A DNA stretch of 64,000 bases, taken from assembly GCA_903919125.1 (NCBI GenBank), contig CAIXGS010000076.1, positions 310,001-374,000 of the forward strand, read 5' to 3'. Source of the DNA: an uncultured Spartobacteria bacterium (GTDB lineage: Bacteria > Verrucomicrobiota > Verrucomicrobiia > Chthoniobacterales > Chthoniobacteraceae). Made by a program: the position numbers and the translations under genes. This document shows positions 1 through 64,000 of the stretch, piece by piece. Position 1 is the first letter of the stretch. Every line of letters starts with the position of its first letter. Under the pieces are notes generated by a model, which saw only the letters and a list, made by a program, of their open reading frames with translations, had not been told where the DNA came from and did no database searches.

Positions 1-852
1 ACCTACTTCGTGCAACCCTTCACCATCCCTACCGGCTCGATGCAGCCCACCCTGAACGGGATTATCAGCCAGGCCGCAGATCAGCCGCAACCCAATCCCA
101 TCATGCGCGTGTTTGACTGGGTCGTCCTCGGGCGCAACCACTTCGACGTCGTAGCACAGCGAGACGAAACCGTGCTCGGGATCCGCGAAAGCCGTTGGCT
201 GGGGATCCCCTTGGGCTTATTCACCTACACGCTGATCGAGACCGACTCCGGCAGCTACTCCGTCAGCGTCCCAAAAGACGCGCTTCTTTCCGACAAACGC
301 TGCGTCCCCGGCAGGAAGGTCAACCGTGGTGACATCATCGCGCGCGGTCACACCACCACCGGCGACCATGTTCTGGTGGACAAGTTCTCCTACCATTTTG
401 TGCGCCCGACAGCGAGTAACGTCTTTGTGTTCAACACAGCCGGGATCAAAACTCACGAAAATGTGTACAATCCCGGGGCGCCTTCCCAGTTTTACATCAA
501 ACGTATCGGCGGAGTCGGCGGCGACCAATTGCGCATCGATCCCCCAACGCTTTTCCGCAACGGAACCCCCGCGACTGAGCCCGCATTTGTGCGAGTCATG
601 GCAGGCACCTTGCGCGCCCCAGTAGACGGCTATCGCGGCTATTCCAACGGACCGGAACGCGCCTCCTTTCCGCTGCTTGGCAACCCAAAGGCTGTCGTCG
701 ATGTTCCCAAAAATTCGTTTTTTGCCCTCGGCGATAATTCCTATCACTCCTCAGATTCCCGCGACTGGGGTTGGGTGCCCGAACACAACGTGGTGGGACG
801 CGGCTGGCTGGTCTACTGGCCGTTCAGTCGCCACTGGGGGCCCGTGCGTTAA
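1..852 (+). CDS. lepB: Signal peptidase I, 3' part (5' end outside window)
   Basis: The reading frame is open from base 1, so only the last 283 residues are present; the N-terminal membrane anchor must lie upstream. Signal peptidase I cleaves signal peptides on the outer face of the inner membrane with a Ser/Lys dyad. The Ser-containing box (GSMQPT) is at residues 12-17, box C (GDHVLVD) near 122-128, the Lys-containing box (YIKRIGGVGGD) near 165-174 with Lys167, and the last box (GDNSYHSSDSRDWG) at 244-257. About 100 residues separate the Ser box from box C, clearly more than in E. coli LepB. It sits upstream of three co-directional envelope genes, two of which encode signal peptides. The family call is firm. 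Confidence 0.93.
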   Translation, partial: TYFVQPFTIPTGSMQPTLNGIISQAADQPQPNPIMRVFDWVVLGRNHFDVVAQRDETVLGIRESRWLGIPLGLFTYTLIETDSGSYSVSVPKDALLSDKRCVPGRKVNRGDIIARGHTTTGDHVLVDKFSYHFVRPTASNVFVFNTAGIKTHENVYNPGAPSQFYIKRIGGVGGDQLRIDPPTLFRNGTPATEPAFVRVMAGTLRAPVDGYRGYSNGPERASFPLLGNPKAVVDVPKNSFFALGDNSYHSSDSRDWGWVPEHNVVGRGWLVYWPFSRHWGPVR

Positions 853-973
853 AAAACGACGCTGGTGCCGAACTTATTCCCTGACTCCTCCCCACTTTTT
901 TCTGTCCCATGCAATACTGAAGGACTCCTTCCCAAGTTCTTTTCAGAAAATCTCTCCCCCCACCCAGACCCCT

Positions 974-1366
974 ATGGCACGCAGAGCAAGTTCCTCCTCC
1001 CCTAATTTGAAAGTGATCGGTGGCGTCGCCGGTCTGCTCGCGGCGTTGATCGGGGCCTACATCGTTTTCGGTAAAACTCAGGATTCCTACCGCACGACGT
1101 CCGTATTTCCGGTGAAAGAGTACCTCGAAAACGCCAATAGTTTGAGAGGAAACACCTACCGCCTCGAAGCTGTCGTAGATAAAACTCTCGAAGTCGCTCC
1201 GGACGTCGGACGTCTCATTTCCGTGGAGGCAAGCGGCGATATGCTTCCTCTTTTTGTTCCTAACAAGCTAAATGGGATTAATATAGAGCGTAGCCAGAAG
1301 TTCCAGTTCCAAGTCCAGATCGATGCCAAGGGCCTCATTGTCGCCTCCGATATCCGTAAGCCTTGA
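974..1366 (+). CDS. Small membrane-anchored protein of unknown function
   Basis: A 130-residue protein with a Ser-rich basic N-terminus, one membrane segment at about residues 14-33 (VAGLLAALIGAYIVF) and an extracytoplasmic domain of about 95 residues. The exported part alternates short hydrophobic strands and contains RGNTYRLEAVV and FQFQVQID. This recalls small OB-fold periplasmic domains, but that is only an impression. I start it at the ATG at 974, just before the hydrophobic segment; the open frame further upstream overlaps lepB and is non-coding in character. Its stop codon overlaps the next gene's ATG (TGATG at 1364-1368), so the two are probably translationally coupled. No family recognised. 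Confidence 0.7.
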   Translation: MARRASSSSPNLKVIGGVAGLLAALIGAYIVFGKTQDSYRTTSVFPVKEYLENANSLRGNTYRLEAVVDKTLEVAPDVGRLISVEASGDMLPLFVPNKLNGINIERSQKFQFQVQIDAKGLIVASDIRKP

Positions 1367-3555
1367 TGCATGCCATGAAGCGTCTCCCCCCGTATTTCCG
1401 CCTACTTTTTGGGGCTCAACTGTCGGTCGCCCTTTGCGCCACCTTTCCCGCTCACGCGCAAGCACCCGCGCCGCCAACTGCGCCAACTGCGCCAACTGCG
1501 CCACCACCTCCGCCGCCGCCTCCGATTCTTCAACCCGGCGCAACCACTCCGCAAGCATCCGGTGCAGATCCCGCATCCAACGCGCCTGGAGCTCTTTTTG
1601 ACAACCGCTTGCCCATGCTCGATCCGGCCGGCGGCTTGCTGCGCTTTAATGGACAAACTTGGGACATCCAAAACAACGCCATTTTCCGGGCACGCTTTGA
1701 AAAATATCTCAACACGCCAGAGGAAAACGGGGAACAAGAGAGCGCCCACCGCGAAACGCTCAACCGGATCATCACGCTGCTAGATCCCAACAATCTCAAG
1801 CCCCAGACCCTCACCGACGCCTACCGCCTCCTTGCGAGAGCGGCTGGTTATCCTGGGGACAGCCGTTTGTCCGACACCCTAGCAAACGCCATTTACTCGG
1901 TTTGGGGTGCCAAACGCAATCAGGCCAAAATGGAGGAGGCCAATCAGATCTTGGAGGATGAAAACGCACGACTACGCCGCAATATGGCCGTTCGCGCGTC
2001 TGCGGAAGAATTTCAAAGAGTTCCCGACGGGAAGGTCGGCAAGGGCGGCAATGCACCAACCGCAACCGCGCCAGGGCAGCAGACAACACCACCCCCTCCG
2101 CCGACCAGCGGCGCGCCCGGTGGTCTAACGCTGTCCAACAAATCAAGCAGCCCGTCGGGCGCGCCTACCAGCGGCGGCTCGGGAAACTCCACAAACGCAA
2201 CCACTGCCCAAGTGCAGCTTCCCGGAGGACCCCCATCCCTGCCAGGAGCCTCTGACGGAACAGATGCCGCGAGCAAAGGCTCCCAAACGGCTCAAAGTAC
2301 GTTGGCCTCTCAAAGCGCCAACGGTATTCGCATCGCTGGTTATGCAGAAAAGCTCGTAGAAAACTCTCTCCGAGTGAAGGCGAACAGCCTCAAGGGCGGG
2401 GTGAGCGAAATGCAATCCAAGATCGAATACCAGTCCCTGTTGGTACAACTTTTCATGCAGCGCCGCTTCCATCACGTCATCATCGGGGCGCGCTTTTACC
2501 GTGCCCTTTTTGGCGACGGCGATGCTCGGCTCAATTTACCGGAATCCTCCCAAAACCCGTTCAGCAAGGGGAGCGGTTTACCAATGACGATCGCCACCTT
2601 AGAATCCCTTTGCAACGAGGCGATAAGGGAAGTCCAAACAGGCGTTCAAGCCTTTCACAAACTGCTTGAGATTGGCGAAATACGCTCCGCGAGCGAAAGA
2701 CTCCGCGACGCGTTGCTCGTGGGCGAGTTTTTACCCGAAGTCCGCACGCTACCCTTCGAGCGGAAACGCAAAGTGCTCGCGTTTGTCCAAAAAACAAACC
2801 AACTCCTCTCTGCTATAGAGGTCAAAGATTACACGCTCGCCTCTGATTTAATCAACGGCCCGCAAGGCCTGCGCGTCACGGCCTCGGACTTCGACGCCAC
2901 AAAACCCTCCGCGCTGATTGAAACCGCGCGCAACGCCGCCCGACTCCTCCTCGCCAAGGCGCGCAACGCCGCTATTTCCGGCGACAAACCCAGCTTTGAG
3001 ACTGCCTTGAAGGAAGCTGCCACCATCTGGCCCAATAACCCAGAACTCGCTGAAATCGCTTCAAAAGCCTTCGCTCAAGGCGATCAAATGGCCCAAACCC
3101 TCCTCGAACTCGATCAGCTTACTGCCCAGAAAAACTTCCGCCGCATTGCAGAAGAAGCCGGCCGCTTCCTCGCCGCGACACAGACCGCCCCTCCCGAAAA
3201 ACAGGCGACATTGAAGAAAATTCTGGAGGACTTTAAGTCCGTGGAAGCCGCCTTGATGGCCGCTCAAGAAATGGATCGTCAGGGTAACCCGGCAGGTGCT
3301 TGGGAATCCGTGGACCGTACCGCTCAAAAGTTTCCAGACGACCTTCAACTCAATCAAGCTCGGGCGTTGTACACGACCAAAGCCGCCGACTTCGTGCGCA
3401 CCGTTCAAACGGCTCAGGAACGTGAAAAACGCGCGGAACTCGCCCCCAGCCTCGCGTGGTATTTGAAGGCGCAACGCCTTTACCCAAAAAGCGATTTGGC
3501 AGAGGAGGCCGTGAAGCGCCTCAAAAGCCAGTTAGTTCCGGAAGCTGCACATTAA
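1366..3555 (+). CDS. Secreted helical repeat protein, first of two tandem paralogues
   Basis: A 729-residue protein of unknown function. The N-terminus is a signal peptide (hydrophobic stretch then AHAQA), followed by a Pro/Ala/Thr-rich tract. A conserved block follows (LRFNGQTW, then DAYRLLARAAG and NAIYSVWGAKRNQ). A low-complexity Pro/Gly/Ser/Thr linker fills about residues 215-315, and a long alpha-helical C-terminal half ends in TPR-like pairs (SLAWYLKAQRLYPKSDLAEEAVKRL is split over two helices). The downstream gene encodes a shorter paralogue lacking most of the linker. The ATG at 1366 overlaps the stop of the preceding gene; a second ATG at 1375 is possible. The signal peptide puts it outside the cytoplasm. 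It may act in envelope biology with lepB, but that is inference from position alone. Confidence 0.82.
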   Translation: MHAMKRLPPYFRLLFGAQLSVALCATFPAHAQAPAPPTAPTAPTAPPPPPPPPILQPGATTPQASGADPASNAPGALFDNRLPMLDPAGGLLRFNGQTWDIQNNAIFRARFEKYLNTPEENGEQESAHRETLNRIITLLDPNNLKPQTLTDAYRLLARAAGYPGDSRLSDTLANAIYSVWGAKRNQAKMEEANQILEDENARLRRNMAVRASAEEFQRVPDGKVGKGGNAPTATAPGQQTTPPPPPTSGAPGGLTLSNKSSSPSGAPTSGGSGNSTNATTAQVQLPGGPPSLPGASDGTDAASKGSQTAQSTLASQSANGIRIAGYAEKLVENSLRVKANSLKGGVSEMQSKIEYQSLLVQLFMQRRFHHVIIGARFYRALFGDGDARLNLPESSQNPFSKGSGLPMTIATLESLCNEAIREVQTGVQAFHKLLEIGEIRSASERLRDALLVGEFLPEVRTLPFERKRKVLAFVQKTNQLLSAIEVKDYTLASDLINGPQGLRVTASDFDATKPSALIETARNAARLLLAKARNAAISGDKPSFETALKEAATIWPNNPELAEIASKAFAQGDQMAQTLLELDQLTAQKNFRRIAEEAGRFLAATQTAPPEKQATLKKILEDFKSVEAALMAAQEMDRQGNPAGAWESVDRTAQKFPDDLQLNQARALYTTKAADFVRTVQTAQEREKRAELAPSLAWYLKAQRLYPKSDLAEEAVKRLKSQLVPEAAH
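1474..1500 (+). repeat. Three tandem 9-bp repeats inside the Pro-rich tract
   Basis: Three exact copies of CCAACTGCG lie head to tail and encode Pro-Thr-Ala three times. They run straight into a Pro codon run. The unit is a multiple of three, so copy-number change would lengthen or shorten the linker without a frameshift. Confidence 0.85.
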
Positions 3556-3577
3556 ATTGAGGCACAAGCTGCGCCTT

Positions 3578-5404
3578 ATGCACCACGCCCCAATGACGCT
3601 TCCCGCCTCCCGTCCCCTCCTGCTGCTGGCTGCACTGCTGCCCGCAGCCGCCCTTTCTCAAAGTCCACCCGCGCCCTCAGTCCCGTCGCAGGACCCAGCG
3701 AGCGCCTCCCCTGGCGCGAACTTTAATAACCAATTCCCCGGACTCGACCCCTCAGGCGGATTGCTCCGGTTCAACGGTCAAACTTGGGCGGTTGAAAATA
3801 ATCTGCTTTTCAAGGCGCGCTTTGAAAAGTTCCTGGCCACGCCAGAGGAGATGAGCGCACAGGAAGCCGCCCACCGTCAGATTCTCAACGAGATTATAGC
3901 GCTGCTGGATCCCAACGTGCTCAAGCCGCAAACCGTCACCGAGGCTTACCGTTTACTGGCTCGAGCTTCTGGGTTCGTCGGGGACAGCCGCCTGTGCGAC
4001 ACCCTCTCCAACGCCATCTACAGCGTGTGGCAGTCCAAGCGCAACCAAGGCCAACTCGCACAGGCCAACGTTATTTTGGAGGAAGAACGCGCGCGCACCC
4101 GCCGCAACATGGCAACCAGCGCCTCCGCTGACGCGGGCGGTCTTCGCGCCAGCAACGCGTCTCAATCAGGCTCGGCCATCACTCAGGCGGGGCGTTTGGA
4201 GTCGCTGACCGAAGGCGCAGCGCGCATCCAGGCCAACAACGTCAAAAGCGACTTGTCCGAATTGCAGGCCAAGATTCAATTCCAAGGGCTGTTACTCCAG
4301 TTTTTCATTCAACGCAGGTTTCACCACGTCATCATTGGAACGCGCTTCTACCGAGTACTTTTCAGCGATGGAGACTCGAAACTGAACCTCCCAGACGCCA
4401 CCCAGAATCCCTTCAAAGCCTCGGGAATGCCGCCCACGGTTTCCACCATCGATTCCCTCGCCAACGAGGCGATGCACGACACAAAAACCAACGTGCAAGC
4501 CTTTCATAAACTTTACGAAATGGGCGAACTACGCTCCGCTTCTGAACGGCTGCGCGACGCCTTGATCATCGGAGAGTTCATGCCGGAAACTCGTACCGTT
4601 CCTTTTGAGCGCAAACGCAGAGTGCTCAATTTTTTACAGAAAGCGGAACAACTTAAATCAGCCTTGGAAGTCCGTGACTATGGCACCGCCCTCCAAACGC
4701 TTGAGGGTCCAGACGGCCTCCTGAAAATCGCCCCAGACTTCGACTCGTCCAAGTACCGGTCCCTCATCGAAACCACCCGCAGTACCGCCCGCCTGATGTT
4801 ATCCAAGGCGCGTAATGCCGCGATCTCCGGCGACAGGGAGGGCTTCGAAAAATCACTCAACGACGCGGCCGCGATCTGGCCAAACAACCCAGAACTCGCG
4901 GAAGTGGCGTCCAAAGCGTTCCAAGCTGGGGATGCGGGCGCGCAGGCCTTGCAAGAGATGGAGCAACTCATCGCGCAAAAAAACACCCGTAGGATTGCGG
5001 AAGATCCGGGTCGTTTTTTAGCGGCCGTTCAGACCGCGACGCCCGAAAAACAAGCGCAACTGAAGGCTATATTAGACGAATTCAAGACCATTGAAGGCTC
5101 CCTAATGGCAGCCCGAGAAATGGACCGCCAAGGTAATCCAGCAGGCGCTTGGGAAGCGGTGGAACAAGCGGGCAAACGTTTCCCAGGCGACCTCAACCTT
5201 AGCCAAGCGCACGCCCTTTATACCACCAAGGCAGCCGACTTCGTACGCATCGTGCGCCGGGCTCAGGAACATGAAACTCGCGCCCAAGCCCCCAGCAGCC
5301 TCGCTTGGTATCTGACTGCCCAACGGCTTTACCCAAAAAGCGAACTGGCCGCCGACGCCATCAAGCGCCTCCAAGTCGAGGTGCTCACTTCTGTGAAACA
5401 CTAA
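3578..5404 (+). CDS. Secreted helical repeat protein, second tandem paralogue
   Basis: A 608-residue paralogue of the preceding gene, aligning from the LRFNGQTW block to the C-terminus with only small gaps. The main difference is that the Pro/Gly/Ser linker is almost absent. Shared landmarks are NAIYSVWQSKRNQ, RRFHHVIIGTRFYR, AAIWPNNPELAEVASKAF and EMDRQGNPAGAWE. It starts with a clear signal peptide (PLLLLAALLPAAALSQ). I use the ATG at 3578; a TTG at 3557, two bases after the previous stop, and an ATG at 3593 are alternatives, and all keep the signal peptide. The function is unknown. A recent tandem duplication followed by linker change is the simplest history. Confidence 0.82.
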   Translation: MHHAPMTLPASRPLLLLAALLPAAALSQSPPAPSVPSQDPASASPGANFNNQFPGLDPSGGLLRFNGQTWAVENNLLFKARFEKFLATPEEMSAQEAAHRQILNEIIALLDPNVLKPQTVTEAYRLLARASGFVGDSRLCDTLSNAIYSVWQSKRNQGQLAQANVILEEERARTRRNMATSASADAGGLRASNASQSGSAITQAGRLESLTEGAARIQANNVKSDLSELQAKIQFQGLLLQFFIQRRFHHVIIGTRFYRVLFSDGDSKLNLPDATQNPFKASGMPPTVSTIDSLANEAMHDTKTNVQAFHKLYEMGELRSASERLRDALIIGEFMPETRTVPFERKRRVLNFLQKAEQLKSALEVRDYGTALQTLEGPDGLLKIAPDFDSSKYRSLIETTRSTARLMLSKARNAAISGDREGFEKSLNDAAAIWPNNPELAEVASKAFQAGDAGAQALQEMEQLIAQKNTRRIAEDPGRFLAAVQTATPEKQAQLKAILDEFKTIEGSLMAAREMDRQGNPAGAWEAVEQAGKRFPGDLNLSQAHALYTTKAADFVRIVRRAQEHETRAQAPSSLAWYLTAQRLYPKSELAADAIKRLQVEVLTSVKH

Positions 5405-5465
5405 GTGCCTCACGCACATCAGGCGCGGCCGCCGTCTTCCATCGGCCGCGCCCGAACCCACCCGA

Positions 5466-6509
5466 TCACGCGGCTACGGAAAACTCCCTATTCGCCCGAA
5501 TTTTCCCAATCGCCCGTCGCTCCAAATCTGAGACCGTCCGGCGGCTCAAGTTCAACACGAGAGCAACCTCAGCAACCTCCATAAACTCGCCCGTCTCAAT
5601 TCCAAAACGATGCCTGAGCACGTTTTGCTCACATTCGCTCAACTCCCCAAAACTTTCCTCCAAGCGGGAACGCAGTTCACAAATCGTGCTCCAATTTTCG
5701 GGACTCCAAGCCTCCTCATCCACCAAAACCTCCTCCAAAGTGCCTCCCCCATCAGCGCTTCCCCCCAAAGGTTGGTGAATGGAGAGCAACGGCTGCTGCA
5801 ATCGAATCAGTTCGAGCACCTCCCCTTCCGTCTTGCCCAATCGCTCTGCCAGCTTAGTGGGTGAGGCCACTTGGGCGCACTCCGCAAGCAATTCGCGGTT
5901 GACCCGATTGAGTTTAGACAGGTTCTCGTGCATGTACACAGGCAAGCGGATTTGGCGGCCGTGGTTTTGAAGGGCCCGCTGCATCGCGGAACGAAGCACG
6001 CACATGGCGTAGGTGGAAAAACGGGTTCCGCGCGCAGGATTAAACGCGCAGGCCGCCTTAGTCAGAGCAATGTTACCCTCCTGAATCAGGTCCAAAAGAG
6101 GCAGGCCTTTGTGCAAATACTTTTTTGCCACAGCTACCACCAGCCGTAGGTTCGCCTCAATCATCTCGTTACGGGCAGTCACCCCCATGTTAGGTGCGGT
6201 CGCCTCTACTCGAACTCTGCGGGCTAACTCAAACTCCTCCGACTGGCTAAGCCGCTTGTAGCAACCCACATCCTCGAGATAAAGAGCAACCCCGTCCCTA
6301 GACCCAGCTTCGCCATTGAGCGTCTTTACCCGCTCAGGCTTGTCCTCATCGACGGCACCGCACGCCGCGTATTGCTCCATATCCTGAAGCTCAAACTCGC
6401 ACTCCTCTAATTGCAACGCGGAGGGTTCCGCCTCGAATGGCAGCGCAAGTTGCGCTGTAAAACTATCTTTGCTGACGTCGGTGGGCTGCTGGTATTTCTT
6501 CTTTTTCAT
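5466..6509 (-). CDS. Sigma-70 family RNA polymerase sigma factor, non-housekeeping type
   Basis: A 347-residue sigma-70 group 1/2-type protein. It shows region 1.2 at about residues 72-102, region 2 at 114-185 (NLRLVVAVAKKYLHKGLPLLDLIQEGN), region 3 at about 200-250 and region 4 at about 285-345. The core-binding region 2.2 is well kept. Region 2.3/2.4, however, reads STYAMCVLRSAMQRAL where housekeeping factors read STYATWWIRQAITRAI. Both melting tryptophans and the Gln/Thr that contact the -10 element are therefore replaced. The region 4 helix (LSRRTVSDLERRA) is also unusual. The start is the ATG at 6509 (MKKKKYQQ); a GTG eight codons upstream is less likely. I read it as an alternative sigma factor with altered promoter preference. 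Confidence 0.88.
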   Translation of the reverse strand: MKKKKYQQPTDVSKDSFTAQLALPFEAEPSALQLEECEFELQDMEQYAACGAVDEDKPERVKTLNGEAGSRDGVALYLEDVGCYKRLSQSEEFELARRVRVEATAPNMGVTARNEMIEANLRLVVAVAKKYLHKGLPLLDLIQEGNIALTKAACAFNPARGTRFSTYAMCVLRSAMQRALQNHGRQIRLPVYMHENLSKLNRVNRELLAECAQVASPTKLAERLGKTEGEVLELIRLQQPLLSIHQPLGGSADGGGTLEEVLVDEEAWSPENWSTICELRSRLEESFGELSECEQNVLRHRFGIETGEFMEVAEVALVLNLSRRTVSDLERRAIGKIRANREFSVAA

Positions 6510-6819
6510 GTGGGTGGTTGGGAAACTGACCACTGCAAGGAAGGCGGCGACGGCACCTTTTTCCGCTGATTGTTTAAGGAATCAGCCAAAAGTACGCGCG
6601 CCACGTTTCCGGAACGATCACTGCAATTCCGCGTCCTTAAGGGCGCAAAACGACACTCCGGCAACCCAACCCAGGTCAAAGGGAAGAGTCACAGTGCGTG
6701 CTTTCCAGAACCTACCAGTAGGGGTCGGCCATCCGTGGGGCCACCCCTCAAACTTTTTGAAAAAAATTCAAAATTCACGTTATCCACTCACCCACTCCCC
6801 CTCCCAAAATCCGCACATT
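6510..6819. other. Intergenic region upstream of the sigma gene, with one hairpin
   Basis: About 310 bases between two minus-strand genes. It must hold the promoter of the sigma gene. The only structure I see is the hairpin at 6720-6748, listed separately. No further coding sequence is convincing here. Confidence 0.5.
6720..6748. other. Hairpin between the 95-residue membrane protein gene and the sigma gene
   Basis: AGGGGT pairs with ACCCCT, and GGCC with GGCC, around an 8-base loop with one bulged base. On the plus strand a T-run (ACTTTTTG) follows a few bases later; on the minus strand no T-run follows. It could end or attenuate transcription or be a protein-binding palindrome. Confidence 0.4.
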
Positions 6820-7107
6820 CTACGGTTCCACTGGCTTTCCTTGCGCCGGCTCCGCTTTCAGCGCCTCGGCACGACGTTTGCGCTCTTCCTCCAACAACGC
6901 CTCACGCTTTTTTGCCATCTCCTCCGCATGCGCTTGAAGCGCCCAATAATGCACCCCGAGCTTCACCGAGTCCCCCACAGAATCGACCGTTATCTTCTTT
7001 TCCACAAGGGGCTTAATCGTGTCATTCCACAAATACCACCCACTCGCAAGCACCAAGGCAAGACCCACTAAAACTTGAATGACCCGTTCGCGAAAACTGA
7101 CGTTCAT
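6820..7107 (-). CDS. Small single-pass membrane protein of unknown function
   Basis: A 95-residue protein. The short N-terminus is followed by one membrane segment (VIQVLVGLALVLASGWYLW, about residues 9-27). A soluble tail contains a charged coiled-coil (AHAEEMAKKREALLEEERKRRAEALKAE) at about residues 59-87. The start is the ATG at 7107. It lies 45 bases downstream of another small gene on the same strand. No family recognised; the composition suggests a small scaffold or assembly factor at the inner membrane, which is inference. Confidence 0.6.
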   Translation of the reverse strand: MNVSFRERVIQVLVGLALVLASGWYLWNDTIKPLVEKKITVDSVGDSVKLGVHYWALQAHAEEMAKKREALLEEERKRRAEALKAEPAQGKPVEP

Positions 7108-7152
7108 AAACGATAAGGGCGGCGTTTCAAAGGGCGCACCACCGTAATGAGG

Positions 7153-7623
7153 CTAGAAGCCCAAGCGTTGGAATTCCCGCTCCATGAGCTGATTAACTTG
7201 CTCCATGTCCTCCTGAGGCGGCTTGTATCCTGGAGTCGGAGGCACCATGCGCATTTGACCCATTTGATCCAAAAACCACGCCACCTGCTGGCCGTCCGAA
7301 AAGTTTACCTTGCCGCTGGCTATAGAGCCTGGGCGAGCAAGCGTATCGGATGAAACAGACACCGGACCGGGAGTTCCTGGGACATGCTCCGCCAGAGGGG
7401 CTTCCGCGACAACCTCGGGCGCAACCTCTTCTGCGGGCTTAATCACCACCGGTTCCACAGGATCCTGCGGGAGCAACTTCAGGTCGTCCACCAACATGCG
7501 AGCCTCCATATAAGTCATTCGCACATCAAACTCTGCGCCTAAACGCTCTTGAATTTCCGAGAGCCGCATACCGTTTGCGATCCACTCAGCCACTTTAGTT
7601 TTCTGCTCTTCAGTTAGTTGCAT
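7153..7623 (-). CDS. Hypothetical protein with HTH-like N-terminal domain
   Basis: A 156-residue protein. The N-terminal 50 residues (EEQKTKVAEWIANGMRLSEI, then QERLGAEFDVRMTYMEARML) look like a small three-helix, helix-turn-helix-type fold. A Pro/Glu/Val-rich linker of about 45 residues follows, and then a C-terminal segment (VNFSDGQQVAWFLDQMGQMRM) ends in an acidic/aromatic tail. I start it at the ATG at 7623; the open frame extends 48 codons upstream but reads like non-coding sequence. I believe this architecture recurs in verrucomicrobial genomes but cannot name a family. DNA binding is possible, not shown. Confidence 0.65.
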   Translation of the reverse strand: MQLTEEQKTKVAEWIANGMRLSEIQERLGAEFDVRMTYMEARMLVDDLKLLPQDPVEPVVIKPAEEVAPEVVAEAPLAEHVPGTPGPVSVSSDTLARPGSIASGKVNFSDGQQVAWFLDQMGQMRMVPPTPGYKPPQEDMEQVNQLMEREFQRLGF

Positions 7624-7960
7624 ACTCAATCTACGTTTCTCCGCACTATTCTCGGACAGGGAAACGGAGTTGTCCAGTGATCCAGTAAATTGGAGGGTGC
7701 GAGAATGAATTCCTGGGGCTTTTCTTGTCAGAATCCGTCGAAAAAGCAGTGGCCCGTTACAACCCACTCAACGGAGGCCACATTTTGTCACGATGGGCCT
7801 GCAAACACGGCAGGAGGCTCAATAATCCGACATGTGCCCACTGGAGGATCCCTCAGATAGGTTTGTTTCCACGCGAAACTTTCTGAAAGGGAAGAGAAGA
7901 TTTCCGTTTGCAGCAAAGCGATAAAGTGGTTGTATTCCCGCCCTGCTTCTTCGCAGGAAT
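7624..7960. other. Intergenic region before the tRNA gene
   Basis: About 340 bases containing the 5' side of the minus-strand hypothetical gene and the tRNA promoter. I looked for tmRNA, RNase P, SRP and 6S signatures and saw none. A minus-strand open frame that runs through the tRNA is not a gene. Confidence 0.5.
7908..7936 (+). promoter_or_regulatory. Possible promoter of tRNA-Gln
   Basis: TTGCAG and TGTATT are separated by 17 bases and lie about 25 bases upstream of the tRNA. The match to the consensus is modest (3/6 and 4/6), so this is a spacing-based guess. Confidence 0.35.
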
Positions 7961-8034
7961 TACTCGGTGGTGTAACGGTAGCACAGGGGCCTTTGACGCC
8001 CTTAGTCAAGGTTCAAATCCTTGCCGGGTAACCA
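7961..8034 (+). tRNA. tRNA-Gln (anticodon TTG)
   Basis: The cloverleaf can be folded by eye. The acceptor TACTCGG pairs with CCGGGTA (one G-T), the D stem GTGT with GCAC, the anticodon stem GGGGC with GCCCT, and the T stem CAAGG with CCTTG around the loop TTCAAAT. The anticodon loop is CTTTGAC, giving anticodon TTG, which reads CAA as Gln. The CCA end is encoded. It is isolated rather than part of a tRNA cluster. Confidence 0.95.
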
Positions 8035-8168
8035 ATTAAACAAGGGCTAACAAAGAGCCGAATTGCATCCGGACTGGAGTGACACCCAGGTGCAACAACG
8101 CGTCAAAGAAATCTTTCTACATGCCTCCTCTTGAGCCCTTTCAGATTTTCACCAGAAAGCTAAACGCC

Positions 8169-8180
8169 GGGGACAGACAC
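8169..8180 (+). repeat. Left copy of an inverted 12-mer flanking VapBC
   Basis: GGGGACAGACAC here is matched in inverted orientation by GTGTCTGTCCCC at 9263-9274. The two exact copies enclose the whole toxin-antitoxin pair. Confidence 0.7.
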
Positions 8181-8284
8181 GAATGGCACTTAGTTAAGGA
8201 GCTTTTTCGAGTGATCGCGGTACGGCACTCCTTTTGGTTGGCGTAAAAATCCCACGAAAGACGACCTTAACTCAGTGCCATTCG
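8180..8284. repeat. Long palindromic (REP/MITE-like) element
   Basis: The 20-base arm at 8180-8199 (starting CGAATGGCACTT) is the reverse complement of 8265-8284 with one mismatch; 65 bases lie between. The left arm is preceded by GGGGACAGACAC, and the right arm is followed by GGACAGGCAC. This arrangement resembles REP or miniature inverted-repeat elements. No transposase is encoded within it. Confidence 0.75.
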
Positions 8285-8380
8285 GGACAGGCACTTTGGT
8301 AAACACCCTTCCGCCTCAGATACGTCCCACTGTGACCATTCCTTTCTCCGAGACTCCAGAAAAACCTAGGCTCAAGCATC

Positions 8381-8818
8381 TTAGAGAAGCCTCAAATCGA
8401 GTCCGAGGGGTTCGTAAAATCGAAAATCACGGTCAAAAGTCACCAACTCCATCCCGCCAACCAGCGCGAACGCTGCCAGATAAGCATCCGTCCACATCTT
8501 CGTCGACGCCATGTTTCGAGCTCCTAATTTCCGCCAAATTGGAGCGAAATCGGTGGGTTCCTCCACAAACGTCACACGGTCATCGGCCAGAAATGACTCA
8601 TAGATATCCCAAGCCCCCGCATTTGTGACCACCGGCAAACGGTATCCCGCCATCATGACCTTATTGGACAGCAACCGCAGGAGCCCCTGTTGGGTTGTGC
8701 GGCAAAAGGCGACGGAAGCGGGCGTTGTAATCGTATCGAACCAGCGCACCGCCTGCTCATGGTGGGAATGCTCCAGAATTGCCAGAGCCACCCAAATGTT
8801 AATGTCCGCAAGCTTCAT
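8381..8818 (-). CDS. vapC: PIN-domain toxin, VapC-like ribonuclease
   Basis: A 145-residue PIN-domain protein; VapC toxins are Mg-dependent RNases that stop translation. The first acidic residue is Asp5 (LADINIW). WTDAYLAAFA and TFDRDF supply the later Asp residues. The middle position, usually Glu in other PIN proteins, lies in CRTTQQGLLRLL and reads Thr-Gln, as in some VapC subfamilies. The ATG at 8818 lies inside the end of the antitoxin gene (20-base overlap), the normal antitoxin-first arrangement with coupled translation. Confidence 0.88.
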   Translation of the reverse strand: MKLADINIWVALAILEHSHHEQAVRWFDTITTPASVAFCRTTQQGLLRLLSNKVMMAGYRLPVVTNAGAWDIYESFLADDRVTFVEEPTDFAPIWRKLGARNMASTKMWTDAYLAAFALVGGMELVTFDRDFRFYEPLGLDLRLL

Positions 8819-9092
8819 TGAACCTCTTCATTTCTTGCTCCAAGAGAATCTGATCGATGTCCTCCGGAGTGAGGTTGAATTTGGGCGTACCTGGCAGGCC
8901 CTGGATCAACGGCAGTTTGACTCGGTTTTGAATCACGCCCGGTTGAGTTGGAACCGCAGTTTGCAGACTCGGCTGAGCCAGGCCGCGCCGAAAAATCTCG
9001 GTAGCCACTTCCCTGAGTTTACGGCCTTCGAGAACGGCGCGCAATTTCATCTCACGCACGAGGTCTTCGGGCAAATCCAGCGTCGTTTTCAT
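8799..9092 (-). CDS. vapB: VapB-like antitoxin, ribbon-helix-helix type
   Basis: A 97-residue protein. The N-terminus (MKTTLDLPEDLVREMKLRA, then VLEGRKLREVATEIFRRGL) is a ribbon-helix-helix-type DNA-binding domain. The C-terminal tail (FNLTPEDIDQILLEQEMKRF) would wrap the toxin. The start is the ATG at 9092, where the strand of the fold begins; the frame is open further upstream but reads as non-coding. Antitoxins of this kind usually repress their own promoter, which would lie between 9092 and the 12-mer at 9263. Confidence 0.85.
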   Translation of the reverse strand: MKTTLDLPEDLVREMKLRAVLEGRKLREVATEIFRRGLAQPSLQTAVPTQPGVIQNRVKLPLIQGLPGTPKFNLTPEDIDQILLEQEMKRFNEACGH

Positions 9093-9262
9093 GCATCCAA
9101 CTTTCCAGCATTCCAGCTTTCTGGCAAGGGAAAGCAGGCGAAAGAAGACATTCTCACACGGAGGCGCGTAGAAAAAACAAATTGGCAGCACGTCCGTATC
9201 AGGATGCCTTTCGGAACTCCCTTTGCCTGAACTTTTAAGCGGCCGGAAAGAGAGGCCAGAAA

Positions 9263-9274
9263 GTGTCTGTCCCC
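9263..9274 (-). repeat. Right copy of the inverted 12-mer flanking VapBC
   Basis: GTGTCTGTCCCC is the exact reverse complement of 8169-8180. It lies about 170 bases upstream of the antitoxin start and close to the end of malQ. Confidence 0.7.
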
Positions 9275-9338
9275 TGCAATAAGAGCTGTTGCCTACGAGG
9301 AAAGATCTTCGTCTTCGTACCCAACAAAGCCCGTACGG

Positions 9339-11072
9339 CTAGCGCTGCTTAAAAACAGGGCGCAACCGCTCCACCAAGCCCGCCAAAAACGCATCTCGGG
9401 ACCACTCCCGCACGGGAAGGCCGATGCGTTCGCTCCAGTTCGAATCCGCAACTGCACCCGGCACGTTGAACCGCTGCATCGTTCCGAAGAGATCCGTCAC
9501 CATAAAAATCGCGATCCACGACTCACAAGCGAGAAGGCCACGCAAGAGCCTCTCGTGAACATCCTCAAATCGCGTTATACAAGGCACTTCAAACCCCGCC
9601 CAAGTCGCCAAACGCCGCACTTCCCACCACGCTCCGTCCCGACGGTCGGCGTCCTCACGACGCCCCGATTCGCCATCCGCTATGATCTGCATCCAGCGGT
9701 TCCACATGGTGCGCAGCGGCTCATGATCGTGAGTCGCGTAAGTCGCAACAGAAAGCCGTCCATAGTTTTTTCCAGAAATCAGCCGAGTATCCCATTCCTT
9801 TTCCCACATAGGCACTTTGAAACCCGCTATTTGCAAGGATTCCAAACTCGGTCGCACATAGTCCGGCACCGTTCCCAAGTCTTCTCCAATCAGCCGGTAA
9901 AGCCCCGTTTCCTGAAGCAGAACACTTAACAATTCCTGCCCTTGCTGACGATTGGCCAATTTGTGCTCATCCGTGTCATCAGAATACTGGTGAAACCTCG
10001 GCAAGTCGCCACCAGTTAGCGACCTAGCTTGGTCATCGGTGAGCCCCGCAAACTCCTCGTTCCGAGAAGGACGCCACGGAAAACCGAAGATGCGATAAAA
10101 ACCAAGCACATGATCAATTCGGAAAAGGTGAAACACCTCCCGCACTTTCCGCACCCGTTGACGCCACCAGTCCAAGTGGTTCTCCTTCAATACATCCCAA
10201 TGATAAAGCGGCACGCCCCAGTTTTGTCCCCAACGCGCAGTGAACGGATCGCTTTGAAATGCGGGCTCAGGAGGTGCGCCACCGCTCCAGTGCGAATCAA
10301 AAATCTCGGGCCTGCCGAAAAAATCGGCGCTGTAGAGGCTGACCCCAAAAGGGATATCCCCCATGAGCGCCACTTTCCTTTGCTGAGCGTATTCGCGCAC
10401 CTGCGCCCACTGAGTCCACGCCAACCACTGGACGTACATTACCTCCATCTGGCGTAATTCGAAAGACTTCTGCACCTTAGAAGGCATCCCTTGTAACCAA
10501 TCACAAGCACTAACCAACGTGCGATGCTCCGACGGCCACTGGTCCCAGCGCTCAGTCCCGTGCTCCTCCATTAAAACCCGGAACAGCGCAAAGTCCTTGA
10601 GCCAATCTTGTTGCAGCTCCGCCCACTGCCGGAACGCTTTGCCCCTTGTGGTACGCGCCGTGCCGGTTTTTGAGCGGAACACCTCGAAAGCCCGCCTCAA
10701 AAGCGCCCGCTTGAGCGGCTTCACCTTTGTATAATCTACCGGACCAGCCGTAATTCCCTCCGGAAAAAAACGTGCGACCTCCTCCCCTATCCATTCCTGT
10801 GCCAACTCAGGAACCGCAGCCGGAGTCAGCTCGATAGTTAACGGGTCCAACGCCACGGACGAAATCGCATTATAAGGCGAGTGGTCGTTGCCCGTTTCGT
10901 TCACTGGAAGAAGCTGTACCACCCCCAAACCGGCATCCGCAGCCCAATCCACTATTTCCCGCAAAGCCGCTACGTCACCCACTCCCAAATCATTGGCACC
11001 CCGCAACGCAAAAAGCGGAGTCAGAATTCCAGCCAGTTTGTGCTCAGGAGAAAGTTCCATTTCCCAGAACAT
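9339..11072 (-). CDS. malQ: 4-alpha-glucanotransferase (amylomaltase, GH77)
   Basis: A 577-residue cytoplasmic enzyme that transfers maltosyl and longer units between alpha-1,4-glucans, for glycogen or maltodextrin turnover. Recognisable blocks are GVVQLLPVNETG with HSPYNAIS near the N-terminus, FRIDHVLGFYRIF with the nucleophile Asp, GEDLGTVP with the acid/base Glu, and ATHDHEPLRTMW with the third Asp. The length fits the short GH77 form without a CBM20 domain. Two in-frame ATGs (11072 and 11060) are possible. It diverges from a Nudix-like gene across about 120 bases, which must hold both promoters. Confidence 0.92.
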   Translation of the reverse strand: MFWEMELSPEHKLAGILTPLFALRGANDLGVGDVAALREIVDWAADAGLGVVQLLPVNETGNDHSPYNAISSVALDPLTIELTPAAVPELAQEWIGEEVARFFPEGITAGPVDYTKVKPLKRALLRRAFEVFRSKTGTARTTRGKAFRQWAELQQDWLKDFALFRVLMEEHGTERWDQWPSEHRTLVSACDWLQGMPSKVQKSFELRQMEVMYVQWLAWTQWAQVREYAQQRKVALMGDIPFGVSLYSADFFGRPEIFDSHWSGGAPPEPAFQSDPFTARWGQNWGVPLYHWDVLKENHLDWWRQRVRKVREVFHLFRIDHVLGFYRIFGFPWRPSRNEEFAGLTDDQARSLTGGDLPRFHQYSDDTDEHKLANRQQGQELLSVLLQETGLYRLIGEDLGTVPDYVRPSLESLQIAGFKVPMWEKEWDTRLISGKNYGRLSVATYATHDHEPLRTMWNRWMQIIADGESGRREDADRRDGAWWEVRRLATWAGFEVPCITRFEDVHERLLRGLLACESWIAIFMVTDLFGTMQRFNVPGAVADSNWSERIGLPVREWSRDAFLAGLVERLRPVFKQR

Positions 11073-11194
11073 AGAACCAAATGCGCCGGCACCGCCAGTC
11101 TCTTGCCACGCCGCGTCTCAAACTCATTGCGAACCAAAAACTCTACCGCTCGACGGACTCGACACACGCACTCTCTCCAGAGAAATTCGACGCC

Positions 11195-11815
11195 ATGTCT
11201 GATGAAATGATCCTCGTCGTGCCGCGCTCCGAATTCGACCGACTCGGCGCTTTTTCCGGTCTCCACTTTGATGTGGAGCGGTATCTGCACGCCTTCCTCA
11301 CGCCGCCCACACCGCGCTTTATGCCACGCCCTGCGGCTGAGTTGGATCCGAATTTCAAGCAGATCATCCCGTACGCGATTTTCACCCATCAAGGACGCAT
11401 TCTCTCCTACGTCCGTTGTGGGAAAGGCGGTGAAAAACGTCTCGCGACCAAACGCTCCATCGGCATTGGCGGCCACATGAACGACACAGATTCCGACGGC
11501 TCAACCTTCGATCTTGCCGCCTACAACCGCGCGTTGCAGCGGGAGATCGGTGAGGAGTTGCGCCTCGGCACCGCGTACAAACAGCGGGCTGTGGCGCTTT
11601 TGAACGACGACTCCAGCGAAGTCGGCCGCGTGCACATCGGCGTTGTTCACATCTTCGAATGCGAAACAGATGCCGTAGAGTGCGGTGAGGCTGTGATTAC
11701 GGAGCTCGAGTTTTTGGACCAGACCAAACTCGCCACTTTGCGAGATGAAATGGAGACTTGGTCCCAAATCTGTTTTAACGATCTGCAACGTCTTTTAAGT
11801 GCGGGGAGTTTATGA
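11195..11815 (+). CDS. Nudix-superfamily protein
   Basis: A 206-residue protein with a Nudix-like box: GIGGHMND, an insertion, then ALQREIGEELRLG containing the REx2EE core that binds metal. Substrates of such proteins are nucleoside diphosphates linked to another moiety; nothing here tells which. The N-terminal 90 residues (ILVVPRSEFDRLGAF, then IPYAIFTHQGRILSYVR) are typical of a larger Nudix subgroup. The ATG at 11195 (MSDEMILVV) is preferred over upstream in-frame starts that cross the divergent promoter region. Its stop overlaps the next start by ATGA (11812-11815), so the two genes are probably co-translated. Confidence 0.82.
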   Translation: MSDEMILVVPRSEFDRLGAFSGLHFDVERYLHAFLTPPTPRFMPRPAAELDPNFKQIIPYAIFTHQGRILSYVRCGKGGEKRLATKRSIGIGGHMNDTDSDGSTFDLAAYNRALQREIGEELRLGTAYKQRAVALLNDDSSEVGRVHIGVVHIFECETDAVECGEAVITELEFLDQTKLATLRDEMETWSQICFNDLQRLLSAGSL

Positions 11816-14466
11816 TTCTTAAACGCCTCCGATTAATCGCCTCACTGGCAATATTGGGCATCCTATCGCTCCACGCTCCCGCGCAAAACACCACAGCGAC
11901 GGCTCCTGCTCCAAAAAAGCGCGCGGAGGCTCCAGTGCGCTGGCCAGGCCGACAGTCGGACGGCTCCGTATTGCTCCCAAACATGTGGTCGCTTCGACCC
12001 GCTGGAGAACAAGTCGAGCTCGCTGATTTCCCAGTCAATATCGCCATTCATCCCTCGGGCAAATTTGCAGTGATATTGCACGCCGGTTATTCGGCCCACG
12101 AAATCCACGTCCTCAACATCGAAAAGGCTGAAATTGTCCAGAGAGTCACAGTCGATGAATCTTTTTACGGTCTGGAATTCGCTCAGTCCGGAAAACAAAT
12201 CTTCGCCAGTGGAGCGGGGAGCGAAGTGATCCGGTGTTTTGATTTTGACCGGGAAACGGGCCAGCTTGGTACCGAGCGGCGAATCGCGGTTCGTGACGCC
12301 AAGGAACGCGGCATCCCCGCAGGCCTTGCCCTATCCTCTGACGCTCAATCGCTTTATGTCGCGAATGTTCTCGGACAGAAAATCGCGAGGCTAGACCTTT
12401 CCCCCGGGGCCGCACCGGTCGTCCACATCGGACTAGACGCAGCGAGTTCGCCGATTCCCGCCGCAGAGACCGCCGCAAAAGACGCTTCAGCGCCGAGCCA
12501 AACTGCCGATGAAGCAGCGATCACCAAGCGCGCGGAGGCCGCCCTCAACCCAGCAGATCCCTCTGCTCCTTATCCCTACGCCTGCCGATTAGACGAACGC
12601 AACCAGCGTCTTTACGTCAGCCTTTGGGCGCAGTCCGAAGTCGCCGTCATCGACCTCAAATCCAATCAGGTCACAGCCCGCTGGAAAACCGAGGAGCACC
12701 CCAACGAGATGCTGCTCACTAAAAACGGAAAGCTGCTCTACGTCGCGAATGCGCATCGCAACACGGTCACCGTCATCGATACGGACAAAGGCGTCACGGT
12801 GGAAACCATCTGGGCAGCGCTATATCCTCAATCGCCTCCGGGTGCCACCCCCAACAGTCTCGCGCTCACGCCTGATGAAAAAATTCTCTTCATCGCAAAC
12901 GCCAACATCAACACCCTCGCCGTGTGCGATGTGAGCGTGAGAGGGAAAAGCCGCTCGCTCGGATTCATTCCAACAGGCTGGTATCCCACCTCAGTTCGAG
13001 TCACGCCAGACGGCAAAAAACTCCTTATCGCTAACGGAAAAGGCATCATCTCCAAAGCGAACCCCAACGGGCCGCAGCCGGGGAAAAAGGCTCCACCGAA
13101 AACGACCGTCGAGTACATCGGCGGACTGTTCAAAGGGACGCTGAGCGTCATCACCCTGCCGAACCGCACTGAGTTTGAGACCCAACTGGAAGCCTACACC
13201 GCACAGGCTTACCGCTGCTCGCCCTTGCTTAAAGACAATAGTCCAACGGGCAAGCGACCGCCGAAAAACCCGATTCCAGGCCGTCTCGGTGATCCAAGTC
13301 CAATTAAACACTGCATTTACATTGTTAAAGAAAACCGGACTTATGACCAAGTTTTCGGCGACATCAAAGAGGGCAACGGTGACGCTTCTCTTTGCCTCTT
13401 CCCCGAAAACGTCACCCCCAACCATCACAAACTTGCCCGGGATTTTGTGCTCTTGGACAACTTTTACGTCGAAAGCGAGGTCAGCGCTGACGGCCACGAA
13501 TGGAGCATGGCGGCTTATGCGAGCGACTTCGTTGAGAAGTTTTGGCCGCTGAATTACGGCCACAACAAATCCCGTAAGTACGCCTACCCAAGCGAAGGCA
13601 ACTTCCCCATCGCAACACCCGCCGGCGGGTACCTCTGGGATAGGGCGGCAGAGGCAAACATCAGCTTCCGGAGTTATGGCGAATTTGTGAACAACGGAAA
13701 GACCCCATCTGACCCGTGCAAAACGCCTCTGAAGTCGCTGGAGGGCCGCTTTGACCCGTTCTTCCGAAGCTTCGACGTCGATTATCCAGACGCCAAACGC
13801 GCGGAACGTTTCATTAGCGAACTACGACGCTTTCAACAGGAAGGAGCCATGCCTCAGTTACAAGTCGTTCGCCTTGGGCAAGATCACACCGCAGGAACCA
13901 CTCCGGGAAAACCCACTCCGACCGCTTGCGTCGCAGATAACGATCTCGCGCTCGGGATGGTCGTCGAAGCAGTTTCGAATTCGAAGTTCTGGTCGTCCAC
14001 AGCCATTTTTGTGGTCGAAGACGACGCCCAAAACGGTCCCGACCACGTCGATGCCCATCGAACCGTAGCGCTCGTCGTCAGCCCTTACACAAAGCGGCAC
14101 AGCGTCGATTCGACGATGTATTCCACCAGCTCGATGCTCCGTTCTATGGAGCTCATTCTCGGGATGCGTCCCATGTCGCAATTCGACGCGGCCGCCACGC
14201 CGATGTACGCCTCATTCCAGTCCACGCCCGACCTGCGACCGTACAAGGTCATCCCAGCGCAGGTCGACGTTAACGAACTCAACACAAAGCTCGCTTGGGG
14301 CGCATCGAAATCCCGCAAACTCAACTTTTCAAAAGAAGACGCCGTGGATGATCTGGTGCTCAACGAGCTCATCTGGCACAGCGTCCGCGGAGCCCACAGT
14401 CCGATGCCCGCGCCCATCCGCGCAGCCTTTGTCTTCACAGCGCCGGGCGCGCGAGATAACGACTGA
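11812..14466 (+). CDS. Secreted YncE-like beta-propeller fused to a phosphoesterase domain
   Basis: An 884-residue exported protein with an N-terminal signal peptide (LRLIASLAILGILSLHAPAQ). About residues 55-460 form YncE/lactonase-like propeller repeats (SLYVANVLGQKIARLDL, LLYVANAHRNTVTVIDTD). From about residue 500 a phosphoesterase domain of the phospholipase C/acid phosphatase superfamily begins (YIVKENRTYDQVFGD). It includes the metal-site region SADGHEWSMAAYASD and later FVVEDDAQNGPDHVDAHR. This two-domain type is known in PVC bacteria, but its substrate is not established. It follows a Nudix-like gene with a 4-base overlap. I infer periplasmic or extracellular phosphoester hydrolysis. 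Confidence 0.88.
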   Translation: MILKRLRLIASLAILGILSLHAPAQNTTATAPAPKKRAEAPVRWPGRQSDGSVLLPNMWSLRPAGEQVELADFPVNIAIHPSGKFAVILHAGYSAHEIHVLNIEKAEIVQRVTVDESFYGLEFAQSGKQIFASGAGSEVIRCFDFDRETGQLGTERRIAVRDAKERGIPAGLALSSDAQSLYVANVLGQKIARLDLSPGAAPVVHIGLDAASSPIPAAETAAKDASAPSQTADEAAITKRAEAALNPADPSAPYPYACRLDERNQRLYVSLWAQSEVAVIDLKSNQVTARWKTEEHPNEMLLTKNGKLLYVANAHRNTVTVIDTDKGVTVETIWAALYPQSPPGATPNSLALTPDEKILFIANANINTLAVCDVSVRGKSRSLGFIPTGWYPTSVRVTPDGKKLLIANGKGIISKANPNGPQPGKKAPPKTTVEYIGGLFKGTLSVITLPNRTEFETQLEAYTAQAYRCSPLLKDNSPTGKRPPKNPIPGRLGDPSPIKHCIYIVKENRTYDQVFGDIKEGNGDASLCLFPENVTPNHHKLARDFVLLDNFYVESEVSADGHEWSMAAYASDFVEKFWPLNYGHNKSRKYAYPSEGNFPIATPAGGYLWDRAAEANISFRSYGEFVNNGKTPSDPCKTPLKSLEGRFDPFFRSFDVDYPDAKRAERFISELRRFQQEGAMPQLQVVRLGQDHTAGTTPGKPTPTACVADNDLALGMVVEAVSNSKFWSSTAIFVVEDDAQNGPDHVDAHRTVALVVSPYTKRHSVDSTMYSTSSMLRSMELILGMRPMSQFDAAATPMYASFQSTPDLRPYKVIPAQVDVNELNTKLAWGASKSRKLNFSKEDAVDDLVLNELIWHSVRGAHSPMPAPIRAAFVFTAPGARDND

Positions 14467-14511
14467 GTCAGCGCCGTTTTTGTGCAGACAACGTCTGACA
14501 AATTCTGATGC

Positions 14512-15276
14512 TTAAAACTCTATCCCGATGATGGTGCGCAATTGAAACGCAGGTTGCTCGCTCCGGTTGGTGGTTTGAAAAAGCGCGGCTACGATAACTT
14601 TGAAATGGCGATTGTAGAAGGCAATGTTCGGCCCCGCATAGACCTCGGAGTTTTCTGGGCCATGCCAGTGAACAAGGGGCATTTTGTGCACAAGCTCTGC
14701 ACCGAGGGATAAACTCCGAGACAGTTCGCACGAAATTCCAGCGCTCTGGTTGAGCTCGCCATTAGACTCCTGAAAGTCGCCAAACCGCGTTCCTTCCGTC
14801 TCAGCTTCAAGCGCTCCATTCCACCCGGCAACCCATTTACTAAATCGCTTTTCTACAATGAGTTTACCTTCGATCCCAACGTGCCGATCCCCCATCGCAA
14901 CCTCTCCGTAAAGTGCGGAACCGAAAAGGTCGGTGACGGGATTAGTAAGGTTATGGATCACTTCGACGGAAGTGTCGTTATAGGTCGAGCCTCGGGCCCG
15001 CGCGTCGTAAGTCCAATTAGCCAAGTTGAGTCCCACCTGCGTTTGCGAGGTAAGACCGTATTCGATTTCGTGGCGAAATTCAAAGGTACGCAGAGAACCG
15101 GGACGTGACTTCCAAGTGGCTCGGTTTTCGAATTCGATCTCTCCCACGGGAGCCGTAAGCGAGGGATAAGTATATGCAAAACGGCGAGCCAAAGGCGCAA
15201 CCTCCGCCGCATTAAGGGAGGCGGAAAATGACAGCGAGCAAAGCGTTAGCGCGGTTATCGCTTGGGAGAGAGTCAT
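14512..15276 (-). CDS. Outer-membrane beta-barrel protein
   Basis: A 254-residue exported protein. A signal peptide (ALTLCSLSFSASLNAAE) is followed by alternating polar/hydrophobic strands throughout (EYGLTSQTQVGLNLANWTYD, LSLGAELVHKM, FKVIVAALFQTT). It ends in Phe (TIIGIEF), as is usual for barrels inserted by the BAM machinery. The length suggests roughly ten to twelve strands. The ligand or role is unknown. It lies convergent to the propeller/phosphoesterase gene and about 130 bases downstream of a secreted hydrolase gene on the same strand. Confidence 0.78.
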   Translation of the reverse strand: MTLSQAITALTLCSLSFSASLNAAEVAPLARRFAYTYPSLTAPVGEIEFENRATWKSRPGSLRTFEFRHEIEYGLTSQTQVGLNLANWTYDARARGSTYNDTSVEVIHNLTNPVTDLFGSALYGEVAMGDRHVGIEGKLIVEKRFSKWVAGWNGALEAETEGTRFGDFQESNGELNQSAGISCELSRSLSLGAELVHKMPLVHWHGPENSEVYAGPNIAFYNRHFKVIVAALFQTTNRSEQPAFQLRTIIGIEF

Positions 15277-15404
15277 CGCGGTATGAGGCAGTTAATCTCA
15301 CCAAGCCGTCAAGCTTTGCGTCGAATGAAAGCAGTGTTTTCCAACAAAGAACATGCGCGCTCGAAAGACATCCGTAACACACCCGCATTTATGGATTTGA
15401 AGGA

Positions 15405-16709
15405 TTACGGCTTTAAAAGAACTGGGTCCGCCCAAATCGCGTAGTTGCTTTTAGCCTCTCCCCCCTTCGCGCTCAGACTTAACTGCAACTGCGAGATGCC
15501 GACGAGTTCGCACTCGAAAATATGGGCAGGGTCTGTGCCACCGACAACGGCCGACCCCAAAACCTTCCCATCTCCGCTGACGGTAAATTCGACCTTACCC
15601 AGCGCACCAAGTTCAGGGTGCAAACCCGCCAAGACTTTAAACCGGGAATACACGCCTTGGGGTAGCAAAAATGTGAGCGAACGCCCCATCCCGGCGCTGA
15701 TCCCGTTGGAAAACTCCCTTTCCTTAAGAGATCCGTCCTCATTAACTTGCAACTTAAGAGGCATCGCCCGTTTACCCTCAGCAAGAACAACTCCACTACG
15801 AGCATGGCCCCAATGTGGAGAACTGAAAAACTGGGCTTGCGGATAATATAAACTGACAGCCTCAAGTGGGAAAAACTTGCCAATGGACGTTCGCTTCAAT
15901 GCGGCTCCCTCGACGGATTCCTCCAACTCCAAATTGGAACGAGTCCCGAGAGAAAGCATCGTGTAAAGCGCGTCAGCGACCACGGTGGCATCGAATGTCG
16001 CCGCTTTCAATTGTTGGACTTCAACAGTTTTCGGGTCCTCGGCGTAAAGCGCCTGAATGATGGGAATGGTGGTACTGCGGGCATTGATAATTCCCTCGTA
16101 GATGCGGTGCATTAGCCGCCAGGCAGCCTCGTCCACCGTGGTGCCCAGCAGAGCGGGTTTATAATCCCGAATTCCAACTATCAGACTGCCGCTTTCCACC
16201 GGACCATGAAGTAACTGGTCACGCATCACTTCAGAAGGCGGAAGAAATTGCCCCAACAGCGTAAACATATTATCCCCCGGCATGGTGTGCGAAGGACTAC
16301 CGTAGTCCTCAATTTGGTGGCAGATTGTACCCATGTAACGCGCCCCATCTTTGACGTTTTGCGCCTGAAGCGATGCCACTGCTTTCCCCATGAAATAGCG
16401 GATTGTCTGGAGGTCCTCCAGCTGTTGCGCTGGAAGATGAAGATTAAGGAGATACTTCTCTTTAGGCTTACTTTCCATCATCGCGAACTTCGCATTTTCT
16501 GGATCCGTGAAAACGTGGTCGGGGATTAAGCAGTAGTCATCCGCGAGCCTCGGCATTTCGTCACCCAAAACTTTCTGCTGCCAAGCGGGGAGCACCTCGA
16601 GCGCCGCCCTGGTGATTGCCAAGTGCGGCTGACTCCAGCCCAACGCAGCATCCAGAGGAAAAAAAGCACCAACCAAAAAAAGGAGCAAACATTTGAAGTA
16701 CATCTTCAT
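15405..16709 (-). CDS. Secreted zinc phospholipase C/S1-P1 nuclease-like protein with C-terminal NPCBM domain
   Basis: A 434-residue exported protein. The signal peptide ends near ALG, so the mature protein may begin with Trp25 (WSQPHLAITRAAL). In zinc phospholipase C and S1/P1 nucleases the N-terminal Trp itself binds zinc. Further likely ligands are His29, Asp63/His64 (IPDHVF), His91, and the H-x3-D motif at His131/Asp135 with His141 (CHQIEDYGSPSH). Residues about 285-434 form an NPCBM-like beta domain (GMGRSLTFLLPQGVYSRF, VEFTVSGDGKVL, then IWADPVLL), usually associated with carbohydrate binding. It probably acts outside the inner membrane on phospholipid, nucleic acid or a related phosphodiester while docked to a polysaccharide. 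The substrate cannot be told from the sequence. Confidence 0.78.
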   Translation of the reverse strand: MKMYFKCLLLFLVGAFFPLDAALGWSQPHLAITRAALEVLPAWQQKVLGDEMPRLADDYCLIPDHVFTDPENAKFAMMESKPKEKYLLNLHLPAQQLEDLQTIRYFMGKAVASLQAQNVKDGARYMGTICHQIEDYGSPSHTMPGDNMFTLLGQFLPPSEVMRDQLLHGPVESGSLIVGIRDYKPALLGTTVDEAAWRLMHRIYEGIINARSTTIPIIQALYAEDPKTVEVQQLKAATFDATVVADALYTMLSLGTRSNLELEESVEGAALKRTSIGKFFPLEAVSLYYPQAQFFSSPHWGHARSGVVLAEGKRAMPLKLQVNEDGSLKEREFSNGISAGMGRSLTFLLPQGVYSRFKVLAGLHPELGALGKVEFTVSGDGKVLGSAVVGGTDPAHIFECELVGISQLQLSLSAKGGEAKSNYAIWADPVLLKP

Positions 16710-16890
16710 GGTAAAATTTATCGTCAGCAGTTCTTACGGAACGAAAGTCTGGAAATCATTTCCTCACAAGGGATAAACCGCCACCATAGAAATGCCACAC
16801 ACTCCGCCTCCAGAATTATCCGCAGCCCTGAGACGACACTCCCGTAACCACCCTAACAAAATTTCTCCAAGACGATAACCTTCACCAAAT

Positions 16891-19800
16891 ATGCGCCCCG
16901 CTTTTGTTCACCTCGTACTGCTCTTTCCTCTGAGTGGCACACTTTTCGCGAAGGAGGCCACCTCGCTACAGTTTAACCGCGATGTGCGGCCGATTCTTTC
17001 GGACAAATGCTTCGGCTGCCACGGCCCTGACAGCGGTCATCGCAAAGCGGGACTGCGCCTGGATCAACGGGACGCTGCCCTTACGGCGGCCAAAAGTGGC
17101 GAGATACCCATCAAGCCTGAGGACCCTGCCGGCAGTCATTTAGTCGCCCGTATTGAAAGCCACGACGCCGACGAAGTCATGCCGCCCCCAGAGGCGAAGA
17201 TGACTAAGCTCACGCCCAAGGAAATCGCGACACTAAAACAGTGGATTGCGGAAGGCGCTCCATACCAACCTTTATGGTCCTTTATCTCGTTGCAGCCCGT
17301 CACGCTGCCACCAATGCCCACGCTTGCCGCTGACATCAAAGTCCGCAACGACATTGACCGACTGGTATTTGCAAAACTTGCCACGCGGGGACTCAGCCCC
17401 ATGCCCGAGGCGCGGCCCGAAATGTTACTGCGAAGGGTCAGCTTAGATATCACTGGGTTGCCACCTACGGCCGATGAGGTTCGCGCCTTCCTCAAAGACT
17501 CGGCGCCGGATTCTTACGAACGCGCCGTGGACCGTCTTCTGGCCTCTACGGCTTTTGGCGAACGCATGGCCACAGACTGGCTCGACGTCGCGCGTTACGC
17601 GGACAGCTACGGCTTCCAAGTAGACAAGGACCGCTCAGTCTGGCCGTGGCGCGACTGGGTGGTGAACGCTTTTAATCGCAACCTACCCTTCAACGAATTT
17701 GTCACATGGCAATTAGCCGGCGACCTACTCCCAAACGCTACCGAAGAGCAGCTTATTGCGACTGCATTCAACCGACTGCATCAGCAGGAATCCGAAGGAG
17801 GTTCGGTAGAGGAAGAGTACCGAGTCGAATACGTTGCAGACCGCGTGCAAACGTTCGCGACAGCTTTTTTGGGGCTCACTTTTGAGTGCGCGAAGTGCCA
17901 CGATCACAAGTTCGATCCAATCGCCCAAAAGGAGTTCTACCAGATGTTCGCCTTCTTCGATGACATCGACGAGGCGGGCCTTTACTCGTATTTCACGAAC
18001 GACGCTCCAACGCCAGCGATCCGCCTGACGCCCACAACAGCACAAATTGAAATCAAAAAGCTGCAGGCCAAGATTGCCTCGCTCGAGTCGGACTTACCGA
18101 ATGTCCAACATTCTCTAAGCCAAGGCTTTGATGCCTGGTTTAAACAACGGGCAGGCGAATTCAACATCTCTGGGGAGTTGGCACGCTTCGATTTTAAGGC
18201 CGCTGCCGCCAACAAAATTCCTAATCTGATGGACCCAGCGAAGCCCCTGAGCATCACGGGCGCAAATACTCTACAGCCCGGGCGAACCGGAATGGCCGTC
18301 CACCTTTCCGGCGACGAGGCGCTCAATCTTCCCGTCGGAAACTTTAATCGAGTAGATCCATTCACGATTTCGCTCTGGCTGAAAACCCCAGATATAAAAG
18401 AGCGCGCAGTGATCCTTCACCGCTCCAAAGCATGGACTGATGCCGCCAGCCGCGGTCTCGAGTTACTTTTGGAGGATGGTAAATTAAAATGGTCCCTCGT
18501 CCGTTTTTGGCCGGGGGACGCCGCATCCATCCGCTCCACTACCGCAATTCCCACCGGCGAATGGACCCACGTTAGCGTGACTTCCGATGGATCGGGAGCA
18601 GCGCGGGGACTTGCCATTTACGTCAATGGTCAGCGCACCCAAACGGAAGTTTTAAAGGATAACCTCTCCCGCGAGATTACCCCAGGCCGCGACAACATCA
18701 CGATAGGAGAGCGCATGCGGGACCGCGGTTTCAAAGACGGGCTTGTAGAGGAGGTTCGCGTGTTCGATCGTCAGCTTTCACCACTGGAAGCAGCTGCACT
18801 CTATGAACTTAAAAGTACTCAAGCAGTTTGGGTTAAGCCGATGGAGCAGCTTGCTCAGGACGAGAAAATGCGTCTTACGGAGACCTATCTGGCAAACCAC
18901 CCGGATTGGTTAGCCGCGCAGCAATCGCTCAAGACGGCCCGCGCTGAACTCTACAAGCTGCTCGAAACGCAGCCGGAGATCATGATCATGCAGGAGACGC
19001 CTCAACCCAAGAAAGCGTTTATCCTAAGCCGTGGCCAATACGACCAGCGCAAGGAGGAAGTGTTCGCGGGAACTCCCGCCGCGCTGCCCAGCTTCCCTTC
19101 CGGCGCGCCAGCCAACCGACTCGGGCTTGCACAATGGCTCACAGCACCAAATCATCCCCTTCTGGCGCGCGTCACAGTGAACCGTTTCTGGCAGAGCTTT
19201 TTCGGCAGAGGCTTGGTGCGAACCGCCGAGGACTTCGGCAGTCAAGGCGCACAGCCGGAATACCAAGAGGTACTCGATTGGCTCGCAAACGAGTTTATCC
19301 GCAATGGCTGGGACACTAAAGCGCTGCTCAAAAACATCGTTCTTTCAGCTACTTACAGACAGGTCTCCACTGGCCCCCAAAGCCTCTTGGCTGACGACCC
19401 TGACAACGTCCAGATTGCGCGCGGCCCGCGCTTCCGCCTTTCAGCCGAAGCGGTTCGCGATACTTTCCTCTGCGCCAGTGGCTTACTCAGTTCAAAGCTT
19501 GGAGGTGCGCCAGTGAGCCCCTATGAAACGGCGGAAGCGTTTCGACCGAAGTCGCCAGATCAAGGAGACGGCAGCCATCGCCGAAGCCTCTACACGCAAT
19601 GGCGCCGCACGTCCCCTCCTCCCGCGATGATGGCATTTGATGCGGCACGCCGAGCGGTATGTTCTGCCAGACGCGAACGCACGAACACGCCACTCCAGGC
19701 GTTGGTACTCCTAAACGGACCGCAGTATGTGGAGGCTGCCAGGGTGCTTGGGGAACGCCTTTACAAAACGCACGCAGGCCATGTTAACGACATGGTTCAA

Positions 19801-20034
19801 GACGCCTTCCTCACCTGCCTCAGCCGCTTCCCCGATGCTCAGGAAATGGAAATCGTATCGAATCTTTACAAGGAACAGCTCGAACATTTTCGCTCCAACT
19901 CAAATGAGGCGGTCGCTCTTTTGAAGGTCGGACAGACCCCGTTAGACGCAACCATCCCCGCACCAGAAGCCGCTGCGGCTACAATACTTGCCCAGGCATT
20001 ATTCAACCACGACGGTTCCATTGTTAAACAGTAG
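16891..20034 (+). CDS. PSCyt1/DUF1549/DUF1553 protein with central LamG-like domain
   Basis: A 1047-residue exported protein typical of Planctomycetes and Verrucomicrobia. After a signal peptide, a single-haem cytochrome domain (PSCyt1) carries the haem motif Cys40-x2-Cys43-His44. DUF1549 follows at about residues 150-355 (LRRVSLDITGLPPTADEVR), then a concanavalin/LamG-like module at about 440-640 (FTISLWLKTPDIKERAVILH, IYVNGQRTQ). DUF1553 follows at about 745-1000 (ARVTVNRFWQSFFGRGLVRT, ERTNTPLQALVLLNGPQYVEAA). The DUF1501 partner starts two bases after the stop. Such pairs are abundant in PVC genomes and are associated with polysaccharide use; the chemistry is not established. Confidence 0.92.
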   Translation: MRPAFVHLVLLFPLSGTLFAKEATSLQFNRDVRPILSDKCFGCHGPDSGHRKAGLRLDQRDAALTAAKSGEIPIKPEDPAGSHLVARIESHDADEVMPPPEAKMTKLTPKEIATLKQWIAEGAPYQPLWSFISLQPVTLPPMPTLAADIKVRNDIDRLVFAKLATRGLSPMPEARPEMLLRRVSLDITGLPPTADEVRAFLKDSAPDSYERAVDRLLASTAFGERMATDWLDVARYADSYGFQVDKDRSVWPWRDWVVNAFNRNLPFNEFVTWQLAGDLLPNATEEQLIATAFNRLHQQESEGGSVEEEYRVEYVADRVQTFATAFLGLTFECAKCHDHKFDPIAQKEFYQMFAFFDDIDEAGLYSYFTNDAPTPAIRLTPTTAQIEIKKLQAKIASLESDLPNVQHSLSQGFDAWFKQRAGEFNISGELARFDFKAAAANKIPNLMDPAKPLSITGANTLQPGRTGMAVHLSGDEALNLPVGNFNRVDPFTISLWLKTPDIKERAVILHRSKAWTDAASRGLELLLEDGKLKWSLVRFWPGDAASIRSTTAIPTGEWTHVSVTSDGSGAARGLAIYVNGQRTQTEVLKDNLSREITPGRDNITIGERMRDRGFKDGLVEEVRVFDRQLSPLEAAALYELKSTQAVWVKPMEQLAQDEKMRLTETYLANHPDWLAAQQSLKTARAELYKLLETQPEIMIMQETPQPKKAFILSRGQYDQRKEEVFAGTPAALPSFPSGAPANRLGLAQWLTAPNHPLLARVTVNRFWQSFFGRGLVRTAEDFGSQGAQPEYQEVLDWLANEFIRNGWDTKALLKNIVLSATYRQVSTGPQSLLADDPDNVQIARGPRFRLSAEAVRDTFLCASGLLSSKLGGAPVSPYETAEAFRPKSPDQGDGSHRRSLYTQWRRTSPPPAMMAFDAARRAVCSARRERTNTPLQALVLLNGPQYVEAARVLGERLYKTHAGHVNDMVQDAFLTCLSRFPDAQEMEIVSNLYKEQLEHFRSNSNEAVALLKVGQTPLDATIPAPEAAAATILAQALFNHDGSIVKQ

Positions 20035-20036
20035 CC

Positions 20037-21479
20037 ATGTCATCCAAGACTTTTTCATCCTTCGATTTCCTGCTGCCTCGTCGGCACTTTCTGAATCAAT
20101 GCGGCATTGGATTGGGAGGCGTTGCCCTCGCAGAAATGTTGGGCAATGCCACAGCGCAGGCAACTGTTGAGGCTGCGCCGCCAGTGCCACACTTCGCGCC
20201 CAAGGCCAAGCGCGTCATCTACCTGTTTATGTCAGGAGGTCCCTCACAGCTGGACTTGTTCGATTACAAACCTGACTTGGTGAAACGTCACGGAGAGCAA
20301 TTACCGGATTCGGTGCGAGGTGGTCAGCGGCTCACCGGCATGTCGGGCAATCAGTCTTCCATCCCGATGGTCGGGTCGCCCTTCAAGTTCAATCAACACG
20401 GCCCAAGTGGAACTTGGATCAGCGAACTGCTTCCAAACACCGCTACGGTGGCCTCCGATTTGTGCGTCATCCGCTCGATGTTCACCGAGTCCATTAACCA
20501 CGGGCCCGGCGTGACTTTCATTCAAACCGGCTCGCAGATTCCCGGCCGCCCGAGCATGGGCGCATGGCTCAGCTATGGGCTTGGCAGCGAGAACAGCAAC
20601 CTTCCCGGATTCGTCGTGCTCATCACCAAAGACAAGGGTGGCCAGCCGCTTGGCGCACATTTGTGGGGCACAGGTTTTCTTCCCGCTGAATATCAGGGCC
20701 TACAATTCCGGCCTGCAAAAGACCCAGTACTTTATTTGAACAATCCCCCGGGAATCTCCAGCGACAGCCGTCGGATGATGCTCGAACGTCTGGCGCAACT
20801 ACACACTCATGAGCAGGAAATGCTCGGTCCTGAGCCTGGCATTCAAGCGCGCATTTCTAATTACGAGATGGCGTTTCGCATGCAAAGCAGCATCCCTGAA
20901 GTCACGGATTTAACCTCGGAGAGTGACGCCACATTTGCGCTATATGGCGAGGACGCGCGTAAACCTGGCACTTTTGCCGCGAATTGTTTACAGGCTCGCC
21001 GGCTCGCAGAAAAAGGCGTGCGATTCATCCAGCTGTACCATCAAGATTGGGATCACCACGGAGGATTGCCTGGCGCGCTACCGAAGTTGTGCAAGGAAAC
21101 CGACAGGGCCTGCGCGGCGTTAATCATCGACCTCAAGCAACGCGGAATGTTAGACGACACGCTCGTAGTATGGGGTGGTGAGTTTGGGCGAACGAACTAC
21201 TGTCAGGGCAAGTTGAGTGCGAGCTTCGGACGCGACCATCACCCGCGCTGTTATTCGATGTGGATGGCCGGCGGTGGGATACAAGGCGGCATCAACCATG
21301 GTGAAACGGATGCGCTGGGTTACAACGTCGAAAAAGATGGAGTCCACGTGCACGATTTACAGGCCACGATCCTCAACCAACTCGGCATTGATCACGAGGC
21401 GCTCACTTACAAATTCGCGGGCCGCCGCTATCGACTCACTGACGTTCACGGCAAAGTGGTGCGCGCTATTTTAGCGTAA
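20037..21479 (+). CDS. DUF1501 (sulfatase-fold) exported protein
   Basis: A 480-residue protein belonging to the alkaline phosphatase/sulfatase-like superfamily (DUF1501). The N-terminus carries a twin-arginine-like signal (LPRRHFLNQCGIGLGGVAL), so it may be exported folded by Tat. Family landmarks are YLFMSGGPSQLDLFDYKP, SINHGPGVTFIQTG, DWDHHGG and VVWGGEFGRTN with HHPRCYSMWMAGGG. It is encoded immediately after the DUF1549/DUF1553 cytochrome, the standard partner. Its 3' end overlaps the convergent murJ gene by 14 bases. Confidence 0.92.
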   Translation: MSSKTFSSFDFLLPRRHFLNQCGIGLGGVALAEMLGNATAQATVEAAPPVPHFAPKAKRVIYLFMSGGPSQLDLFDYKPDLVKRHGEQLPDSVRGGQRLTGMSGNQSSIPMVGSPFKFNQHGPSGTWISELLPNTATVASDLCVIRSMFTESINHGPGVTFIQTGSQIPGRPSMGAWLSYGLGSENSNLPGFVVLITKDKGGQPLGAHLWGTGFLPAEYQGLQFRPAKDPVLYLNNPPGISSDSRRMMLERLAQLHTHEQEMLGPEPGIQARISNYEMAFRMQSSIPEVTDLTSESDATFALYGEDARKPGTFAANCLQARRLAEKGVRFIQLYHQDWDHHGGLPGALPKLCKETDRACAALIIDLKQRGMLDDTLVVWGGEFGRTNYCQGKLSASFGRDHHPRCYSMWMAGGGIQGGINHGETDALGYNVEKDGVHVHDLQATILNQLGIDHEALTYKFAGRRYRLTDVHGKVVRAILA

Positions 21480-23115
21480 CACTCCGGCGCGCGATTCGCT
21501 TCCGAACCACTCCAAGCAAGTCGTCCATTTCCTCCACACGCAGAGCCCAAGCCGCCGTGAAAAATGCAACTGCAGCGACCGTAATCACAGCTCCCAATTG
21601 GAGGAGATGGAGTGCAGTGCCATGCGCCGCCCAAGCGAGAGAGAGCCACTGGTTGCCCCAATAACAGACTGCAGCCAAGGCTGCTCCGGCGAGAGTTAAC
21701 TTAACCAGCCCCAGCAACATTTTTCGCGTCTGCAACGAACCCACCGCGTGGTGCATGAGTCCGTAGAGCAGCGTGAAATTAATGATCGCCACGCAACCCG
21801 TAGAGAGGGCGAGACCGCGGTGGCCCATGCCGAGTCGAAAAGTAAAAATCCAGTTGAGCAACAAATTCAACCCGATCGAGGCGAAGCTCACCAGCATCGG
21901 CGTTGTCCTGCGGTCTATCGTATAAAAAGCGGGAGCAAGTACTTTGATCCCCGAATACGCAGCCAAGCCCACCGCGTAAAAACGCAGCGCTGAGGCCGTT
22001 TGCAGCGTCGCTTCAGCGTCAAAGCGACCGTGCTGAAAGATCACCGAAATAATCGGATCCGCGAGAAACATGAGTCCGAGGGTGGACGGGATTGTGAGTA
22101 AAAATCCGAGCCTCAAGCCGCGCGCCAGCGTACCGCGCAATGCGATGCGATCCCCTACCGCCGCGTGTCGGGCGATGAGAGGAAGCGTGACCGTGCCGAT
22201 AGCGACTCCAAAAATCCCAAGCGGCAATTGCATTAGGCGGAAAGCATTGTCGAGCCAACTCACCGGACCGTCTCCAGGAATCATCGACGCAAACTTGCTA
22301 TTGATCATCACATTGACCTGAACGGCGCTAGCGGCGATCACGGCTGGTAGCATTAAGGATAAAACATTCTTTACCCCCTCGTCACGCCACTGGAAATCAG
22401 GCCGGAAGCGATAACCGACCTTGCGCAGTGCGGGGAACTGAGCGACGAGTTGCGCCAGGCCGCCCACGAGCGTGCCGAGCGCGAGACCGATGAGAGAGCT
22501 AGGACCAAAATGCGGGTCGATCCACCACGCGAAACCTACGCCGCCAAGAATCGAACCAATATTAAAAAAACTCGAAGCCATCGCAGGAGGCCCAAACACG
22601 TCCTTGGCGTTGAGCAACCCCATCACCAAAGCGGATAGAGACACTAACAATATAAACGGAAACATGATCTGCGTCAGCAGAACCGTGAGCGCCGCTTTTT
22701 CCGGTGCAAAACCTCCCGCGAGAACATCGACTAAAGAGGGCGCAAGCAGCACACCGACGAGCACAACGAAGCTGAGTACCACGGTGGCTAACGTCGCGAT
22801 TTTGTTGGCAAGCGCCCAAGCTGAGGCGTCGTCGCCTGTCGTCGTTTTTTTGGAAAAGACCGTCACAAAGGCCGTAGATAGTGCCCCCTCGGCGAAAAGG
22901 TCCCGCAACAGGTTGGGAATGCGGAAGGCCACTTTAAAGGCATCCATGGCCATGCCCGCGCCAAAGAGCGCCGCGAGGATTTGTTCCCTTGCCAACCCGA
23001 GTAAACGACTGCACATCACCGCTACGCCGACAATCCCCGCCGCACGGGTGTTGAGCTCGCTACTGGGCTTTGCCATTGCGGGAGAAACGGATGAAGTCGT
23101 GGGAAGGTCACTCAT
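21466..23115 (-). CDS. murJ: Lipid II flippase MurJ (MviN)
   Basis: A 549-residue polytopic inner-membrane protein of the MOP superfamily that flips lipid II to the periplasmic face for peptidoglycan synthesis. The start of the fold is diagnostic: SRLLGLAREQILAALFGAG, then DAFKVAFRIPNLLRDLFAEG and ALSTAFVTVF. About fourteen hydrophobic segments run to the C-terminus. It lies 15 bases after the PBP1A stop and forms an operon-like block alr-PBP1A-murJ, all for cell-wall synthesis. Confidence 0.95.
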   Translation of the reverse strand: MSDLPTTSSVSPAMAKPSSELNTRAAGIVGVAVMCSRLLGLAREQILAALFGAGMAMDAFKVAFRIPNLLRDLFAEGALSTAFVTVFSKKTTTGDDASAWALANKIATLATVVLSFVVLVGVLLAPSLVDVLAGGFAPEKAALTVLLTQIMFPFILLVSLSALVMGLLNAKDVFGPPAMASSFFNIGSILGGVGFAWWIDPHFGPSSLIGLALGTLVGGLAQLVAQFPALRKVGYRFRPDFQWRDEGVKNVLSLMLPAVIAASAVQVNVMINSKFASMIPGDGPVSWLDNAFRLMQLPLGIFGVAIGTVTLPLIARHAAVGDRIALRGTLARGLRLGFLLTIPSTLGLMFLADPIISVIFQHGRFDAEATLQTASALRFYAVGLAAYSGIKVLAPAFYTIDRRTTPMLVSFASIGLNLLLNWIFTFRLGMGHRGLALSTGCVAIINFTLLYGLMHHAVGSLQTRKMLLGLVKLTLAGAALAAVCYWGNQWLSLAWAAHGTALHLLQLGAVITVAAVAFFTAAWALRVEEMDDLLGVVRKRIARRSVTLK

Positions 23116-23130
23116 TTGATTTTCTCAACT

Positions 23131-25218
23131 TCACATTTTAAAGGGCTTTAAAACAGGTTCAACGCGCGGCGGATTCCCTTGAGGTTGGACTGGTTCCACG
23201 CGAGGGGGCGAAGATGGATTCTGTGGCGTTGCGGGCACGACTGCAGGTGGACGATAGGATCCCCCATCTCCCGAAGTGCGCAACGCGCTCGCGGGATAGC
23301 GCGACTCAGGCGCGGCATTCATCACCTCCACCCACACAGGCAATGCCATGGTCGCACCGTAGCCTTGGGACACGGTTCGCTGCGGCCTGTCGAAGCCGAC
23401 CCACACGCCCGCGGTGAGGCTGCTCGTGAAACCGACAAACCATGCATCCTTGTAGTCGTCCGTGGTTCCAGTCTTTCCGGCAGCAATTTTTTTGAAACCT
23501 GCCGCCCGTGCTGTAGCGGCTGTTCCCCGATCTAGGACCTTTGAGAGAACCCCTGTAACCATCGCGCAAGGACCAGCCTGTAACACATTGCGTTGCCACG
23601 CTTTCGCTCGGTATAAAGTCGTACCACCGGAGTCATCTACGCGTTCAATCAAAAACGGTTGGCGCTGGCGCCCCCCATTCGGAAAAACTGTGTAGGCATT
23701 GGTGACGCGCATTAAGGACGCTTCAAATGCACCGAGGTACGCCGAGGGACGTTGCGGCATTTTATCTAGGCCTACAGCTGCGCCAATGCGTCCCACCTCC
23801 GCTAACCCCGCCTGTTCCCCGACGCGCACAGTGACCGTGTTGCGAGATTGAATCAGTCCATCTTCAGCACTCATCGAGCCTTTAAAAGTGCCGTCGGAAT
23901 TACCCGGTGACCAGTTTGGAGCACTGCGTACTTCCCCGCGCTGAATCGGCCCGTCACTGATACTCGCCTCAGGTGAGAGGCCTCGAGCGAACGCGGCGAG
24001 ATACACAAACGGCTTGAAAGTTGATCCGATGGGGCGCTCCGAAAGCAACGCCCTGTTGTAGCGACTGTCCGCATAATCTCGCCCACCGACCAGCGCCCGA
24101 ATCCCACCCGTTCGATTATCCAGAACCACCACAGCTCCCTGTAAATAAGCAGGATCCAACTCCGCTTCACGTGCTTCCTTGGTAAACTCTGCCTTTTTGG
24201 GATGCGCGTACTTCGGCTGGGACTCAATTTTAGTGAGATGCACATCGAGTGCAGTTTGGGCAACATCTTGAAGTGCTGGATCCAATGTTGTGTAGATGCG
24301 CAGGCCACTTTCACTGAGCTGATCCTCGCTCAAAACGCGACTCAGCTCACGCACCACCGAATCCATGGCATAATTTTCCTGCACAGTCAGCCTCCGGCGC
24401 GGATTAAGGACTATCGGGACTTCCTTGGCAGCATCGGCCTGTTTTTGTGGGATTATTTCCAATTTCACCAAACGCTCCAAAACGGTATCACGCTCGCGCA
24501 AGGCGCCTTGAAAATTACTCATCGGCGAAAACCGAGATGGCCCTCTAATAATTCCGGCGAGCAATGCAGCCTCCCCGAGATTCAGATCAGCCGCGTGCTT
24601 GTTAAAGTATGCAAGGCTCGCCGTTTCAATGCCATAAACCCCGGCACCGAGATAGATCCGGTTCATGTAATGCTCGAGAATCTCATCTTTGGAGTAATAC
24701 TTTTCGATTCGAAAAGCGACGAAGGCTTCTAAAATTTTGCGATGTAAATTCTTGCCCCCAAGCGGATACGAATTACGCGCCAACTGCTGGGTCAACGTAC
24801 TTGCCCCCTGCGCAGCGGAATGAGAAACCAAGTTCCGCACAACCGCCCTCAAAATCCCAATGGGGTCAACCCCCGTGTGTTTGTAAAAGCGGGTGTCTTC
24901 CCTTGCGAGCAGGGCCTTCACAAAAAAATTCGAAACCTGTTTGATAGGCACTACCAGCCGATTTTCGCCTTGAAGCCTTCCGTAAGGCTTTCCATCACGA
25001 TCGAACACTGTGGAACGCTCACGAATTTGCTGGACGTCTCCCATGTCCAATTGGCCCGCCCAAAGTGCGTAAACGCCGCCCACCGCCGCCCCAATAAAAG
25101 TCCCAACCATGCCCAGCAGCAGGGCCAGGCGCAGCAATCGCCCACGCCAAGGGCGCGGACGACGAGGCGGCTCGGGAAGCCGCGGTCGTCTGGATGGGGG
25201 TGGAGTAGACGCTGGCAC
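23131..25218 (-). CDS. Class A penicillin-binding protein (PBP1A-type)
   Basis: A 695-residue bifunctional peptidoglycan synthase. A Pro/Arg-rich cytoplasmic N-terminus is followed by one membrane segment (LLRLALLLGMVGTFIGAAVGG is divided by the membrane start). The GT51 glycosyltransferase follows (LLAREDTRFYKHTGVD with the catalytic Glu, GASTLTQQLARN, ILEHYMNRIYLGAGVYGIE). The transpeptidase has the SxxK motif in GSTFKPFVY, SRN in QSRNTVTVR, and KTGTTDDYKDAWFVGF. The C-terminus is a Pro-rich tail. The start is a GTG at 25218, six bases after the alr stop. It polymerises and cross-links murein outside the inner membrane. Confidence 0.94.
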   Translation of the reverse strand: MPASTPPPSRRPRLPEPPRRPRPWRGRLLRLALLLGMVGTFIGAAVGGVYALWAGQLDMGDVQQIRERSTVFDRDGKPYGRLQGENRLVVPIKQVSNFFVKALLAREDTRFYKHTGVDPIGILRAVVRNLVSHSAAQGASTLTQQLARNSYPLGGKNLHRKILEAFVAFRIEKYYSKDEILEHYMNRIYLGAGVYGIETASLAYFNKHAADLNLGEAALLAGIIRGPSRFSPMSNFQGALRERDTVLERLVKLEIIPQKQADAAKEVPIVLNPRRRLTVQENYAMDSVVRELSRVLSEDQLSESGLRIYTTLDPALQDVAQTALDVHLTKIESQPKYAHPKKAEFTKEAREAELDPAYLQGAVVVLDNRTGGIRALVGGRDYADSRYNRALLSERPIGSTFKPFVYLAAFARGLSPEASISDGPIQRGEVRSAPNWSPGNSDGTFKGSMSAEDGLIQSRNTVTVRVGEQAGLAEVGRIGAAVGLDKMPQRPSAYLGAFEASLMRVTNAYTVFPNGGRQRQPFLIERVDDSGGTTLYRAKAWQRNVLQAGPCAMVTGVLSKVLDRGTAATARAAGFKKIAAGKTGTTDDYKDAWFVGFTSSLTAGVWVGFDRPQRTVSQGYGATMALPVWVEVMNAAPESRYPASALRTSGDGGSYRPPAVVPATPQNPSSPPRVEPVQPQGNPPRVEPVLKPFKM

Positions 25219-25224
25219 GAAGCT

Positions 25225-26388
25225 CTATTTTAACCTTGCCCGTTGTTCGCGCAATGCGGGGGCGTTCCCGACGTCTACGGAAAGACGTGTCACTCGACGA
25301 CCTATTCCTGTGAAAGTGTCCCATGGAATTGTACCTGCTAGTTCCGCTAGCGCTGACGCCGTAATTTCCTCGCTACCCTGCGAACCAAGCAGCACCGCTT
25401 CGGCGCCCACCTCGACTTCCGGACAATCGGAGACATCGACCATAATCTGATCCATCGTCACCCGTCCTAAAACAGGACAACGCCGATCTCCAATAAGGAC
25501 CCAGGCATTGCGTCCGGACAAGTGGCGCCGATACCCGTCCGCATAACCCACCGCGAGGGTTGCCACCCGCATTTGCTTGGGGGCGATAAAAGTCCGCCCA
25601 TAAGAAACGCCACGTCCAGTCTCAAAATCGCGAACTAAAATCACGCATGTTTTCCAGCACATCACGGGCCGCAGCAATGATTGATATTCGGCGAGCGGAG
25701 AGACCCCGTAAAGAGCCAGACCAGCGCGATAGCAATCAGCGAAGGAGCTTGTAAACCCCAGCACGCCAGCGCTGTTTGCAATATGTACGCTACCAGTGAA
25801 ACGCTCTTTTTCACGCAAAACCTCCACCAGAGCACCGAAACGTTCCGATTGGTTTCGCGTGAACGTCGCATCATCGTCAGCAACGGGAAAGTGAGAGCAA
25901 ACTCCGGTGATTTCCACGCCTCTCATCGCGGCAATAGTCTTGAAAGTCGCTAGCGCATTATCCTCCCACACTCCAATACGTCCCATTCCCGTGTCGATTG
26001 CGAGGTGAACGGCCACAGGGTGAACTCCGGCACAAGCGGCGTAGCCGGCAGCTTCTTCTTGCGAGGAAATTGCGGGAAGGAAAGCGCAACGAGCAATCTC
26101 GGCACGCTCGCTGGGCAGCGCGGGGCCCATGATGAGGACGGGTGCCTCGGGTGCGAGCGCCCGAACCTGACTCGCCTCAGCCAGGTTTGCGACCGCGAAG
26201 CCATCCGCAAGACCATTTAATGCCGGCACCACTATCTCGACCCCGTGCCCGTACGCATCAGCCTTGACCACAGCCCATAGCCGCGCCCCACTCGATGCAT
26301 GCGCTTGAAGCGCCGCCGCGTTATGACGCAGTGCAGCAATACTAATTTCCGCCCACGTGCGCAGGCCCTGGCTCTCGTTCCCTTTCAT
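25225..26388 (-). CDS. alr: Alanine racemase
   Basis: A 387-residue PLP enzyme converting L-alanine to D-alanine for peptidoglycan. The PLP lysine is Lys42 in AVVKADAYGHG. Other landmarks are HLAIDTGMGRIGV, VCSHFPVADD, and GYADGYRRHLSGR around the catalytic Tyr, then GRVTMDQIMVDVSD. It is the first solid gene of the alr-PBP1A-murJ block. A short open frame upstream overlaps its start by ATGA and might be translated with it. Confidence 0.95.
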   Translation of the reverse strand: MKGNESQGLRTWAEISIAALRHNAAALQAHASSGARLWAVVKADAYGHGVEIVVPALNGLADGFAVANLAEASQVRALAPEAPVLIMGPALPSERAEIARCAFLPAISSQEEAAGYAACAGVHPVAVHLAIDTGMGRIGVWEDNALATFKTIAAMRGVEITGVCSHFPVADDDATFTRNQSERFGALVEVLREKERFTGSVHIANSAGVLGFTSSFADCYRAGLALYGVSPLAEYQSLLRPVMCWKTCVILVRDFETGRGVSYGRTFIAPKQMRVATLAVGYADGYRRHLSGRNAWVLIGDRRCPVLGRVTMDQIMVDVSDCPEVEVGAEAVLLGSQGSEEITASALAELAGTIPWDTFTGIGRRVTRLSVDVGNAPALREQRARLK

Positions 26389-26597
26389 TTCTTCTTTTTA
26401 CCTCTGTTCTCCGTTGGCCCAAACGCTTTCTTGCGAAACTCTTTTGGAATCCAAAAACTACTCAAAGGATGCGCCTCGACAGCAACCTCTTTCGCTGGCA
26501 GATTGTCCGTCTTAACTGGATTATTTTTATGCGTCGCACCCTTTCTTGCGCCTTGGTTTTGATCATAGCCGGAAGCCTCGCTCAGGCCGCCGAGCAA
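26385..26597 (-). CDS. Possible small basic protein overlapping the alr start
   Basis: A 70-codon frame whose stop overlaps the alr ATG as ATGA, the classic coupling arrangement. The C-terminal part (SFWIPKEFRKKAFG, then a Lys-rich end) reads like protein. The N-terminal part runs antisense to the signal peptide of the opposite gene, which argues against the full length, and no good internal start is visible. I keep it as a doubtful gene. Confidence 0.3.
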   Translation of the reverse strand: MLGGLSEASGYDQNQGARKGATHKNNPVKTDNLPAKEVAVEAHPLSSFWIPKEFRKKAFGPTENRGKKKK

Positions 26598-27062
26598 CCC
26601 TCAGGCGCATCTTCTTCTGGAAACTCCTCTAATTCAAAAACATCCAGTCGTGGCAGTGAGGCGCCGACAGGCAGCGGTTCCAAAAAATCTTCTGGTGGGA
26701 CGTCCACCCAATCGCAATCTGCGGCTGAACCGCAAAAATCTTCCGACGCACCTAAGCGGCGTACGGTTTCAAAAGAGAGCACCTCAAAGGAAAAACTCGC
26801 GACGGATATCTCCGAAAAAGACAAATTAGCAACCGAAGACGAGCGCTTTAATGTTGCGAGAAAGGCCGCATCCGAGGATCCACGCATCGTAGAACTCCGC
26901 GCGAAAGCCGACGCTGCGAAAACTGACGAGGCATCGAGCAAAGCCTTGCGCTCATATTTCCGCGCTTTGTACGAAAAGATGCGCGAGATCTCGCCGGCTC
27001 TTGAAGAGCGCATCAATCTAACGGAAACGGCTGCGCTGCGGGCTCTTCCTGCTAACAAGTAG
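26529..27062 (+). CDS. Exported Ser-rich protein with coiled-coil, unknown function
   Basis: A 177-residue protein. A signal peptide (RRTLSCALVLIIAGSLAQAAE) is followed by about 75 residues rich in Ser, Lys and Gly. An Ala/Glu/Lys/Arg-rich helical region (RFNVARKAASEDPRIVELRA) and a C-terminal helix pair with YFRALYEKMREISPALEERIN complete it. The ATG at 26529 directly precedes the signal peptide and is preferred over a start 20 codons upstream. The gene lies 16 bases before a small membrane protein on the same strand. No family recognised. Confidence 0.7.
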   Translation: MRRTLSCALVLIIAGSLAQAAEQPSGASSSGNSSNSKTSSRGSEAPTGSGSKKSSGGTSTQSQSAAEPQKSSDAPKRRTVSKESTSKEKLATDISEKDKLATEDERFNVARKAASEDPRIVELRAKADAAKTDEASSKALRSYFRALYEKMREISPALEERINLTETAALRALPANK

Positions 27063-27078
27063 CCCCAAAGATCGCCAG

Positions 27079-27495
27079 ATGCGCTTTTTGGACGCTCACT
27101 TCGCCGTGAGTCTGGCCCTTGCCGCCGTGCTGTGGACGGTGCAACTGGTTATTTACCCGGCATTTGAATTCATAGATCCGAATCAATTTGGAAGGTGGCA
27201 TTATCGTTATACAGGCGCCATAACTTGGATCGTGGCACCGTTGATGCTCACCCAGTTTTCCGGAGTAGCAGGCAGGTTAGTTGTCCTCGGAAGGCCCGAC
27301 AACATTTGGTGGGTCGAACTTTTTTGCACCCTGATTGCGTGGGTGGTGACTTTCCTAGTTTCCGTCCCACTCCACAATAGGCTCCAGCGCGAACGCAATG
27401 AAGCCGCAATGATCTCGCTGGTGCGCACCAACTGGTGGAGAACCGCAGCATGGACCATCACTGCAATTTGTAGCGGTCTCGCAGCTAAAACATAA
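27079..27495 (+). CDS. Four-helix integral membrane protein
   Basis: A 138-residue hydrophobic protein with about four membrane segments: AVSLALAAVLWTVQLVIYPAF is the first (split over its length), then WIVAPLMLTQFSGVAG, FCTLIAWVVTFLVSVPLHN and WTITAICSGLAA. The conserved-looking H(Y)RY motif after the first helix and PLHNRL after the third recall DUF1772-like small membrane proteins, but I am not sure of the family. It is probably co-transcribed with the Ser-rich exported protein upstream. Confidence 0.72.
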   Translation: MRFLDAHFAVSLALAAVLWTVQLVIYPAFEFIDPNQFGRWHYRYTGAITWIVAPLMLTQFSGVAGRLVVLGRPDNIWWVELFCTLIAWVVTFLVSVPLHNRLQRERNEAAMISLVRTNWWRTAAWTITAICSGLAAKT

Positions 27496-27720
27496 GCGGG
27501 CATCCAATAAGGAAAACCGCTTAGGGCTCTTACCCGAAGCAACGTAGTTTTACGTATGGTGATTCGTGCGCGCGAGGTCCTCGTTTGAAAGGTTGCAGTG
27601 GTAAAGATCCGAACCCTGTTGTCCAAGTTGAAGAAGCGTTTCAGCAGCTCGCAAATCGAAATTGTCGCAGTGCGCGAAAAGAGCTAAAGCGGAAGACACA
27701 ATCAGGAAGTAAAGCGCTCG

Positions 27721-30399
27721 TTATTTTTCTCCCTTGAGAAAGGCAATCAAGTCGGCGAGATCCTGCGTATTCATGGTTGCCTCCAAGCCACCAGGCATTA
27801 AGGATCCTGGAAATGCTTCTAGTTTAGAGAGATCCGCACGCAATACGCTTGTCTCCTGAGCCAACGGGCCGCGCAGGGTGATTGAGGTGGGTGTCTCGCT
27901 GGCCATGATGCCGCTCAAGCTGCGGCCATCCTTCGTTTCGGCAACGTACGCGGTGAAAGCCGGCGCGATTTCGGCGTCTGGCACGAGGATGTGAAAAAGG
28001 ATGTTCTCCTTGGTCTGATTTCTGATGTCCAAGAGGTCAGGCCCCACGGCGTATCCCTGACGTTCAAGACGATGACAAGCAGCGCAAACATTCCCGAACA
28101 CTTCCCGACCGTGCGCTGCTACCGGAGTCAAAAGCAACGATGCTTTAGCCGCTTCAAACGCCTGCTCACGGCCCGCCAACGCTGTCGCGAACACCCTTTC
28201 TGCACGCTGTCCAATCACGGGATCCTTCTGTTTGAGCAACTGTTTGCGGCGCACTCCGCTCACGGCACTTAGTGGGAGTGCTCCAGATTCCATCGCGTCC
28301 AAAAGTCCGCTGGCGTGAAAGCTGGAACTTAGGAGCGCGCTCAAAACCGTCTCGCGCTGGGACGGGGACTTGGCGCCCCAAGAGGCCATCAAAAACCCGC
28401 AGACTTCTGGACGGTTAAAAGCCGCCAGCCCCCGGATTGCCGCAGCGCGCAGTTCAGCATCCGGTTCGCTACTCGCAAGAGCACGCAACTTTTCCGACGC
28501 ATCCTCCCAGCTCATCCGAGCAAGCAAGCCCACAGCGGGCATTCTTTCACTGGCTGTCCGCGCCGCATCCGTGGCGAGTTCAGAAACATCGTGAAATCTG
28601 GCAGTCAGCCACGGAGATTGGGAGTCTCGCCCCTGACCATTTCCAGATGTGGCGGTGTCGATCCGGCGGTTGTGTTTTTCAAAAAAGCCAAGCAACAAGG
28701 GAAGCACCGTTGAGGATCGCTGCGTCACGGCAGGTGCGTTTTCCACGATAGACTCCAGCGCCGCCAGATCTTTAAAACTGCCTCCAAGAAATCCCAAAAA
28801 TTGCTGCGCACCGGACCCCTTAACCTGAGCTTCACTCAAAGAGTTGAGCACCGCTTTTAAAATTTCAGATTCGCGTCCGAAGATTCCACTGAGCACCGCG
28901 GCGCGAGTCCAGCGGTCCTCCATGTCACGAATTGCTATGGATGCTAGAGTTGCTGTCGCACGTGGATCGGAAACATTGCCCAGAGCCAAAGCCGAAAGAA
29001 AGCGAGTGCGCGCATCCGGAGACGATGCGGCGGCCAGACGTTCTGCTAACCAAACCTCTGCTGCTTGCGTATCAGAAGGTTGTAACTGCGCCAGCCAAGT
29101 ATCTTCGGACACTGAGGAAACGGCGGGCTCTTTGCTTTCCACCCGCGCTTGGGCACTTACACGCCAAATGCGTCCCAATTCCTTGCCGGTTTCAAAGTCC
29201 GTATGTTTGCGGACTTCCTGCGGAAGATAATCCGGGTGCTCGATGATTTTGCGATACATGTCGGCGACGTAAAGCGACTGATCCGGTCCCCGCGCCAGAT
29301 ACACGGGCCGGAACCAATCATCCCGAGAGGCCACGAATTCCATTCCATTTAAAAGAGGCTCAGCCGCAAATGCAGCTCCGTGCGCAACCAATTTATCCGC
29401 ATGAACAAGATTCCCCGTCGGGTCGCATGAAAAGGCGCAGCCCGTGTAAACGGCAGGAAGATTTCCACCGCGCCAGATATGAATGCCACATGCGGCGCTG
29501 AACGAACCTGCGTGGGAATCCGCTGTGGTAATGTTGGAGCTCACCGGAAAGAGTCGCACCCCAGCACCGCCGCCACTGAGCCCAGATTGCACGGAACGCT
29601 CGCTACAATCCTGAACGGTTTCACTAAACGTCAGAGTCGGATTACGGCGCAACCACTTGGAGGAAAGCACGACCTGCTGAACAGGCAAGCGGTTCATGCA
29701 AATGAATCGACGACCCGCAGCGTCGAACGACATTCCGTACTGAGAGCGGCCGTCGAGGTTTTCGACTTCAAGCGTCTCCGGGTTAAAGCGCACGTCGCCA
29801 GTCATTTTTAATGGTGGCCGCTCTGGATGCTCAGGGCAACTGAGAGTTCCGCCGCTCAATCCAGCGGCGAGATAGATCCAGCCGTCCGGCCCAATGGAGG
29901 GACAATTCACACGAAGCTGCGTGCTGCCGGTTGTGCCGAATCCGGTTAGTAACACTCGGCGTTCATCGGCATGACCACTCCCATGAGAGTCACGCAGAAA
30001 CAAGACGTCTGGGGCGCAAGTGACGATGAGGCCGCCATTCCAAGGTAATACGCCGTTTGGAAACGTGAGGCCGTCCGCGAAAACTGTGCGCCGGTCCATG
30101 CGTCCATCTCCGTCTGTATCCTCGAGCATTGCGATTACACCAGCGGGCGCCTCACCCTCCTTTGGGCCGATGGGATAGCCACGATTTTCCGCAACAAACA
30201 GCCGCCCGCGCTGATCAAAGGCGAAGGCGCACGGGGAGGTCACTAGCGGTTCCGCAGCCACCAAGTCCACGCGCAAACCCGGGGCGACCACAAACGCCTC
30301 CCGAGCGGCCTGTGGTGAAAGTGGACTGGAGAGCGGCGCGGCATGAAGCTCGACGATGCCGTAGATCGCGAACACGAGACTGCAGAAGAGCCGCTTCAT
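27721..30399 (-). CDS. PVC-type membrane-bound dehydrogenase with HEAT repeats and C-terminal haem
   Basis: An 892-residue exported protein of the PVC 'membrane-bound dehydrogenase' family. After a signal peptide, a beta-propeller domain begins with the family block LRVDLVAAEPLVTSPCAFAF and DQRGRLFVAENRGYP. A central helical HEAT-like region (LRALASSEPDAELRAAAIRGLAA) follows, then a C-terminal cytochrome c domain with a CxxCH haem site (VCAACHRLE) near residue 770 and a Met region further on. Related proteins resemble quinoprotein glucose/sorbosone dehydrogenases. It starts inside the stop of the ceramidase-like gene (ATGA overlap), so expression is coupled. It likely oxidises a sugar-like substrate in the periplasm; this is inference. 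Confidence 0.9.
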   Translation of the reverse strand: MKRLFCSLVFAIYGIVELHAAPLSSPLSPQAAREAFVVAPGLRVDLVAAEPLVTSPCAFAFDQRGRLFVAENRGYPIGPKEGEAPAGVIAMLEDTDGDGRMDRRTVFADGLTFPNGVLPWNGGLIVTCAPDVLFLRDSHGSGHADERRVLLTGFGTTGSTQLRVNCPSIGPDGWIYLAAGLSGGTLSCPEHPERPPLKMTGDVRFNPETLEVENLDGRSQYGMSFDAAGRRFICMNRLPVQQVVLSSKWLRRNPTLTFSETVQDCSERSVQSGLSGGGAGVRLFPVSSNITTADSHAGSFSAACGIHIWRGGNLPAVYTGCAFSCDPTGNLVHADKLVAHGAAFAAEPLLNGMEFVASRDDWFRPVYLARGPDQSLYVADMYRKIIEHPDYLPQEVRKHTDFETGKELGRIWRVSAQARVESKEPAVSSVSEDTWLAQLQPSDTQAAEVWLAERLAAASSPDARTRFLSALALGNVSDPRATATLASIAIRDMEDRWTRAAVLSGIFGRESEILKAVLNSLSEAQVKGSGAQQFLGFLGGSFKDLAALESIVENAPAVTQRSSTVLPLLLGFFEKHNRRIDTATSGNGQGRDSQSPWLTARFHDVSELATDAARTASERMPAVGLLARMSWEDASEKLRALASSEPDAELRAAAIRGLAAFNRPEVCGFLMASWGAKSPSQRETVLSALLSSSFHASGLLDAMESGALPLSAVSGVRRKQLLKQKDPVIGQRAERVFATALAGREQAFEAAKASLLLTPVAAHGREVFGNVCAACHRLERQGYAVGPDLLDIRNQTKENILFHILVPDAEIAPAFTAYVAETKDGRSLSGIMASETPTSITLRGPLAQETSVLRADLSKLEAFPGSLMPGGLEATMNTQDLADLIAFLKGEK

Positions 30400-31904
30400 T
30401 TGAGCTGGGGTGCGAGATTACCGTAAAGCCACGGCTGCTTAAACTGGGGTGCCGCTGGCGGTTCGGGCAAGGGGGTTGGTTTAAAGCGATGCGCCAGTTC
30501 CACGCCGACTTCACGGAACTGTGTCCCTGCCGTGACCTCCAAATTACTATAGCTGGTCAGCCGCGTTTCGTAGCCACCACCCGTGGCACTGAAAGCCTCC
30601 TCCGTAGGGACATATCCGACGCAACCGTTGGCTAATTCAACCGGAAAAGTGAGTGGAAAGCCGCTTTGTTTTTTAAGCTCCAACCCGTAGGCGCAAAAGT
30701 ATTCCGCAGGGTTTGAAACGCAAACTACCGGACCTATCTGGATCGCCTGCACTTCAACTTCCAGTTTTGGCGACTTAGCCAATGACGCGTCTAGGAGCAG
30801 CGTTTCCTTCGCCCAAACCCACTGTGGATCACTGGCCGGTTTTCCGATCAATTCCAATGCCTCCCGCACGCGCTCCGGAGCAGGCGCCCGACGCGCGATG
30901 TTCCACGTTTTCTGTTCCACATTCACCGGCACCTCTGCGGTCCGCGTCTGGGACATTCCCAGAAGTACCTTCACAGCCTCAGCCCCGACGCGTCCCCCCA
31001 CCCACTGGGACCAAGAATCAGCATCAGGATTCGAGTGAATATCGAGATTGTTAACCTGCGTCACATCCCCGCAGGCACCTTGAAGAAAAACCACTTTCGC
31101 CTCTGCCCCGAAGTAGCCCTGGATCACCTTCTCCATGTAGTAAATCCAATTCGCACCAATCCCCGGTGCACTCGCAGTGGCGTGACAGGAAAAGTTTACG
31201 ATACAACCGGTTAGCTTCCCGTCTGGATTCCAAACCCCGATCACGCCAACCTCCGGATCAGTCGGCCCAGCGAATCCCAAGTTATCAGGGTTGCCCTTGC
31301 CAGGATGCGAATAAGACTGACCGTTTTTCATTCGGATCCTCCGATTGAAGGCCACCTGATCTTCGCGACCGCTGCCAAATCCAACGGTGACCTCGCTCCG
31401 AGCGGCATCCGCAGCAACCACTGCGTCCACGATCGCCGAGCGCACCTGCTCCAAATAAACTGGATCAGCACAAGAGGACTTTTGATAAGCGAGCTCTTTA
31501 ACCAAGTCTGAAGCGTGGTCAAACTCTCCAGGCTGAACCATTCCGATTGGGCCGGAAGAGTGAGAATGCGACGCACCCATGAGAACTGCATTAATGCCGC
31601 AGCGCGCGACGATTTCTTTCCTGACCTGAAGCACCAGCGCACGGGGAACAATCAAGGCATCCAGCCCCACAAGAGCCGCTCGGTGTTGCCCATCGTCAAA
31701 AACCGTTACACGAACCTTGCAAGGATCGTGAATCTTTTTAGAGAAGGCTTTGCCATAGCCGCCAGGGACTTCCATACCCATTTGCGGAGTAATATCGCGT
31801 TCTGCAAAACCAGCACGCACTCCTGCAAAAGCAGGCAAGGGCACCAGAACAAACGCAAGCGTCAACAGAAGACGAGGAACTCGGTCTTTGAGGGGAATTT
31901 TCAT
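30396..31904 (-). CDS. Neutral/alkaline ceramidase-like exported hydrolase
   Basis: A 502-residue exported protein with the N-terminal domain fold of neutral/alkaline non-lysosomal ceramidase. Signs are the start of the mature protein (AGFAERDITPQMGMEVPGG), the zinc-site region GASHSHSSGPIGM and NFSCHATASAPG. The family's C-terminal immunoglobulin-like domain is not evident. Proteins of this type are very numerous in PVC bacteria, far from ceramide biology, and most have unknown substrates. The signal peptide (LLTLAFVLVPLPAFA) is clear. The stop overlaps the PVC dehydrogenase start, so they form a two-gene operon. Confidence 0.86.
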   Translation of the reverse strand: MKIPLKDRVPRLLLTLAFVLVPLPAFAGVRAGFAERDITPQMGMEVPGGYGKAFSKKIHDPCKVRVTVFDDGQHRAALVGLDALIVPRALVLQVRKEIVARCGINAVLMGASHSHSSGPIGMVQPGEFDHASDLVKELAYQKSSCADPVYLEQVRSAIVDAVVAADAARSEVTVGFGSGREDQVAFNRRIRMKNGQSYSHPGKGNPDNLGFAGPTDPEVGVIGVWNPDGKLTGCIVNFSCHATASAPGIGANWIYYMEKVIQGYFGAEAKVVFLQGACGDVTQVNNLDIHSNPDADSWSQWVGGRVGAEAVKVLLGMSQTRTAEVPVNVEQKTWNIARRAPAPERVREALELIGKPASDPQWVWAKETLLLDASLAKSPKLEVEVQAIQIGPVVCVSNPAEYFCAYGLELKKQSGFPLTFPVELANGCVGYVPTEEAFSATGGGYETRLTSYSNLEVTAGTQFREVGVELAHRFKPTPLPEPPAAPQFKQPWLYGNLAPQLK

Positions 31905-31919
31905 TTAGGGGGATGAAAC

Positions 31920-31947
31920 GCAGAACCTATTTTGCAGAACCTATTTT
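31920..31947. repeat. Two tandem 14-bp repeats
   Basis: GCAGAACCTATTTT occurs twice head to tail, 15 bases upstream of the ceramidase-like start. The spacing of about 1.3 helical turns could suit a dimeric regulator, but it may equally be replication slippage. Confidence 0.75.
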
Positions 31948-31995
31948 AACCTAGAAAATTAGACCTGTTTTTGACTCGAATAACAACTCCAGCCG

Positions 31996-32196
31996 CTATC
32001 CACCCGCCACAATCCAAATAATTTCCACGCGATCATCCTCACGGAGACAACAGCCATCCCACTCGGTGCGGCGCAAAGCCACTCCATTGTGTTCCACGAG
32101 CAGCGCAGGGGCGGGCAATCCCAACTCCGCTACCAACTCGGCAACCGTTTGTGCTGTGGAAACCTCTCGCCGCTCCCCGTTCAAGACGATTTGCAT
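31996..32196 (-). CDS. thiS: Sulfur carrier protein ThiS
   Basis: A 66-residue beta-grasp protein ending in Gly-Gly (IWIVAGG), the tail that is adenylated and thiocarboxylated to donate sulfur to the thiazole ring of thiamine. MQIVLNGERREV at the start and AELVAELGLPAPALLVEHNG in the middle are typical. The start is the ATG at 32196; earlier in-frame starts overlap thiH. It follows thiH by 26 bases. thiG and thiF are not adjacent. Confidence 0.88.
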   Translation of the reverse strand: MQIVLNGERREVSTAQTVAELVAELGLPAPALLVEHNGVALRRTEWDGCCLREDDRVEIIWIVAGG

Positions 32197-32222
32197 AAAA
32201 TTCCAGTATGTCGGTGCACACC

Positions 32223-33335
32223 CTAGGCGGTCATGATCCCAGTATCCCAATCCTTCCAAACCGCCTCGAAGCCGAGCCTTCGCAGAGCAGCCGCCACCTC
32301 CGCCGGAGAACGTTCGTCCGCAATTGAAAACTGCTCGGTCGGCGCATTCCCAACCAACTCCGGAGCGGGCGCCACTACCCTGCCTCCGACCGTGTGATGA
32401 ACTGCGTCACGCCCCTGCCCCGTGTAACCACCCGGTTCGGTGTGACTCCCCGCGCTCATCATGGTCACCCCCAACGGCAGCAACGCATCCCTCAGCGCGG
32501 CGGTTTCGCGGGTGCTCATTACCAAGCCGACCTGCGGAAAACACACTCGAAAAGCACACATGAGCTGAGTGAAATCGCGATCGCCTAAAGGGTGCTTTGG
32601 CTCAAACTCTCCCGCGCAAGGACGCATTCGCGGGAGACTTACGGTAAACTGCGCCTTCCAACAGCGTTTCAACAAACTCTCCAAGTGCAGTGCAAGCGCC
32701 ACAGCTTCCGCTCGCCAATCCGCCAAACCAAACAGCGCCCCGATCCCAATGCGCCGAAACCCTGCCTCATAACCCCGTTCCGCGCAGGCCAACCGCCAGG
32801 CGTAGTCCCGCTTTGGCCCCGCGACATGCAGTTGCGAATACAATTCCGGGTCGTAGGTCTCTTGATAGACCAAAAGCGCCTCAGCCCCAGCAGCGACCAG
32901 CGGCTTGTAATCCTCCACGTCCAAAGGCGCTACTTCGAGCGCCACCGAAGGCACTTCCGCAGCCACCGCCTTAATACACCGTTCCAAATAGCCGTTGGAA
33001 ACAAACTTTGGATGCTCCCCCGCCACCAAAAGCAAACTGCGAAAACCCTGCGCCTTGAGGTGACGGACCTCCTCCAAGATCTGTGCAATGTCCAACGTCA
33101 CCCTCAAAATTGCATTTTCCCGCGAAAACCCGCAATACGTGCACGAATTAATACATTCGTTAGACAAATACAGCGGGGCAAACATTCGCACAGCATTCCC
33201 AAAGTTACGTCGCGTCAACAGCGCTGCCCCCTGCGCCATCTCCTCCAAACGTGCGTCCCCAATCGGTGCAAGCAGCGAAGTAAAACGCCGTATTAGGGGC
33301 GAGGCGGTCGTGGGATCAGCGTTCCAAAAACTCAT
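32223..33335 (-). CDS. thiH: 2-iminoacetate synthase (tyrosine lyase) ThiH
   Basis: A 370-residue radical SAM enzyme that cleaves tyrosine to dehydroglycine for thiazole formation. The iron-sulfur motif CxxxCxxC is Cys61, Cys65 and Cys68 (ECINSCTYCGFSREN). FRSLLLVAGEHPKFV, VYQETYDPELYSQLHVAGPK and SLPRMRPCAGEF are typical of ThiH rather than of the related HydG. The start is the ATG at 33335. No TPP riboswitch is apparent in the 130 bases upstream. Confidence 0.93.
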   Translation of the reverse strand: MSFWNADPTTASPLIRRFTSLLAPIGDARLEEMAQGAALLTRRNFGNAVRMFAPLYLSNECINSCTYCGFSRENAILRVTLDIAQILEEVRHLKAQGFRSLLLVAGEHPKFVSNGYLERCIKAVAAEVPSVALEVAPLDVEDYKPLVAAGAEALLVYQETYDPELYSQLHVAGPKRDYAWRLACAERGYEAGFRRIGIGALFGLADWRAEAVALALHLESLLKRCWKAQFTVSLPRMRPCAGEFEPKHPLGDRDFTQLMCAFRVCFPQVGLVMSTRETAALRDALLPLGVTMMSAGSHTEPGGYTGQGRDAVHHTVGGRVVAPAPELVGNAPTEQFSIADERSPAEVAAALRRLGFEAVWKDWDTGIMTA

Positions 33336-33466
33336 GGTAAATCCAAAGTCTAGAACTCTGCCCTACCTGAGCATCGTTGTCCACTGAGCCGGAACACCGA
33401 AAATACCGAGGGTAAAAACAAAGTCCTCCCCTTGCACTTTACCCAGCAATACAGCAAGCTGGCCTT

Positions 33467-33733
33467 GTGAAAGCTACCTTTCAAATTCCCGATGACCTCT
33501 ACCGTGAAGTCAAAGTCGAAACGGCTCGGGAAGGCCGCACCGTGCGCGAAGTGGCCATTAGTCTCTTCGAACAATGGCTGCGGCAAAAAAAACAGCAGCC
33601 TCCTCATGCCACTTCCATCGATTGGGACAGCTTTCAAGCCCCACTATCCCACTTGATGCCCAGCCAGGTGACCGATCACAGCGCTGAAGCCATTCGGAAT
33701 TCCGTCACTTCCCAATGGAATGAGCCACACTGA
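33467..33733 (+). CDS. vapB: VapB-like antitoxin
   Basis: An 88-residue protein. Its N-terminus (MKATFQIPDDLYREVKVETA, with REGRTVREVAISLFEQWLR following) is a ribbon-helix-helix-type domain, and the polar tail is likely to contact the toxin. The start is a GTG at 33467; there is no nearby ATG. It overlaps the PIN toxin gene by 14 bases and diverges from thiH. It is not a close copy of the antitoxin at 8799-9092. Confidence 0.82.
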   Translation: MKATFQIPDDLYREVKVETAREGRTVREVAISLFEQWLRQKKQQPPHATSIDWDSFQAPLSHLMPSQVTDHSAEAIRNSVTSQWNEPH

Positions 33734-34145
33734 AATCCGCTCAGCACTAGATACTTCTGTGGTCATGCGGCTGCTCACCGGCCAACCTATGGACCTCGCC
33801 ATAATCGCCCGCAGGTACATGGCGGAGACCGAGCAGGCGGGGGCAAAGGTTTTCGTGTCGAATCTCGTTGTTCTGGAGGCCTATTTCGCCTGCCAGCACC
33901 ACTACGGCATGCCCAAGGACGCCGTGCTCACCGGGCTCCAATCTCTTCTCTCCATGTCCACCTTCGCTGTACATCCCCAATTGCTCCCCCTACTTGCGAA
34001 CGAGGGGCTTTCCACCGCCAAGCCTGGCTTCCTCGATCGGTTGATTCATGCCGAGGCCACTTCCGCCCGTCTGCCCCTAGTCACCTTCGAAAAAGCTGCC
34101 GCTCGCCTACCGCAAACCCAGCTACTCATGGCAGCCGACCATTGA
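33720..34145 (+). CDS. vapC: PIN-domain toxin, VapC-like ribonuclease
   Basis: A 141-residue PIN-domain protein. The acidic positions are Asp in ALDTSVVMRLL, Glu in LVVLEAYFA and Asp in GFLDRLIHAEA. The fourth site reads Glu (TFEKAA) where many VapC proteins have Asp. The ATG overlaps the antitoxin stop region, the usual arrangement for co-translation. Expected activity is cleavage of tRNA or rRNA when the antitoxin is degraded. Confidence 0.87.
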   Translation: MSHTEIRSALDTSVVMRLLTGQPMDLAIIARRYMAETEQAGAKVFVSNLVVLEAYFACQHHYGMPKDAVLTGLQSLLSMSTFAVHPQLLPLLANEGLSTAKPGFLDRLIHAEATSARLPLVTFEKAAARLPQTQLLMAADH

Positions 34146-34379
34146 TCCGCGTACAATTCCATTTCAAGCATAACACATCCAACGGCTTGTAGCTTATAGC
34201 CTCAGAAAACACCTGCTTTTTACGATTCCCCCCTGCGCAAGTGGTTTTTCAATAACCATTAGATTCAAAAATTTCCAAAACCAACCTTCTATGAAATTCG
34301 TTAAACCCGCATAAAAATCCACCTCGTGCTTCGCGCTCGGCCGCGATGTGCTATGATGGTGGATCCACTGCGCGCTTCT

Positions 34380-34808
34380 ATGAACGACGAACAAATTCAG
34401 GCTCTTTATATGGACATCCTCTTGGAGGAAGGCTTTCGGCCTAAGGCAGATGATGAGGGTGATTTGGTCTTCAAATCTGAGGGCCGCTCCGTGTTTATAC
34501 GCATTGACCCTGACGACACCGAATTTCTCATGTTTTGCTGTCCAAACCTTTGGAAGTGCGAATCTGAAGAAGAAGAGCTTAGAGGATTGGCCGCAGCTTC
34601 TTATGCGACTGCAACGACCAAAGTAGCCAAAGTCAGCATCGTCGCCGACCAGGCTTGGGTCAGCGTCGAACTTTTTCTTCCAGCACCAGAACATCTTAGA
34701 AATGTGCTGACGCGCTCGTTAGGAGCCATGCACGCCGCGATTCGAAACTTTGTCGACAAAATGGACGAATTCCAAAAGGAAGACGAACCCTTCAAGTCAG
34801 GGGACTAG
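34380..34808 (+). CDS. YbjN-domain protein
   Basis: A 142-residue acidic protein resembling the YbjN family, whose fold is like that of type III secretion chaperones. The pattern is ILLEEGFRPKADDEGDLVF, SVFIRIDPDDTEFLMF and the closing helix around VLTRSLGAMHAAIRNFVDKM. The start is the ATG at 34380 (MNDEQIQALY); ATGs at 34353 and 34356 are possible. The biochemical role of the family is unclear. A PH-like gene follows in the same direction after about 120 bases. Confidence 0.7.
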   Translation: MNDEQIQALYMDILLEEGFRPKADDEGDLVFKSEGRSVFIRIDPDDTEFLMFCCPNLWKCESEEEELRGLAAASYATATTKVAKVSIVADQAWVSVELFLPAPEHLRNVLTRSLGAMHAAIRNFVDKMDEFQKEDEPFKSGD

Positions 34809-34926
34809 TCCCCCACCTTCACATCCCTCAATCAAGGGGAATATTGAAACTGGCGGGGCGGGAATTGAGGCTCTGCCCCAGTTTCAGCACCCTTTGATTC
34901 AAAACCAACGGTCATTCCGCCACCCC

Positions 34927-35283
34927 ATGACTGAAGTCTCAGTATCAGAGAATAAACTGATTATGGAGATTAAAGGTTGGCACAAGCTGTGGGCATTCAA
35001 AGGCCGATTGGAAGTTCCGTTGCAGAATATAATTGATTCACGTCCCGCAACTTCAGAACGCGTCAGGGGTTTTCGATTTCCGGGAACGTATATTCCTTGG
35101 GTGATCACCGCTGGAAGTTATTATGGGAAAGAAGGGTGGGTCTTCTGGGACGTCTGCAATTTGAAGCAAGCTATCGCCCTGAATCTCCGCGCCAACCGTT
35201 ATTCGAAGCTGGTTGTGGAAGTGCGTAACCCACAGCAGACACTCGCGCTCGTCCAACAAGCCCTCCAATCTCAGTCCAGTTAG
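34927..35283 (+). CDS. Bacterial PH-domain-like protein
   Basis: A 118-residue beta-rich protein. Strand patterns such as VSVSENKLIMEIKGWHKLW, LEVPLQNIIDSRPAT and LVVEVRNPQQTLALVQQAL are typical of bacterial PH-like domains that read surface or membrane cues. The FPGTYIPWVITAGSYYGKEG loop is characteristic of a small family I have seen in varied bacteria without a known role. I start it at the ATG at 34927. The open frame upstream crosses the end of the YbjN gene and is probably non-coding. Confidence 0.7.
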   Translation: MTEVSVSENKLIMEIKGWHKLWAFKGRLEVPLQNIIDSRPATSERVRGFRFPGTYIPWVITAGSYYGKEGWVFWDVCNLKQAIALNLRANRYSKLVVEVRNPQQTLALVQQALQSQSS

Positions 35284-35339
35284 GGAAGCTTTTTGGGGCG
35301 CAAATTATTCACTAGCAGACAGAAACGCTCGAATAGCGA

Positions 35340-35810
35340 TTAACCCGCTTTGCTGCGAGACAAAGCGCGCCGCTCCCCAGCCCGGAGACCTTCAGCATAC
35401 GCCTCGAGCACACGTTTAATCTCGTCGCGAACACGGCGAAAAACCGCCAGTTGTTCCTCGCGTGAACCTGTGGCATGCGCCGGATCATCAAAACCCCAGT
35501 GGTGCCGGTTCAACTGTCCAGGGAACATCGGGCACGCTTGATCCGCATTTCCACAAACAGTGATCACAGTCTCCACCGGTTGCTGGAGGAAATCGTTCAT
35601 GTGCTTGCTATGGTGGCCGCTGATATCAATCCCGATCTCGCCCATCACTTCGATACCGAGGGGGTGAACGTAACCCGCGGGGTTCGAGCCCGCGCTGGCG
35701 ACCTCCAGCAGGTCACCGGCCGCTGCCCGAAGGATGCCCTCCGCGAGATGACTCCGGCAGGAATTGCCAGTACAGAGTATGAGAACGAGTGGTTTGATTT
35801 GAGCGTTCAT
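35340..35810 (-). CDS. arsC: Thioredoxin-coupled arsenate reductase ArsC (low-molecular-weight phosphatase type)
   Basis: A 156-residue cytoplasmic enzyme reducing arsenate to arsenite. The phosphatase-like loop is Cys13-x5-Arg19 ([15 protein letters not shown]). The second redox pair is in [16 protein letters not shown], as in the thioredoxin-dependent ArsC class. [11 protein letters not shown] holds the catalytic Asp. The start is the ATG at 35810 ([10 protein letters not shown]), eight bases after the DUF6428 stop. It is the last gene of arsR-DUF6428-arsC, and no arsenite pump gene is adjacent. Confidence 0.93.
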
Positions 35811-35818
35811 AAAGCTTA

Positions 35819-36313
35819 TCAACAACAGCCAGAGCTAGGTGTGCAACAAGAGGAGGGCGCACTAAGCGGAAGCGGTATGGGCGGTTGAGGCGAACAGGTG
35901 TCGGGTAGGCAAATGCCTCGCGCCAAGCAATCCGTATGCTTGCTGCCTAGCTGGAACTGAAGTGCTTCCGCAGAAATCTGCACGCCTTCAAGGGGGTATT
36001 GCGCCACAACATTGGACTCATGCTCCACTTCAACGGGAAAATCGTGGTGTGGCAGAATGTCTCCAGCTCTTTCAAAGATGGCAGCCAGTTTCCCTGCCAG
36101 AAGACGATGCTCTACGTCATCATGCACCCATGTCTGAAGGAGACAGGTTTCCTGAACACGCCGAGTGCCCCCGCAATCGATGAAGCGCCGAGTCACATGA
36201 CCCACCTCGGTAATGTGATAATGAGCGGGAACAAACGACCCGTCCGGAAGCCGGAGAGTGATCGCTTTTTCAGAGTTAGAGCGCAAATGAGCGAGAAATT
36301 CGTGAACGTTCAT
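35819..36313 (-). CDS. DUF6428 family protein with Cys-rich tail
   Basis: A 164-residue protein of the DUF6428 type that often accompanies ArsR and ArsC. The body has [36 protein letters not shown] and [12 protein letters not shown]. The last part contains [16 protein letters not shown] and ends in CCTPSSGCC, giving two vicinal Cys pairs that could bind arsenite or another soft metal. It is encoded three bases after arsR and eight before arsC, so it belongs to the operon. The function is unknown; arsenite sequestration or delivery is a guess. A degraded copy of its tail lies at 37480-37572. Confidence 0.82.
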
Positions 36314-36316
36314 AAG

Positions 36317-36649
36317 TTAACAACAATTATCGGGCAGGCTAATTTTCAGAGACGAAGAACCAGAAGGCGGACAAACTTGGTCCACGCAGCGTAAGAACTC
36401 CCCAAAGCAATCGCAGGCAAGACTGTAAAACACGTTCAATCCTCGCTTTTGCGACACGAGCACCCCCGCAGCTCTCAGTATGGAAAGATGCTTGGAGACC
36501 GTCGAAATGTCGTCTCCCACAAGATCCCGCAGGTCGCAGACACAGAGTTCACCATGCATAAGGGCTTCGGTAATCAGCAGACGGGTGGGATGCCCCAAGG
36601 CCTTGAGAACGGAAACGCGCTTGGATTGATTGGAGAGTATCGCAGGCAT
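36317..36649 (-). CDS. arsR: ArsR/SmtB family metalloregulator
   Basis: A 110-residue winged-helix repressor. ELCVCDL (Cys36, Cys38) is the classic arsenite-sensing motif of ArsR, followed by the recognition helix region ISTVSKHLSILRAAG. The protein ends in Cys-Cys. It should repress its own operon until arsenite binds. A perfect inverted repeat lies immediately upstream of its start codon and is the likely operator. Confidence 0.93.
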   Translation of the reverse strand: MPAILSNQSKRVSVLKALGHPTRLLITEALMHGELCVCDLRDLVGDDISTVSKHLSILRAAGVLVSQKRGLNVFYSLACDCFGEFLRCVDQVCPPSGSSSLKISLPDNCC

Positions 36650-36650
36650 G

Positions 36651-36676
36651 CTTGGCTATTTGGCAAATTAGCCAAG
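36651..36676 (-). promoter_or_regulatory. Inverted repeat, probable ArsR operator
   Basis: CTTGGCTA and TAGCCAAG are exact inverted arms around a 10-base AT-rich centre. The element begins one base upstream of the arsR ATG. Read on the minus strand, TTGCCT and TAATTT with 16-base spacing give a possible promoter overlapping it, so a bound repressor would block polymerase directly. Confidence 0.72.
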
Positions 36677-36731
36677 TTTTAACTAAAGGCAACTCCTTTC
36701 ACACAGGATTTGAGAACGCGCGACAGATGGC

Positions 36732-37076
36732 TTAAATACCTTCCTCAATGAGCGGGAGAAGTCTGGCGCGCACTGCGGTGATTACCTCTTTCTCGGCAGA
36801 TTCCACGAATTCAGCTTGGCGTGCTTTCCAATCCAAGTTTTTTATCTGATCTACTAAGATCACACCGTTTATTCCAGATTTTGACGCAACCCGAACCTCA
36901 AACGGATAACCTTTAATCTGTGAGGTTATTGGACAGACAAGAAATAAACCGACTTTCTTGTTATAGGAATAGGGAGATACCACAAAGGCTGGACGTCTAC
37001 CCGCTTGTTCGTGTCCTGCCTGGAGATTAAATGTGAGCCAGACAATATCGCCTCTGCGTGGGATATACGAGGCCAC
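36732..37076 (-). CDS. mazF: MazF/PemK-family endoribonuclease toxin
   Basis: A 114-residue toxin of the MazF/PemK fold, a ribosome-independent mRNA endonuclease. PRRGDIVWLTFN, AGRRPAFVVSPYSYN and LFLVCPITSQIKGYPFEV are typical. GVILVDQIKNLDW follows, and the C-terminus has AVRARLLPLI. I use the GTG at 37076, which overlaps the antitoxin stop as TAGTG; a TTG at 37082 is the alternative. It pairs with the MazE-like gene upstream and sits next to the ars operon. Confidence 0.9.
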   Translation of the reverse strand: MASYIPRRGDIVWLTFNLQAGHEQAGRRPAFVVSPYSYNKKVGLFLVCPITSQIKGYPFEVRVASKSGINGVILVDQIKNLDWKARQAEFVESAEKEVITAVRARLLPLIEEGI

Positions 37077-37318
37077 TACCAAACCTCCCCGCCAACCGCA
37101 AAACCCGAATCAATGGCTTCATGCCGGTTATCCGGAGTGATGTCGGCCAGTAACTCCTCCAAGGTGACCGTCTTTTTGCGCACTGGAGTGATCACAAGAT
37201 TTCCTTCCTGAAGGGAAAGATCCACGGAAGATCCATGATGGATGTGCGTCTCTTCGGCGTAGGCCTTTGGGATGCGGAGAGCGAGGCTGTTGCCCCATTT
37301 CTGAACGGAGGTTATCAC
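37076..37318 (-). CDS. mazE: MazE/AbrB-type antitoxin
   Basis: An 80-residue protein with a swapped-hairpin AbrB-type N-terminus (VQKWGNSLALRIPKAYAEE, then VDLSLQEGNLVITPV). The acidic C-terminal tail (LEELLADITPDN) occupies the toxin's RNA site in this family. The start is a GTG at 37318. It is encoded just before the MazF-like toxin with overlapping stop and start. Confidence 0.88.
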   Translation of the reverse strand: MITSVQKWGNSLALRIPKAYAEETHIHHGSSVDLSLQEGNLVITPVRKKTVTLEELLADITPDNRHEAIDSGFAVGGEVW

Positions 37319-37674
37319 GGATACACAATGGCTCTACTGCCTATCGCCGTCAAATCCCCTTCTGGCGATGTGTGCTGATTTCTTGAAGAGATGATTCCTC
37401 GCTATCCATACCGGCCTGACTCATTCAATCGCAGTTTAGAGTGCGTATTTTCAGGGAGCAGAATGTTTGGTTCATACAGTTAAGTGTATCGAAGGCAGAT
37501 GTTTTGATCCAAACAATCTGAATGCTTGAAGTCCGATAGAAACTCGAGCGCTTGCTCAGAAATCGCCATTCCTTCACCCATGTTAATCCATCGATTATGG
37601 CAGCGGCCTAATGGGACGTTGGCTTGCGGGTTGGTTACTTGTACAAAAACGGTTCCCCTCTTCATAACTTCGTC
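37319..37674. other. Gap between MazEF and the FAD oxidoreductase gene, with a DUF6428 relic
   Basis: About 355 bases without an intact gene. The recognisable content is the relic at 37480-37572. The rest holds the promoters of the two diverging units but shows no motif I would commit to. Confidence 0.55.
37480..37572 (-). pseudogene. Remnant of a DUF6428 gene (3' end)
   Basis: The minus strand encodes ISEQALEFLSDFKHSDCLDQ followed by NICLRYT and a stop. This matches [20 protein letters not shown] followed by GICLPDT in the intact DUF6428 protein at 35819-36313. The DNA also aligns well over about 90 bases. The upstream part of the gene is not recognisable and the Cys-rich tail is cut short by the stop. 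Confidence 0.75.
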
Positions 37675-40023
37675 ATGAAAGCATTTTTCTTCCCAGCAAT
37701 TTTCGGATTCATTCTATTTGTCAACAGCATTTTAGCGACTGCTTCGGAAACGCTTTTTGTCGAAGCTGAATCCCTTGGCAAGCACGGGGGCTGGTCACTG
37801 GACACCTCCTTCACCCAAATCATGGGTTCGCCCTACTTGCTCGCGCACGGACTCGGCAAGCCCGTCGCAGATGCACAGGGCGTGCTTCGAGTGAAAGAAA
37901 CCGGTTCCTACCGCGTCTGGGTGCGCACCAAAGACTGGGTGGCTCCGTGGAAGGCGTCTGGCACGCCGGGGCGGTTTCAGTTACTGATTAACGGGATGCC
38001 GCTCACCACAGAATTCGGCACGGAAGGCGCGGAATGGCATTGGCAGGCGGGTGGCACAGTCAACCTTAAGACGGGAGATGCCACAGTCGCGCTGCATGAC
38101 CTCACGGGTTTTGACGGTCGCTGCGACGCAATTCTTTTTAGTAACGACCCATCTTTCACTCCTCCAGACGGCGCGGCGCTCGCACAAGCCCGCAAGCAGT
38201 GGCTCAATCCAAACGGCTTGCCCGAGGATGCCGGCGAGTTTGATCTGGTAGTCGTTGGCGGAGGCTACGCAGGCTTGGGCGCAGCCATTTCTGCTGCGAG
38301 GCAATCCCTGCGTGTGGCCTTGGTACAGGACCGTTTCGTGTTGGGCGGGAACGGTTCCAGCGAGATCGGCGTTTGGGCGCAGGGCGGGACGATGCGAGGC
38401 AAATACCCGCACCTAGGCGAGATTGTGGAGGAGTTTGCGGACCGGGCAAAAGATAGTCCGGCAGCGGCGGCGCAATTCGTGGACGATGTGAAGGAAGCGG
38501 TTTGCCGGAATGAGAAAACGCTTTCGCTGTTTCTAGGGCACTTCGTCAATGGCGTGGTGCAGGAGAAGCCAGGCGGCAAGATTCAAGGCGTGACTGCGTT
38601 GGACGTGAAAACGGGACGGCAACGGACGTTTCGCGGAAAATTGTTCGCCGACTGCACGGGACACGGGACTGTGGGCGGCTTAGCTGGGGCGGCATTCACC
38701 ATGGAAGAGACTGGGCACATGGGGACCTCGAACATGTGGTATTTCCAACAGGAAACCGCACCCCAGTCTTGGCCGGAAACTCCGTGGGCGCTGGCCTTGG
38801 AATCTGGCGATTTCCCAACCCTGCCCAAGAGCAAGTCTCTGATCGACGAAAAGCCTTTCTTCAAAGGGGAGTGGTTTTGGGAATCGGGATTTAGCAAACA
38901 TCCACTCAACGATCTGGAATTGATTCGCGACTGGAATCTGCGGGCTGTGTTTGGTGCCTTTTCGGCGCTCAAACGCGGTGAGAAAGCTGATGAGAACGCA
39001 AATGCTTCGCTCAAATGGGTGTCCCACGTGGGCGGTCCGCGCGAGAGTCGCTTGTTGCAAGGCGACGTGGTTTTGACGCAGGAGGACATCGTTGAGAAAC
39101 GTGACTTCGCAGACGGGTTCGTTCCAACCACTTGGGACATTGATCTGCACTATCCTCGCGAACAGTACGCAAAGAAATTTCCCGAAAACCCCTTCATCTC
39201 CCGCGCCGAGTTTGGTCGGCATGTGGATCGCAAAAACGGTTACCCCGTTCCCTACCGCTGCTTCTATTCCAAGAACGTCCCCAACCTCTTTATGGCTGGG
39301 CGAAACATCAGCGTGACCCACCAAGCCTTGGGCACCGTCCGCGTCATGAGGACTTGCGGAATGATGGGCGAAGTCGTCGGCAAAGCAGCTTATCTGGCAG
39401 TTCTTCACGCCACATCGCCCCGGGGCGTTTACGAAAAGCACCTTCCCGAATTGATCGCCCTCGCGGAACAACCGGGTGCCATACGCCGCGATACCCTCAA
39501 GGGCGAGACGCGTTTGGATCCCAATATCCGTGATCCCAAAACGCTTCCCGTAGGCGTCATGAACCGAGACCTACCACAGTTCGCCAACCGCCTCAACACA
39601 GTGAATGGCGACATGGAAACTCTCCCCGGTACCGTGATCGACGACTCCATGGCGCAGTTCACGGGAAAATGGACCACGACGAAACTGACTCCTAACATCG
39701 GCGGCAGCGCACAGATTTCCGGGCGGCAAGCGGGTGCCGAAGCGCGCTTTCCATTCAAGGTTTCCGCCACTGGAAAATACGAAGTCCGTCTTTATTGGGC
39801 AGGTCACGAAAACCGAGCGTCCAACACGTTGTGCAAGATCGAGCGCGCCGGTCAAGAAGCTGCCGTCGTGCGTGTCAACCAGAAGGAAACCTCTGCGAAT
39901 GGGGCGAATCGTCTTGGCATCTTCGAGTTCAAGGATGGCGCGGCAAACGCTATCATTCTGACGGCCTCCGATGCCGACGGCAACGTGGTGGCGGATGCGG
40001 TGCAAATCGTGGCAGCTCCTTAA
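37675..40023 (+). CDS. Secreted FAD-dependent oxidoreductase with flanking beta modules
   Basis: A 782-residue exported protein. A signal peptide (FFFPAIFGFILFVNSILATA) precedes a beta-sandwich module at about residues 25-170 (VEAESLGKHGGWSLD, GSYRVWVRTKDW). The FAD-binding domain starts near residue 190 with FDLVVVGGGYAGLGAAISAA and GGNGSSEIGVWAQGG and is of the FAD-dependent oxidoreductase/thiazole-like superfamily. NLFMAGRNISVTHQALGTVR with MRTCGMMGEVVG closes it. The C-terminal about 130 residues form a second carbohydrate-binding-like sandwich (GKYEVRLYWAGHENR). I chose the ATG at 37675. The cupredoxin gene follows in 54 bases. A periplasmic oxidation of a sugar or polymer is likely. Confidence 0.87.
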   Translation: MKAFFFPAIFGFILFVNSILATASETLFVEAESLGKHGGWSLDTSFTQIMGSPYLLAHGLGKPVADAQGVLRVKETGSYRVWVRTKDWVAPWKASGTPGRFQLLINGMPLTTEFGTEGAEWHWQAGGTVNLKTGDATVALHDLTGFDGRCDAILFSNDPSFTPPDGAALAQARKQWLNPNGLPEDAGEFDLVVVGGGYAGLGAAISAARQSLRVALVQDRFVLGGNGSSEIGVWAQGGTMRGKYPHLGEIVEEFADRAKDSPAAAAQFVDDVKEAVCRNEKTLSLFLGHFVNGVVQEKPGGKIQGVTALDVKTGRQRTFRGKLFADCTGHGTVGGLAGAAFTMEETGHMGTSNMWYFQQETAPQSWPETPWALALESGDFPTLPKSKSLIDEKPFFKGEWFWESGFSKHPLNDLELIRDWNLRAVFGAFSALKRGEKADENANASLKWVSHVGGPRESRLLQGDVVLTQEDIVEKRDFADGFVPTTWDIDLHYPREQYAKKFPENPFISRAEFGRHVDRKNGYPVPYRCFYSKNVPNLFMAGRNISVTHQALGTVRVMRTCGMMGEVVGKAAYLAVLHATSPRGVYEKHLPELIALAEQPGAIRRDTLKGETRLDPNIRDPKTLPVGVMNRDLPQFANRLNTVNGDMETLPGTVIDDSMAQFTGKWTTTKLTPNIGGSAQISGRQAGAEARFPFKVSATGKYEVRLYWAGHENRASNTLCKIERAGQEAAVVRVNQKETSANGANRLGIFEFKDGAANAIILTASDADGNVVADAVQIVAAP

Positions 40024-40077
40024 GGAAGCCTCAAGTTGCTTTCGGAGATTCCACATAACCCAATTCGTTTTCCCTCT

Positions 40078-41364
40078 ATGCGCTCCCACTCTACGCCCCG
40101 TCTGCTTGCTTTGCTTGTCGGCCTCCCTGCTTTCATTCAACCCTCCACGCATTTCGCGGCAGCCCCCAAAGCACCAGAAACTAGCAAGATAAGCATCCGT
40201 GTCATTTCCGGTGCAGTTCGTTACGAAACCACGCGCTTCGATGTAACAGCGGGCGGCGCGGTCGAACTCACTTTGATTAACGACTGTATCCTCCCTCATA
40301 ACCTCGTCATTTTACGCCCCGAAGCGGAGCCCGCATTGATCGCCGCCGTCAACACCATGGGACTCGAAGGCATGGAAAAAAACTTTGTCCCGAGCGTTCT
40401 TGGAATCGTCGCGGCCACCAAACTTCTGCAGCCCACGAAAAAGGAACTCATCTCCTTCACCGCTCCGCAAGAGGAAGGCGATTACCCATATATATGCACC
40501 TTTCCCGGACACTGGTTTACGATGCGCGGGGTAATGCGGGTGAAGGCGGCGGGCGCGAAATTGGAAGCAGCCCAAAAAAGCACCGAGACAATCACTCAGG
40601 TGCAGGACGCCCTCAAGAACTCGGGCATGACACACAAGCCGCTCGGTACATTTGAAAAGCCGTTTGTCATGCGCACCTTTGCCCCAGACCCCGGCCTGGA
40701 TGCTGCGGTTTTCGCGCACCATGGTGTCGGCAAGAATGCGGTAAAGTACGATCCTGCAACTCGGATGGACTTGAGCAAAAAAGAGACAGATCCGGCTACG
40801 GGAGTTGAACGTGAGGTGCCGATTGTGGTGAAGGCTGAGAAAGGTGTCGCAGGCGCTATCGCCGTCAATCACGGTCCGGAGTTCTCTTACGTGTGGGATT
40901 CCACGGAATGCCGACTCCTCTATGTCTGGCGCGGCGGCTTCCTGGACATGAACACGTATTGGGGCAAGGAACCCGGCAGCGGACGCCCAAAAATGTACAT
41001 CCCTCTCATCATGGGACATCTGGTTTACAGAGCCTCCGGCCCTATGCCATTGGCAGAAGACTCCGATCCCGCTCCGATCTTTTTAGGATATAAAATGGAA
41101 GGCGGTCTGCCGGAATTTCGCTATCGGCTTGGAACCAAAATCCTTCGCGAAAAAGTACTACCCTCTGCAAAGGACGGCTTTGAAGTGCGCGTGATCTCCG
41201 AAACTCCAAGTGACACGCTGAGATGGAAAACACCTCCAGTCGAACGAGATGCAGTGCAGGCACGCGTTGCAAACGGCGCTCTCCTGTTATCGGTCAAGGA
41301 CCGCCCAGAACCAGAGCACCCCGTCCTCGCGCAACCGGAAAACACCAAGACCAAGCAGCCCTAA
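40078..41364 (+). CDS. Exported cupredoxin (blue-copper) domain fused to an unknown C-terminal domain
   Basis: A 428-residue exported protein. After the signal peptide, a plastocyanin/azurin-like domain of about 120 residues carries the type 1 copper ligands His74 (CILPHNLVIL) and Cys140, His145 and Met149 (YICTFPGHWFTMRGVM). The remaining about 230 residues form an unrecognised domain with ECRLLYVWRGGFLDMNTYWG and PIFLGYKMEGGLPEFRYRLG, a type often seen with PVC redox proteins. The start is the ATG at 40078. It sits between an FAD oxidoreductase and a propeller protein, so it probably takes electrons in the periplasm; the donor is not proven. Confidence 0.88.
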   Translation: MRSHSTPRLLALLVGLPAFIQPSTHFAAAPKAPETSKISIRVISGAVRYETTRFDVTAGGAVELTLINDCILPHNLVILRPEAEPALIAAVNTMGLEGMEKNFVPSVLGIVAATKLLQPTKKELISFTAPQEEGDYPYICTFPGHWFTMRGVMRVKAAGAKLEAAQKSTETITQVQDALKNSGMTHKPLGTFEKPFVMRTFAPDPGLDAAVFAHHGVGKNAVKYDPATRMDLSKKETDPATGVEREVPIVVKAEKGVAGAIAVNHGPEFSYVWDSTECRLLYVWRGGFLDMNTYWGKEPGSGRPKMYIPLIMGHLVYRASGPMPLAEDSDPAPIFLGYKMEGGLPEFRYRLGTKILREKVLPSAKDGFEVRVISETPSDTLRWKTPPVERDAVQARVANGALLLSVKDRPEPEHPVLAQPENTKTKQP

Positions 41365-41400
41365 CCGCCCCAGCACATGCTCTCCTTCCATTTTTCCACA

Positions 41401-42924
41401 ATGAATTTACGCCTGAGCCGGTTCCTAACCATTAGCTCGGCCGGTGCAGTTCTGTTCTCGCTATCAGCCGTTGCAAACGCTGATCACGCCCATTCAGCGG
41501 CACCTGCGCCTTACAGCGTACAGGAAATCCCCATGCCAAAGGGCATCGCTCCAGAAATCGGCGGCTTGGGCTTCACGCCCTCGGGCAAGCTCGTCGTCCT
41601 AACTCGCCGCTCTGGCATCCTGACAGCACGCCCCGTAGCGGACCCCGCGCAAATGCAATGGACGCGTTTCAGTGAACAATCCCTTCACAACGCCAACGGA
41701 TTGTTCGTCATCTCCGACCGTGAAATGCTCGTGAGCCAAATGCCGGAACTCACCCGAGTCCTCGACAACGACGGGGACGGCGTCGCCGACGAATACCGCA
41801 CCGAGGCGTCCTTCAACCTGAGCGGCGCCTACCACGAAGTCACCGCGGGCCCTGTTCCAGACGGAGCGGACGGATTCTTCATCGCGCTCAACACGGCATC
41901 CTTTTCGGGCTTCACCTTCGAGCACACTCGCGGCGTCTATTCCGAAGTCAGCCGCCGCGGTCGTAATTTTGCCTCCGTTGAACATCGCGGTTGGGTGATG
42001 CACTGGGATCCCAAAACGGGATTGACGCCGTGGGCAAAGGGCTTCCGTTCCCCAAATGGCATTCAACGCGGACCGGACGGCTCCCTCTGGGTAACGGACA
42101 ACCAAGGCGACTTCCGCTCTACCAATCCGCTGTATCACGTCCAAAAAGATCGCTTCTACGGACACCCCTCTTCGCTGGTATGGGATCCAGAGTACGTCAA
42201 AGCCGACCCAAAACGCGACCCCCTAAAACAACCCATGGAAGAACTCGATGCGATGCGCACCCCAGCCGCAGTGCTCTTTCCCTACGGTTTCTCGCGTTCA
42301 CCAGCGGAGCCCCTTTTTGATCTTACCGGAGGAAAGTTTGGCCCCTTTTCCGGCCAGATGTTAGTGGCAGACGCCGCCGCCCCGCGCATCATTAGAGTCA
42401 TGCTGGAGGCGGTTGACGGAGTGATGCAGGGAGCTTGCGTCGACTTTTATTCCAACAACGGCCTGCGCAATGGCTCCAACCGTCTGGCGTTTTCTCCCGC
42501 TGGCACAGAGCTTTATGTCGGTCAGACGATGCGGGAATGGGCCGGAGCGATGGAGGGATTACAGCGAATCAAATTCGACGGTGGACGGGTGTTTGATGTG
42601 CTTTCCATGCACCTGACCAAGGACGGTTTTGATCTGGAATTCACCCAATCCGTCGATCGAGGCGTGGGAGAGAAACCCGAAGACTTCGATACGGAAACAT
42701 ACTGGTACGATTATTCATCCAGTTACGGCGGCCCTGAAACAGCAGCCAAGCTGGTGCGCCCGAGCTCGCTTTCCTGGAGCGCAGACCGGCGCAAAGTCCA
42801 CCTCGTTTACCAGCAGATGCAGCCGCAACGGGTCATGCGGGTGACCATGAGCGGACTCACCTCCGAGAAGCAACCGCTTGGACACAGCATGGTTGCTTAC
42901 ACATTAAACCGGCTGGCTCCGTAA
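41401..42924 (+). CDS. Exported beta-propeller protein, PVC quinoprotein-like
   Basis: A 507-residue exported protein resembling the propeller part of PVC membrane-bound dehydrogenases (GLGFTPSGKLVVLTRRSGIL, WAKGFRSPNGIQRGPDGSLW, VTDNQGDFRSTNPLYHV). It contains a calcium-type loop (DNDGDGVADEY). Unlike the 892-residue dehydrogenase in this window it has no cytochrome domain, so a separate carrier would be needed; the cupredoxin encoded 36 bases upstream is a candidate. The start is the ATG at 41401 before the signal peptide. The C-terminal 100 residues look beta-rich and may be a separate small domain. Confidence 0.85.
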   Translation: MNLRLSRFLTISSAGAVLFSLSAVANADHAHSAAPAPYSVQEIPMPKGIAPEIGGLGFTPSGKLVVLTRRSGILTARPVADPAQMQWTRFSEQSLHNANGLFVISDREMLVSQMPELTRVLDNDGDGVADEYRTEASFNLSGAYHEVTAGPVPDGADGFFIALNTASFSGFTFEHTRGVYSEVSRRGRNFASVEHRGWVMHWDPKTGLTPWAKGFRSPNGIQRGPDGSLWVTDNQGDFRSTNPLYHVQKDRFYGHPSSLVWDPEYVKADPKRDPLKQPMEELDAMRTPAAVLFPYGFSRSPAEPLFDLTGGKFGPFSGQMLVADAAAPRIIRVMLEAVDGVMQGACVDFYSNNGLRNGSNRLAFSPAGTELYVGQTMREWAGAMEGLQRIKFDGGRVFDVLSMHLTKDGFDLEFTQSVDRGVGEKPEDFDTETYWYDYSSSYGGPETAAKLVRPSSLSWSADRRKVHLVYQQMQPQRVMRVTMSGLTSEKQPLGHSMVAYTLNRLAP

Positions 42925-42978
42925 TCACAACACGCGAAGGACGCGACGATTACAGTCGGAAAATTCAATCCGAACGGC

Positions 42979-43542
42979 TCACCGTTTTTGTACTTCCAGA
43001 GCCTTTTCTATTGCCTGCTTCAACTGAATGGAGTCCGGCTCCACATCTGACTCAAACCGCGCTTTGAGCACTCCGTCACGGCCGATGAGGAACTTGTTGA
43101 AGTTCCAATGAACAGGGCCAGGGAAGGGCGATTTAAAATCTGTCAGCGCAGCAAAAAAAGGATGCGCGTTAGCCCGAATCCTCACCTTGCTCATGAGTGG
43201 AAATGTGACGCTGAAATTGCTCGAACAGAACGCTTTGATGCGCTTCTCATTGGCTGGCTCCTGCTCCCCGAAATCGTTGCAAGGGAAACCGATCACCGTA
43301 AAGCCTCGGTCCTTGTATCTCTTGTAAAGCTTCTCTAACCCCTCGTACTGACTCGTATACCCGCACTCACTGGCCACGTTCACCACCAAGATGACGTAGT
43401 TGCTCCACTCACTCAGATCTCCCTTATTACCGTCAATGTCTGTCAACGGAATTTTCAAAAGGGGCGCATCAACTGCACTTGCAACAGGAACTGCCGCAGC
43501 ACCAAGAAAAAATATGGGGAAGAGCAGGTTACAAATTTTCAT
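42979..43542 (-). CDS. Exported glutathione peroxidase-family protein
   Basis: A 187-residue thiol peroxidase of the glutathione peroxidase fold, with a signal peptide (LFPIFFLGAAAVPVASA) that places it in the periplasm. The peroxidatic residue is Cys60 (NVASECGYTSQYEGLE), so it is not a selenoprotein. Trp146 and Asn147 (HWNFNKF) complete the usual site. The second position of the tetrad, normally Gln in PCNQF, is Asp90 here (PCNDFGEQEP). Most bacterial members use thioredoxin rather than glutathione. It is convergent with the propeller gene. Confidence 0.9.
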   Translation of the reverse strand: MKICNLLFPIFFLGAAAVPVASAVDAPLLKIPLTDIDGNKGDLSEWSNYVILVVNVASECGYTSQYEGLEKLYKRYKDRGFTVIGFPCNDFGEQEPANEKRIKAFCSSNFSVTFPLMSKVRIRANAHPFFAALTDFKSPFPGPVHWNFNKFLIGRDGVLKARFESDVEPDSIQLKQAIEKALEVQKR

Positions 43543-43680
43543 AGGAACCACAAAAATGCTTCCCCAGACATAAGGCTCTCTTATTTTAAGTCAAGGGAGG
43601 ACCCGACTAGGACGGGTTAAAATTGAGCGTCAAAAATGTGTTAACCACGTTACGTTCTCAAACACCAAATTTACTCGCGT

Positions 43681-45249
43681 CTAGCGCGGACCACGTTGCG
43701 GTGCCCTCGTAGGGCGCTCGGTTTTAAATGCGGGTTTGTTCGCGACAGGACGTTCCCTGTTTCCCCCGTATTCCCGCTGCGGTCGGGCGCCCCGGTCCTG
43801 CCACTCGGGCCGTGGACCGTCAGAGCGATAACTGCGCGCTTCACGGCGCGGCTTTTCCCCGGAGTCACCGTGTTTCGGAGCGCGCGGCCCACCACTTGGA
43901 ACGACGTCAGCGCGAGAATCATTGTCTTGATTTGCGCCGGACGACTTTGCTCCAGTCGCCTTACGATGAGTGAGCAGGTGCAGAAGCGCCTCGATGACAA
44001 CCTCCGGTTCGGTACCGTCTGAAAGAAGCGCCTTCGCTCCAAAATGCGCTTTGGAAACGGTTCCGGTGGCGATGAGCGCACGGGCGGTTTCAACCAACAC
44101 CTCAATGCGCTTTTGGGCAGCTTCGGCGGGGGTGGGCATCCGCTCACGACGTATTTTAATTCGCGTGAGGCGGAAGATACGCTCCAGTGCAAACATCTCC
44201 CGTGGAGTCGCAAAGGAAATAGCACGCCCACTGCGTCCGGCACGTCCTGTGCGCCCGATTCGATGGACGTAGTCTTCCGGATCGCGTGGCAAATCATAGT
44301 TGAGAACCACCTCAATATCGTCCACATCAATACCACGTGCGGCAACATCGGTGGCCACAAGGAACTCCAGCTTGCGATCCCTGAAGCGACGCATCACGCG
44401 CTCGCGCATGGCCTGAGACATATCGCCGTGTAGACGATCTGCTTGGTACCCCTCCGCCACCAAATGCTCGGTGACTCCATCCACTGCATTTTTGGTGGAA
44501 CAAAAGATGATTCCAAAACGCAGGTTGGTTGCTTCCAAAACGCGGCAAAGCGCACCAATGCGCGAACCGTGGCCGACTTCAAAGTAGCACTGATCGATAT
44601 CCGGAGCGGCCTCTGCTCGGGTTTCAAGTCTGACCCACATCGGATTACTCGTGTAACGCTTGATGAGCTGTTCCACAGCCGAGGGCATCGTCGCGGAGAA
44701 AAACGCCGTCTGCCGCGCGGGCGGCGCCTGTTGCAAAATCGTTGCAATGTCATCCCGAAAACCCATGTCCAACATCCGGTCCGCCTCGTCTAAAATGACC
44801 ATTTTGATGGCGTCCAAACGCAACGATCCTCTATCCAAATGATCCATGATCCGCCCCGGAGTGCCCGCGATCACTTGCGCCCCATTTTCCAAGCCGCGAA
44901 ACTGCGCTCCGTAAGATGCCCCACCATAAATCGCGAGCTCCTTCACCCCTCGCTTAAAGGCGCTCAATTTGGCCACCTCACCCGCAACCTGCACGGCAAG
45001 TTCCCGAGTAGGGCAAAGGATAAGCACTTGCGGCGCCCCCAAGGAAGCATCGACGCATTCGACTGCGGGGATGGCAAAAGCAGCTGTCTTTCCTGATCCA
45101 GTACGAGAGAGGCCCGCTACATCCTTTCCAGATAGAAGTGCTGGAATAGTCGAGGCTTGGATCGGAGAGGCTTCTTCAAAGCCCATCTCTTTGACGGCTT
45201 TCAGCAACTCAGGTGAAAGGCCAAGATCAGAAAAAGAAACAGATTGCAT
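43681..45249 (-). CDS. DEAD-box RNA helicase
   Basis: A 522-residue RNA helicase. The Q motif region GFEEASPIQASTIPALLSG, motif I ARTGSGKT-type (LSRTGSGKTAAF), motif II VILDEADRMLDMGF, motif III SATMPS and motif VI HRIGRTGRAGRSGRAISF are all present. The core resembles RhlE/DeaD types. The last about 110 residues are Arg/Gly/Pro-rich and disordered, a usual RNA-binding tail. No DbpA-type domain is visible. I use the ATG at 45249; a GTG five codons earlier is possible. Roles in ribosome assembly or cold response are likely. Confidence 0.93.
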   Translation of the reverse strand: MQSVSFSDLGLSPELLKAVKEMGFEEASPIQASTIPALLSGKDVAGLSRTGSGKTAAFAIPAVECVDASLGAPQVLILCPTRELAVQVAGEVAKLSAFKRGVKELAIYGGASYGAQFRGLENGAQVIAGTPGRIMDHLDRGSLRLDAIKMVILDEADRMLDMGFRDDIATILQQAPPARQTAFFSATMPSAVEQLIKRYTSNPMWVRLETRAEAAPDIDQCYFEVGHGSRIGALCRVLEATNLRFGIIFCSTKNAVDGVTEHLVAEGYQADRLHGDMSQAMRERVMRRFRDRKLEFLVATDVAARGIDVDDIEVVLNYDLPRDPEDYVHRIGRTGRAGRSGRAISFATPREMFALERIFRLTRIKIRRERMPTPAEAAQKRIEVLVETARALIATGTVSKAHFGAKALLSDGTEPEVVIEALLHLLTHRKATGAKSSGANQDNDSRADVVPSGGPRAPKHGDSGEKPRREARSYRSDGPRPEWQDRGARPQREYGGNRERPVANKPAFKTERPTRAPQRGPR

Positions 45250-45339
45250 CAAGGCTTTTCGCACGAGGCGTCACAGAAGGCGATTCCTTTCGCATCAACC
45301 TCAATCAGTGAAACGTTTGTCAGGACACTTTGAAAAGGT

Positions 45340-45729
45340 TCAGCAAACTTTCATGAGCCAAAATCCAGCCGACAACACAGCACCCGCCGCATAGCTCAGA
45401 ACGTCGCCCAAATCGGCTGTTCCCAAGTGGAAAAACCGAGGAAAAACCCACTCAAAAAGTAACGGCCACACCAGTGTCCACTCCAAAACTTCAGATGCCG
45501 TGGGCATCCCGTCGTGAGTACGGAGTCCTAACTTCCGGAAAATCCAGAGTAAAGGGGGCAACGCGACTGGGATCAGCAAGCAATCGTTGAAATGGTCGTG
45601 CAAAAACGGGGACGCAGCTCCAAAACGCGGCTTCAACCACCAGCGATTCAGCGCGTAAAGTATCACCGCCCCCGAAAACAAGGAATCCGCAAGATAACGA
45701 AACCTGCGCGATTGTTCGGCTAGAGCCAT
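45340..45729 (-). CDS. Small integral membrane protein, N-terminus derived from nuclease relic
   Basis: A 129-residue protein with about three membrane segments (SLFSGAVILYALN, FNDCLLIPVALPPLLWIF, and DVLSYAAGAVLSAGFWLM) and a conserved-looking loop (RTHDGMPTASEVLEWTLVW). I recall similar proteins as hypothetical membrane proteins with a VanZ-like layout, without known function. The first residues (MALAEQSRR) match the nuclease relic immediately upstream (MTLAEQWRQ in the intact copy). The original start may therefore be lost or further inside; the ATG at 45729 is the best available. Confidence 0.65.
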   Translation of the reverse strand: MALAEQSRRFRYLADSLFSGAVILYALNRWWLKPRFGAASPFLHDHFNDCLLIPVALPPLLWIFRKLGLRTHDGMPTASEVLEWTLVWPLLFEWVFPRFFHLGTADLGDVLSYAAGAVLSAGFWLMKVC

Positions 45730-45868
45730 CGCTATTTTCTTTAGAGTTCTCGTTGTGAAGACCATCGAGCCCTGGACGAAGGGCGCTTGTGTCGAGCCCT
45801 CTCACCGTGATGTAACGGAAAAGTCGTTCCACGGAACATTTTTGAACAGGACAACGAGCCTGCCTCAA
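45709..45868 (-). pseudogene. Decayed partial copy of the Rpn-type nuclease gene
   Basis: The minus strand encodes SVERLFRYITVRGLDTSAL and LHNENSKE in one frame, then KKIAMALAEQ in another. The intact neighbour reads AVERLFRYISARDIDRNAF, FHNKNLKEKAMTLAEQWRQ in one frame. The DNA aligns over about 130 bases (45709-45838 with 46089-46222), with a frameshift. It is a truncated C-terminal segment, cut off where the membrane protein gene begins. Confidence 0.8.
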
Positions 45869-46842
45869 GCCTCGATATGTGAGGCGAAGTCTTCTAGCGA
45901 GGGCGATTTCAGCGCATGGAGGAGAAGACTTCTCAGCTTAGCGAGGCTTCGTTCCCGTTGAATTTTTTCCGCCAGACCTTCTGGAACGCGACCATAGCGA
46001 ACCTCCAGAACATCGATGACAGACTGTTGGGCCTGCTCACGACCCTCTTCTCTGCCTTTCTCCATGCCTTCTTCCATTCCTTCTTGGCGCCATTGTTCAG
46101 CAAGAGTCATCGCTTTTTCCTTTAGGTTTTTGTTGTGAAAACTATTGAGCGTTTCTCGAAAGGCGTTTCTGTCGATATCTCTGGCGCTGATGTAACGAAA
46201 AAGTCGCTCCACAGCACTCTCGCTTGCGCTTAGGAGTAGGATCTCATCAAAAACCATCGCATGCAACAGTTCTCCCAGCGCGTCAGCACGCAAAGCGCGC
46301 ATCGAAAGCACTCCGGCAGCCGAGCCGCGCATTTCCTCGTAGCCAAGGGAAACTAGTTGGATGAGTTCAAACGTGAAGTCTGGAGTGTGTGCCGGTGACG
46401 CTCCCTGCCCAAACAACGGCGAAAAACGGGGTTCTGTCCGCCAAGGTTCACTGCTTTGAGCGAGAACCACCGGAATGATGGGCGATAGAAACGGCTTTTG
46501 CTTGGAGGCGAGGTTATTGGCACGTTGCCTTTCCCAAATCTTCACCATGTAACTCAGCAGACGCAACGCCATCCATGGGTCTTCCCGACTTTGATGTTCG
46601 AAGAGGATGTAGATGAACGCCTCGCCAGACTCAGACGAAACGCTAAAAAGCAAGTCACTCTCTGAACCGGTCAGCTCCGAATCAATGAAACTGCCCGGTT
46701 GTTGACGGAGAGTACTCCAGTCCAGCGAAGTAACGAGATCAGCCGCCAGATAGTTTTGAAAAAAAGCGACTGCATTTTCGAGCTCTGAGAAAGTCGAACG
46801 AAAGAGTTTGTCGTTGGGTTGATGGACGGGGTGCTCGGCCAT
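45865..46842 (-). CDS. Rpn-family PD-(D/E)XK nuclease/transposase-like protein
   Basis: A 325-residue protein of the recombination-promoting nuclease (RpnA/transposase_31) group. The N-terminus has HQPNDKLFRSTFSELENAV. The nuclease core has Asp63 (SESDLLFSV) and Glu82/Gln84 (YILFEHQSREDPWMALRLL), followed by SYMVKIWERQ. The C-terminus has the repetitive Glu/Gly helix EGMEEGMEKGREEGREQAQ and a closing region YGRVPEGLAEKIQ. E. coli Rpn proteins cleave DNA and promote recombination or act in phage defence. I start it at the ATG at 46842; the longer open frame upstream reads as non-coding. A truncated copy lies just downstream. Confidence 0.87.
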   Translation of the reverse strand: MAEHPVHQPNDKLFRSTFSELENAVAFFQNYLAADLVTSLDWSTLRQQPGSFIDSELTGSESDLLFSVSSESGEAFIYILFEHQSREDPWMALRLLSYMVKIWERQRANNLASKQKPFLSPIIPVVLAQSSEPWRTEPRFSPLFGQGASPAHTPDFTFELIQLVSLGYEEMRGSAAGVLSMRALRADALGELLHAMVFDEILLLSASESAVERLFRYISARDIDRNAFRETLNSFHNKNLKEKAMTLAEQWRQEGMEEGMEKGREEGREQAQQSVIDVLEVRYGRVPEGLAEKIQRERSLAKLRSLLLHALKSPSLEDFASHIEA

Positions 46843-47078
46843 GGCAATGCAGGGGGCGGGAGCACCGAACTCGCATCGGAGCCGTCCACCAACTAGGATT
46901 CGCGATTCCCTGCGAGGCTGGGTTATCAATTGGGCAAAAAAGTCGGCGGAAACGCGTCCGTGTCCGCGCAGATCGCCGTTGCTACGGACCTCCATTCCTG
47001 AGCGTTTGTCTCTTTCCTGCACATCGCTTACACTCTAGGGTTCGAGTCGCCAGCAAACCCTCCCACGACGTAATAAAC

Positions 47079-50000
47079 ATGTCGCCTATTCTTGAAAGTC
47101 TCCGCCGCGAACTCCGCGAGCGCGTCCGAGACGCCTGGCAACGCTTGCCGCTGGTGCATCGGTTGCTTCATTCCGTCCAATTTGTCGCACGCCGTCTTGC
47201 ACGTAGACCACGAACGGTTACGGAAAGTCCGAACCTTCTTCCGCTACTTATTCAAGTTCTAGCCGCCTTTTCCAAAGGGGGCGCCTCTGTGCTGCAGGAG
47301 GAAATCGACTCCTCCTTAGGCTTTCTGCGCCATGACTTTCCCGAGGCAGTCTATTCAGAACTACGCCAACTTTTCCGGCACGCATTGCAAGAACAGCACG
47401 ATCTCGGTGCGATGGCGCAGAAGCTCTCCGCCCAACTTGATACGGACCAAAAAATCATGCTTGGAGTGCAGCTTTACGACCTCATTGCACGGGCTGGAAT
47501 GGATCGGAGGCAGTTGGTCGAATTCTATTCCTTCATGACGCAATTGGGGATGGCTGCGCAGGCGATCGACATCGTTTACCAACTCAGCTCCAGCGACACG
47601 CCAGATCCTTCGGTATACCAAAGCGGTTCCTCGCCGCTGGAGTGCGTCAGCTTCGGTGCATCGGGCAGCAGAGAGGACGTCGGCTTGAAGAGCTTACACG
47701 AGGCTGAACGCATGCTGGCGTTTCGGTACCACGAACTGTTGCTGCTAAAAAACATCTCGGCACCAAATATCACGGTACGAGGGCGGCCGCTAAAGCCTGG
47801 CGATTTTTGCCGAATCTACTCAGGGCAACGCACATTACTTGGAGAAGAAGTCCTTAGCTATCAAGAGCTTGCGTACTACTTTAACGCCAAGAAGAACGTT
47901 TCACTCACGCAGATCTACCTCTGTTTGGACAACTTAGGGGAACTCGAATTGCAGCGCGAGAAGTCGCGGGACAGCTCCATTGAAGTGCGCTTTGGACTGA
48001 AGGTACAGGTGCGAGCCATCAAAACATCCAATGTGCATTTGAACGGCGTCCACCTCACGGCCAACACCGTGCTTGAGGCCGGACTGGATGACAGGCTCGT
48101 CTTCGACGCAGATTCAGAACTGCCGCTCAGCGACTTGCGCCGCCGCGCGAGAGCTCTCGGAGGACGATTTCAACTCAAGACTTACAAAGCGAGTTACCTC
48201 GTTTCCAACAACCCGTCTCTCCTCGATGTGGACGACATTTTGCTCTCCCCCGGAACCGGTGGGGAGGTGTTGTTTCGCATCCTTTGCGATTACGACCACC
48301 GGGTAGGAACCTTGGAAATTCTACACGCAGACCGCCCTCTGCAAGTGGGCGAGCAGGTCCTTTCGGTAGGCAGCAGATGCGCACTGCAAGACGGCGCGAC
48401 CATTAGGTTGGATGCTGGCCAGGTTTTGCGTTGTGATTTTTCGGAGCGAATCATTGAGGAGGAACGCAACGTAATCTCGACCTTGGAGGTGCGCGATTTA
48501 ACGTACCGCTTCCGCAAAAATCTCACGGCACTGGACGCGTTGTCCTTCAGCGTGAGTCGCGGCGAGATGGTTTGCGTGATGGGTGCTAGCGGTTCGGGAA
48601 AATCCACACTGCTACGCGCGATTGGAGGCCAGTTGCATCCCACTGAAGGTCAGGTACTTCTTAATGGCCAACAGCTTTATTCGGACCTCGACACGCTCAA
48701 ACGTTTTGTCACCTACATCCCGCAGGACGACGCTTTTGACGATTACCTCACCATCGAGGAAAACATGGAATTCGCCGCCGCGATCCGCTCTCCTCACCTC
48801 TCAAAGCGCGATAGGGCGCGCCGCGTGGAAGGGAAACTCGTGGAACTCGGACTAGCCGAGCGGCGGGATTCCGTAGTGGGCAGCACGGTGAAGAAGATGC
48901 TTTCAGGCGGTGAACGAAAGCGGCTGAACATCGGACTGGATATGTTATCCTCGGCGGATGTCTTTCTGTTTGATGAACCTACAAGCGGACTTTCCTCAAA
49001 GGATTCCGAGCATGTCCTCGAAATTCTACGTGGAATGGTTCATAACAAAATCATTCTGGTGACGCTCCATCAGCCGACTTCCAAGCTTTTCCAAATGTTC
49101 ACCAAGGCGCTGCTGCTGGACAAAGGCGGACGGTTGGCGTTTTACGGGACGCCTCAGGAAATGCTGTCGTACTTCGCTGAGGCCGAACACGAGCAGCAGT
49201 TTGGCGCTGAACTGGGTGGGTGCCCGGCGTGCGGCACCACGCGGCCGGAGTTTATTTTCGATGTACTCGAAACTCCATTACGCGACCTGAGCGGCGACAT
49301 TATTTACGAGGAAAATAACAGGGGCCAACTCGTTCCGGCGCGCAGGTTTTCGGCTGACTTCTGGCAGGATCGCTATGATCGCTTCCGGTTGTTGCAGGAA
49401 ATGAAGCAGGTCAATGTTAAGGAGAGCGCGCAGGTAGCGCCTCAACCAACGCCGCTTGTGGCGCAAAACCGGCGATTAAAACTACGGGAGGAGTGGGGGC
49501 AGTTGCGCACGCTTTGGAAGCGTTCGTTCACGTCCAAACTGCGTAACAGAGGCAATATGATTCTCACCGTGCTGGTTCCCCCGGCACTTGCAGCGGTCAT
49601 CGGCTGGGCGTTGTATTTCACCAAAGACGAGTCAGGCTCCTATGACTTTTCGAGCGCGTTCCACATTCCCACCTACATATTCATCTCACTGCTGGTGGCG
49701 ATGTTTCTAGCACTAGTGAGCAGCGTGGATGACATCATTCGAGATCGGGTACTGCTCAACCGCGAGCGGAATTTAACGGTGCGTCTTCCGTTTTACATTC
49801 TCGCAAAACTCGGAACCTTGAGTTTGTTCAGCGCGGTGCAATGCGCACTTTTCGTCGCGGTGGGAAACTCCATTTTGGAAGTCAGAGGGATGTTTTTCCC
49901 GTACTGGTATTTCATGTTTATCACCGCGCTAAGCGGTCTCACACTCGGTCTATTAGTCTCTTCACTAGCGAGTTCTAGCAAGATGGCGGCGAACTTTGTT

Positions 50001-50738
50001 CCCCTCGTTTTGATCCCTCAACTTATTTTCAGTGGCGCGCTGGTCAAGTATGAGGAGATGAATCGCGACCCTGATCTGCTCTACAGCTTGCAACGCTGGT
50101 TCGTGCAAAATCCCGATCCCAAAAATCCCGACGCTGCGGCGCGCGAAGCCGCTGAACGCAAGCTCCGTATTCCCGCTGTCTCGCGTATAGTAGCGACTCA
50201 TTATAGTTATGAAGCGCTCATTGTAGCGCAGGCGAAACTCAATCCCCTCACCCGCCGACAGGATGCCCTCCAGGAGGAAATCGACTTTCTTGCCAAACGG
50301 AAAAGTCGAACTCCCCAAGAGAATAAGCGGCTTGAGGATCTTAAGCAGACGCTGATTGAAGTCAGCCTGTTGCACTCCGATTCCGGAGGAGATTTGGATA
50401 AACGCATGCGTGGCGCGGACCGCGTCCTAGGAGGAAAGAGCCTGCAGGAAAGCGGGTTGGCCTCTGCAGGAACAAGACTCACGGCGCAGAGGCGTTACAC
50501 CAATCAAAAAGTCGGGGAAATGGTGTACAAAGCTGAAACCGAGCAGAACGATTATCGTTTAGACCGCAAAGTGAACGTATTTTTCAGCCCGGACAAATAC
50601 CTATGGGAAATGCGGGTGAGTGTTTACGTGTGGAACAGCCTCGTGCTCCTGCTCTCGAGCGTGGCGCTCCTCACGCTGTTAAACTTTATTTTAAGCCGCC
50701 AGTTGCGCCCTTCCGGCCGCGCGGCACTCGAACAGTAG
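47079..50738 (+). CDS. Giant ABCG-like transporter with TerB-like and extra N-terminal domains
   Basis: A 1219-residue protein. Residues about 40-170 form a helical TerB-like domain (VLQEEIDSSLGFLRHDF, EAVYSELRQLFRHAL). About 190-480 is a beta-rich region whose end pieces (VHLNGVHLTANTVLEAG, LQDGATIRLDAGQVL) recall FHA-type sandwiches. The ATPase has Walker A at about 502-510 (GASGSGKST), the signature LSGGERKR near 608 and Walker B VFLFDEPTSG near 630. A transmembrane domain starts near residue 826 with about six helices, broken by a large extracytoplasmic loop. The order ATPase before membrane domain is ABCG-like and makes it a half-transporter. The substrate is unknown. It ends at a strong terminator. 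Confidence 0.88.
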   Translation: MSPILESLRRELRERVRDAWQRLPLVHRLLHSVQFVARRLARRPRTVTESPNLLPLLIQVLAAFSKGGASVLQEEIDSSLGFLRHDFPEAVYSELRQLFRHALQEQHDLGAMAQKLSAQLDTDQKIMLGVQLYDLIARAGMDRRQLVEFYSFMTQLGMAAQAIDIVYQLSSSDTPDPSVYQSGSSPLECVSFGASGSREDVGLKSLHEAERMLAFRYHELLLLKNISAPNITVRGRPLKPGDFCRIYSGQRTLLGEEVLSYQELAYYFNAKKNVSLTQIYLCLDNLGELELQREKSRDSSIEVRFGLKVQVRAIKTSNVHLNGVHLTANTVLEAGLDDRLVFDADSELPLSDLRRRARALGGRFQLKTYKASYLVSNNPSLLDVDDILLSPGTGGEVLFRILCDYDHRVGTLEILHADRPLQVGEQVLSVGSRCALQDGATIRLDAGQVLRCDFSERIIEEERNVISTLEVRDLTYRFRKNLTALDALSFSVSRGEMVCVMGASGSGKSTLLRAIGGQLHPTEGQVLLNGQQLYSDLDTLKRFVTYIPQDDAFDDYLTIEENMEFAAAIRSPHLSKRDRARRVEGKLVELGLAERRDSVVGSTVKKMLSGGERKRLNIGLDMLSSADVFLFDEPTSGLSSKDSEHVLEILRGMVHNKIILVTLHQPTSKLFQMFTKALLLDKGGRLAFYGTPQEMLSYFAEAEHEQQFGAELGGCPACGTTRPEFIFDVLETPLRDLSGDIIYEENNRGQLVPARRFSADFWQDRYDRFRLLQEMKQVNVKESAQVAPQPTPLVAQNRRLKLREEWGQLRTLWKRSFTSKLRNRGNMILTVLVPPALAAVIGWALYFTKDESGSYDFSSAFHIPTYIFISLLVAMFLALVSSVDDIIRDRVLLNRERNLTVRLPFYILAKLGTLSLFSAVQCALFVAVGNSILEVRGMFFPYWYFMFITALSGLTLGLLVSSLASSSKMAANFVPLVLIPQLIFSGALVKYEEMNRDPDLLYSLQRWFVQNPDPKNPDAAAREAAERKLRIPAVSRIVATHYSYEALIVAQAKLNPLTRRQDALQEEIDFLAKRKSRTPQENKRLEDLKQTLIEVSLLHSDSGGDLDKRMRGADRVLGGKSLQESGLASAGTRLTAQRRYTNQKVGEMVYKAETEQNDYRLDRKVNVFFSPDKYLWEMRVSVYVWNSLVLLLSSVALLTLLNFILSRQLRPSGRAALEQ

Positions 50739-50756
50739 CCACTCGCGGCGCAGCAA

Positions 50757-50788
50757 AAAGGGCACGCCCCTCGCAGGGAGTGCCCTTT
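50757..50788. terminator. Bidirectional hairpin terminator
   Basis: AAAGGGCAC (50757-50765) and GTGCCCTTT (50780-50788) pair perfectly over nine bases around a 14-base loop. The A-rich side and T-rich side suit both directions. It lies between the convergent ABC transporter and citrate synthase genes. Confidence 0.8.
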
Positions 50789-50813
50789 CATGTTTTGCGC
50801 TGACCACGTAAAC

Positions 50814-51929
50814 TTAGCGCTGATCAATCGGTTTGACTACCTTGCCCACTTCCGGTCCAGTGTACTCGCTTAGAGGACGATACAAACGATTGTCCGCCAA
50901 CTGTTCCAGCACGTGGGCAGTCCATCCTGCAGTGCGTGAAATGGCGAAAATTGGAGTGAACAAATCCGTGGGAATTCCAAGCGAATAATAAACCGTAGCC
51001 GAGTAAAAATCCACGTTCGCGTTCAGATGCTTTTTCTCACGCATCACCGTGGCGATGTGCTCGCTCATGCGGATCCACTTCGGCTCGCCGAGTTGGTCAG
51101 TCAACTTGACAGCCATGTCGCGCAAATGCGGCGCGCGCGGGTCCAGAACCTTGTACACACGGTGACCGATACCCATGATTTTTGCCTTTTTGGCAAACTG
51201 CTCTTCCAACCAAGCATCGACTTTGTCTTCGGAGCCAATTTCCTGAAGCATATGAATCACGCCCTCATTAGCGCCGCCGTGAAGGGGGCCCTTGAGAGTG
51301 CCGATCGCCGAGGTGATCGCCGAAAACATGTCGCTCAAAGTGGCCACAGTGACACGCGCGGAGAACGTGCTGGCGTTCATTCCGTGGTCTGCGTGGAGCA
51401 CATAGGCAACGTCTAGCGTGGCGGTGGCTTCTTTGGTAGGCTCCTCCCCGTTAATGAGATAAAGAAAGTGCGCGGCCTCACTCAAATCCTCACGGATGGG
51501 GGGGAGATCTTTGCCTTGGCGAATGCGATGAAAGTATGCGGCGATCACTCCGATCTTCGCGGTGATGGCCACGGCGCGCTCGTAGTTTGCGTGGTCGCCA
51601 GTGGCATGATCGAAGAGCCCCAGCATGGAGACACCGGTGCGGATGACATCCATCGGGGCGGCCGTGCGGGGAGTCGACTTAAGGAAGTCGATGATTTCCG
51701 AGGGCAGCGAACGCTCTGCACGCAACGCACTGGTGAGCTTGTAAAGCTGTTCAGTGTTGGGAAGTTCGCCGTGCCAAAGCAGGTGAATGGTTTCCTCGAA
51801 GCTCACTTTCCCAGCGAGTTCGTCGATGTCATAACCAGCGTAGATCAACTGTCCAATATCACCGCGCACATCCGATATGGAGGTGGAGTTGGCTACGATT
51901 CCTTCTAGTCCCTTGGCTACAAGCGTCAT
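50814..51929 (-). CDS. gltA: Citrate synthase
   Basis: A 371-residue enzyme condensing oxaloacetate and acetyl-CoA to citrate. The active-site blocks are LKGPLHGGANEGVIHML and MGIGHRVYK with the two His, and VDFYSATVYYSLGIPTDLF with the Asp. The length matches the short citrate synthase type rather than the longer E. coli GltA. The start is the ATG at 51929 (MTLVAKGLEG). It lies 56 bases after sucD in a minus-strand cluster of TCA-cycle genes. Confidence 0.94.
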   Translation of the reverse strand: MTLVAKGLEGIVANSTSISDVRGDIGQLIYAGYDIDELAGKVSFEETIHLLWHGELPNTEQLYKLTSALRAERSLPSEIIDFLKSTPRTAAPMDVIRTGVSMLGLFDHATGDHANYERAVAITAKIGVIAAYFHRIRQGKDLPPIREDLSEAAHFLYLINGEEPTKEATATLDVAYVLHADHGMNASTFSARVTVATLSDMFSAITSAIGTLKGPLHGGANEGVIHMLQEIGSEDKVDAWLEEQFAKKAKIMGIGHRVYKVLDPRAPHLRDMAVKLTDQLGEPKWIRMSEHIATVMREKKHLNANVDFYSATVYYSLGIPTDLFTPIFAISRTAGWTAHVLEQLADNRLYRPLSEYTGPEVGKVVKPIDQR

Positions 51930-51985
51930 AATTAATCGAGTGTTGTTATCTAAATTGAGACTGCGTGAGCAACAGCGGAGAACTT

Positions 51986-52894
51986 CTAAAGTTTGCCCCA
52001 ATGCCGCAACAAAGTCTCTGCCATCACAGAGGGTGTTTCTGCAACAGCAATCCCAGCAGCTTTCATCGCGGCTATCTTACCCTCAGCGGTTCCTTTGCCA
52101 CCAGAGACGATTGCTCCGGCATGCCCCATGCGCCTTCCCGGAGGCGCCGTAGTGCCCGCAATGAAGCCCGCAATCGGCTTTTTGCAGTGCTCCGCAGCCC
52201 ACTGCGCAGCCTCCTCCTCAGCACTGCCGCCGATTTCACCAATCAAAATAATCGCCTCCGTCTCAGGATCCTCATTAAAAAGACGCAACACGTCCAGATG
52301 AGAAGTGCCGTTCACTGGGTCACCGCCAATCCCGACGCAGGTGGACTGACCGTAGCCACGTGAAGTAAGCTGCCACACTGCCTCATAAGTAAGTGTACCA
52401 GAACGTGATACAACGCCAACGTTACCCCGCTTGTGAATGTAACCCGGCGCAATCCCAATCCGACATCCCCCGTGAGAATGCTCCCCCTCGCCCGGTGTCA
52501 CAATGCCGGGACAATTCGGCCCGATAAGCCGAGTCGCACTTCCTTGCATCTTTTGCTTCACGCGAATCATGTCGTTAATCGGAATACCTTCGGTGATCGC
52601 GACCACGAGGTCTAAGTCGGCATCGACACATTCCAAAATAGCGTCCGCAGCGAAAGGCGGAGGCACAAATACGGTCGAAACTGTCGCGCCAGTCTGGTGG
52701 GCGGCTTCCTCGACGGTATCGAAAATTGGAACCTTATGGGCGCCATGTTCAAAAAATTTTCCACCCTTACCAGGAGTGACACCGGCGACGATTTGAGAGC
52801 CGTAATCCAAGGAGAGCTGCGCATGTCTAGCGCCGAAACTGCCCGTGATGCCTTGAATCAGAACGCGGGTTTGAGAAGTGACAAGAATTGACAT
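51986..52894 (-). CDS. sucD: Succinyl-CoA synthetase alpha subunit
   Basis: A 302-residue subunit that binds CoA and is phosphorylated on His. The N-terminal block [34 protein letters not shown] and the active-site block [19 protein letters not shown] are diagnostic. It is encoded 19 bases after sucC. Together they form the substrate-level phosphorylation step of the TCA cycle. Confidence 0.95.
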
Positions 52895-52913
52895 AAAATT
52901 GAGCCTGTTTGGT

Positions 52914-54101
52914 TTAGGCTGCGTGAACAGCGGCTACGATTTTTTCTGCGGCGTCTTGCATGGACGAGGCGCTTTGCAGGGCGAGTCCACTTGCAGCCAG
53001 CGTCTTCTTTCCAGCGTCCACGTTGTTACCCTCTAAACGCACAACCAGAGGGATTTGGAGCGCAGTCTCACGGGCGGCATCCACGATTCCGTGGGCAATT
53101 ACATCGCAATCCATAATACCCCCGAAAATATTCACCATAATCCCCTTCACAGCCTGATCGCCCAGAATGATCTGAAACGCCGCGCTTACCTGCTCCTTGG
53201 TAGCGCCGCCGCCCACATCCAGAAAGTTTGCCGGCCGACCTCCACAATGCTGAATGATGTCCATCGTGGCCATCGCCAAACCCGCACCGTTGACCAAACA
53301 GGCGATATTGCCGTCCAATCCGATGTAGTTGAGGTTGAACTCACTAGCGGCCACTTCGCGGGGATCCTCTTCCGCCTTGTCGCGCATCGCTAACACAGCG
53401 GATTGCCGGTAAAGCGCATTGTCATCAAAGTTAAACTTCGCATCCAACGCCAAGAGCCGACCATCCGGAGTAACCACCAACGGATTAACCTCCACCAAAG
53501 TGCAGTCCGACTCGATGAAGCAACGGTAAATGGCGAGAAACAATTTCGTCGCCTGAGTCATCAGCGAGCCTCGCAAGTCCAAGGCTGCCGCAATTTTACG
53601 AGTCTGGTACGGCTGCAGCCCTAGGAGCGGATCCACGGGAATACGGATGATCTTCTCGGGCGAATGTTCCGCCACGGCCTCGATGTCCATACCGCCTTCG
53701 GTACTGGCGATGATCATAGGGGCGCAAATGGTGCGGTCGAAAAGAATGGCGAAGTACAGTTCCCGCGAGATATCGACGGCCTCGGCAACGAGCAACTTGT
53801 TGACCTGACGGCCGTCGGGACCCGTTTGGTTGGTAATTAGCGCATGCCCCAACATTTGCTCAGCGAGATGCCTCGCCTCATCCGCCGTGTGGCAAACATG
53901 CACTCCCCCCTTAAACCCGTTGCTGAAAGTGCCTTTGCCACGACCTCCTGCGTGAATCTGTGCCTTCACGACGATTTGAGCCGCGCCCAGTTCTTTGACA
54001 ATAGTTGCCGCCTCTTCAGGCGTGGAAGCGGCTTTTCCCAATGGGGAGGCAACACCGAATTTTTGGAACAATTCGCGGGCTTGGTACTCGTGGATATTCA
54101 T
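52914..54101 (-). CDS. sucC: Succinyl-CoA synthetase beta subunit
   Basis: A 395-residue ATP-grasp subunit that supplies the nucleotide site. [17 protein letters not shown] at the start, [40 protein letters not shown] (in two parts) and [20 protein letters not shown] are typical, with the hinge GGGATKEQV. The start is the ATG at 54101. It is the first gene of sucC-sucD-gltA. Confidence 0.95.
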
Positions 54102-54735
54102 GAACAGGTAGGGGAAACACTTACAAATCTGTGGAAACAGCGTGGTAGAGGCTTTCTGAGCTCTGGCAACCCTCACAAATCACGGGAGGAACGCACCGTT
54201 CTAAGCCGCCACAGCACAAATGAGCCCAAATTTGTAGTGGGTGCGCAGTGCGAGTTGCAAGGGAAGGTTTATTGCAACTCAGCAGGTTTAAGACTTTCAA
54301 AATATCGAAAACGTTGCGCTGCGCTGCAGGAATTTGAATGGAGGCCAAGCTTTTCCAGCCCGCGAAGCAATTGAATTGTATAGCTTTTGTAAGCCTTTAG
54401 GCCCCGCAAAAACTATCCGCAACCACACAACTTAACATCTCCTACTATGCTATAAACAAGCTATTTAAATGATTAATTAACAAGCACTCCCAATACGCGC
54501 CAGCTTGCGTAAAACGCCAAACCATCAACTTATGCATTTTAGCCATATATCTCAAATCTAATGCAAGCTCCCCGTCTTAGCCCCACACACTCCACTCCTG
54601 CATTTTGCTAGAAAAATATTTGACTGCTGCGCTCACACTAAAGCAAGTGTGACCAGCAAGATTGAGAAAGGAGGGCCGTCGGGAAAGGTGGTTCTTATTG
54701 ACGAATTTGACGAATGCGTTTGAAGCTATCTCCCT
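54102..54735. other. 634-base intergenic region with AT-rich part and possible leader peptide
   Basis: This region separates divergent sucC and DUF1080 genes. The stretch 54380-54620 is notably AT-rich for the window. TCACACT and AGTGTGA (54633-54652) form a 7-bp inverted repeat around six bases. A 24-codon frame beginning at GTG 54649 ends at 54723. I see no ordinary-length gene. Confidence 0.55.
54649..54723 (+). other. Possible 24-residue leader ORF upstream of DUF1080 gene
   Basis: GTG ACC AGC through to TGA encodes a short peptide with GPSGKVV and then IDEFDECV. The only strong GGAGG-like purine run I noticed (AAAGGAGGG at 54664-54672) lies inside this frame. The stop is 12 bases before the DUF1080 ATG. 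It could be a leader peptide, a relic or chance. Confidence 0.25.
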
Positions 54736-55359
54736 ATGAAATTGCTTCCCCTTTTGAGCCTCATCCTTTTCCCCTTCGGCGCATTTGCCGCCGACAACGA
54801 CTTCGTTTCCCTTTTTAACGGCAAAGACTTAGATGGATGGAAGGCCAGCGACAAGCCGGGCACATTCTCTGTGGAAGGAGGACGTCTAGTCGTTCACGGA
54901 GAGCGTTCGCACCTCTTTTACGATGGGCCAGTGGAGAATCATGATTTCAAGAATTTCCATTTGCGCGTGGAACTGATGACGCACCCAGGAGCCAATTCGG
55001 GAGTGTATTTCCAAACTCAATTCCAAGAAACAGGCTGGCCCTCAAAAGGCTTTGAGACGCAGGTTAATAACACCCACAAAGACCCCAAAAAGACTGCTGG
55101 ATTGTACAATATCTCCGACAACTTCACCGCCCCCGCAGAAGACGGTCATTGGTTCGTGATGGAGATCATCGTCAACGATAAACACGTCGTCACCAAGGTC
55201 GACGGCAAGGTCATCGTAGACTTCACCGAACCCACTCCGCCCACGCCCCCGGAGAAGAATCCTGAACGCATCATCAACCACGGCACCTTCGCGATTCAAG
55301 GCCATGATCCCGCGAGTATCGTGGAATACCGCAAAATCGAAGTGAAGGTTCTGAAGTAA
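54736..55359 (+). CDS. Exported DUF1080 (3-keto-disaccharide hydrolase-type) protein
   Basis: A 207-residue exported protein with the DUF1080 jelly-roll fold. The family opening FVSLFNGKDLDGWKASD follows a signal peptide, then FHLRVELMTHPGANSGVYFQ and WPSKGFETQVNN. Some DUF1080 proteins in gut Bacteroidetes and others hydrolyse 3-keto sugars; whether this one does is not shown. The ATG at 54736 precedes the signal peptide. A second DUF1080 gene follows after 32 bases, so they likely form an operon. Confidence 0.88.
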   Translation: MKLLPLLSLILFPFGAFAADNDFVSLFNGKDLDGWKASDKPGTFSVEGGRLVVHGERSHLFYDGPVENHDFKNFHLRVELMTHPGANSGVYFQTQFQETGWPSKGFETQVNNTHKDPKKTAGLYNISDNFTAPAEDGHWFVMEIIVNDKHVVTKVDGKVIVDFTEPTPPTPPEKNPERIINHGTFAIQGHDPASIVEYRKIEVKVLK

Positions 55360-55391
55360 CCTGCACCCTCTCATCTCCAAATCTTCGACCC

Positions 55392-56099
55392 ATGCGTTCC
55401 CTCTTCTTTCAAACCTCCGTGCTGTTGCTTTCAACCCTGGTTTTTGCGGCTGCGGCTGACCCAAACCATCTTTCTGAACAAGAAGCCGCAGCGGGATGGA
55501 AACTGTTGTTTGACGGGAGCAGCACCGCTGGTTGGGTGGCGCTTGGCACGACGGCTTTTCCCACAAAGGGTTGGAGTGCTGTGGATGGCACCTTACGTCA
55601 CGAAAAGTCCGGCGGCGGCGGAGATATCGTGACGTCCGAAGCGCACTTGAATTTCGAGCTGACTTGGGAGTGGAAGATCGGGCAGAGCGGTAATAGCGGG
55701 GTGAAGTATAATTTACCCGACCCGAACAAGGCCGTCGGGTTCGAGTTTCAGATGCTAGATGATGAGCGACATCCGGATGCGGGTAAGGGACTCATCCACC
55801 AAACTGGCGCTTTATACGATTTGATCGAGCCCGATGCGGCGCGAAAGACCAAGCCTGCTGGGGAATGGAACCAGAGCCGTCTTTTGGTCGATGGAACGCA
55901 CGTCGAGCATTGGCTCAACGGAGCAAAAACGGTGAGTTTTGAAATTGGCAGCCCGGAATTACTGGAGCGAATCGGAAAGAGCAAATACAAGAAAGCAAAG
56001 GGCTTTGGAATCAAGACTAATTCGCCGATTCTGTTGCAGGATCATGGCGACGAGGTGATTTTTCGCGATATCAAGCTGCGAGACCTGCCCGCGAAGTAG
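55392..56099 (+). CDS. Exported DUF1080 protein, second member
   Basis: A 235-residue exported DUF1080 protein. After the signal peptide comes EAAAGWKLLFDGSSTAGWVA, then LTWEWKIGQSGNSGVKYNLP, VGFEFQMLDDERHPDAGKG and NQSRLLVDGTHVEHWLNG. This member is clearly different from the one just upstream (it carries the DDERHPDA form) and is probably not a recent duplicate. Together they may act on successive or related substrates outside the cytoplasm. Confidence 0.88.
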   Translation: MRSLFFQTSVLLLSTLVFAAAADPNHLSEQEAAAGWKLLFDGSSTAGWVALGTTAFPTKGWSAVDGTLRHEKSGGGGDIVTSEAHLNFELTWEWKIGQSGNSGVKYNLPDPNKAVGFEFQMLDDERHPDAGKGLIHQTGALYDLIEPDAARKTKPAGEWNQSRLLVDGTHVEHWLNGAKTVSFEIGSPELLERIGKSKYKKAKGFGIKTNSPILLQDHGDEVIFRDIKLRDLPAK

Positions 56100-56147
56100 C
56101 GGTCAAAGTAGCTACTTGGAAGCGCCAGATTTTTTCGGGCTACCTTG

Positions 56148-56825
56148 TCACTTTCCTTGCTTTAGCGACAAAAGCAACGGGTGCAGAACTTTCCAGACAT
56201 TTTCGGCAACTTTTATCTGCCCCTCCTCAGTGGGATGGATGAGATCAGCCTGATTCATCTCGGGAATTCCACCGACGCCTTCCAACAAAAACGGCACCAG
56301 AGGCGTGCCGTTTTCGGCCGCGACCTTTGGAAATAACGCCTCAAACGCCTGTGTATAAGGCGCTCCATAATTCTCGGGCATGCGCATCCCAGCCAAGATC
56401 ACGACGGCCGTGGGGCATTTGCTGCGAATCAAGCGAATGATGCCGCCCAAGTTTGCAGCCGTCTCCTCTGGTGGAATGCCTCTTAACCCGTCATTTCCGC
56501 CCAAAGCGATGACACACACGGCCGCGCCGGGTCCCAGCACCCACGCGATACGCCGTAAACCTCCGGCGGTGGTGTCCCCACTGACTCCCGCTCCAACAAT
56601 CTCGAATGGAAGTTTTTCCTGCTCAATTTTGCGCTGTAAAACCGCAGGAAAAGCCTGAGAACGCTCCAAGCCGTAGCCCGCCGTAATTGAATCTCCAAAA
56701 ACCACCACCCTGCGGGTGGTCACCGCTCCTAAGCCAGCGACCTGAGCTTCCTCACAGAAACCCGTTTGTGCGAAAAGCACCAAGCCAAGCAGCCAAAGTC
56801 CCACCAACTTGCATTGCGCGTTCAT
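56148..56825 (-). CDS. TesA-like SGNH (GDSL) esterase
   Basis: A 225-residue exported hydrolase related to E. coli TesA (thioesterase I/lysophospholipase L1). The SGNH blocks are VFGDSITAGYGLE (Ser), GVSGDTTAGGLRRI (Gly), ALGGNDGLRG (Asn) and DLIHPTEEGQ (Asp/His). A signal peptide (VGLWLLGLVLFAQTGF) precedes them. It diverges from ybbA/ybbP-like genes, the same arrangement as tesA-ybbA-ybbP in E. coli. Confidence 0.92.
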   Translation of the reverse strand: MNAQCKLVGLWLLGLVLFAQTGFCEEAQVAGLGAVTTRRVVVFGDSITAGYGLERSQAFPAVLQRKIEQEKLPFEIVGAGVSGDTTAGGLRRIAWVLGPGAAVCVIALGGNDGLRGIPPEETAANLGGIIRLIRSKCPTAVVILAGMRMPENYGAPYTQAFEALFPKVAAENGTPLVPFLLEGVGGIPEMNQADLIHPTEEGQIKVAENVWKVLHPLLLSLKQGK

Positions 56826-56867
56826 AAGAATCTCCTCTTAGTATAACTTATGTGCGACATTGTCGCT

Positions 56868-57593
56868 ATGGCTGAACTTGATCGTTCTTTGAACACAGCA
56901 ACTCCAAGCGCGCCGGTGTTAGAGGTGCGGGGCCTCTCGAAAACCTATCAGGACGGCGACCGTTCGCTGACAGTGCTGGAAAATGTCAGCCTGGATGTGC
57001 ACCACGGTGAGACGTGCGCGATCGTCGGTCCGTCTGGGAGCGGCAAAAGCACACTTCTGGGCCTGTGCGCCGGCTTGGACGATCCCACCTCTGGGAGCGT
57101 GCGCTTAGACGGTTTGGTTCTAGAGACGCTAGCCCAAGACGGGCGCGCTGCGCTTCGGGGACGCAGCGTGGGGTTTGTGTTTCAAAACTTTCAACTGATT
57201 CCAACGCTTACAGCCCTAGAAAACGTACTAGTTCCCATGGAATTACGTGGTGAAAACAATGCCCGCCCCGAGGCAGAAGCGCTCCTCGAAAAAGTCGGCC
57301 TGGGGGGGCGCCTTACGCATTATCCCCACCATCTCTCCGGCGGAGAACAACAGCGAGTGGCGCTCGCAAGGGCATTTGTGCGCCCACCCAAAATCCTGTT
57401 CGCCGACGAGCCCACGGGAAACCTGGACGCCGCCACAAGCGATGTCATCGTAGAGATGCTCTTCGCCCTCAAGCACGAAAATGGCACGGCGCTGGTTCTC
57501 GTCACCCACGACGACTCACTGGCGGCGCGCACCGGACGCATCATCAGAATGCACGCGGGACGGATTGTGTCGGACCAACGAGGTTCTGCATGA
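56868..57593 (+). CDS. ybbA: ABC transporter ATPase, YbbA/LolD type
   Basis: A 241-residue ATPase. Walker A is GPSGSGKST, the Q-loop FVFQNFQLIPTLTALENVLV, the signature LSGGEQQRVALARAF, Walker B ILFADEPTGNLD and the switch His LVTHDD. The sequence belongs to the LolD/MacB/YbbA group that powers mechanotransmission-type permeases. I start it at 56868; an ATG at 56850 is also in frame. It overlaps the permease gene by ATGA, so the two are coupled. Confidence 0.92.
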   Translation: MAELDRSLNTATPSAPVLEVRGLSKTYQDGDRSLTVLENVSLDVHHGETCAIVGPSGSGKSTLLGLCAGLDDPTSGSVRLDGLVLETLAQDGRAALRGRSVGFVFQNFQLIPTLTALENVLVPMELRGENNARPEAEALLEKVGLGGRLTHYPHHLSGGEQQRVALARAFVRPPKILFADEPTGNLDAATSDVIVEMLFALKHENGTALVLVTHDDSLAARTGRIIRMHAGRIVSDQRGSA

Positions 57594-60211
57594 ACGCGGC
57601 CACCACGCCCACGTTAAAGCCCACGCTGTTTCGTGCGTTGCTCCACCGCTGGACTTGGATTATGGCCCTGCGCGACGGGCGCAGTCAGCGCGGGCGCCTG
57701 GCACTTTATGCGCTGTCCATTGCTGCGGGAATTTGCGCGCTAACGGCCATCCACACGCTAAAAGCGAGCGTCCAAACCGGGATTGCCACTCAAACAAAAT
57801 CCCTTCTGGGAGCTGATTTACTCATCTCATCGAGGCGCCCCATCCCAGAGGAGAGCCTTTCAAAGCTCGCCCCTTGGCTCAGTGCGATGGGCAAGGAAAC
57901 CGCGTTTTCCTCCATGTTGAGCCTGCCCTCCGGCGAGCGTTCGCGCCTCGTGCAAGTGCGGGCCATCGAAGGTGGCTATCCGTTTTATACCACGGTAGAA
58001 ACCGAACCACCTGAGGCGTGGCAACGGCTACAAACCGAACGTGGGATCATTGTTGAAACATCTCTTTTAGAGGAATTCGGACTCAAAGTCGGTCAAAGCT
58101 TTAAGCTGGGCGCCCTTGAGTTACCCATTCTTGGCAGCCTTCGTAACGGAATGCCACGCAGCAACCGTTTCAGCGGATTCGCCCCAGAAGTCTTCCTGCG
58201 CCATGCCGATTTGGAGGCCACAGGACTGGCGGGAGCGCAGAGTCTGGTCTTCCATCACCGCGCCTTGGAATTGTGGCCTGAAAGCGCGGCGCAGCGACAG
58301 GCGACTATCGCTGCGATCAAGCGGGTGTTTCCAGGGGAAGGCGTCCAATTCCAGACGCCCGAAGAGCGCGAGGAAGCCATCGGAGAGAGCCTCAATAGGA
58401 TGCAGGAGTTTCTGGGTATCATGGCGTTAGTGGCGCTCGTGATGGGCGGCATTGGAGTGGCGGGGGCCATTCATACGCACGTGCAGCGGCGAATTCCAAC
58501 GGTGGCGATTTTGCTGTGCTTGGGCTGTCCGACCCAGTGGGCATTTGGCATTTATCTGGCACAGGCGATGACAATCGGGCTGTTAGGAACCTGCGTAGGT
58601 GCACTCAGCGGAGGGGTTTTGCATGGCATTGTGGTGCATTTTTTCGGGAATACTCTGCCTTTTGTCGTCGCCATTTGGCCCCAACCGTTGGTCGTTCTGG
58701 AAACCGCTAGTGCGGGATTCGTACTTTGTTGCGGGTTTGCGCTGCTGCCGTTGCTGCGGATTCGAGACGTGTCCCCGGGGGCGACTCTGGGGGAGCGGCA
58801 AGTCGAGAGACGCTCCGGAGTCAGCTTAGAGAGCGGCGTTTACCTGCTTTTAGCGGGATTGGTTTGGAGCGTCGCGCGCCTCAATGGCACGACGTCTTTA
58901 CGGGCGCTTTGGCTCACAGGCGCGCTGGCTCTCGCCTTCGCGGCGCTCACTCTCGCGGGCCATGGTTTGATGTGGAGCACGCGCCTTCTCGTTCGTCCGA
59001 CTTGGCCGTATCTCCTTAGGCAGGGGATTTCTAACTTGTTTCGTCCACACAACCAGACGTTGCTATTTCTCCTCTCGCTGGGACTTGGCGTCTTTTTGCT
59101 TCTCACGACATGGTTTACACGAAGCTTGGTGCTAACCCAACTGCGCATCGACGACCGCGATTCCCAAGCAAACCTTTACCTCGTGGACGTGCAACCTGAT
59201 CAGGTCACCACCGTAAGCGGCCTTTTGGAGGAACAAGGGCTCCCCGTGTTGCAAAGCGCCCCGATGGTTTCCATGCGCATCGAGTCGGTCAAGGGCCAAC
59301 GCCTCGCCGCTCTGGCTGACGTCCACGCGCCAGAAAGTCCCACCTCAAAGCCCACTAAACCAGCGTCCGTACGCAAAGTGCCTCGCTGGGTCATAGAGCG
59401 AGAGTACCGCTCCACATACAGAGACACCGTCAATTCCGACGAGACAATCGTCGCCGGCGAGTGGCCGCCTGCGCCAGTGGCGACAGAGGCACCAGCACCG
59501 ATCTCGTTGGAGCAAAAGCTAGCGAGCGACCTCGGCGTAGGCATTGGCGACGAAATGGTTATGGACGTGCAAGGGGTTCCTATGCGAGTCCAGATCGTCT
59601 GCTTGCGCAAGGTGGATTGGAGTAAGTTTAACCTAAATTTCTTCATGGTTTTCGCCCCCGGAGTGCTGGAAAATGCGCCCCAATTTCACCTCTTCAGTAC
59701 TCGAGTTCCCTCGGCGCGCATTGCAGGCCAGTTGCAACGCGCCCTTCTTCAACGCACCCCAAACGTCAGCTCGGTGGACCTCACCTCCATTCTGGCAACT
59801 GTCCGTCGCATATTAGAAAAAGCCGCGCAAGTCATTCAGTGGCTGGCCGGCTTTAGCATCCTTGCTGCCCTGCCCATTCTGGCCGGAGCACTGCTCAACG
59901 GAAAGGAACAGCGTGTGAAGGAGAGTCTGCTTTTGCGCACGCTTGGAGCCTCGGAAATTCAGGTGCGTAACATCGTGCTGGTGGAGTATGCAAGTTTAGG
60001 GACCCTCTCTGCAGTCAGCGGCATCCTGCTCGCGCTGGCTGCACAGTGGGCGGAAGCCAAATGGATTTTTAAAATGCCACTCCAACATGAAATGTTGCCA
60101 ATACTCCTGGCTCTAAGTGCAGCGTGTGGCGGCTCCATCGCGGCTGGTTTATGGCTGACACGCGGCGTCTGCAACCGCCCGCCTTTGGAAGCATTACGTC
60201 AGGAGAGTTAA
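57590..60211 (+). CDS. ybbP: ABC permease, YbbP-type (two FtsX-like units)
   Basis: An 873-residue polytopic protein. It has an N-terminal helix (ALSIAAGICALTAIHTLKA) and a large periplasmic domain with SLLGADLLISSRRPIPEE and GGYPFYTTVETEP. Two FtsX-like membrane units follow, one at about residues 270-400 and one at the C-terminus, with VLLCLG-type and LLLRTLGASEIQVRN motifs. The layout matches YbbP, a predicted extractor or exporter rather than a classical importer. The tesA-ybbAP neighbourhood suggests lipid or lipoprotein-related work at the envelope, an inference from synteny. Confidence 0.9.
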   Translation: MNAATTPTLKPTLFRALLHRWTWIMALRDGRSQRGRLALYALSIAAGICALTAIHTLKASVQTGIATQTKSLLGADLLISSRRPIPEESLSKLAPWLSAMGKETAFSSMLSLPSGERSRLVQVRAIEGGYPFYTTVETEPPEAWQRLQTERGIIVETSLLEEFGLKVGQSFKLGALELPILGSLRNGMPRSNRFSGFAPEVFLRHADLEATGLAGAQSLVFHHRALELWPESAAQRQATIAAIKRVFPGEGVQFQTPEEREEAIGESLNRMQEFLGIMALVALVMGGIGVAGAIHTHVQRRIPTVAILLCLGCPTQWAFGIYLAQAMTIGLLGTCVGALSGGVLHGIVVHFFGNTLPFVVAIWPQPLVVLETASAGFVLCCGFALLPLLRIRDVSPGATLGERQVERRSGVSLESGVYLLLAGLVWSVARLNGTTSLRALWLTGALALAFAALTLAGHGLMWSTRLLVRPTWPYLLRQGISNLFRPHNQTLLFLLSLGLGVFLLLTTWFTRSLVLTQLRIDDRDSQANLYLVDVQPDQVTTVSGLLEEQGLPVLQSAPMVSMRIESVKGQRLAALADVHAPESPTSKPTKPASVRKVPRWVIEREYRSTYRDTVNSDETIVAGEWPPAPVATEAPAPISLEQKLASDLGVGIGDEMVMDVQGVPMRVQIVCLRKVDWSKFNLNFFMVFAPGVLENAPQFHLFSTRVPSARIAGQLQRALLQRTPNVSSVDLTSILATVRRILEKAAQVIQWLAGFSILAALPILAGALLNGKEQRVKESLLLRTLGASEIQVRNIVLVEYASLGTLSAVSGILLALAAQWAEAKWIFKMPLQHEMLPILLALSAACGGSIAAGLWLTRGVCNRPPLEALRQES

Positions 60212-60346
60212 AAGGCTCTAGCAACTACACATTGCACTCCAGAGCAGTGAGCGAGTGGCTTTTAAATCCGTCATGGTTACTTGAGATGGAGTCACCTGAA
60301 TGTTACTTTCCGTTTTATGGCTCAACGGATAAGAAAGCTTTCAACA

Positions 60347-62485
60347 ATGAAAGCGCACCCTGCATCTCACTTTATCTCAAGGGAACTTAGCTGGCTGGAG
60401 TTTAACCAACGCGTACTTTCCGAATCGCTGAATCACGAAAACCCACTCCTCGAACGGGTCAAGTTTTTCTGCATCGTCAGCTCAAATCTTGACGAGTTTT
60501 TCGAAGTACGCGTTGCTGGACTTAAACAGCAAATCGAGAGTGATGTCGTGGAGCGCTCCGTAGATGGGCGCACTGCCAGCGAAAGCTTCCGCGCACTGCA
60601 CGAGCGTGTGAGGGCGATGATGTCCCAACAATTTAAGTGCTGGAGGGAGGATTTGGTGCCGAACTTGGCGAAAAGTAACATCCGTTTTTTGCGTCCCGAT
60701 GGACTGGATGACAAGCGATCGAACTGGCTGCATGAATACTACCAGCAACAAGTTCGCCCTGTGCTGACACCTCTCGGAATTGACCCAGTGCATCCGTTCC
60801 CACAGTTGCTCAACAAGTCGCTCAATATCATCCTGCAACTGGAGATTGAGAAGGACGGTGCAGTCTCCAAAAGACTCGCCGTAGTGCAGGTTCCTCAAGT
60901 TCTACCCCGCTTGGTTCGCTTACCCGGCGAAGACGAACACCGCGAGTATATTTTCCTCGGCCACCTGATAGGCCACTACCTAGCCGACCTATTCCCAGGA
61001 ACCAAGATCTTAGGCTACTGGCACTTCCGTGTCACCCGCAACAGCGAACTCTACATCGACGAGGACGACGTCCGCAATCTACTCAGTGCCGTAGAGCAGG
61101 AATTGCACAACCGCCGTAAAGGTGCCGCCGTGCGCCTTGAGGTCGACCAGTCCATGCCGTCGGAGATCTCCCAGTACTTGCTGGAAAACCTCGATCTCAC
61201 CGAAGAAGACCTCTACCGCATTGACGGGCCACTCAACCCAGTGCGCCTCATGGCAATCTGCTCTGGCGACCACTCTCCGGAACTGCGCGACGCCACATTT
61301 GTTGCGCCAGTCGCATCCTCCCTACGCGACGTTCAAGACTACTTCGCGGCGATTCGGCAAAAGGACATCCTGCTGCATCACCCTTACGAAAACTTCAGCA
61401 GCGTTGTCGAGTTCCTCGAACAGGCCGCTCGCGACCCGCACGTGCTCGCTATCAAGCAGACACTTTATCGCACTGGCGGGGACGCTCGGATCGTCGGTGC
61501 CCTCATGAGCGCCGTTCGTAACGGCAAACAAGTGACTGCGGTGACCGAATTAAAAGCGCGCTTTGATGAAGCGAATAACATCCTCTGGGCCCGCCGCTTA
61601 GAAGAGGCTGGCGTGCACGTCGTCTACGGTATGGCACATCACAAAGTGCACTCCAAAATGGCATTGGTCGTGCGGCGGGATGAAGACTGCATTCGCCGCT
61701 ACCTCCACCTCGGAACGGGTAATTACAACCCTTCGACAGCGAAGATTTACACGGATATTTCCTTGTTCACCGCACGACCTGCTTTCGGGGAAGACTCGAC
61801 GAATTTGTTCAATTTACTCACCGGCATTGGGCAATTTCAAGGAGCCTCCAAGCTGCTCATCGCGCCCTTCACGCTGCAGGAGCGCATCATGACGATGATC
61901 CACGCCGAGACGGAGAACGCCAAGGCAGGCAAACCTGCCAAGATTGTCGCGAAGATGAACGGCTTGGTGGATCGTGAAATCATCGAAGCCCTCTACGCCG
62001 CCTCCTGCGCAGGGGTGCAAATCGACCTCATTATTCGCGGGATCTGCTGTCTGCGCCCTGGCGTTCCCGGAGTGAGCGAAAACATTCGAGTACGTTCCAT
62101 CGTAGGCCGTTATCTGGAGCACAGCCGCATTTATTATTTTGGCAATGCTGGTCATCCATTGGTTTACGTCGGAAGCGCCGACTGGATGCCGCGCAACCTT
62201 TACTCACGCGTGGAAGTTGTTTTCCCAATTGAGGAAGCCTCTCTCAAACAGCGTGTCATCGAAGAAATCCTCCACAGAATGTTGGCCGACAACACCAAAG
62301 CCTGGATACTCCAACCTGACGCCTCCTACCGGCAAGAGTCACCCGGCGATGGAGATGCGCACAATTCCCAAGCTGAATTCATGGAAATCGCAGCTCCCAC
62401 CACACGCAAAAAAGCGGTTCGCGAACAGACACGCGAGAAGCTCGCAGTGAAAAAGAAAACGACCTCGAAGCGTGCGACTAAGTAA
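60347..62485 (+). CDS. ppk1: Polyphosphate kinase 1
   Basis: A 712-residue enzyme that makes polyphosphate from ATP. The N-terminal ASHFISRELSWLEFNQRVL opening is diagnostic. The phosphorylated His lies in HHKVHSKMALVVRRDE, and the second active-site His is in VGRYLEHSRIYYF, followed by YVGSADWMPRNLYSRVEVVFP. The last about 35 residues are Lys/Arg/Thr-rich (VREQTREKLAVKKKTTSKRA), an extra basic tail. I chose the ATG at 60347 just before the family opening; an ATG at 60317 is in frame. Confidence 0.95.
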   Translation: MKAHPASHFISRELSWLEFNQRVLSESLNHENPLLERVKFFCIVSSNLDEFFEVRVAGLKQQIESDVVERSVDGRTASESFRALHERVRAMMSQQFKCWREDLVPNLAKSNIRFLRPDGLDDKRSNWLHEYYQQQVRPVLTPLGIDPVHPFPQLLNKSLNIILQLEIEKDGAVSKRLAVVQVPQVLPRLVRLPGEDEHREYIFLGHLIGHYLADLFPGTKILGYWHFRVTRNSELYIDEDDVRNLLSAVEQELHNRRKGAAVRLEVDQSMPSEISQYLLENLDLTEEDLYRIDGPLNPVRLMAICSGDHSPELRDATFVAPVASSLRDVQDYFAAIRQKDILLHHPYENFSSVVEFLEQAARDPHVLAIKQTLYRTGGDARIVGALMSAVRNGKQVTAVTELKARFDEANNILWARRLEEAGVHVVYGMAHHKVHSKMALVVRRDEDCIRRYLHLGTGNYNPSTAKIYTDISLFTARPAFGEDSTNLFNLLTGIGQFQGASKLLIAPFTLQERIMTMIHAETENAKAGKPAKIVAKMNGLVDREIIEALYAASCAGVQIDLIIRGICCLRPGVPGVSENIRVRSIVGRYLEHSRIYYFGNAGHPLVYVGSADWMPRNLYSRVEVVFPIEEASLKQRVIEEILHRMLADNTKAWILQPDASYRQESPGDGDAHNSQAEFMEIAAPTTRKKAVREQTREKLAVKKKTTSKRATK

Positions 62486-62528
62486 CTGCCTGCCAGACCA
62501 ATGCGCAGTTCGATACCCACAACTGACG

Positions 62529-62550
62529 CGCCGCCCTGCAAAAGGCGGCG
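62529..62550. terminator. Hairpin between convergent ppk1 and jag genes
   Basis: CGCCGCC and GGCGGCG pair perfectly around CTGCAAAA. It lies between two convergent genes, as expected for a shared terminator, but no clear T-run follows on either strand, so termination is uncertain. Confidence 0.4.
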
Positions 62551-62573
62551 AGTCAAAAAGCAAGCAAGTCACT

Positions 62574-63020
62574 TTAGTTGCGCCGCTTAAGCACCAAACG
62601 CTTCAATCGTGAAGCGTGCGGAGTACTCCAAGTCGTGATTTCGGGATCCTCGGCGAATGCGTTATGAATCAGACGCCGCTCGTACGCATTCATAGGCTCC
62701 AGTTCCAAGGGAGTGCCCGTGCGGCGGACAGTTTCGGCTAAATTTCGGATGCGAGCGACCAACTCGTGTTCCTGCATAGCCCGGTAATGCTCCACGTCCA
62801 CTTGGATTTTCGGGGCATCATTATCTTGAGCCTGCAACATACGGTTGAGCAGGATTTGGATTTCCTCCAGCACGTGCCCGTCCCGTCCGATCAGACGATC
62901 CTTTTCCGCGCTATACACTTGCAGCGTGATAGAGTTTTCCGTGCGGGTTTCTTCCACCTGACAATAAAACCCCAACAAGCTGAGCATCGTTTCCAAGGTT
63001 TCTCGAGGGTCCAAATTCAT
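62574..63020 (-). CDS. jag: Jag/KhpB RNA-binding protein (KH + R3H)
   Basis: A 148-residue protein with a KH-like domain (SAEKDRLIGRDGHVLEEIQILLNRM, split around GRDG) and a C-terminal R3H domain (LELEPMNAYERRLIHNAF, then AEDPEITTWS). The long N-terminal Jag domain of Firmicutes proteins is absent. It is encoded directly after yidC on the same strand, the standard arrangement (spoIIIJ-jag). Confidence 0.93.
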   Translation of the reverse strand: MNLDPRETLETMLSLLGFYCQVEETRTENSITLQVYSAEKDRLIGRDGHVLEEIQILLNRMLQAQDNDAPKIQVDVEHYRAMQEHELVARIRNLAETVRRTGTPLELEPMNAYERRLIHNAFAEDPEITTWSTPHASRLKRLVLKRRN

Positions 63021-63063
63021 AAGAGCAGACGCCTTTCCACGTCGGCCTATGATTGCGCCGAAG

Positions 63064-64000
63064 TTAGCTCGCCTGCAAGCCTTCGCGCTGCTTGCGATTA
63101 GTGATCAGCAACTGGACGATGGTGAAAATGTTTTGCACGGTCCAATACAAGGCCAAACCAGACGCCTGATTGTAGCAGAACATGACAAAAATTAACGGCA
63201 TGAACATGAAAAGCCGCTGCTGCATGGGATCCCCCGTCTTGGGCGAAAGCTGCATTTGCAGGAACATGGTAGCCGCCATAATCAAGGGCAGCACGTTGAC
63301 CGGATAGCCCCCTAAGACCGCCACAGTGTCGGGCTGCGAAAGATCGTGCACCCACAAAAAAGGACTGTTACGCAGCTCAACTGCTTTGCCTAACATGTTG
63401 TAAAAACCGAAAAAGATCGGGATTTGGACAAACATCGGCAGACAGCCAGCCATGGGATTGACGCCGTGTTTTTTATACAAGGCCATCAACTCTTGATTCA
63501 TACGCTGCGGGTCGTCGCTGTACTTCTCCTTGAGTACATTCATCTTGGGCTGCAATTCCTGCATCTTTTTCATCGAGGCAGTGGATTTATTTTGCATCGG
63601 CCACAGCAACGATTTGATCACGATAGTGAGCACGATAATCGCCCCAGCGTACGAACCGAGGATCCCATGCAACCACAACATGGACGCCAACAGGATTTTA
63701 CTCACAAAGCCGAACATCCCAAAATCCAGCATCTGCTCCTGTCCAGCCCCCAACTCCTTAAGCAAATCAAACTCCCGCGGCCCAGCGTACACCGAAAACT
63801 TGCGCACCACTTCCTTGCCCGGTTCCAAAACGCTGGCTGGGAAACGCAACGCCCCGTCGATGGCAAACGGGACGACCCCATTGCCCGTCCGACCACTGGC
63901 TGCCCAATCGGCGATTGGCACCGAAAAACGCTTGGCCAGTGCCTCGGAGGCGGCCTCTCCCAATGGCGTCAGTAACGTGCCGTAATACTGGCTGGTCACG
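63064..64000 (-). CDS. yidC: Membrane protein insertase YidC, C-terminal part (5' end outside window)
   Basis: The frame is open to the right edge, so about 312 C-terminal residues are seen. They cover the end of the periplasmic domain and the conserved membrane core: YAGAIIVLTIVIKSLLWPMQ, NKSTASMKKMQELQPKM, GCLPMFVQIPIFFGFYNML and ALYWTVQNIFTIVQ. The hydrophilic groove residue and YidC/Oxa1 fold are as usual, and the extra periplasmic domain marks the Gram-negative type. It inserts and folds inner-membrane proteins with or without Sec. jag follows on the same strand. Confidence 0.95.
   Translation of the reverse strand, partial: VTSQYYGTLLTPLGEAASEALAKRFSVPIADWAASGRTGNGVVPFAIDGALRFPASVLEPGKEVVRKFSVYAGPREFDLLKELGAGQEQMLDFGMFGFVSKILLASMLWLHGILGSYAGAIIVLTIVIKSLLWPMQNKSTASMKKMQELQPKMNVLKEKYSDDPQRMNQELMALYKKHGVNPMAGCLPMFVQIPIFFGFYNMLGKAVELRNSPFLWVHDLSQPDTVAVLGGYPVNVLPLIMAATMFLQMQLSPKTGDPMQQRLFMFMPLIFVMFCYNQASGLALYWTVQNIFTIVQLLITNRKQREGLQAS

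Follow-up and report, generated by a model that had tools for sequence, protein, structure and literature searches.

The question raised by positions 37675 to 42924 of the stretch of DNA analysed here (64,000 nucleotides from an uncultured Spartobacteria bacterium, referred to below as the window) was whether three adjacent genes, for an FAD oxidoreductase (P0001), a cupredoxin (P0002) and a propeller (P0003), encode one periplasmic oxidation chain with copper rather than haem as its carrier, as had been proposed in a preliminary description of the locus.

Gene organization and domain content

The features of the locus, in window coordinates, were as follows.

37675..40023, + strand: P0001, FAD oxidoreductase (PF12831), 782 aa; neighbour of the pair and probably outside the conserved system
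38242..39435, + strand: FAD-binding domain of P0001, residues 190-587 (PF12831 FAD_oxidored, E 6.7e-64)
39646..40011, + strand: Golvesin_C module of P0001, residues 658-779 (PF25275, E 2e-21, in two stretches)
40078..41364, + strand: P0002, carrier gene of the pair (cupredoxin and domain X), 428 aa
40183..40545, + strand: azurin-like type 1 copper domain of P0002, residues 36-156 (PF00127; auracyanin and azurin structures)
40624..41247, + strand: domain X of P0002, residues 183-390, DUF6797-like (own profile)
41401..42924, + strand: P0003, propeller gene of the pair, sugar-dehydrogenase-like, 507 aa
41509..42606, + strand: six-bladed propeller of P0003, residues 37-402 (VIA-align and Foldseek on the predicted model)

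ORF coordinates confirmed the co-directional arrangement of the three genes described earlier, with gaps of 54 bp between P0001 and P0002 and 36 bp between P0002 and P0003. The signal peptides assigned to all three were likewise indicated, as judged by hydropathy only, by hydrophobic N-termini of signal-peptide type that each carried an AxA motif; no twin arginine was present within the first 15 residues of any of these proteins. The score of P0001 against the FAD_oxidored model (PF12831) was 217 bits compared with a curated cut-off of 27. Its C-terminal module matched the C-terminus of xanthan lyase (6f2p), and residues 25-170 formed an N-terminal module related to Golvesin_C and conserved in the same family (golvN, our own model), in agreement with the description of an FAD enzyme flanked by carbohydrate-binding-like modules.

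The complete type 1 copper site attributed to P0002 was also borne out. Copper-bind (PF00127) matched residues 39-155 with 29 bits (cut-off 21.2), and the ligands H74, C140, H145 and M149, which follow the azurin-type pattern, were invariant in 13 orthologues. The score against the model for azurin proper (TIGR02695) was 34.1 bits, below the equivalog cut-off of 105.1. The region of approximately 230 residues that follows the cupredoxin, also noted previously, gave no Pfam match at E 10, DUF6797 (PF20601) included. In relatives, however, weak DUF6797 matches were found at the corresponding place in five of ten domain X sequences (maximum 21.4 bits versus a cut-off of 24.9), and a single-chain giant protein encoded elsewhere in the window genome (L042) combined DUF6797 (1e-30), a propeller and cytochromes c in one polypeptide. 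These two observations suggest that the P0002-P0003 pair is plausibly a split, divergent relative of the DUF6797-propeller-cytochrome architecture. Domain X also contained some 50 inserted residues seen only in the clade of the window, and in the AlphaFold model of P0002 the cupredoxin was good while domain X was poor, with much of it below pLDDT 50.

Conservation of the carrier-propeller pair and lack of association with the FAD gene

Searches for P0002 and P0003 covered 288 genomes of the phylum, and P0003 was also searched for in 147 genomes of the order and in genome contigs. Across the genomes searched, domain X matches adjoined propeller matches. For 47 other propeller loci, the flanking sequence was then annotated using profiles derived from the proteins of the window and from its paralogues. 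A domain X gene was present on the same strand in all 47, of which about nine had been chosen because both genes matched and the others mostly by the propeller match alone, and it was directly upstream of the propeller or fused to it in 46. At L139 the domain X gene was approximately 870 bp upstream of the propeller, and at L112 cupredoxin, domain X and propeller formed one protein. The window genome contained three further pairs, with copper (L039), copper and PA14 (L040) or five haems (L041), and both cupredoxin-X and propeller were retained at all 12 orthologous loci (L161-L172), which stem from freshwater and related MAGs. P0002 and P0003 are thus a conserved two-gene module in Verrucomicrobiota.

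The FAD gene, by comparison, was found at only one of the 47 other pair loci and at none of the three other pair loci of the window genome. The single exception was the nearest relative (L161, on the same contig as L186), in which the three genes occurred in the same order as in the window and were about 90% identical, the propeller being 92% identical to P0003. In 8 of the 12 orthologous loci a divergent LysR gene preceded the pair, at the place taken by the FAD gene in the window. When homologues of P0001 were sought in genomes of the phylum and family, no pair was found near the FAD gene at any of the 17 other FAD-family loci with flanks. Orthologues in the same genus (70-79% identity) were on other contigs, and five genomes (G340, G298, G400, G426 and G384) carried a P0001-type FAD gene but no close counterpart of the pair. 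A conserved three-gene operon was ruled out by these counts (1/47 pair loci and 0/17 FAD loci). The preliminary description had itself named rare co-occurrence of the three families as evidence against its proposal, and rare adjacency was what this search revealed; the three-gene system and the chain built upon it are not supported.

Neighbours of the FAD gene were of a different kind. A membrane protein with FMN_bind and 4Fe-4S (Fer4_5) domains adjoined it at 6 of the 17 loci (L122, L188 and L191-L194) and likewise adjoined the FAD-only relatives L083 and L085-L087, and in several loci ApbE was joined to this neighbour. The same make-up is found in NapH-like flavinylated electron conduits (PMC8238504), with the difference that no FMN_bind/Fer4_5 gene is present beside the FAD gene of the window, the homologue in this genome being on another contig (L206, 1658-4246). 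P0001 therefore probably belongs to another system, one in which a NapH-like FMN_bind/4Fe-4S/ApbE membrane flavoprotein is the usual neighbour. Beside the pair it is a recent arrival, located upstream only in the species of the window and its nearest relative. Cooperation of all three proteins within this species, in which the FAD enzyme would oxidise a sugar and reduce the cupredoxin and the propeller would act as a second dehydrogenase, would be in keeping with the shared strand, the 54 bp gap, the same order at L161/L186 and the exported appearance of all three products. We nevertheless consider this improbable, given that 46 of 47 other pair loci and the three sister pairs in the same genome have no FAD gene, that several genomes contain this gene but no closely similar pair, and that its orthologues have other neighbours in common.

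Exchange of copper and haem carriers

The nature of the carrier fused to domain X differed between loci. Among 48 partner proteins, including that of the window, the carrier was a cupredoxin in 22, a domain with one CxxCH in 21 and a domain with five CxxCH in 4. The remaining protein (L140), a doubtful ORF, had no carrier motif, so that a redox carrier was kept in 47 of 48. Cytochrome c domains were detected by Pfam in the haem-type carriers tested, and at L106-L110 the haem followed domain X instead of preceding it. The window genome held both kinds, with copper in three of its pairs and five haems in the fourth.

On the propeller tree (n=47), the copper/haem label required five changes, four of which were forced by well-supported branches; bootstrap trees required five to six, and 0% were compatible with one. 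A single copper clade on this tree was rejected (p-AU 3.7e-31). The copper clade of the window (13 members) was sister to a clade of nine single-haem members. Three copper/haem changes were needed on the domain X tree. On the cupredoxin tree, which bears on single versus repeated capture of the copper domains but was weak, three copper groups were apart. Carrier type has thus changed four to five times or more on the propeller tree, and copper instead of haem is one side of an exchange that has recurred within a single enzyme family. No account of a copper-haem exchange in such a module was found in the openly accessible literature. Of the oxidation chain originally proposed, the association of copper protein and propeller and the replacement by copper of the haem seen in relatives can be retained, while the FAD enzyme as third member cannot.

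Fold and putative active site of the propeller

A search of P0003 by sequence against PDB chains returned nothing beyond Pizza propellers, which are designed proteins, and repeats that were short or marginal, so folds were compared instead. PQQ sugar dehydrogenases were the top matches to the predicted model (pLDDT 71, pTM 0.75) by both Foldseek (3e-11 versus 6jt5) and VIA-align (Z 23.2 versus 3a9g), and the model had the six-bladed fold of the sGDH/Asd type that characterises the GSDH family. By sequence, only weak Pfam matches to GSDH and DUF7133 were seen; P0003 scored 16 bits against GSDH (PF07995), below the cut-off of 25, which the propeller of the paralogue L039 exceeded (32.2 bits). 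No CxxCH was present in P0002 or P0003. The earlier characterisation of P0003 as a quinoprotein-like propeller lacking its own cytochrome therefore holds, as far as the fold of a predicted model can indicate.

In an hhalign alignment, H145 and R216 of P0003 corresponded to a His and an Arg of E. coli YliI that we take to be the catalytic pair, with roles as in soluble glucose dehydrogenase. Among 25 propellers, H145 was nearly invariant and R216 invariant. Contacts to PQQ and Ca2+ differed in P0003: the Asn after the Arg was replaced by Ser and the HGP loop by NQG, while the alignment of the C-terminal Arg/Lys was uncertain. In the window genome (95% complete), no PqqE above the cut-off was detected and no PqqC, although a PqqC control was likewise silent and PQQ could be taken up. 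In fold and in the catalytic His/Arg the model is similar to PQQ sugar dehydrogenases, and PQQ is one candidate for the cofactor.

Propellers of this shape also include enzymes of other kinds, and P0003 could be a lactonase or hydrolase of the SMP-30 type, or a binding scaffold, which the carrier protein meets in a structural role only. SMP-30, DFPase, strictosidine synthase and lactonases followed closely behind the sugar dehydrogenases in the comparison with the model (Z 20-21 versus 23, approximately 2-3 Z units lower), and the divergent PQQ contacts and undetected PQQ genes (with the above control) would fit such a function. A partner that retains a redox carrier in 47 of 48 cases while its chemistry changes would not be expected for a non-redox protein, however, and the conserved His and Arg that align with the catalytic residues of sugar dehydrogenases, together with the relative that exceeded the GSDH cut-off, also make this explanation an unlikely one.

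Substrate clues and proposed mechanism

Genes next to or fused with the pair provided indications of the substrate. A 3-keto-disaccharide hydrolase (PF06439) was fused to cupredoxin-PA14-X at L120 and L139 (by Pfam) and L121 (by our own profile) and adjoined the pair at L111 and L113, and a xylose-isomerase-like TIM barrel was found beside the pair at no fewer than nine loci (L041, L102-L104, L116, L162, L165, L166 and L172). 3-Keto hydrolases act downstream of glycoside 3-dehydrogenases (PMC9007349). Because of these fusions and neighbours, a sugar or glycoside is favoured as the substrate; the fusions are a stronger clue than adjacency, PVC genomes being rich in such sugar genes. Most copper-type orthologues of the window's pair had no adjacent sugar gene, and no 3-keto hydrolase was present beside the pair of the window itself. 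The gene context of some copies favours a role in oxidising sugars or glycosides in the periplasm.

Overall, the region 40078-42924 probably encodes one example of a periplasmic dehydrogenase found in Verrucomicrobiota and composed of two parts, and the adjacent FAD gene probably belongs to another system. In such an enzyme, the propeller of P0003 would oxidise a small molecule, for which a sugar or a glycoside ring is the likeliest candidate, and domain X of P0002 may, as a guess, dock on P0003 and place the carrier next to the active site. The carrier, an azurin-like type 1 copper in the window and one or five c-type haems in relatives, would become reduced and pass electrons to the respiratory chain. 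Flow in the opposite direction, from the carrier to a propeller that acts as a reductase or is peroxidase-like, has nothing specific in its favour beyond the ability of such carriers to serve both directions; since proteins of related fold that share this His/Arg pair are dehydrogenases, and since neighbouring genes for 3-keto hydrolases and isomerases agree with oxidation, we regard it as very improbable. The wider proposal, of a family of two-part sugar or glycoside dehydrogenases in which domain X stays with the propeller while haem c and type 1 copper have been swapped at least four times, with both in one genome, appears to us about evenly balanced between true and false.

Significance and comparison with known systems

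PVC bacteria have many secreted haem-propeller proteins of unknown function, as stated for the related PSCyt families (PMC5615132). The occurrence of the same enzyme and docking domain with copper, one haem or five haems offers a series with which the role of domain X and the substrate could be probed; the carrier would provide an optical readout, and the exchange could be reproduced in vitro. The locus also illustrates that a gene 54 bp upstream, such as that for the FAD enzyme, should not be read as a member of a system before co-occurrence has been checked.

The component families were known previously, as were fused PVC propeller-haem proteins, by model name (TIGR02604, DUF6797 and DUF7133). 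In the openly accessible literature, we found no papers that named DUF6797, DUF7133 or PVC-type heme-binding proteins and no cupredoxin system of this kind in Verrucomicrobia or with PQQ. The planctomycete-specific cytochromes (PSCyt1-3/PSD) of freshwater Verrucomicrobia likewise form large, PVC-specific families of periplasmic redox proteins, for which a role in carbohydrate conversion is assumed but the function is unknown (PMC5615132). No PSCyt or PSD domain was among the Pfam matches of P0001-P0003 at E 10, and these families are a parallel but different set. Periplasmic 3-keto-glycoside pathways (LacABC and DUF1080, PMC9007349) share with some relatives of the pair the fused or adjacent 3-keto-disaccharide hydrolase, whereas no LacABC-type gene was seen.

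With azurin and auracyanin, P0002 has in common the type 1 ligands H, C, H and M and the azurin spacing and differs in the fusion of its cupredoxin to domain X. Soluble PQQ sugar dehydrogenases (GSDH PF07995; YliI/Asd, Streptomyces Adh 3das and Coprinopsis AA12 6jt5) resemble P0003 in the predicted six-bladed fold and the His/Arg pair, whereas P0003 differs at the Asn and loop positions of the PQQ/Ca2+ contacts and has a dedicated carrier partner gene and an extra C-terminal beta domain. The score of P0003 against the PVC-type heme-binding CxxCH model (TIGR02604) was 22.6 bits, below the cut-off of 122.2. Proteins of that type and the DUF6797-propeller-cytochrome giants such as L042 are nevertheless likewise secreted, come from the same phylum and have the same order of parts (X/DUF6797, propeller and c-type haem), from which the pair of the window is distinguished by its division into separate genes and by copper in place of haem.

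Arrangement of the carrier and domain X

The electron-carrying domain lies N-terminal to domain X except in the clade L106–L110, where a single haem domain is C-terminal to it, as in the following gene:

L109 6343-7398, carrier gene with the haem behind domain X

Its carrier has switched side as well as kind. In the window's own genome, one 1479-residue chain, encoded upstream of suf-like genes, combines the following parts:

L042 3810-8249, DUF6797, propeller and five CxxCH motifs

At three other loci, a single polypeptide unites a 3-keto-disaccharide hydrolase with cupredoxin, PA14 and domain X, and its gene runs in the same direction as that for the propeller:

L139 2822-5584, fusion
L120 7686-10298, fusion
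L121 7928-10303, fusion

Together, fusion and propeller possibly constitute an oxidise-then-cleave machine.

Genomic surroundings

The FAD gene (37675-40023, +) is directly preceded in the window by this set:

35340-37320, three genes on - (ArsR-like regulator, a small conserved protein, an arsenate-reductase-like phosphatase), then MazF-like toxin

The toxin has a possible AbrB-like partner. The ArsR-to-phosphatase genes are common to the window and its nearest relative (L161/L186, one contig) whereas no MazF gene was seen in the latter. Other window genes were:

27721-31904 (-), large secreted PVC-type protein (892 residues) and ceramidase-like protein
45491-45868, apparently the decayed remnant of another copy of the adjacent ORF listed next
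45865-47022, Rpn-like nuclease/transposase ORF

The MAGs containing L165, L167, L168 and L161 were deposited as Akkermansia muciniphila and Opitutus sp., names that look wrong because in a genome database search these contigs matched genomes assigned to the window's own genus.

Association of the FAD family with flavoproteins

Single-chain FMN_bind-Fer4_5-ApbE proteins were encoded at four loci, the last in the window's own genome:

L191 8517-11207
L192 4357-6996
L122 2924-5536
L206 1658-4246

FAD-gene orthologues adjoined three of the four. One possibility is that the FAD family forms the periplasmic terminus of a flavinylated, NapH-like conduit not yet described.

Follow-up and report, generated by a model that had tools for sequence, protein, structure and literature searches.

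The closest described systems are the Rpn genes treated by Zhong et al. 2023 (PMC10327210), which, according to the portions of that paper dealing with the internal start, yield a separate C-terminal antitoxin, RpnS, by initiation inside the gene. In E. coli RpnA the combined changes K240R, E241D and M244L abolished RpnS, M244 being the start and K240/E241 the codons of the ribosome binding site; the RpnS layout also includes a variable number of 4-aa repeats located 8-20 residues after the internal Met (PMC10327210). The same portions of the paper report partial rpnS copies downstream of E. coli rpnE/ypaA and rpnC, each grouping with its own gene, as well as tandem rpn arrays generated by direct duplication and loss of copies by deletion (PMC10327210). 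In Kingston et al. 2017 (PMC5350276), the passages on E. coli RpnA give D11, D63, E82, Q84 and R94 as the positions at which this protein was mutated.

Here we describe an rpn locus within a 64,000-nucleotide stretch of DNA (the window) from an uncultured Spartobacteria bacterium, where a partial rpn copy stands between an intact rpn gene and a small hydrophobic protein gene.

The intact rpn gene and its predicted internal start

The intact gene (45865..46842, minus strand) encodes a 325-aa Rpn nuclease (RpnL; protein P0001), assigned by its profile match and conserved columns; it matched PF04754 with an E value of 4.5e-40 and 137.8 bits (curated cut-off 21), and TIGR01784 with 67.1 bits (cut-off 52.1). 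At E. coli RpnA numbering the PD-(D/E)XK residues D11, D63, E82 and Q84 are all kept, together with R94, and they were invariant among the 28-29 of the 31 rpn copies under comparison that cover them. Those 31 copies, which are among the best matches listed, come from the window's own genus (28) and from another genus of the family (3, genome G013); each was included on the basis of one match spanning residues 215-262, with a protein that was not a repeat, and partial copies, such as one of genome G009 that stops at residue 222, were excluded. Matches to rpn were found in 12 of the 34 genomes examined, the window's own included, and the latter holds 15 matches to the Rpn protein, whole and partial. 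Its nearest full-length paralog of the window rpn is located on contig C78.

Positions 6-256 of the RpnA profile align with residues 6-257 of P0001, so that M244 of RpnA corresponds to Met245 here, a correspondence at the profile level and not a residue-level alignment with RpnA. Met245 is the first residue of the predicted RpnS antitoxin frame (45865..46110, minus strand; MTLAEQWRQEGMEEGMEKGREEGREQ...), which is based on the conservation of this Met and on the published layout. It was invariant in all of the rpn copies spanning the site (31/31), with variable surroundings upstream, and it is followed by ACA in 26/31 copies and by CTC in 24/30. These two codons, 246 and 247, rank top in synonymous conservation over the 106 sites with well-conserved residues, and 7th and 8th of 261 sites when that filter is dropped. 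Moreover, the codon table shows an AAAGGAA motif 6 nt before the internal ATG (46117..46123, minus strand; codons 240-242), in the place taken in E. coli RpnA by the ribosome binding site codons K240/E241, as these are described in the relevant part of PMC10327210; AAGGA before the internal ATG is shared by the window copy and two others (3/31) and absent from the remainder. About 10 residues past Met245 begin the 4-aa repeats GMEE/GMEK/GREE/GREQ, whose number differs among copies. Very long runs of such repeats (GISQ/GLSQ) occur at a different locus (L100 768-1620, G003:C1), in C-terminal pieces of rpn that lie in tandem close to the end of a contig.

The best explanation of these features is that the window rpn is a nuclease toxin of the RpnL/RpnS type with a predicted intragenic antitoxin. 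The conservation of the internal start site, together with what PMC10327210 reports for E. coli and C. difficile, leads us to expect that this site would work in the window rpn. The layout with an internal start, as described in both species, may hence extend to this family of Verrucomicrobiota, where it is accompanied by DNA-level conservation directly after the start codon.

A partial rpn copy heads the membrane protein gene

The original prediction of a partial rpn duplicate carrying a frameshift was borne out by a repeat search and by gapped alignment. The duplicate, hereafter the relic (45706..45837, minus strand), repeats rpn codons ~209-252 in diverged form, and a 1-nt indel near 45745 shifts its frame. 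The repeat search returned a direct repeat (45735-45837 / 46115-46217) with 73% identity over 103 nt and a spacing of 380, and the gapped alignment of 45706-45837 with 46087-46217 extended over 132 columns with a single 1-nt indel and a score of 68.5. As 1000 dinucleotide-preserving shuffles gave a mean of 13.0 (sd 1.6) and a maximum of 21, chance similarity was ruled out. When the alignment is ended at 45709, 97 of 127 columns are identical; at the protein level the relic matches nuclease residues 208-244 (E 7.4e-5). Its differences from rpn are evenly spread over the codon positions (11/8/10, of 42 each), indicating a piece without coding constraint. The relic holds no complete antitoxin frame beyond the start: counted from the ATG at 45729, the similarity to rpn lasts for eight codons, to 45706. 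Between the end of the rpn stop and the relic there are 27 bases, including a 20-nt rpn 3' flank (45845..45864, minus strand) that aligns with similar sequence 3' of the C78 paralog and is then cut off.

The position of the match was as proposed, its extent being 132 bp; its description as nuclease C-terminal region needs correcting, given that the copied stretch precedes and includes the start of the antitoxin domain and does not take in the C-terminus. A local origin is favoured and not proved: the relic is 76.4% identical to the window rpn versus 74.2% to the C78 gene, and at the 20 sites where these two genes differ it agrees with the window at 13, with C78 at 1 and with neither at 6. Considering the invariance of Met245 and the conservation of the next two codons, the initiation site of RpnS was most likely included in the duplicated piece.

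A DNA search of 56 other genomes at E<=0.001, of a type that would miss diverged relics, gave no match to the relic, and in the own genome no second copy was listed by a DNA search that also failed to list the 76% identical intact gene. Since such searches are insensitive to a 76% copy, comparing protein heads is the better test for a relic in relatives. A transposable element was also considered and discarded, as terminal inverted repeats were looked for in 45000-47500 and no inverted repeats were reported there.

Downstream of the relic lies an ORF for a small hydrophobic protein, P0002 (45340..45729, minus strand; MALAEQSRRFRYLAD...), with relatives in 15 other genomes (homologues in 16 of 57 genomes, own included). 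We refer to it as the membrane gene on account of two modest hydrophobic stretches; profile searches of P0002 against Pfam and NCBIfam gave no match. Its ATG (45727..45729, minus strand), preceded by AAAGAAAATAGCG, is the aligned counterpart of nuclease Met245 (46110), and the first residues of the protein, MALAEQS, are supplied by the relic, in agreement with the proposed derivation of the neighbour's first codons. The purine stretch of the relic, AAAGAAAA, is without the GG of the intact copy.

The relatives, compared for the same start without a relic, did not share it: the MALAEQ head occurs in 0 of 15. Similarity to P0002 sets in at residue 16-22 in 12 of them and at residue 6-12, in unlike sequence, in the other 3; four further named loci align from residue 22. 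The relic head appears to have replaced the membrane gene's own start, and the ATG of the neighbour most likely descends from the RpnS start, as read from these alignments. We infer that the ATG at 45729 is the one used in the cell.

Gene order in related genomes

We compared the junction with G009, the closest relative of the own genome. The similarity of G009 contig C8 to the window DNA is 85.6% up to 45708 with none beyond, and the rpn similarity of the relic ends at 45706, so that the two overlap by 3 nt (45706..45708); the junction is a rearrangement breakpoint between genomes, in line with the recombination junction of the original prediction. Two points go beyond that prediction, namely the likely internal RpnS start inside the copied piece and the fact that the junction is also an inter-genome breakpoint.

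The membrane gene of G009 could start at either of two ATGs, located 9 and 36 nt beyond the point matching 45708. In G009, G004 and G010 this gene forms a divergent pair with X, a beta-helix protein gene. X was not found beside the membrane gene in the stretches read of G001, G003 and G005, nor within the 1.5-5 kb read at 7 membrane-gene loci outside the genus, and for G002 and G011 fewer than 530 bases upstream of the membrane gene were covered in this comparison. The gene order of G009 would be the ancestral one, a reading that rests on G009 and the close pair G004/G010, as X is absent from beside the membrane gene in G001, G003 and G005.

In the own genome X is located on contig C73, adjoined by an rpn N-terminus that breaks off at codon 103 and by its 5' flank, both oriented as they would be if an rpn had come between the membrane gene and X. 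C73 becomes similar to G009 again 9 nt outside the outer candidate ATG, and 44 bp holding the candidate starts of G009 are missing between the two junctions, which lie on different contigs. With X on another contig beside the 5' end of an rpn, there is rpn DNA on both sides of the break.

On its other side the window rpn has an ABC gene as upstream neighbour. The rpn 5' flank (46843..46992, minus strand), as aligned with related flanks, has relatives before rpn on C73 and on G009:C75, and also beside the ABC gene of G009, which is without rpn; sequence of this type (window 46843-46992; L087 14821-14905; L084 6776-6867) is found downstream of the C78 rpn as well. The region upstream of ABC was read in 8 other genomes; none of them has rpn or the membrane gene beside ABC, and in 5 of these 8 the neighbour is an M41-peptidase gene. 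The M41-peptidase gene is located elsewhere on the same contig in the own genome and is also apart from ABC in G009; judging by this displacement in both, a change on the ABC side probably preceded the event at the membrane gene. In our reading, the rpn next to ABC is the older one, and a newer exchange involved an rpn at the membrane/X site. A reciprocal product of such an exchange was not found, the other side of the G009 ABC gene matching the own genome by 61, 73 and 43 bp only. An excisable cassette bounded by a direct repeat flanking rpn was also considered; it was dropped because the C73 flank matched just itself and one place in the own genome at E<=0.1, and the aligned flanks are alike only in part.

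Origin of the junction

We favour, as the somewhat more probable history, a tandem duplication followed by an illegitimate join that fused the RpnS start to the membrane gene. It builds on the repeat, the altered head, the breakpoint, the differing gene order of relatives and the invariant internal Met. A segment of rpn that begins at codon ~209 and runs slightly beyond the stop would have been duplicated in tandem, leaving downstream a piece that holds the rpnS start, like those downstream of E. coli rpnC and rpnE. A second, illegitimate join would then have deleted the antitoxin body of the duplicate along with the region in which the membrane gene formerly started, fusing relic and gene in such a way that the RpnS initiation site of the relic may have become the start MALAEQS. 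Duplication and deletion are preferred on account of the ~20 nt of rpn 3' flank left before the relic and of the 13:1 agreement in sites; the 20-nt remnant is what a tandem duplication from codon ~209 to 20 nt past the stop would leave. As they do not explain the neighbour on the ABC side, a further exchange is needed: the membrane/X neighbourhood would also have been broken in the own lineage, pointing to exchange between dispersed rpn copies. The order of events, the exchange between rpn copies and any role of the nuclease are what we infer from this arrangement.

The relic might instead be what is left of another rpn, one that had come in between X and the membrane gene, was truncated at codon ~252 at its contact with the membrane gene and was later joined to the full rpn. 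The rpn N-terminus and 5' flank on the X side of C73, oriented as a single insertion would have it, fit this history; the C73 copy cannot be compared over the relic because of its cut at codon 103. However, the relic is nearer to the window rpn than to C78, by overall identity and by the 13:1 count of sites, and we consider the insertion rather unlikely. An error of assembly, joining rpn, relic and membrane gene, or rpn and ABC, across rpn repeats, would be suggested by the 87-contig assembly, in which 6 of the 15 rpn matches are at contig ends, and by the 8 genomes without rpn or membrane gene beside ABC; nevertheless, the DNA identity of the window gene with its nearest copies is only 86% (C73) and 80% (C78), which we judge too distant for a misjoin, and G009 independently has sequence resembling the rpn flank beside its ABC gene, making an error very improbable.

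A different issue is whether the fusion is real but silent, with another start codon in use or the gene disused, which would be compatible with tandem duplication and deletion as the origin. A further in-frame ATG for P0002 at 45765, the weak purine stretch in front of the 45729 ATG and the lack of a sigma-70-like promoter within 45600-46500 speak for silence; on the contrary, the frame is open and its protein is 80% identical to that of G009. Silence is a serious option, if not the one we expect.

Pieces of rpn at other loci were also inspected. Many apparent C-terminal orphans proved to be genes cut by contig ends, thus only pieces beginning inside a contig are cited as stand-alone frames. 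One of them (G000:C31:19936-20196; L109 937-1197), a candidate solo antitoxin, shows rpn similarity from 7 residues before the conserved MTLAD, and another (G006:C220:145-390) from 12 residues before the same Met, and both fit the mechanism proposed above. Two solo frames, that of G000:C31 included, had no Pfam match when tested, a point against it.

Other arrangements of rpn pieces were seen as well. At G000:C76:27080-27455 (L110 1081-1456) there is a 3' part of rpn with the nuclease portion frameshifted and the antitoxin portion open, which likewise fits. At G009:C75 (L085 6675-7659) an rpn is immediately preceded by the final ~40 codons of another one, a shrunken tandem pair. On G001:C113 (L095 1-2006) a whole rpn has two C-terminal pieces upstream of it; the contig start truncates the first, and a TAG interrupts the antitoxin part of the second, which counts against the proposed mechanism.

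Comparison with described rpn loci

The E. coli K-12 Rpn (YhgA-like) proteins, as presented in the parts of PMC5350276 that concern them, belong to the same family as the window Rpn and have D11, D63, E82, Q84 and R94 at the same numbers; promotion of recombination was measured for them, whereas the window rpn is linked to recombination by its association with a breakpoint only. The locus places dispersed rpn copies at a genome breakpoint. In the portions of PMC10327210 on RpnL/RpnS of E. coli, the internal Met stands at the position corresponding to that of the window rpn and is likewise followed by 4-aa repeats.

More generally, partial rpn duplications may act as portable translation-start modules: the internal RpnS start, whose continued activity is needed to hold the toxin in check, could be captured by any gene brought adjacent by a later deletion. 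We regard this generalization as speculative and doubtful; if true, the membrane protein may come under antitoxin-type expression. The window would in any case keep a trace of an intragenic antitoxin start copied out of its toxin gene and apparently reused.

Among the papers listed by searches of the open-licence PMC literature, supplements apart, none described the adoption of an RpnS start by an unrelated gene, and this is apparently what is new here. Tandem rpn arrays, as covered in the sections of PMC10327210 on duplication, have adjacent direct copies in common with the window; here, in contrast, 132 bp of the second copy are left and the locus is a rearrangement breakpoint. With E. coli rpnE/ypaA and rpnC, as described in that part of PMC10327210, the window shares a partial copy directly downstream of rpn that groups with its own gene; unlike the E. 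coli copies, this one has lost the antitoxin body, and the initiation region alone heads an unrelated protein.
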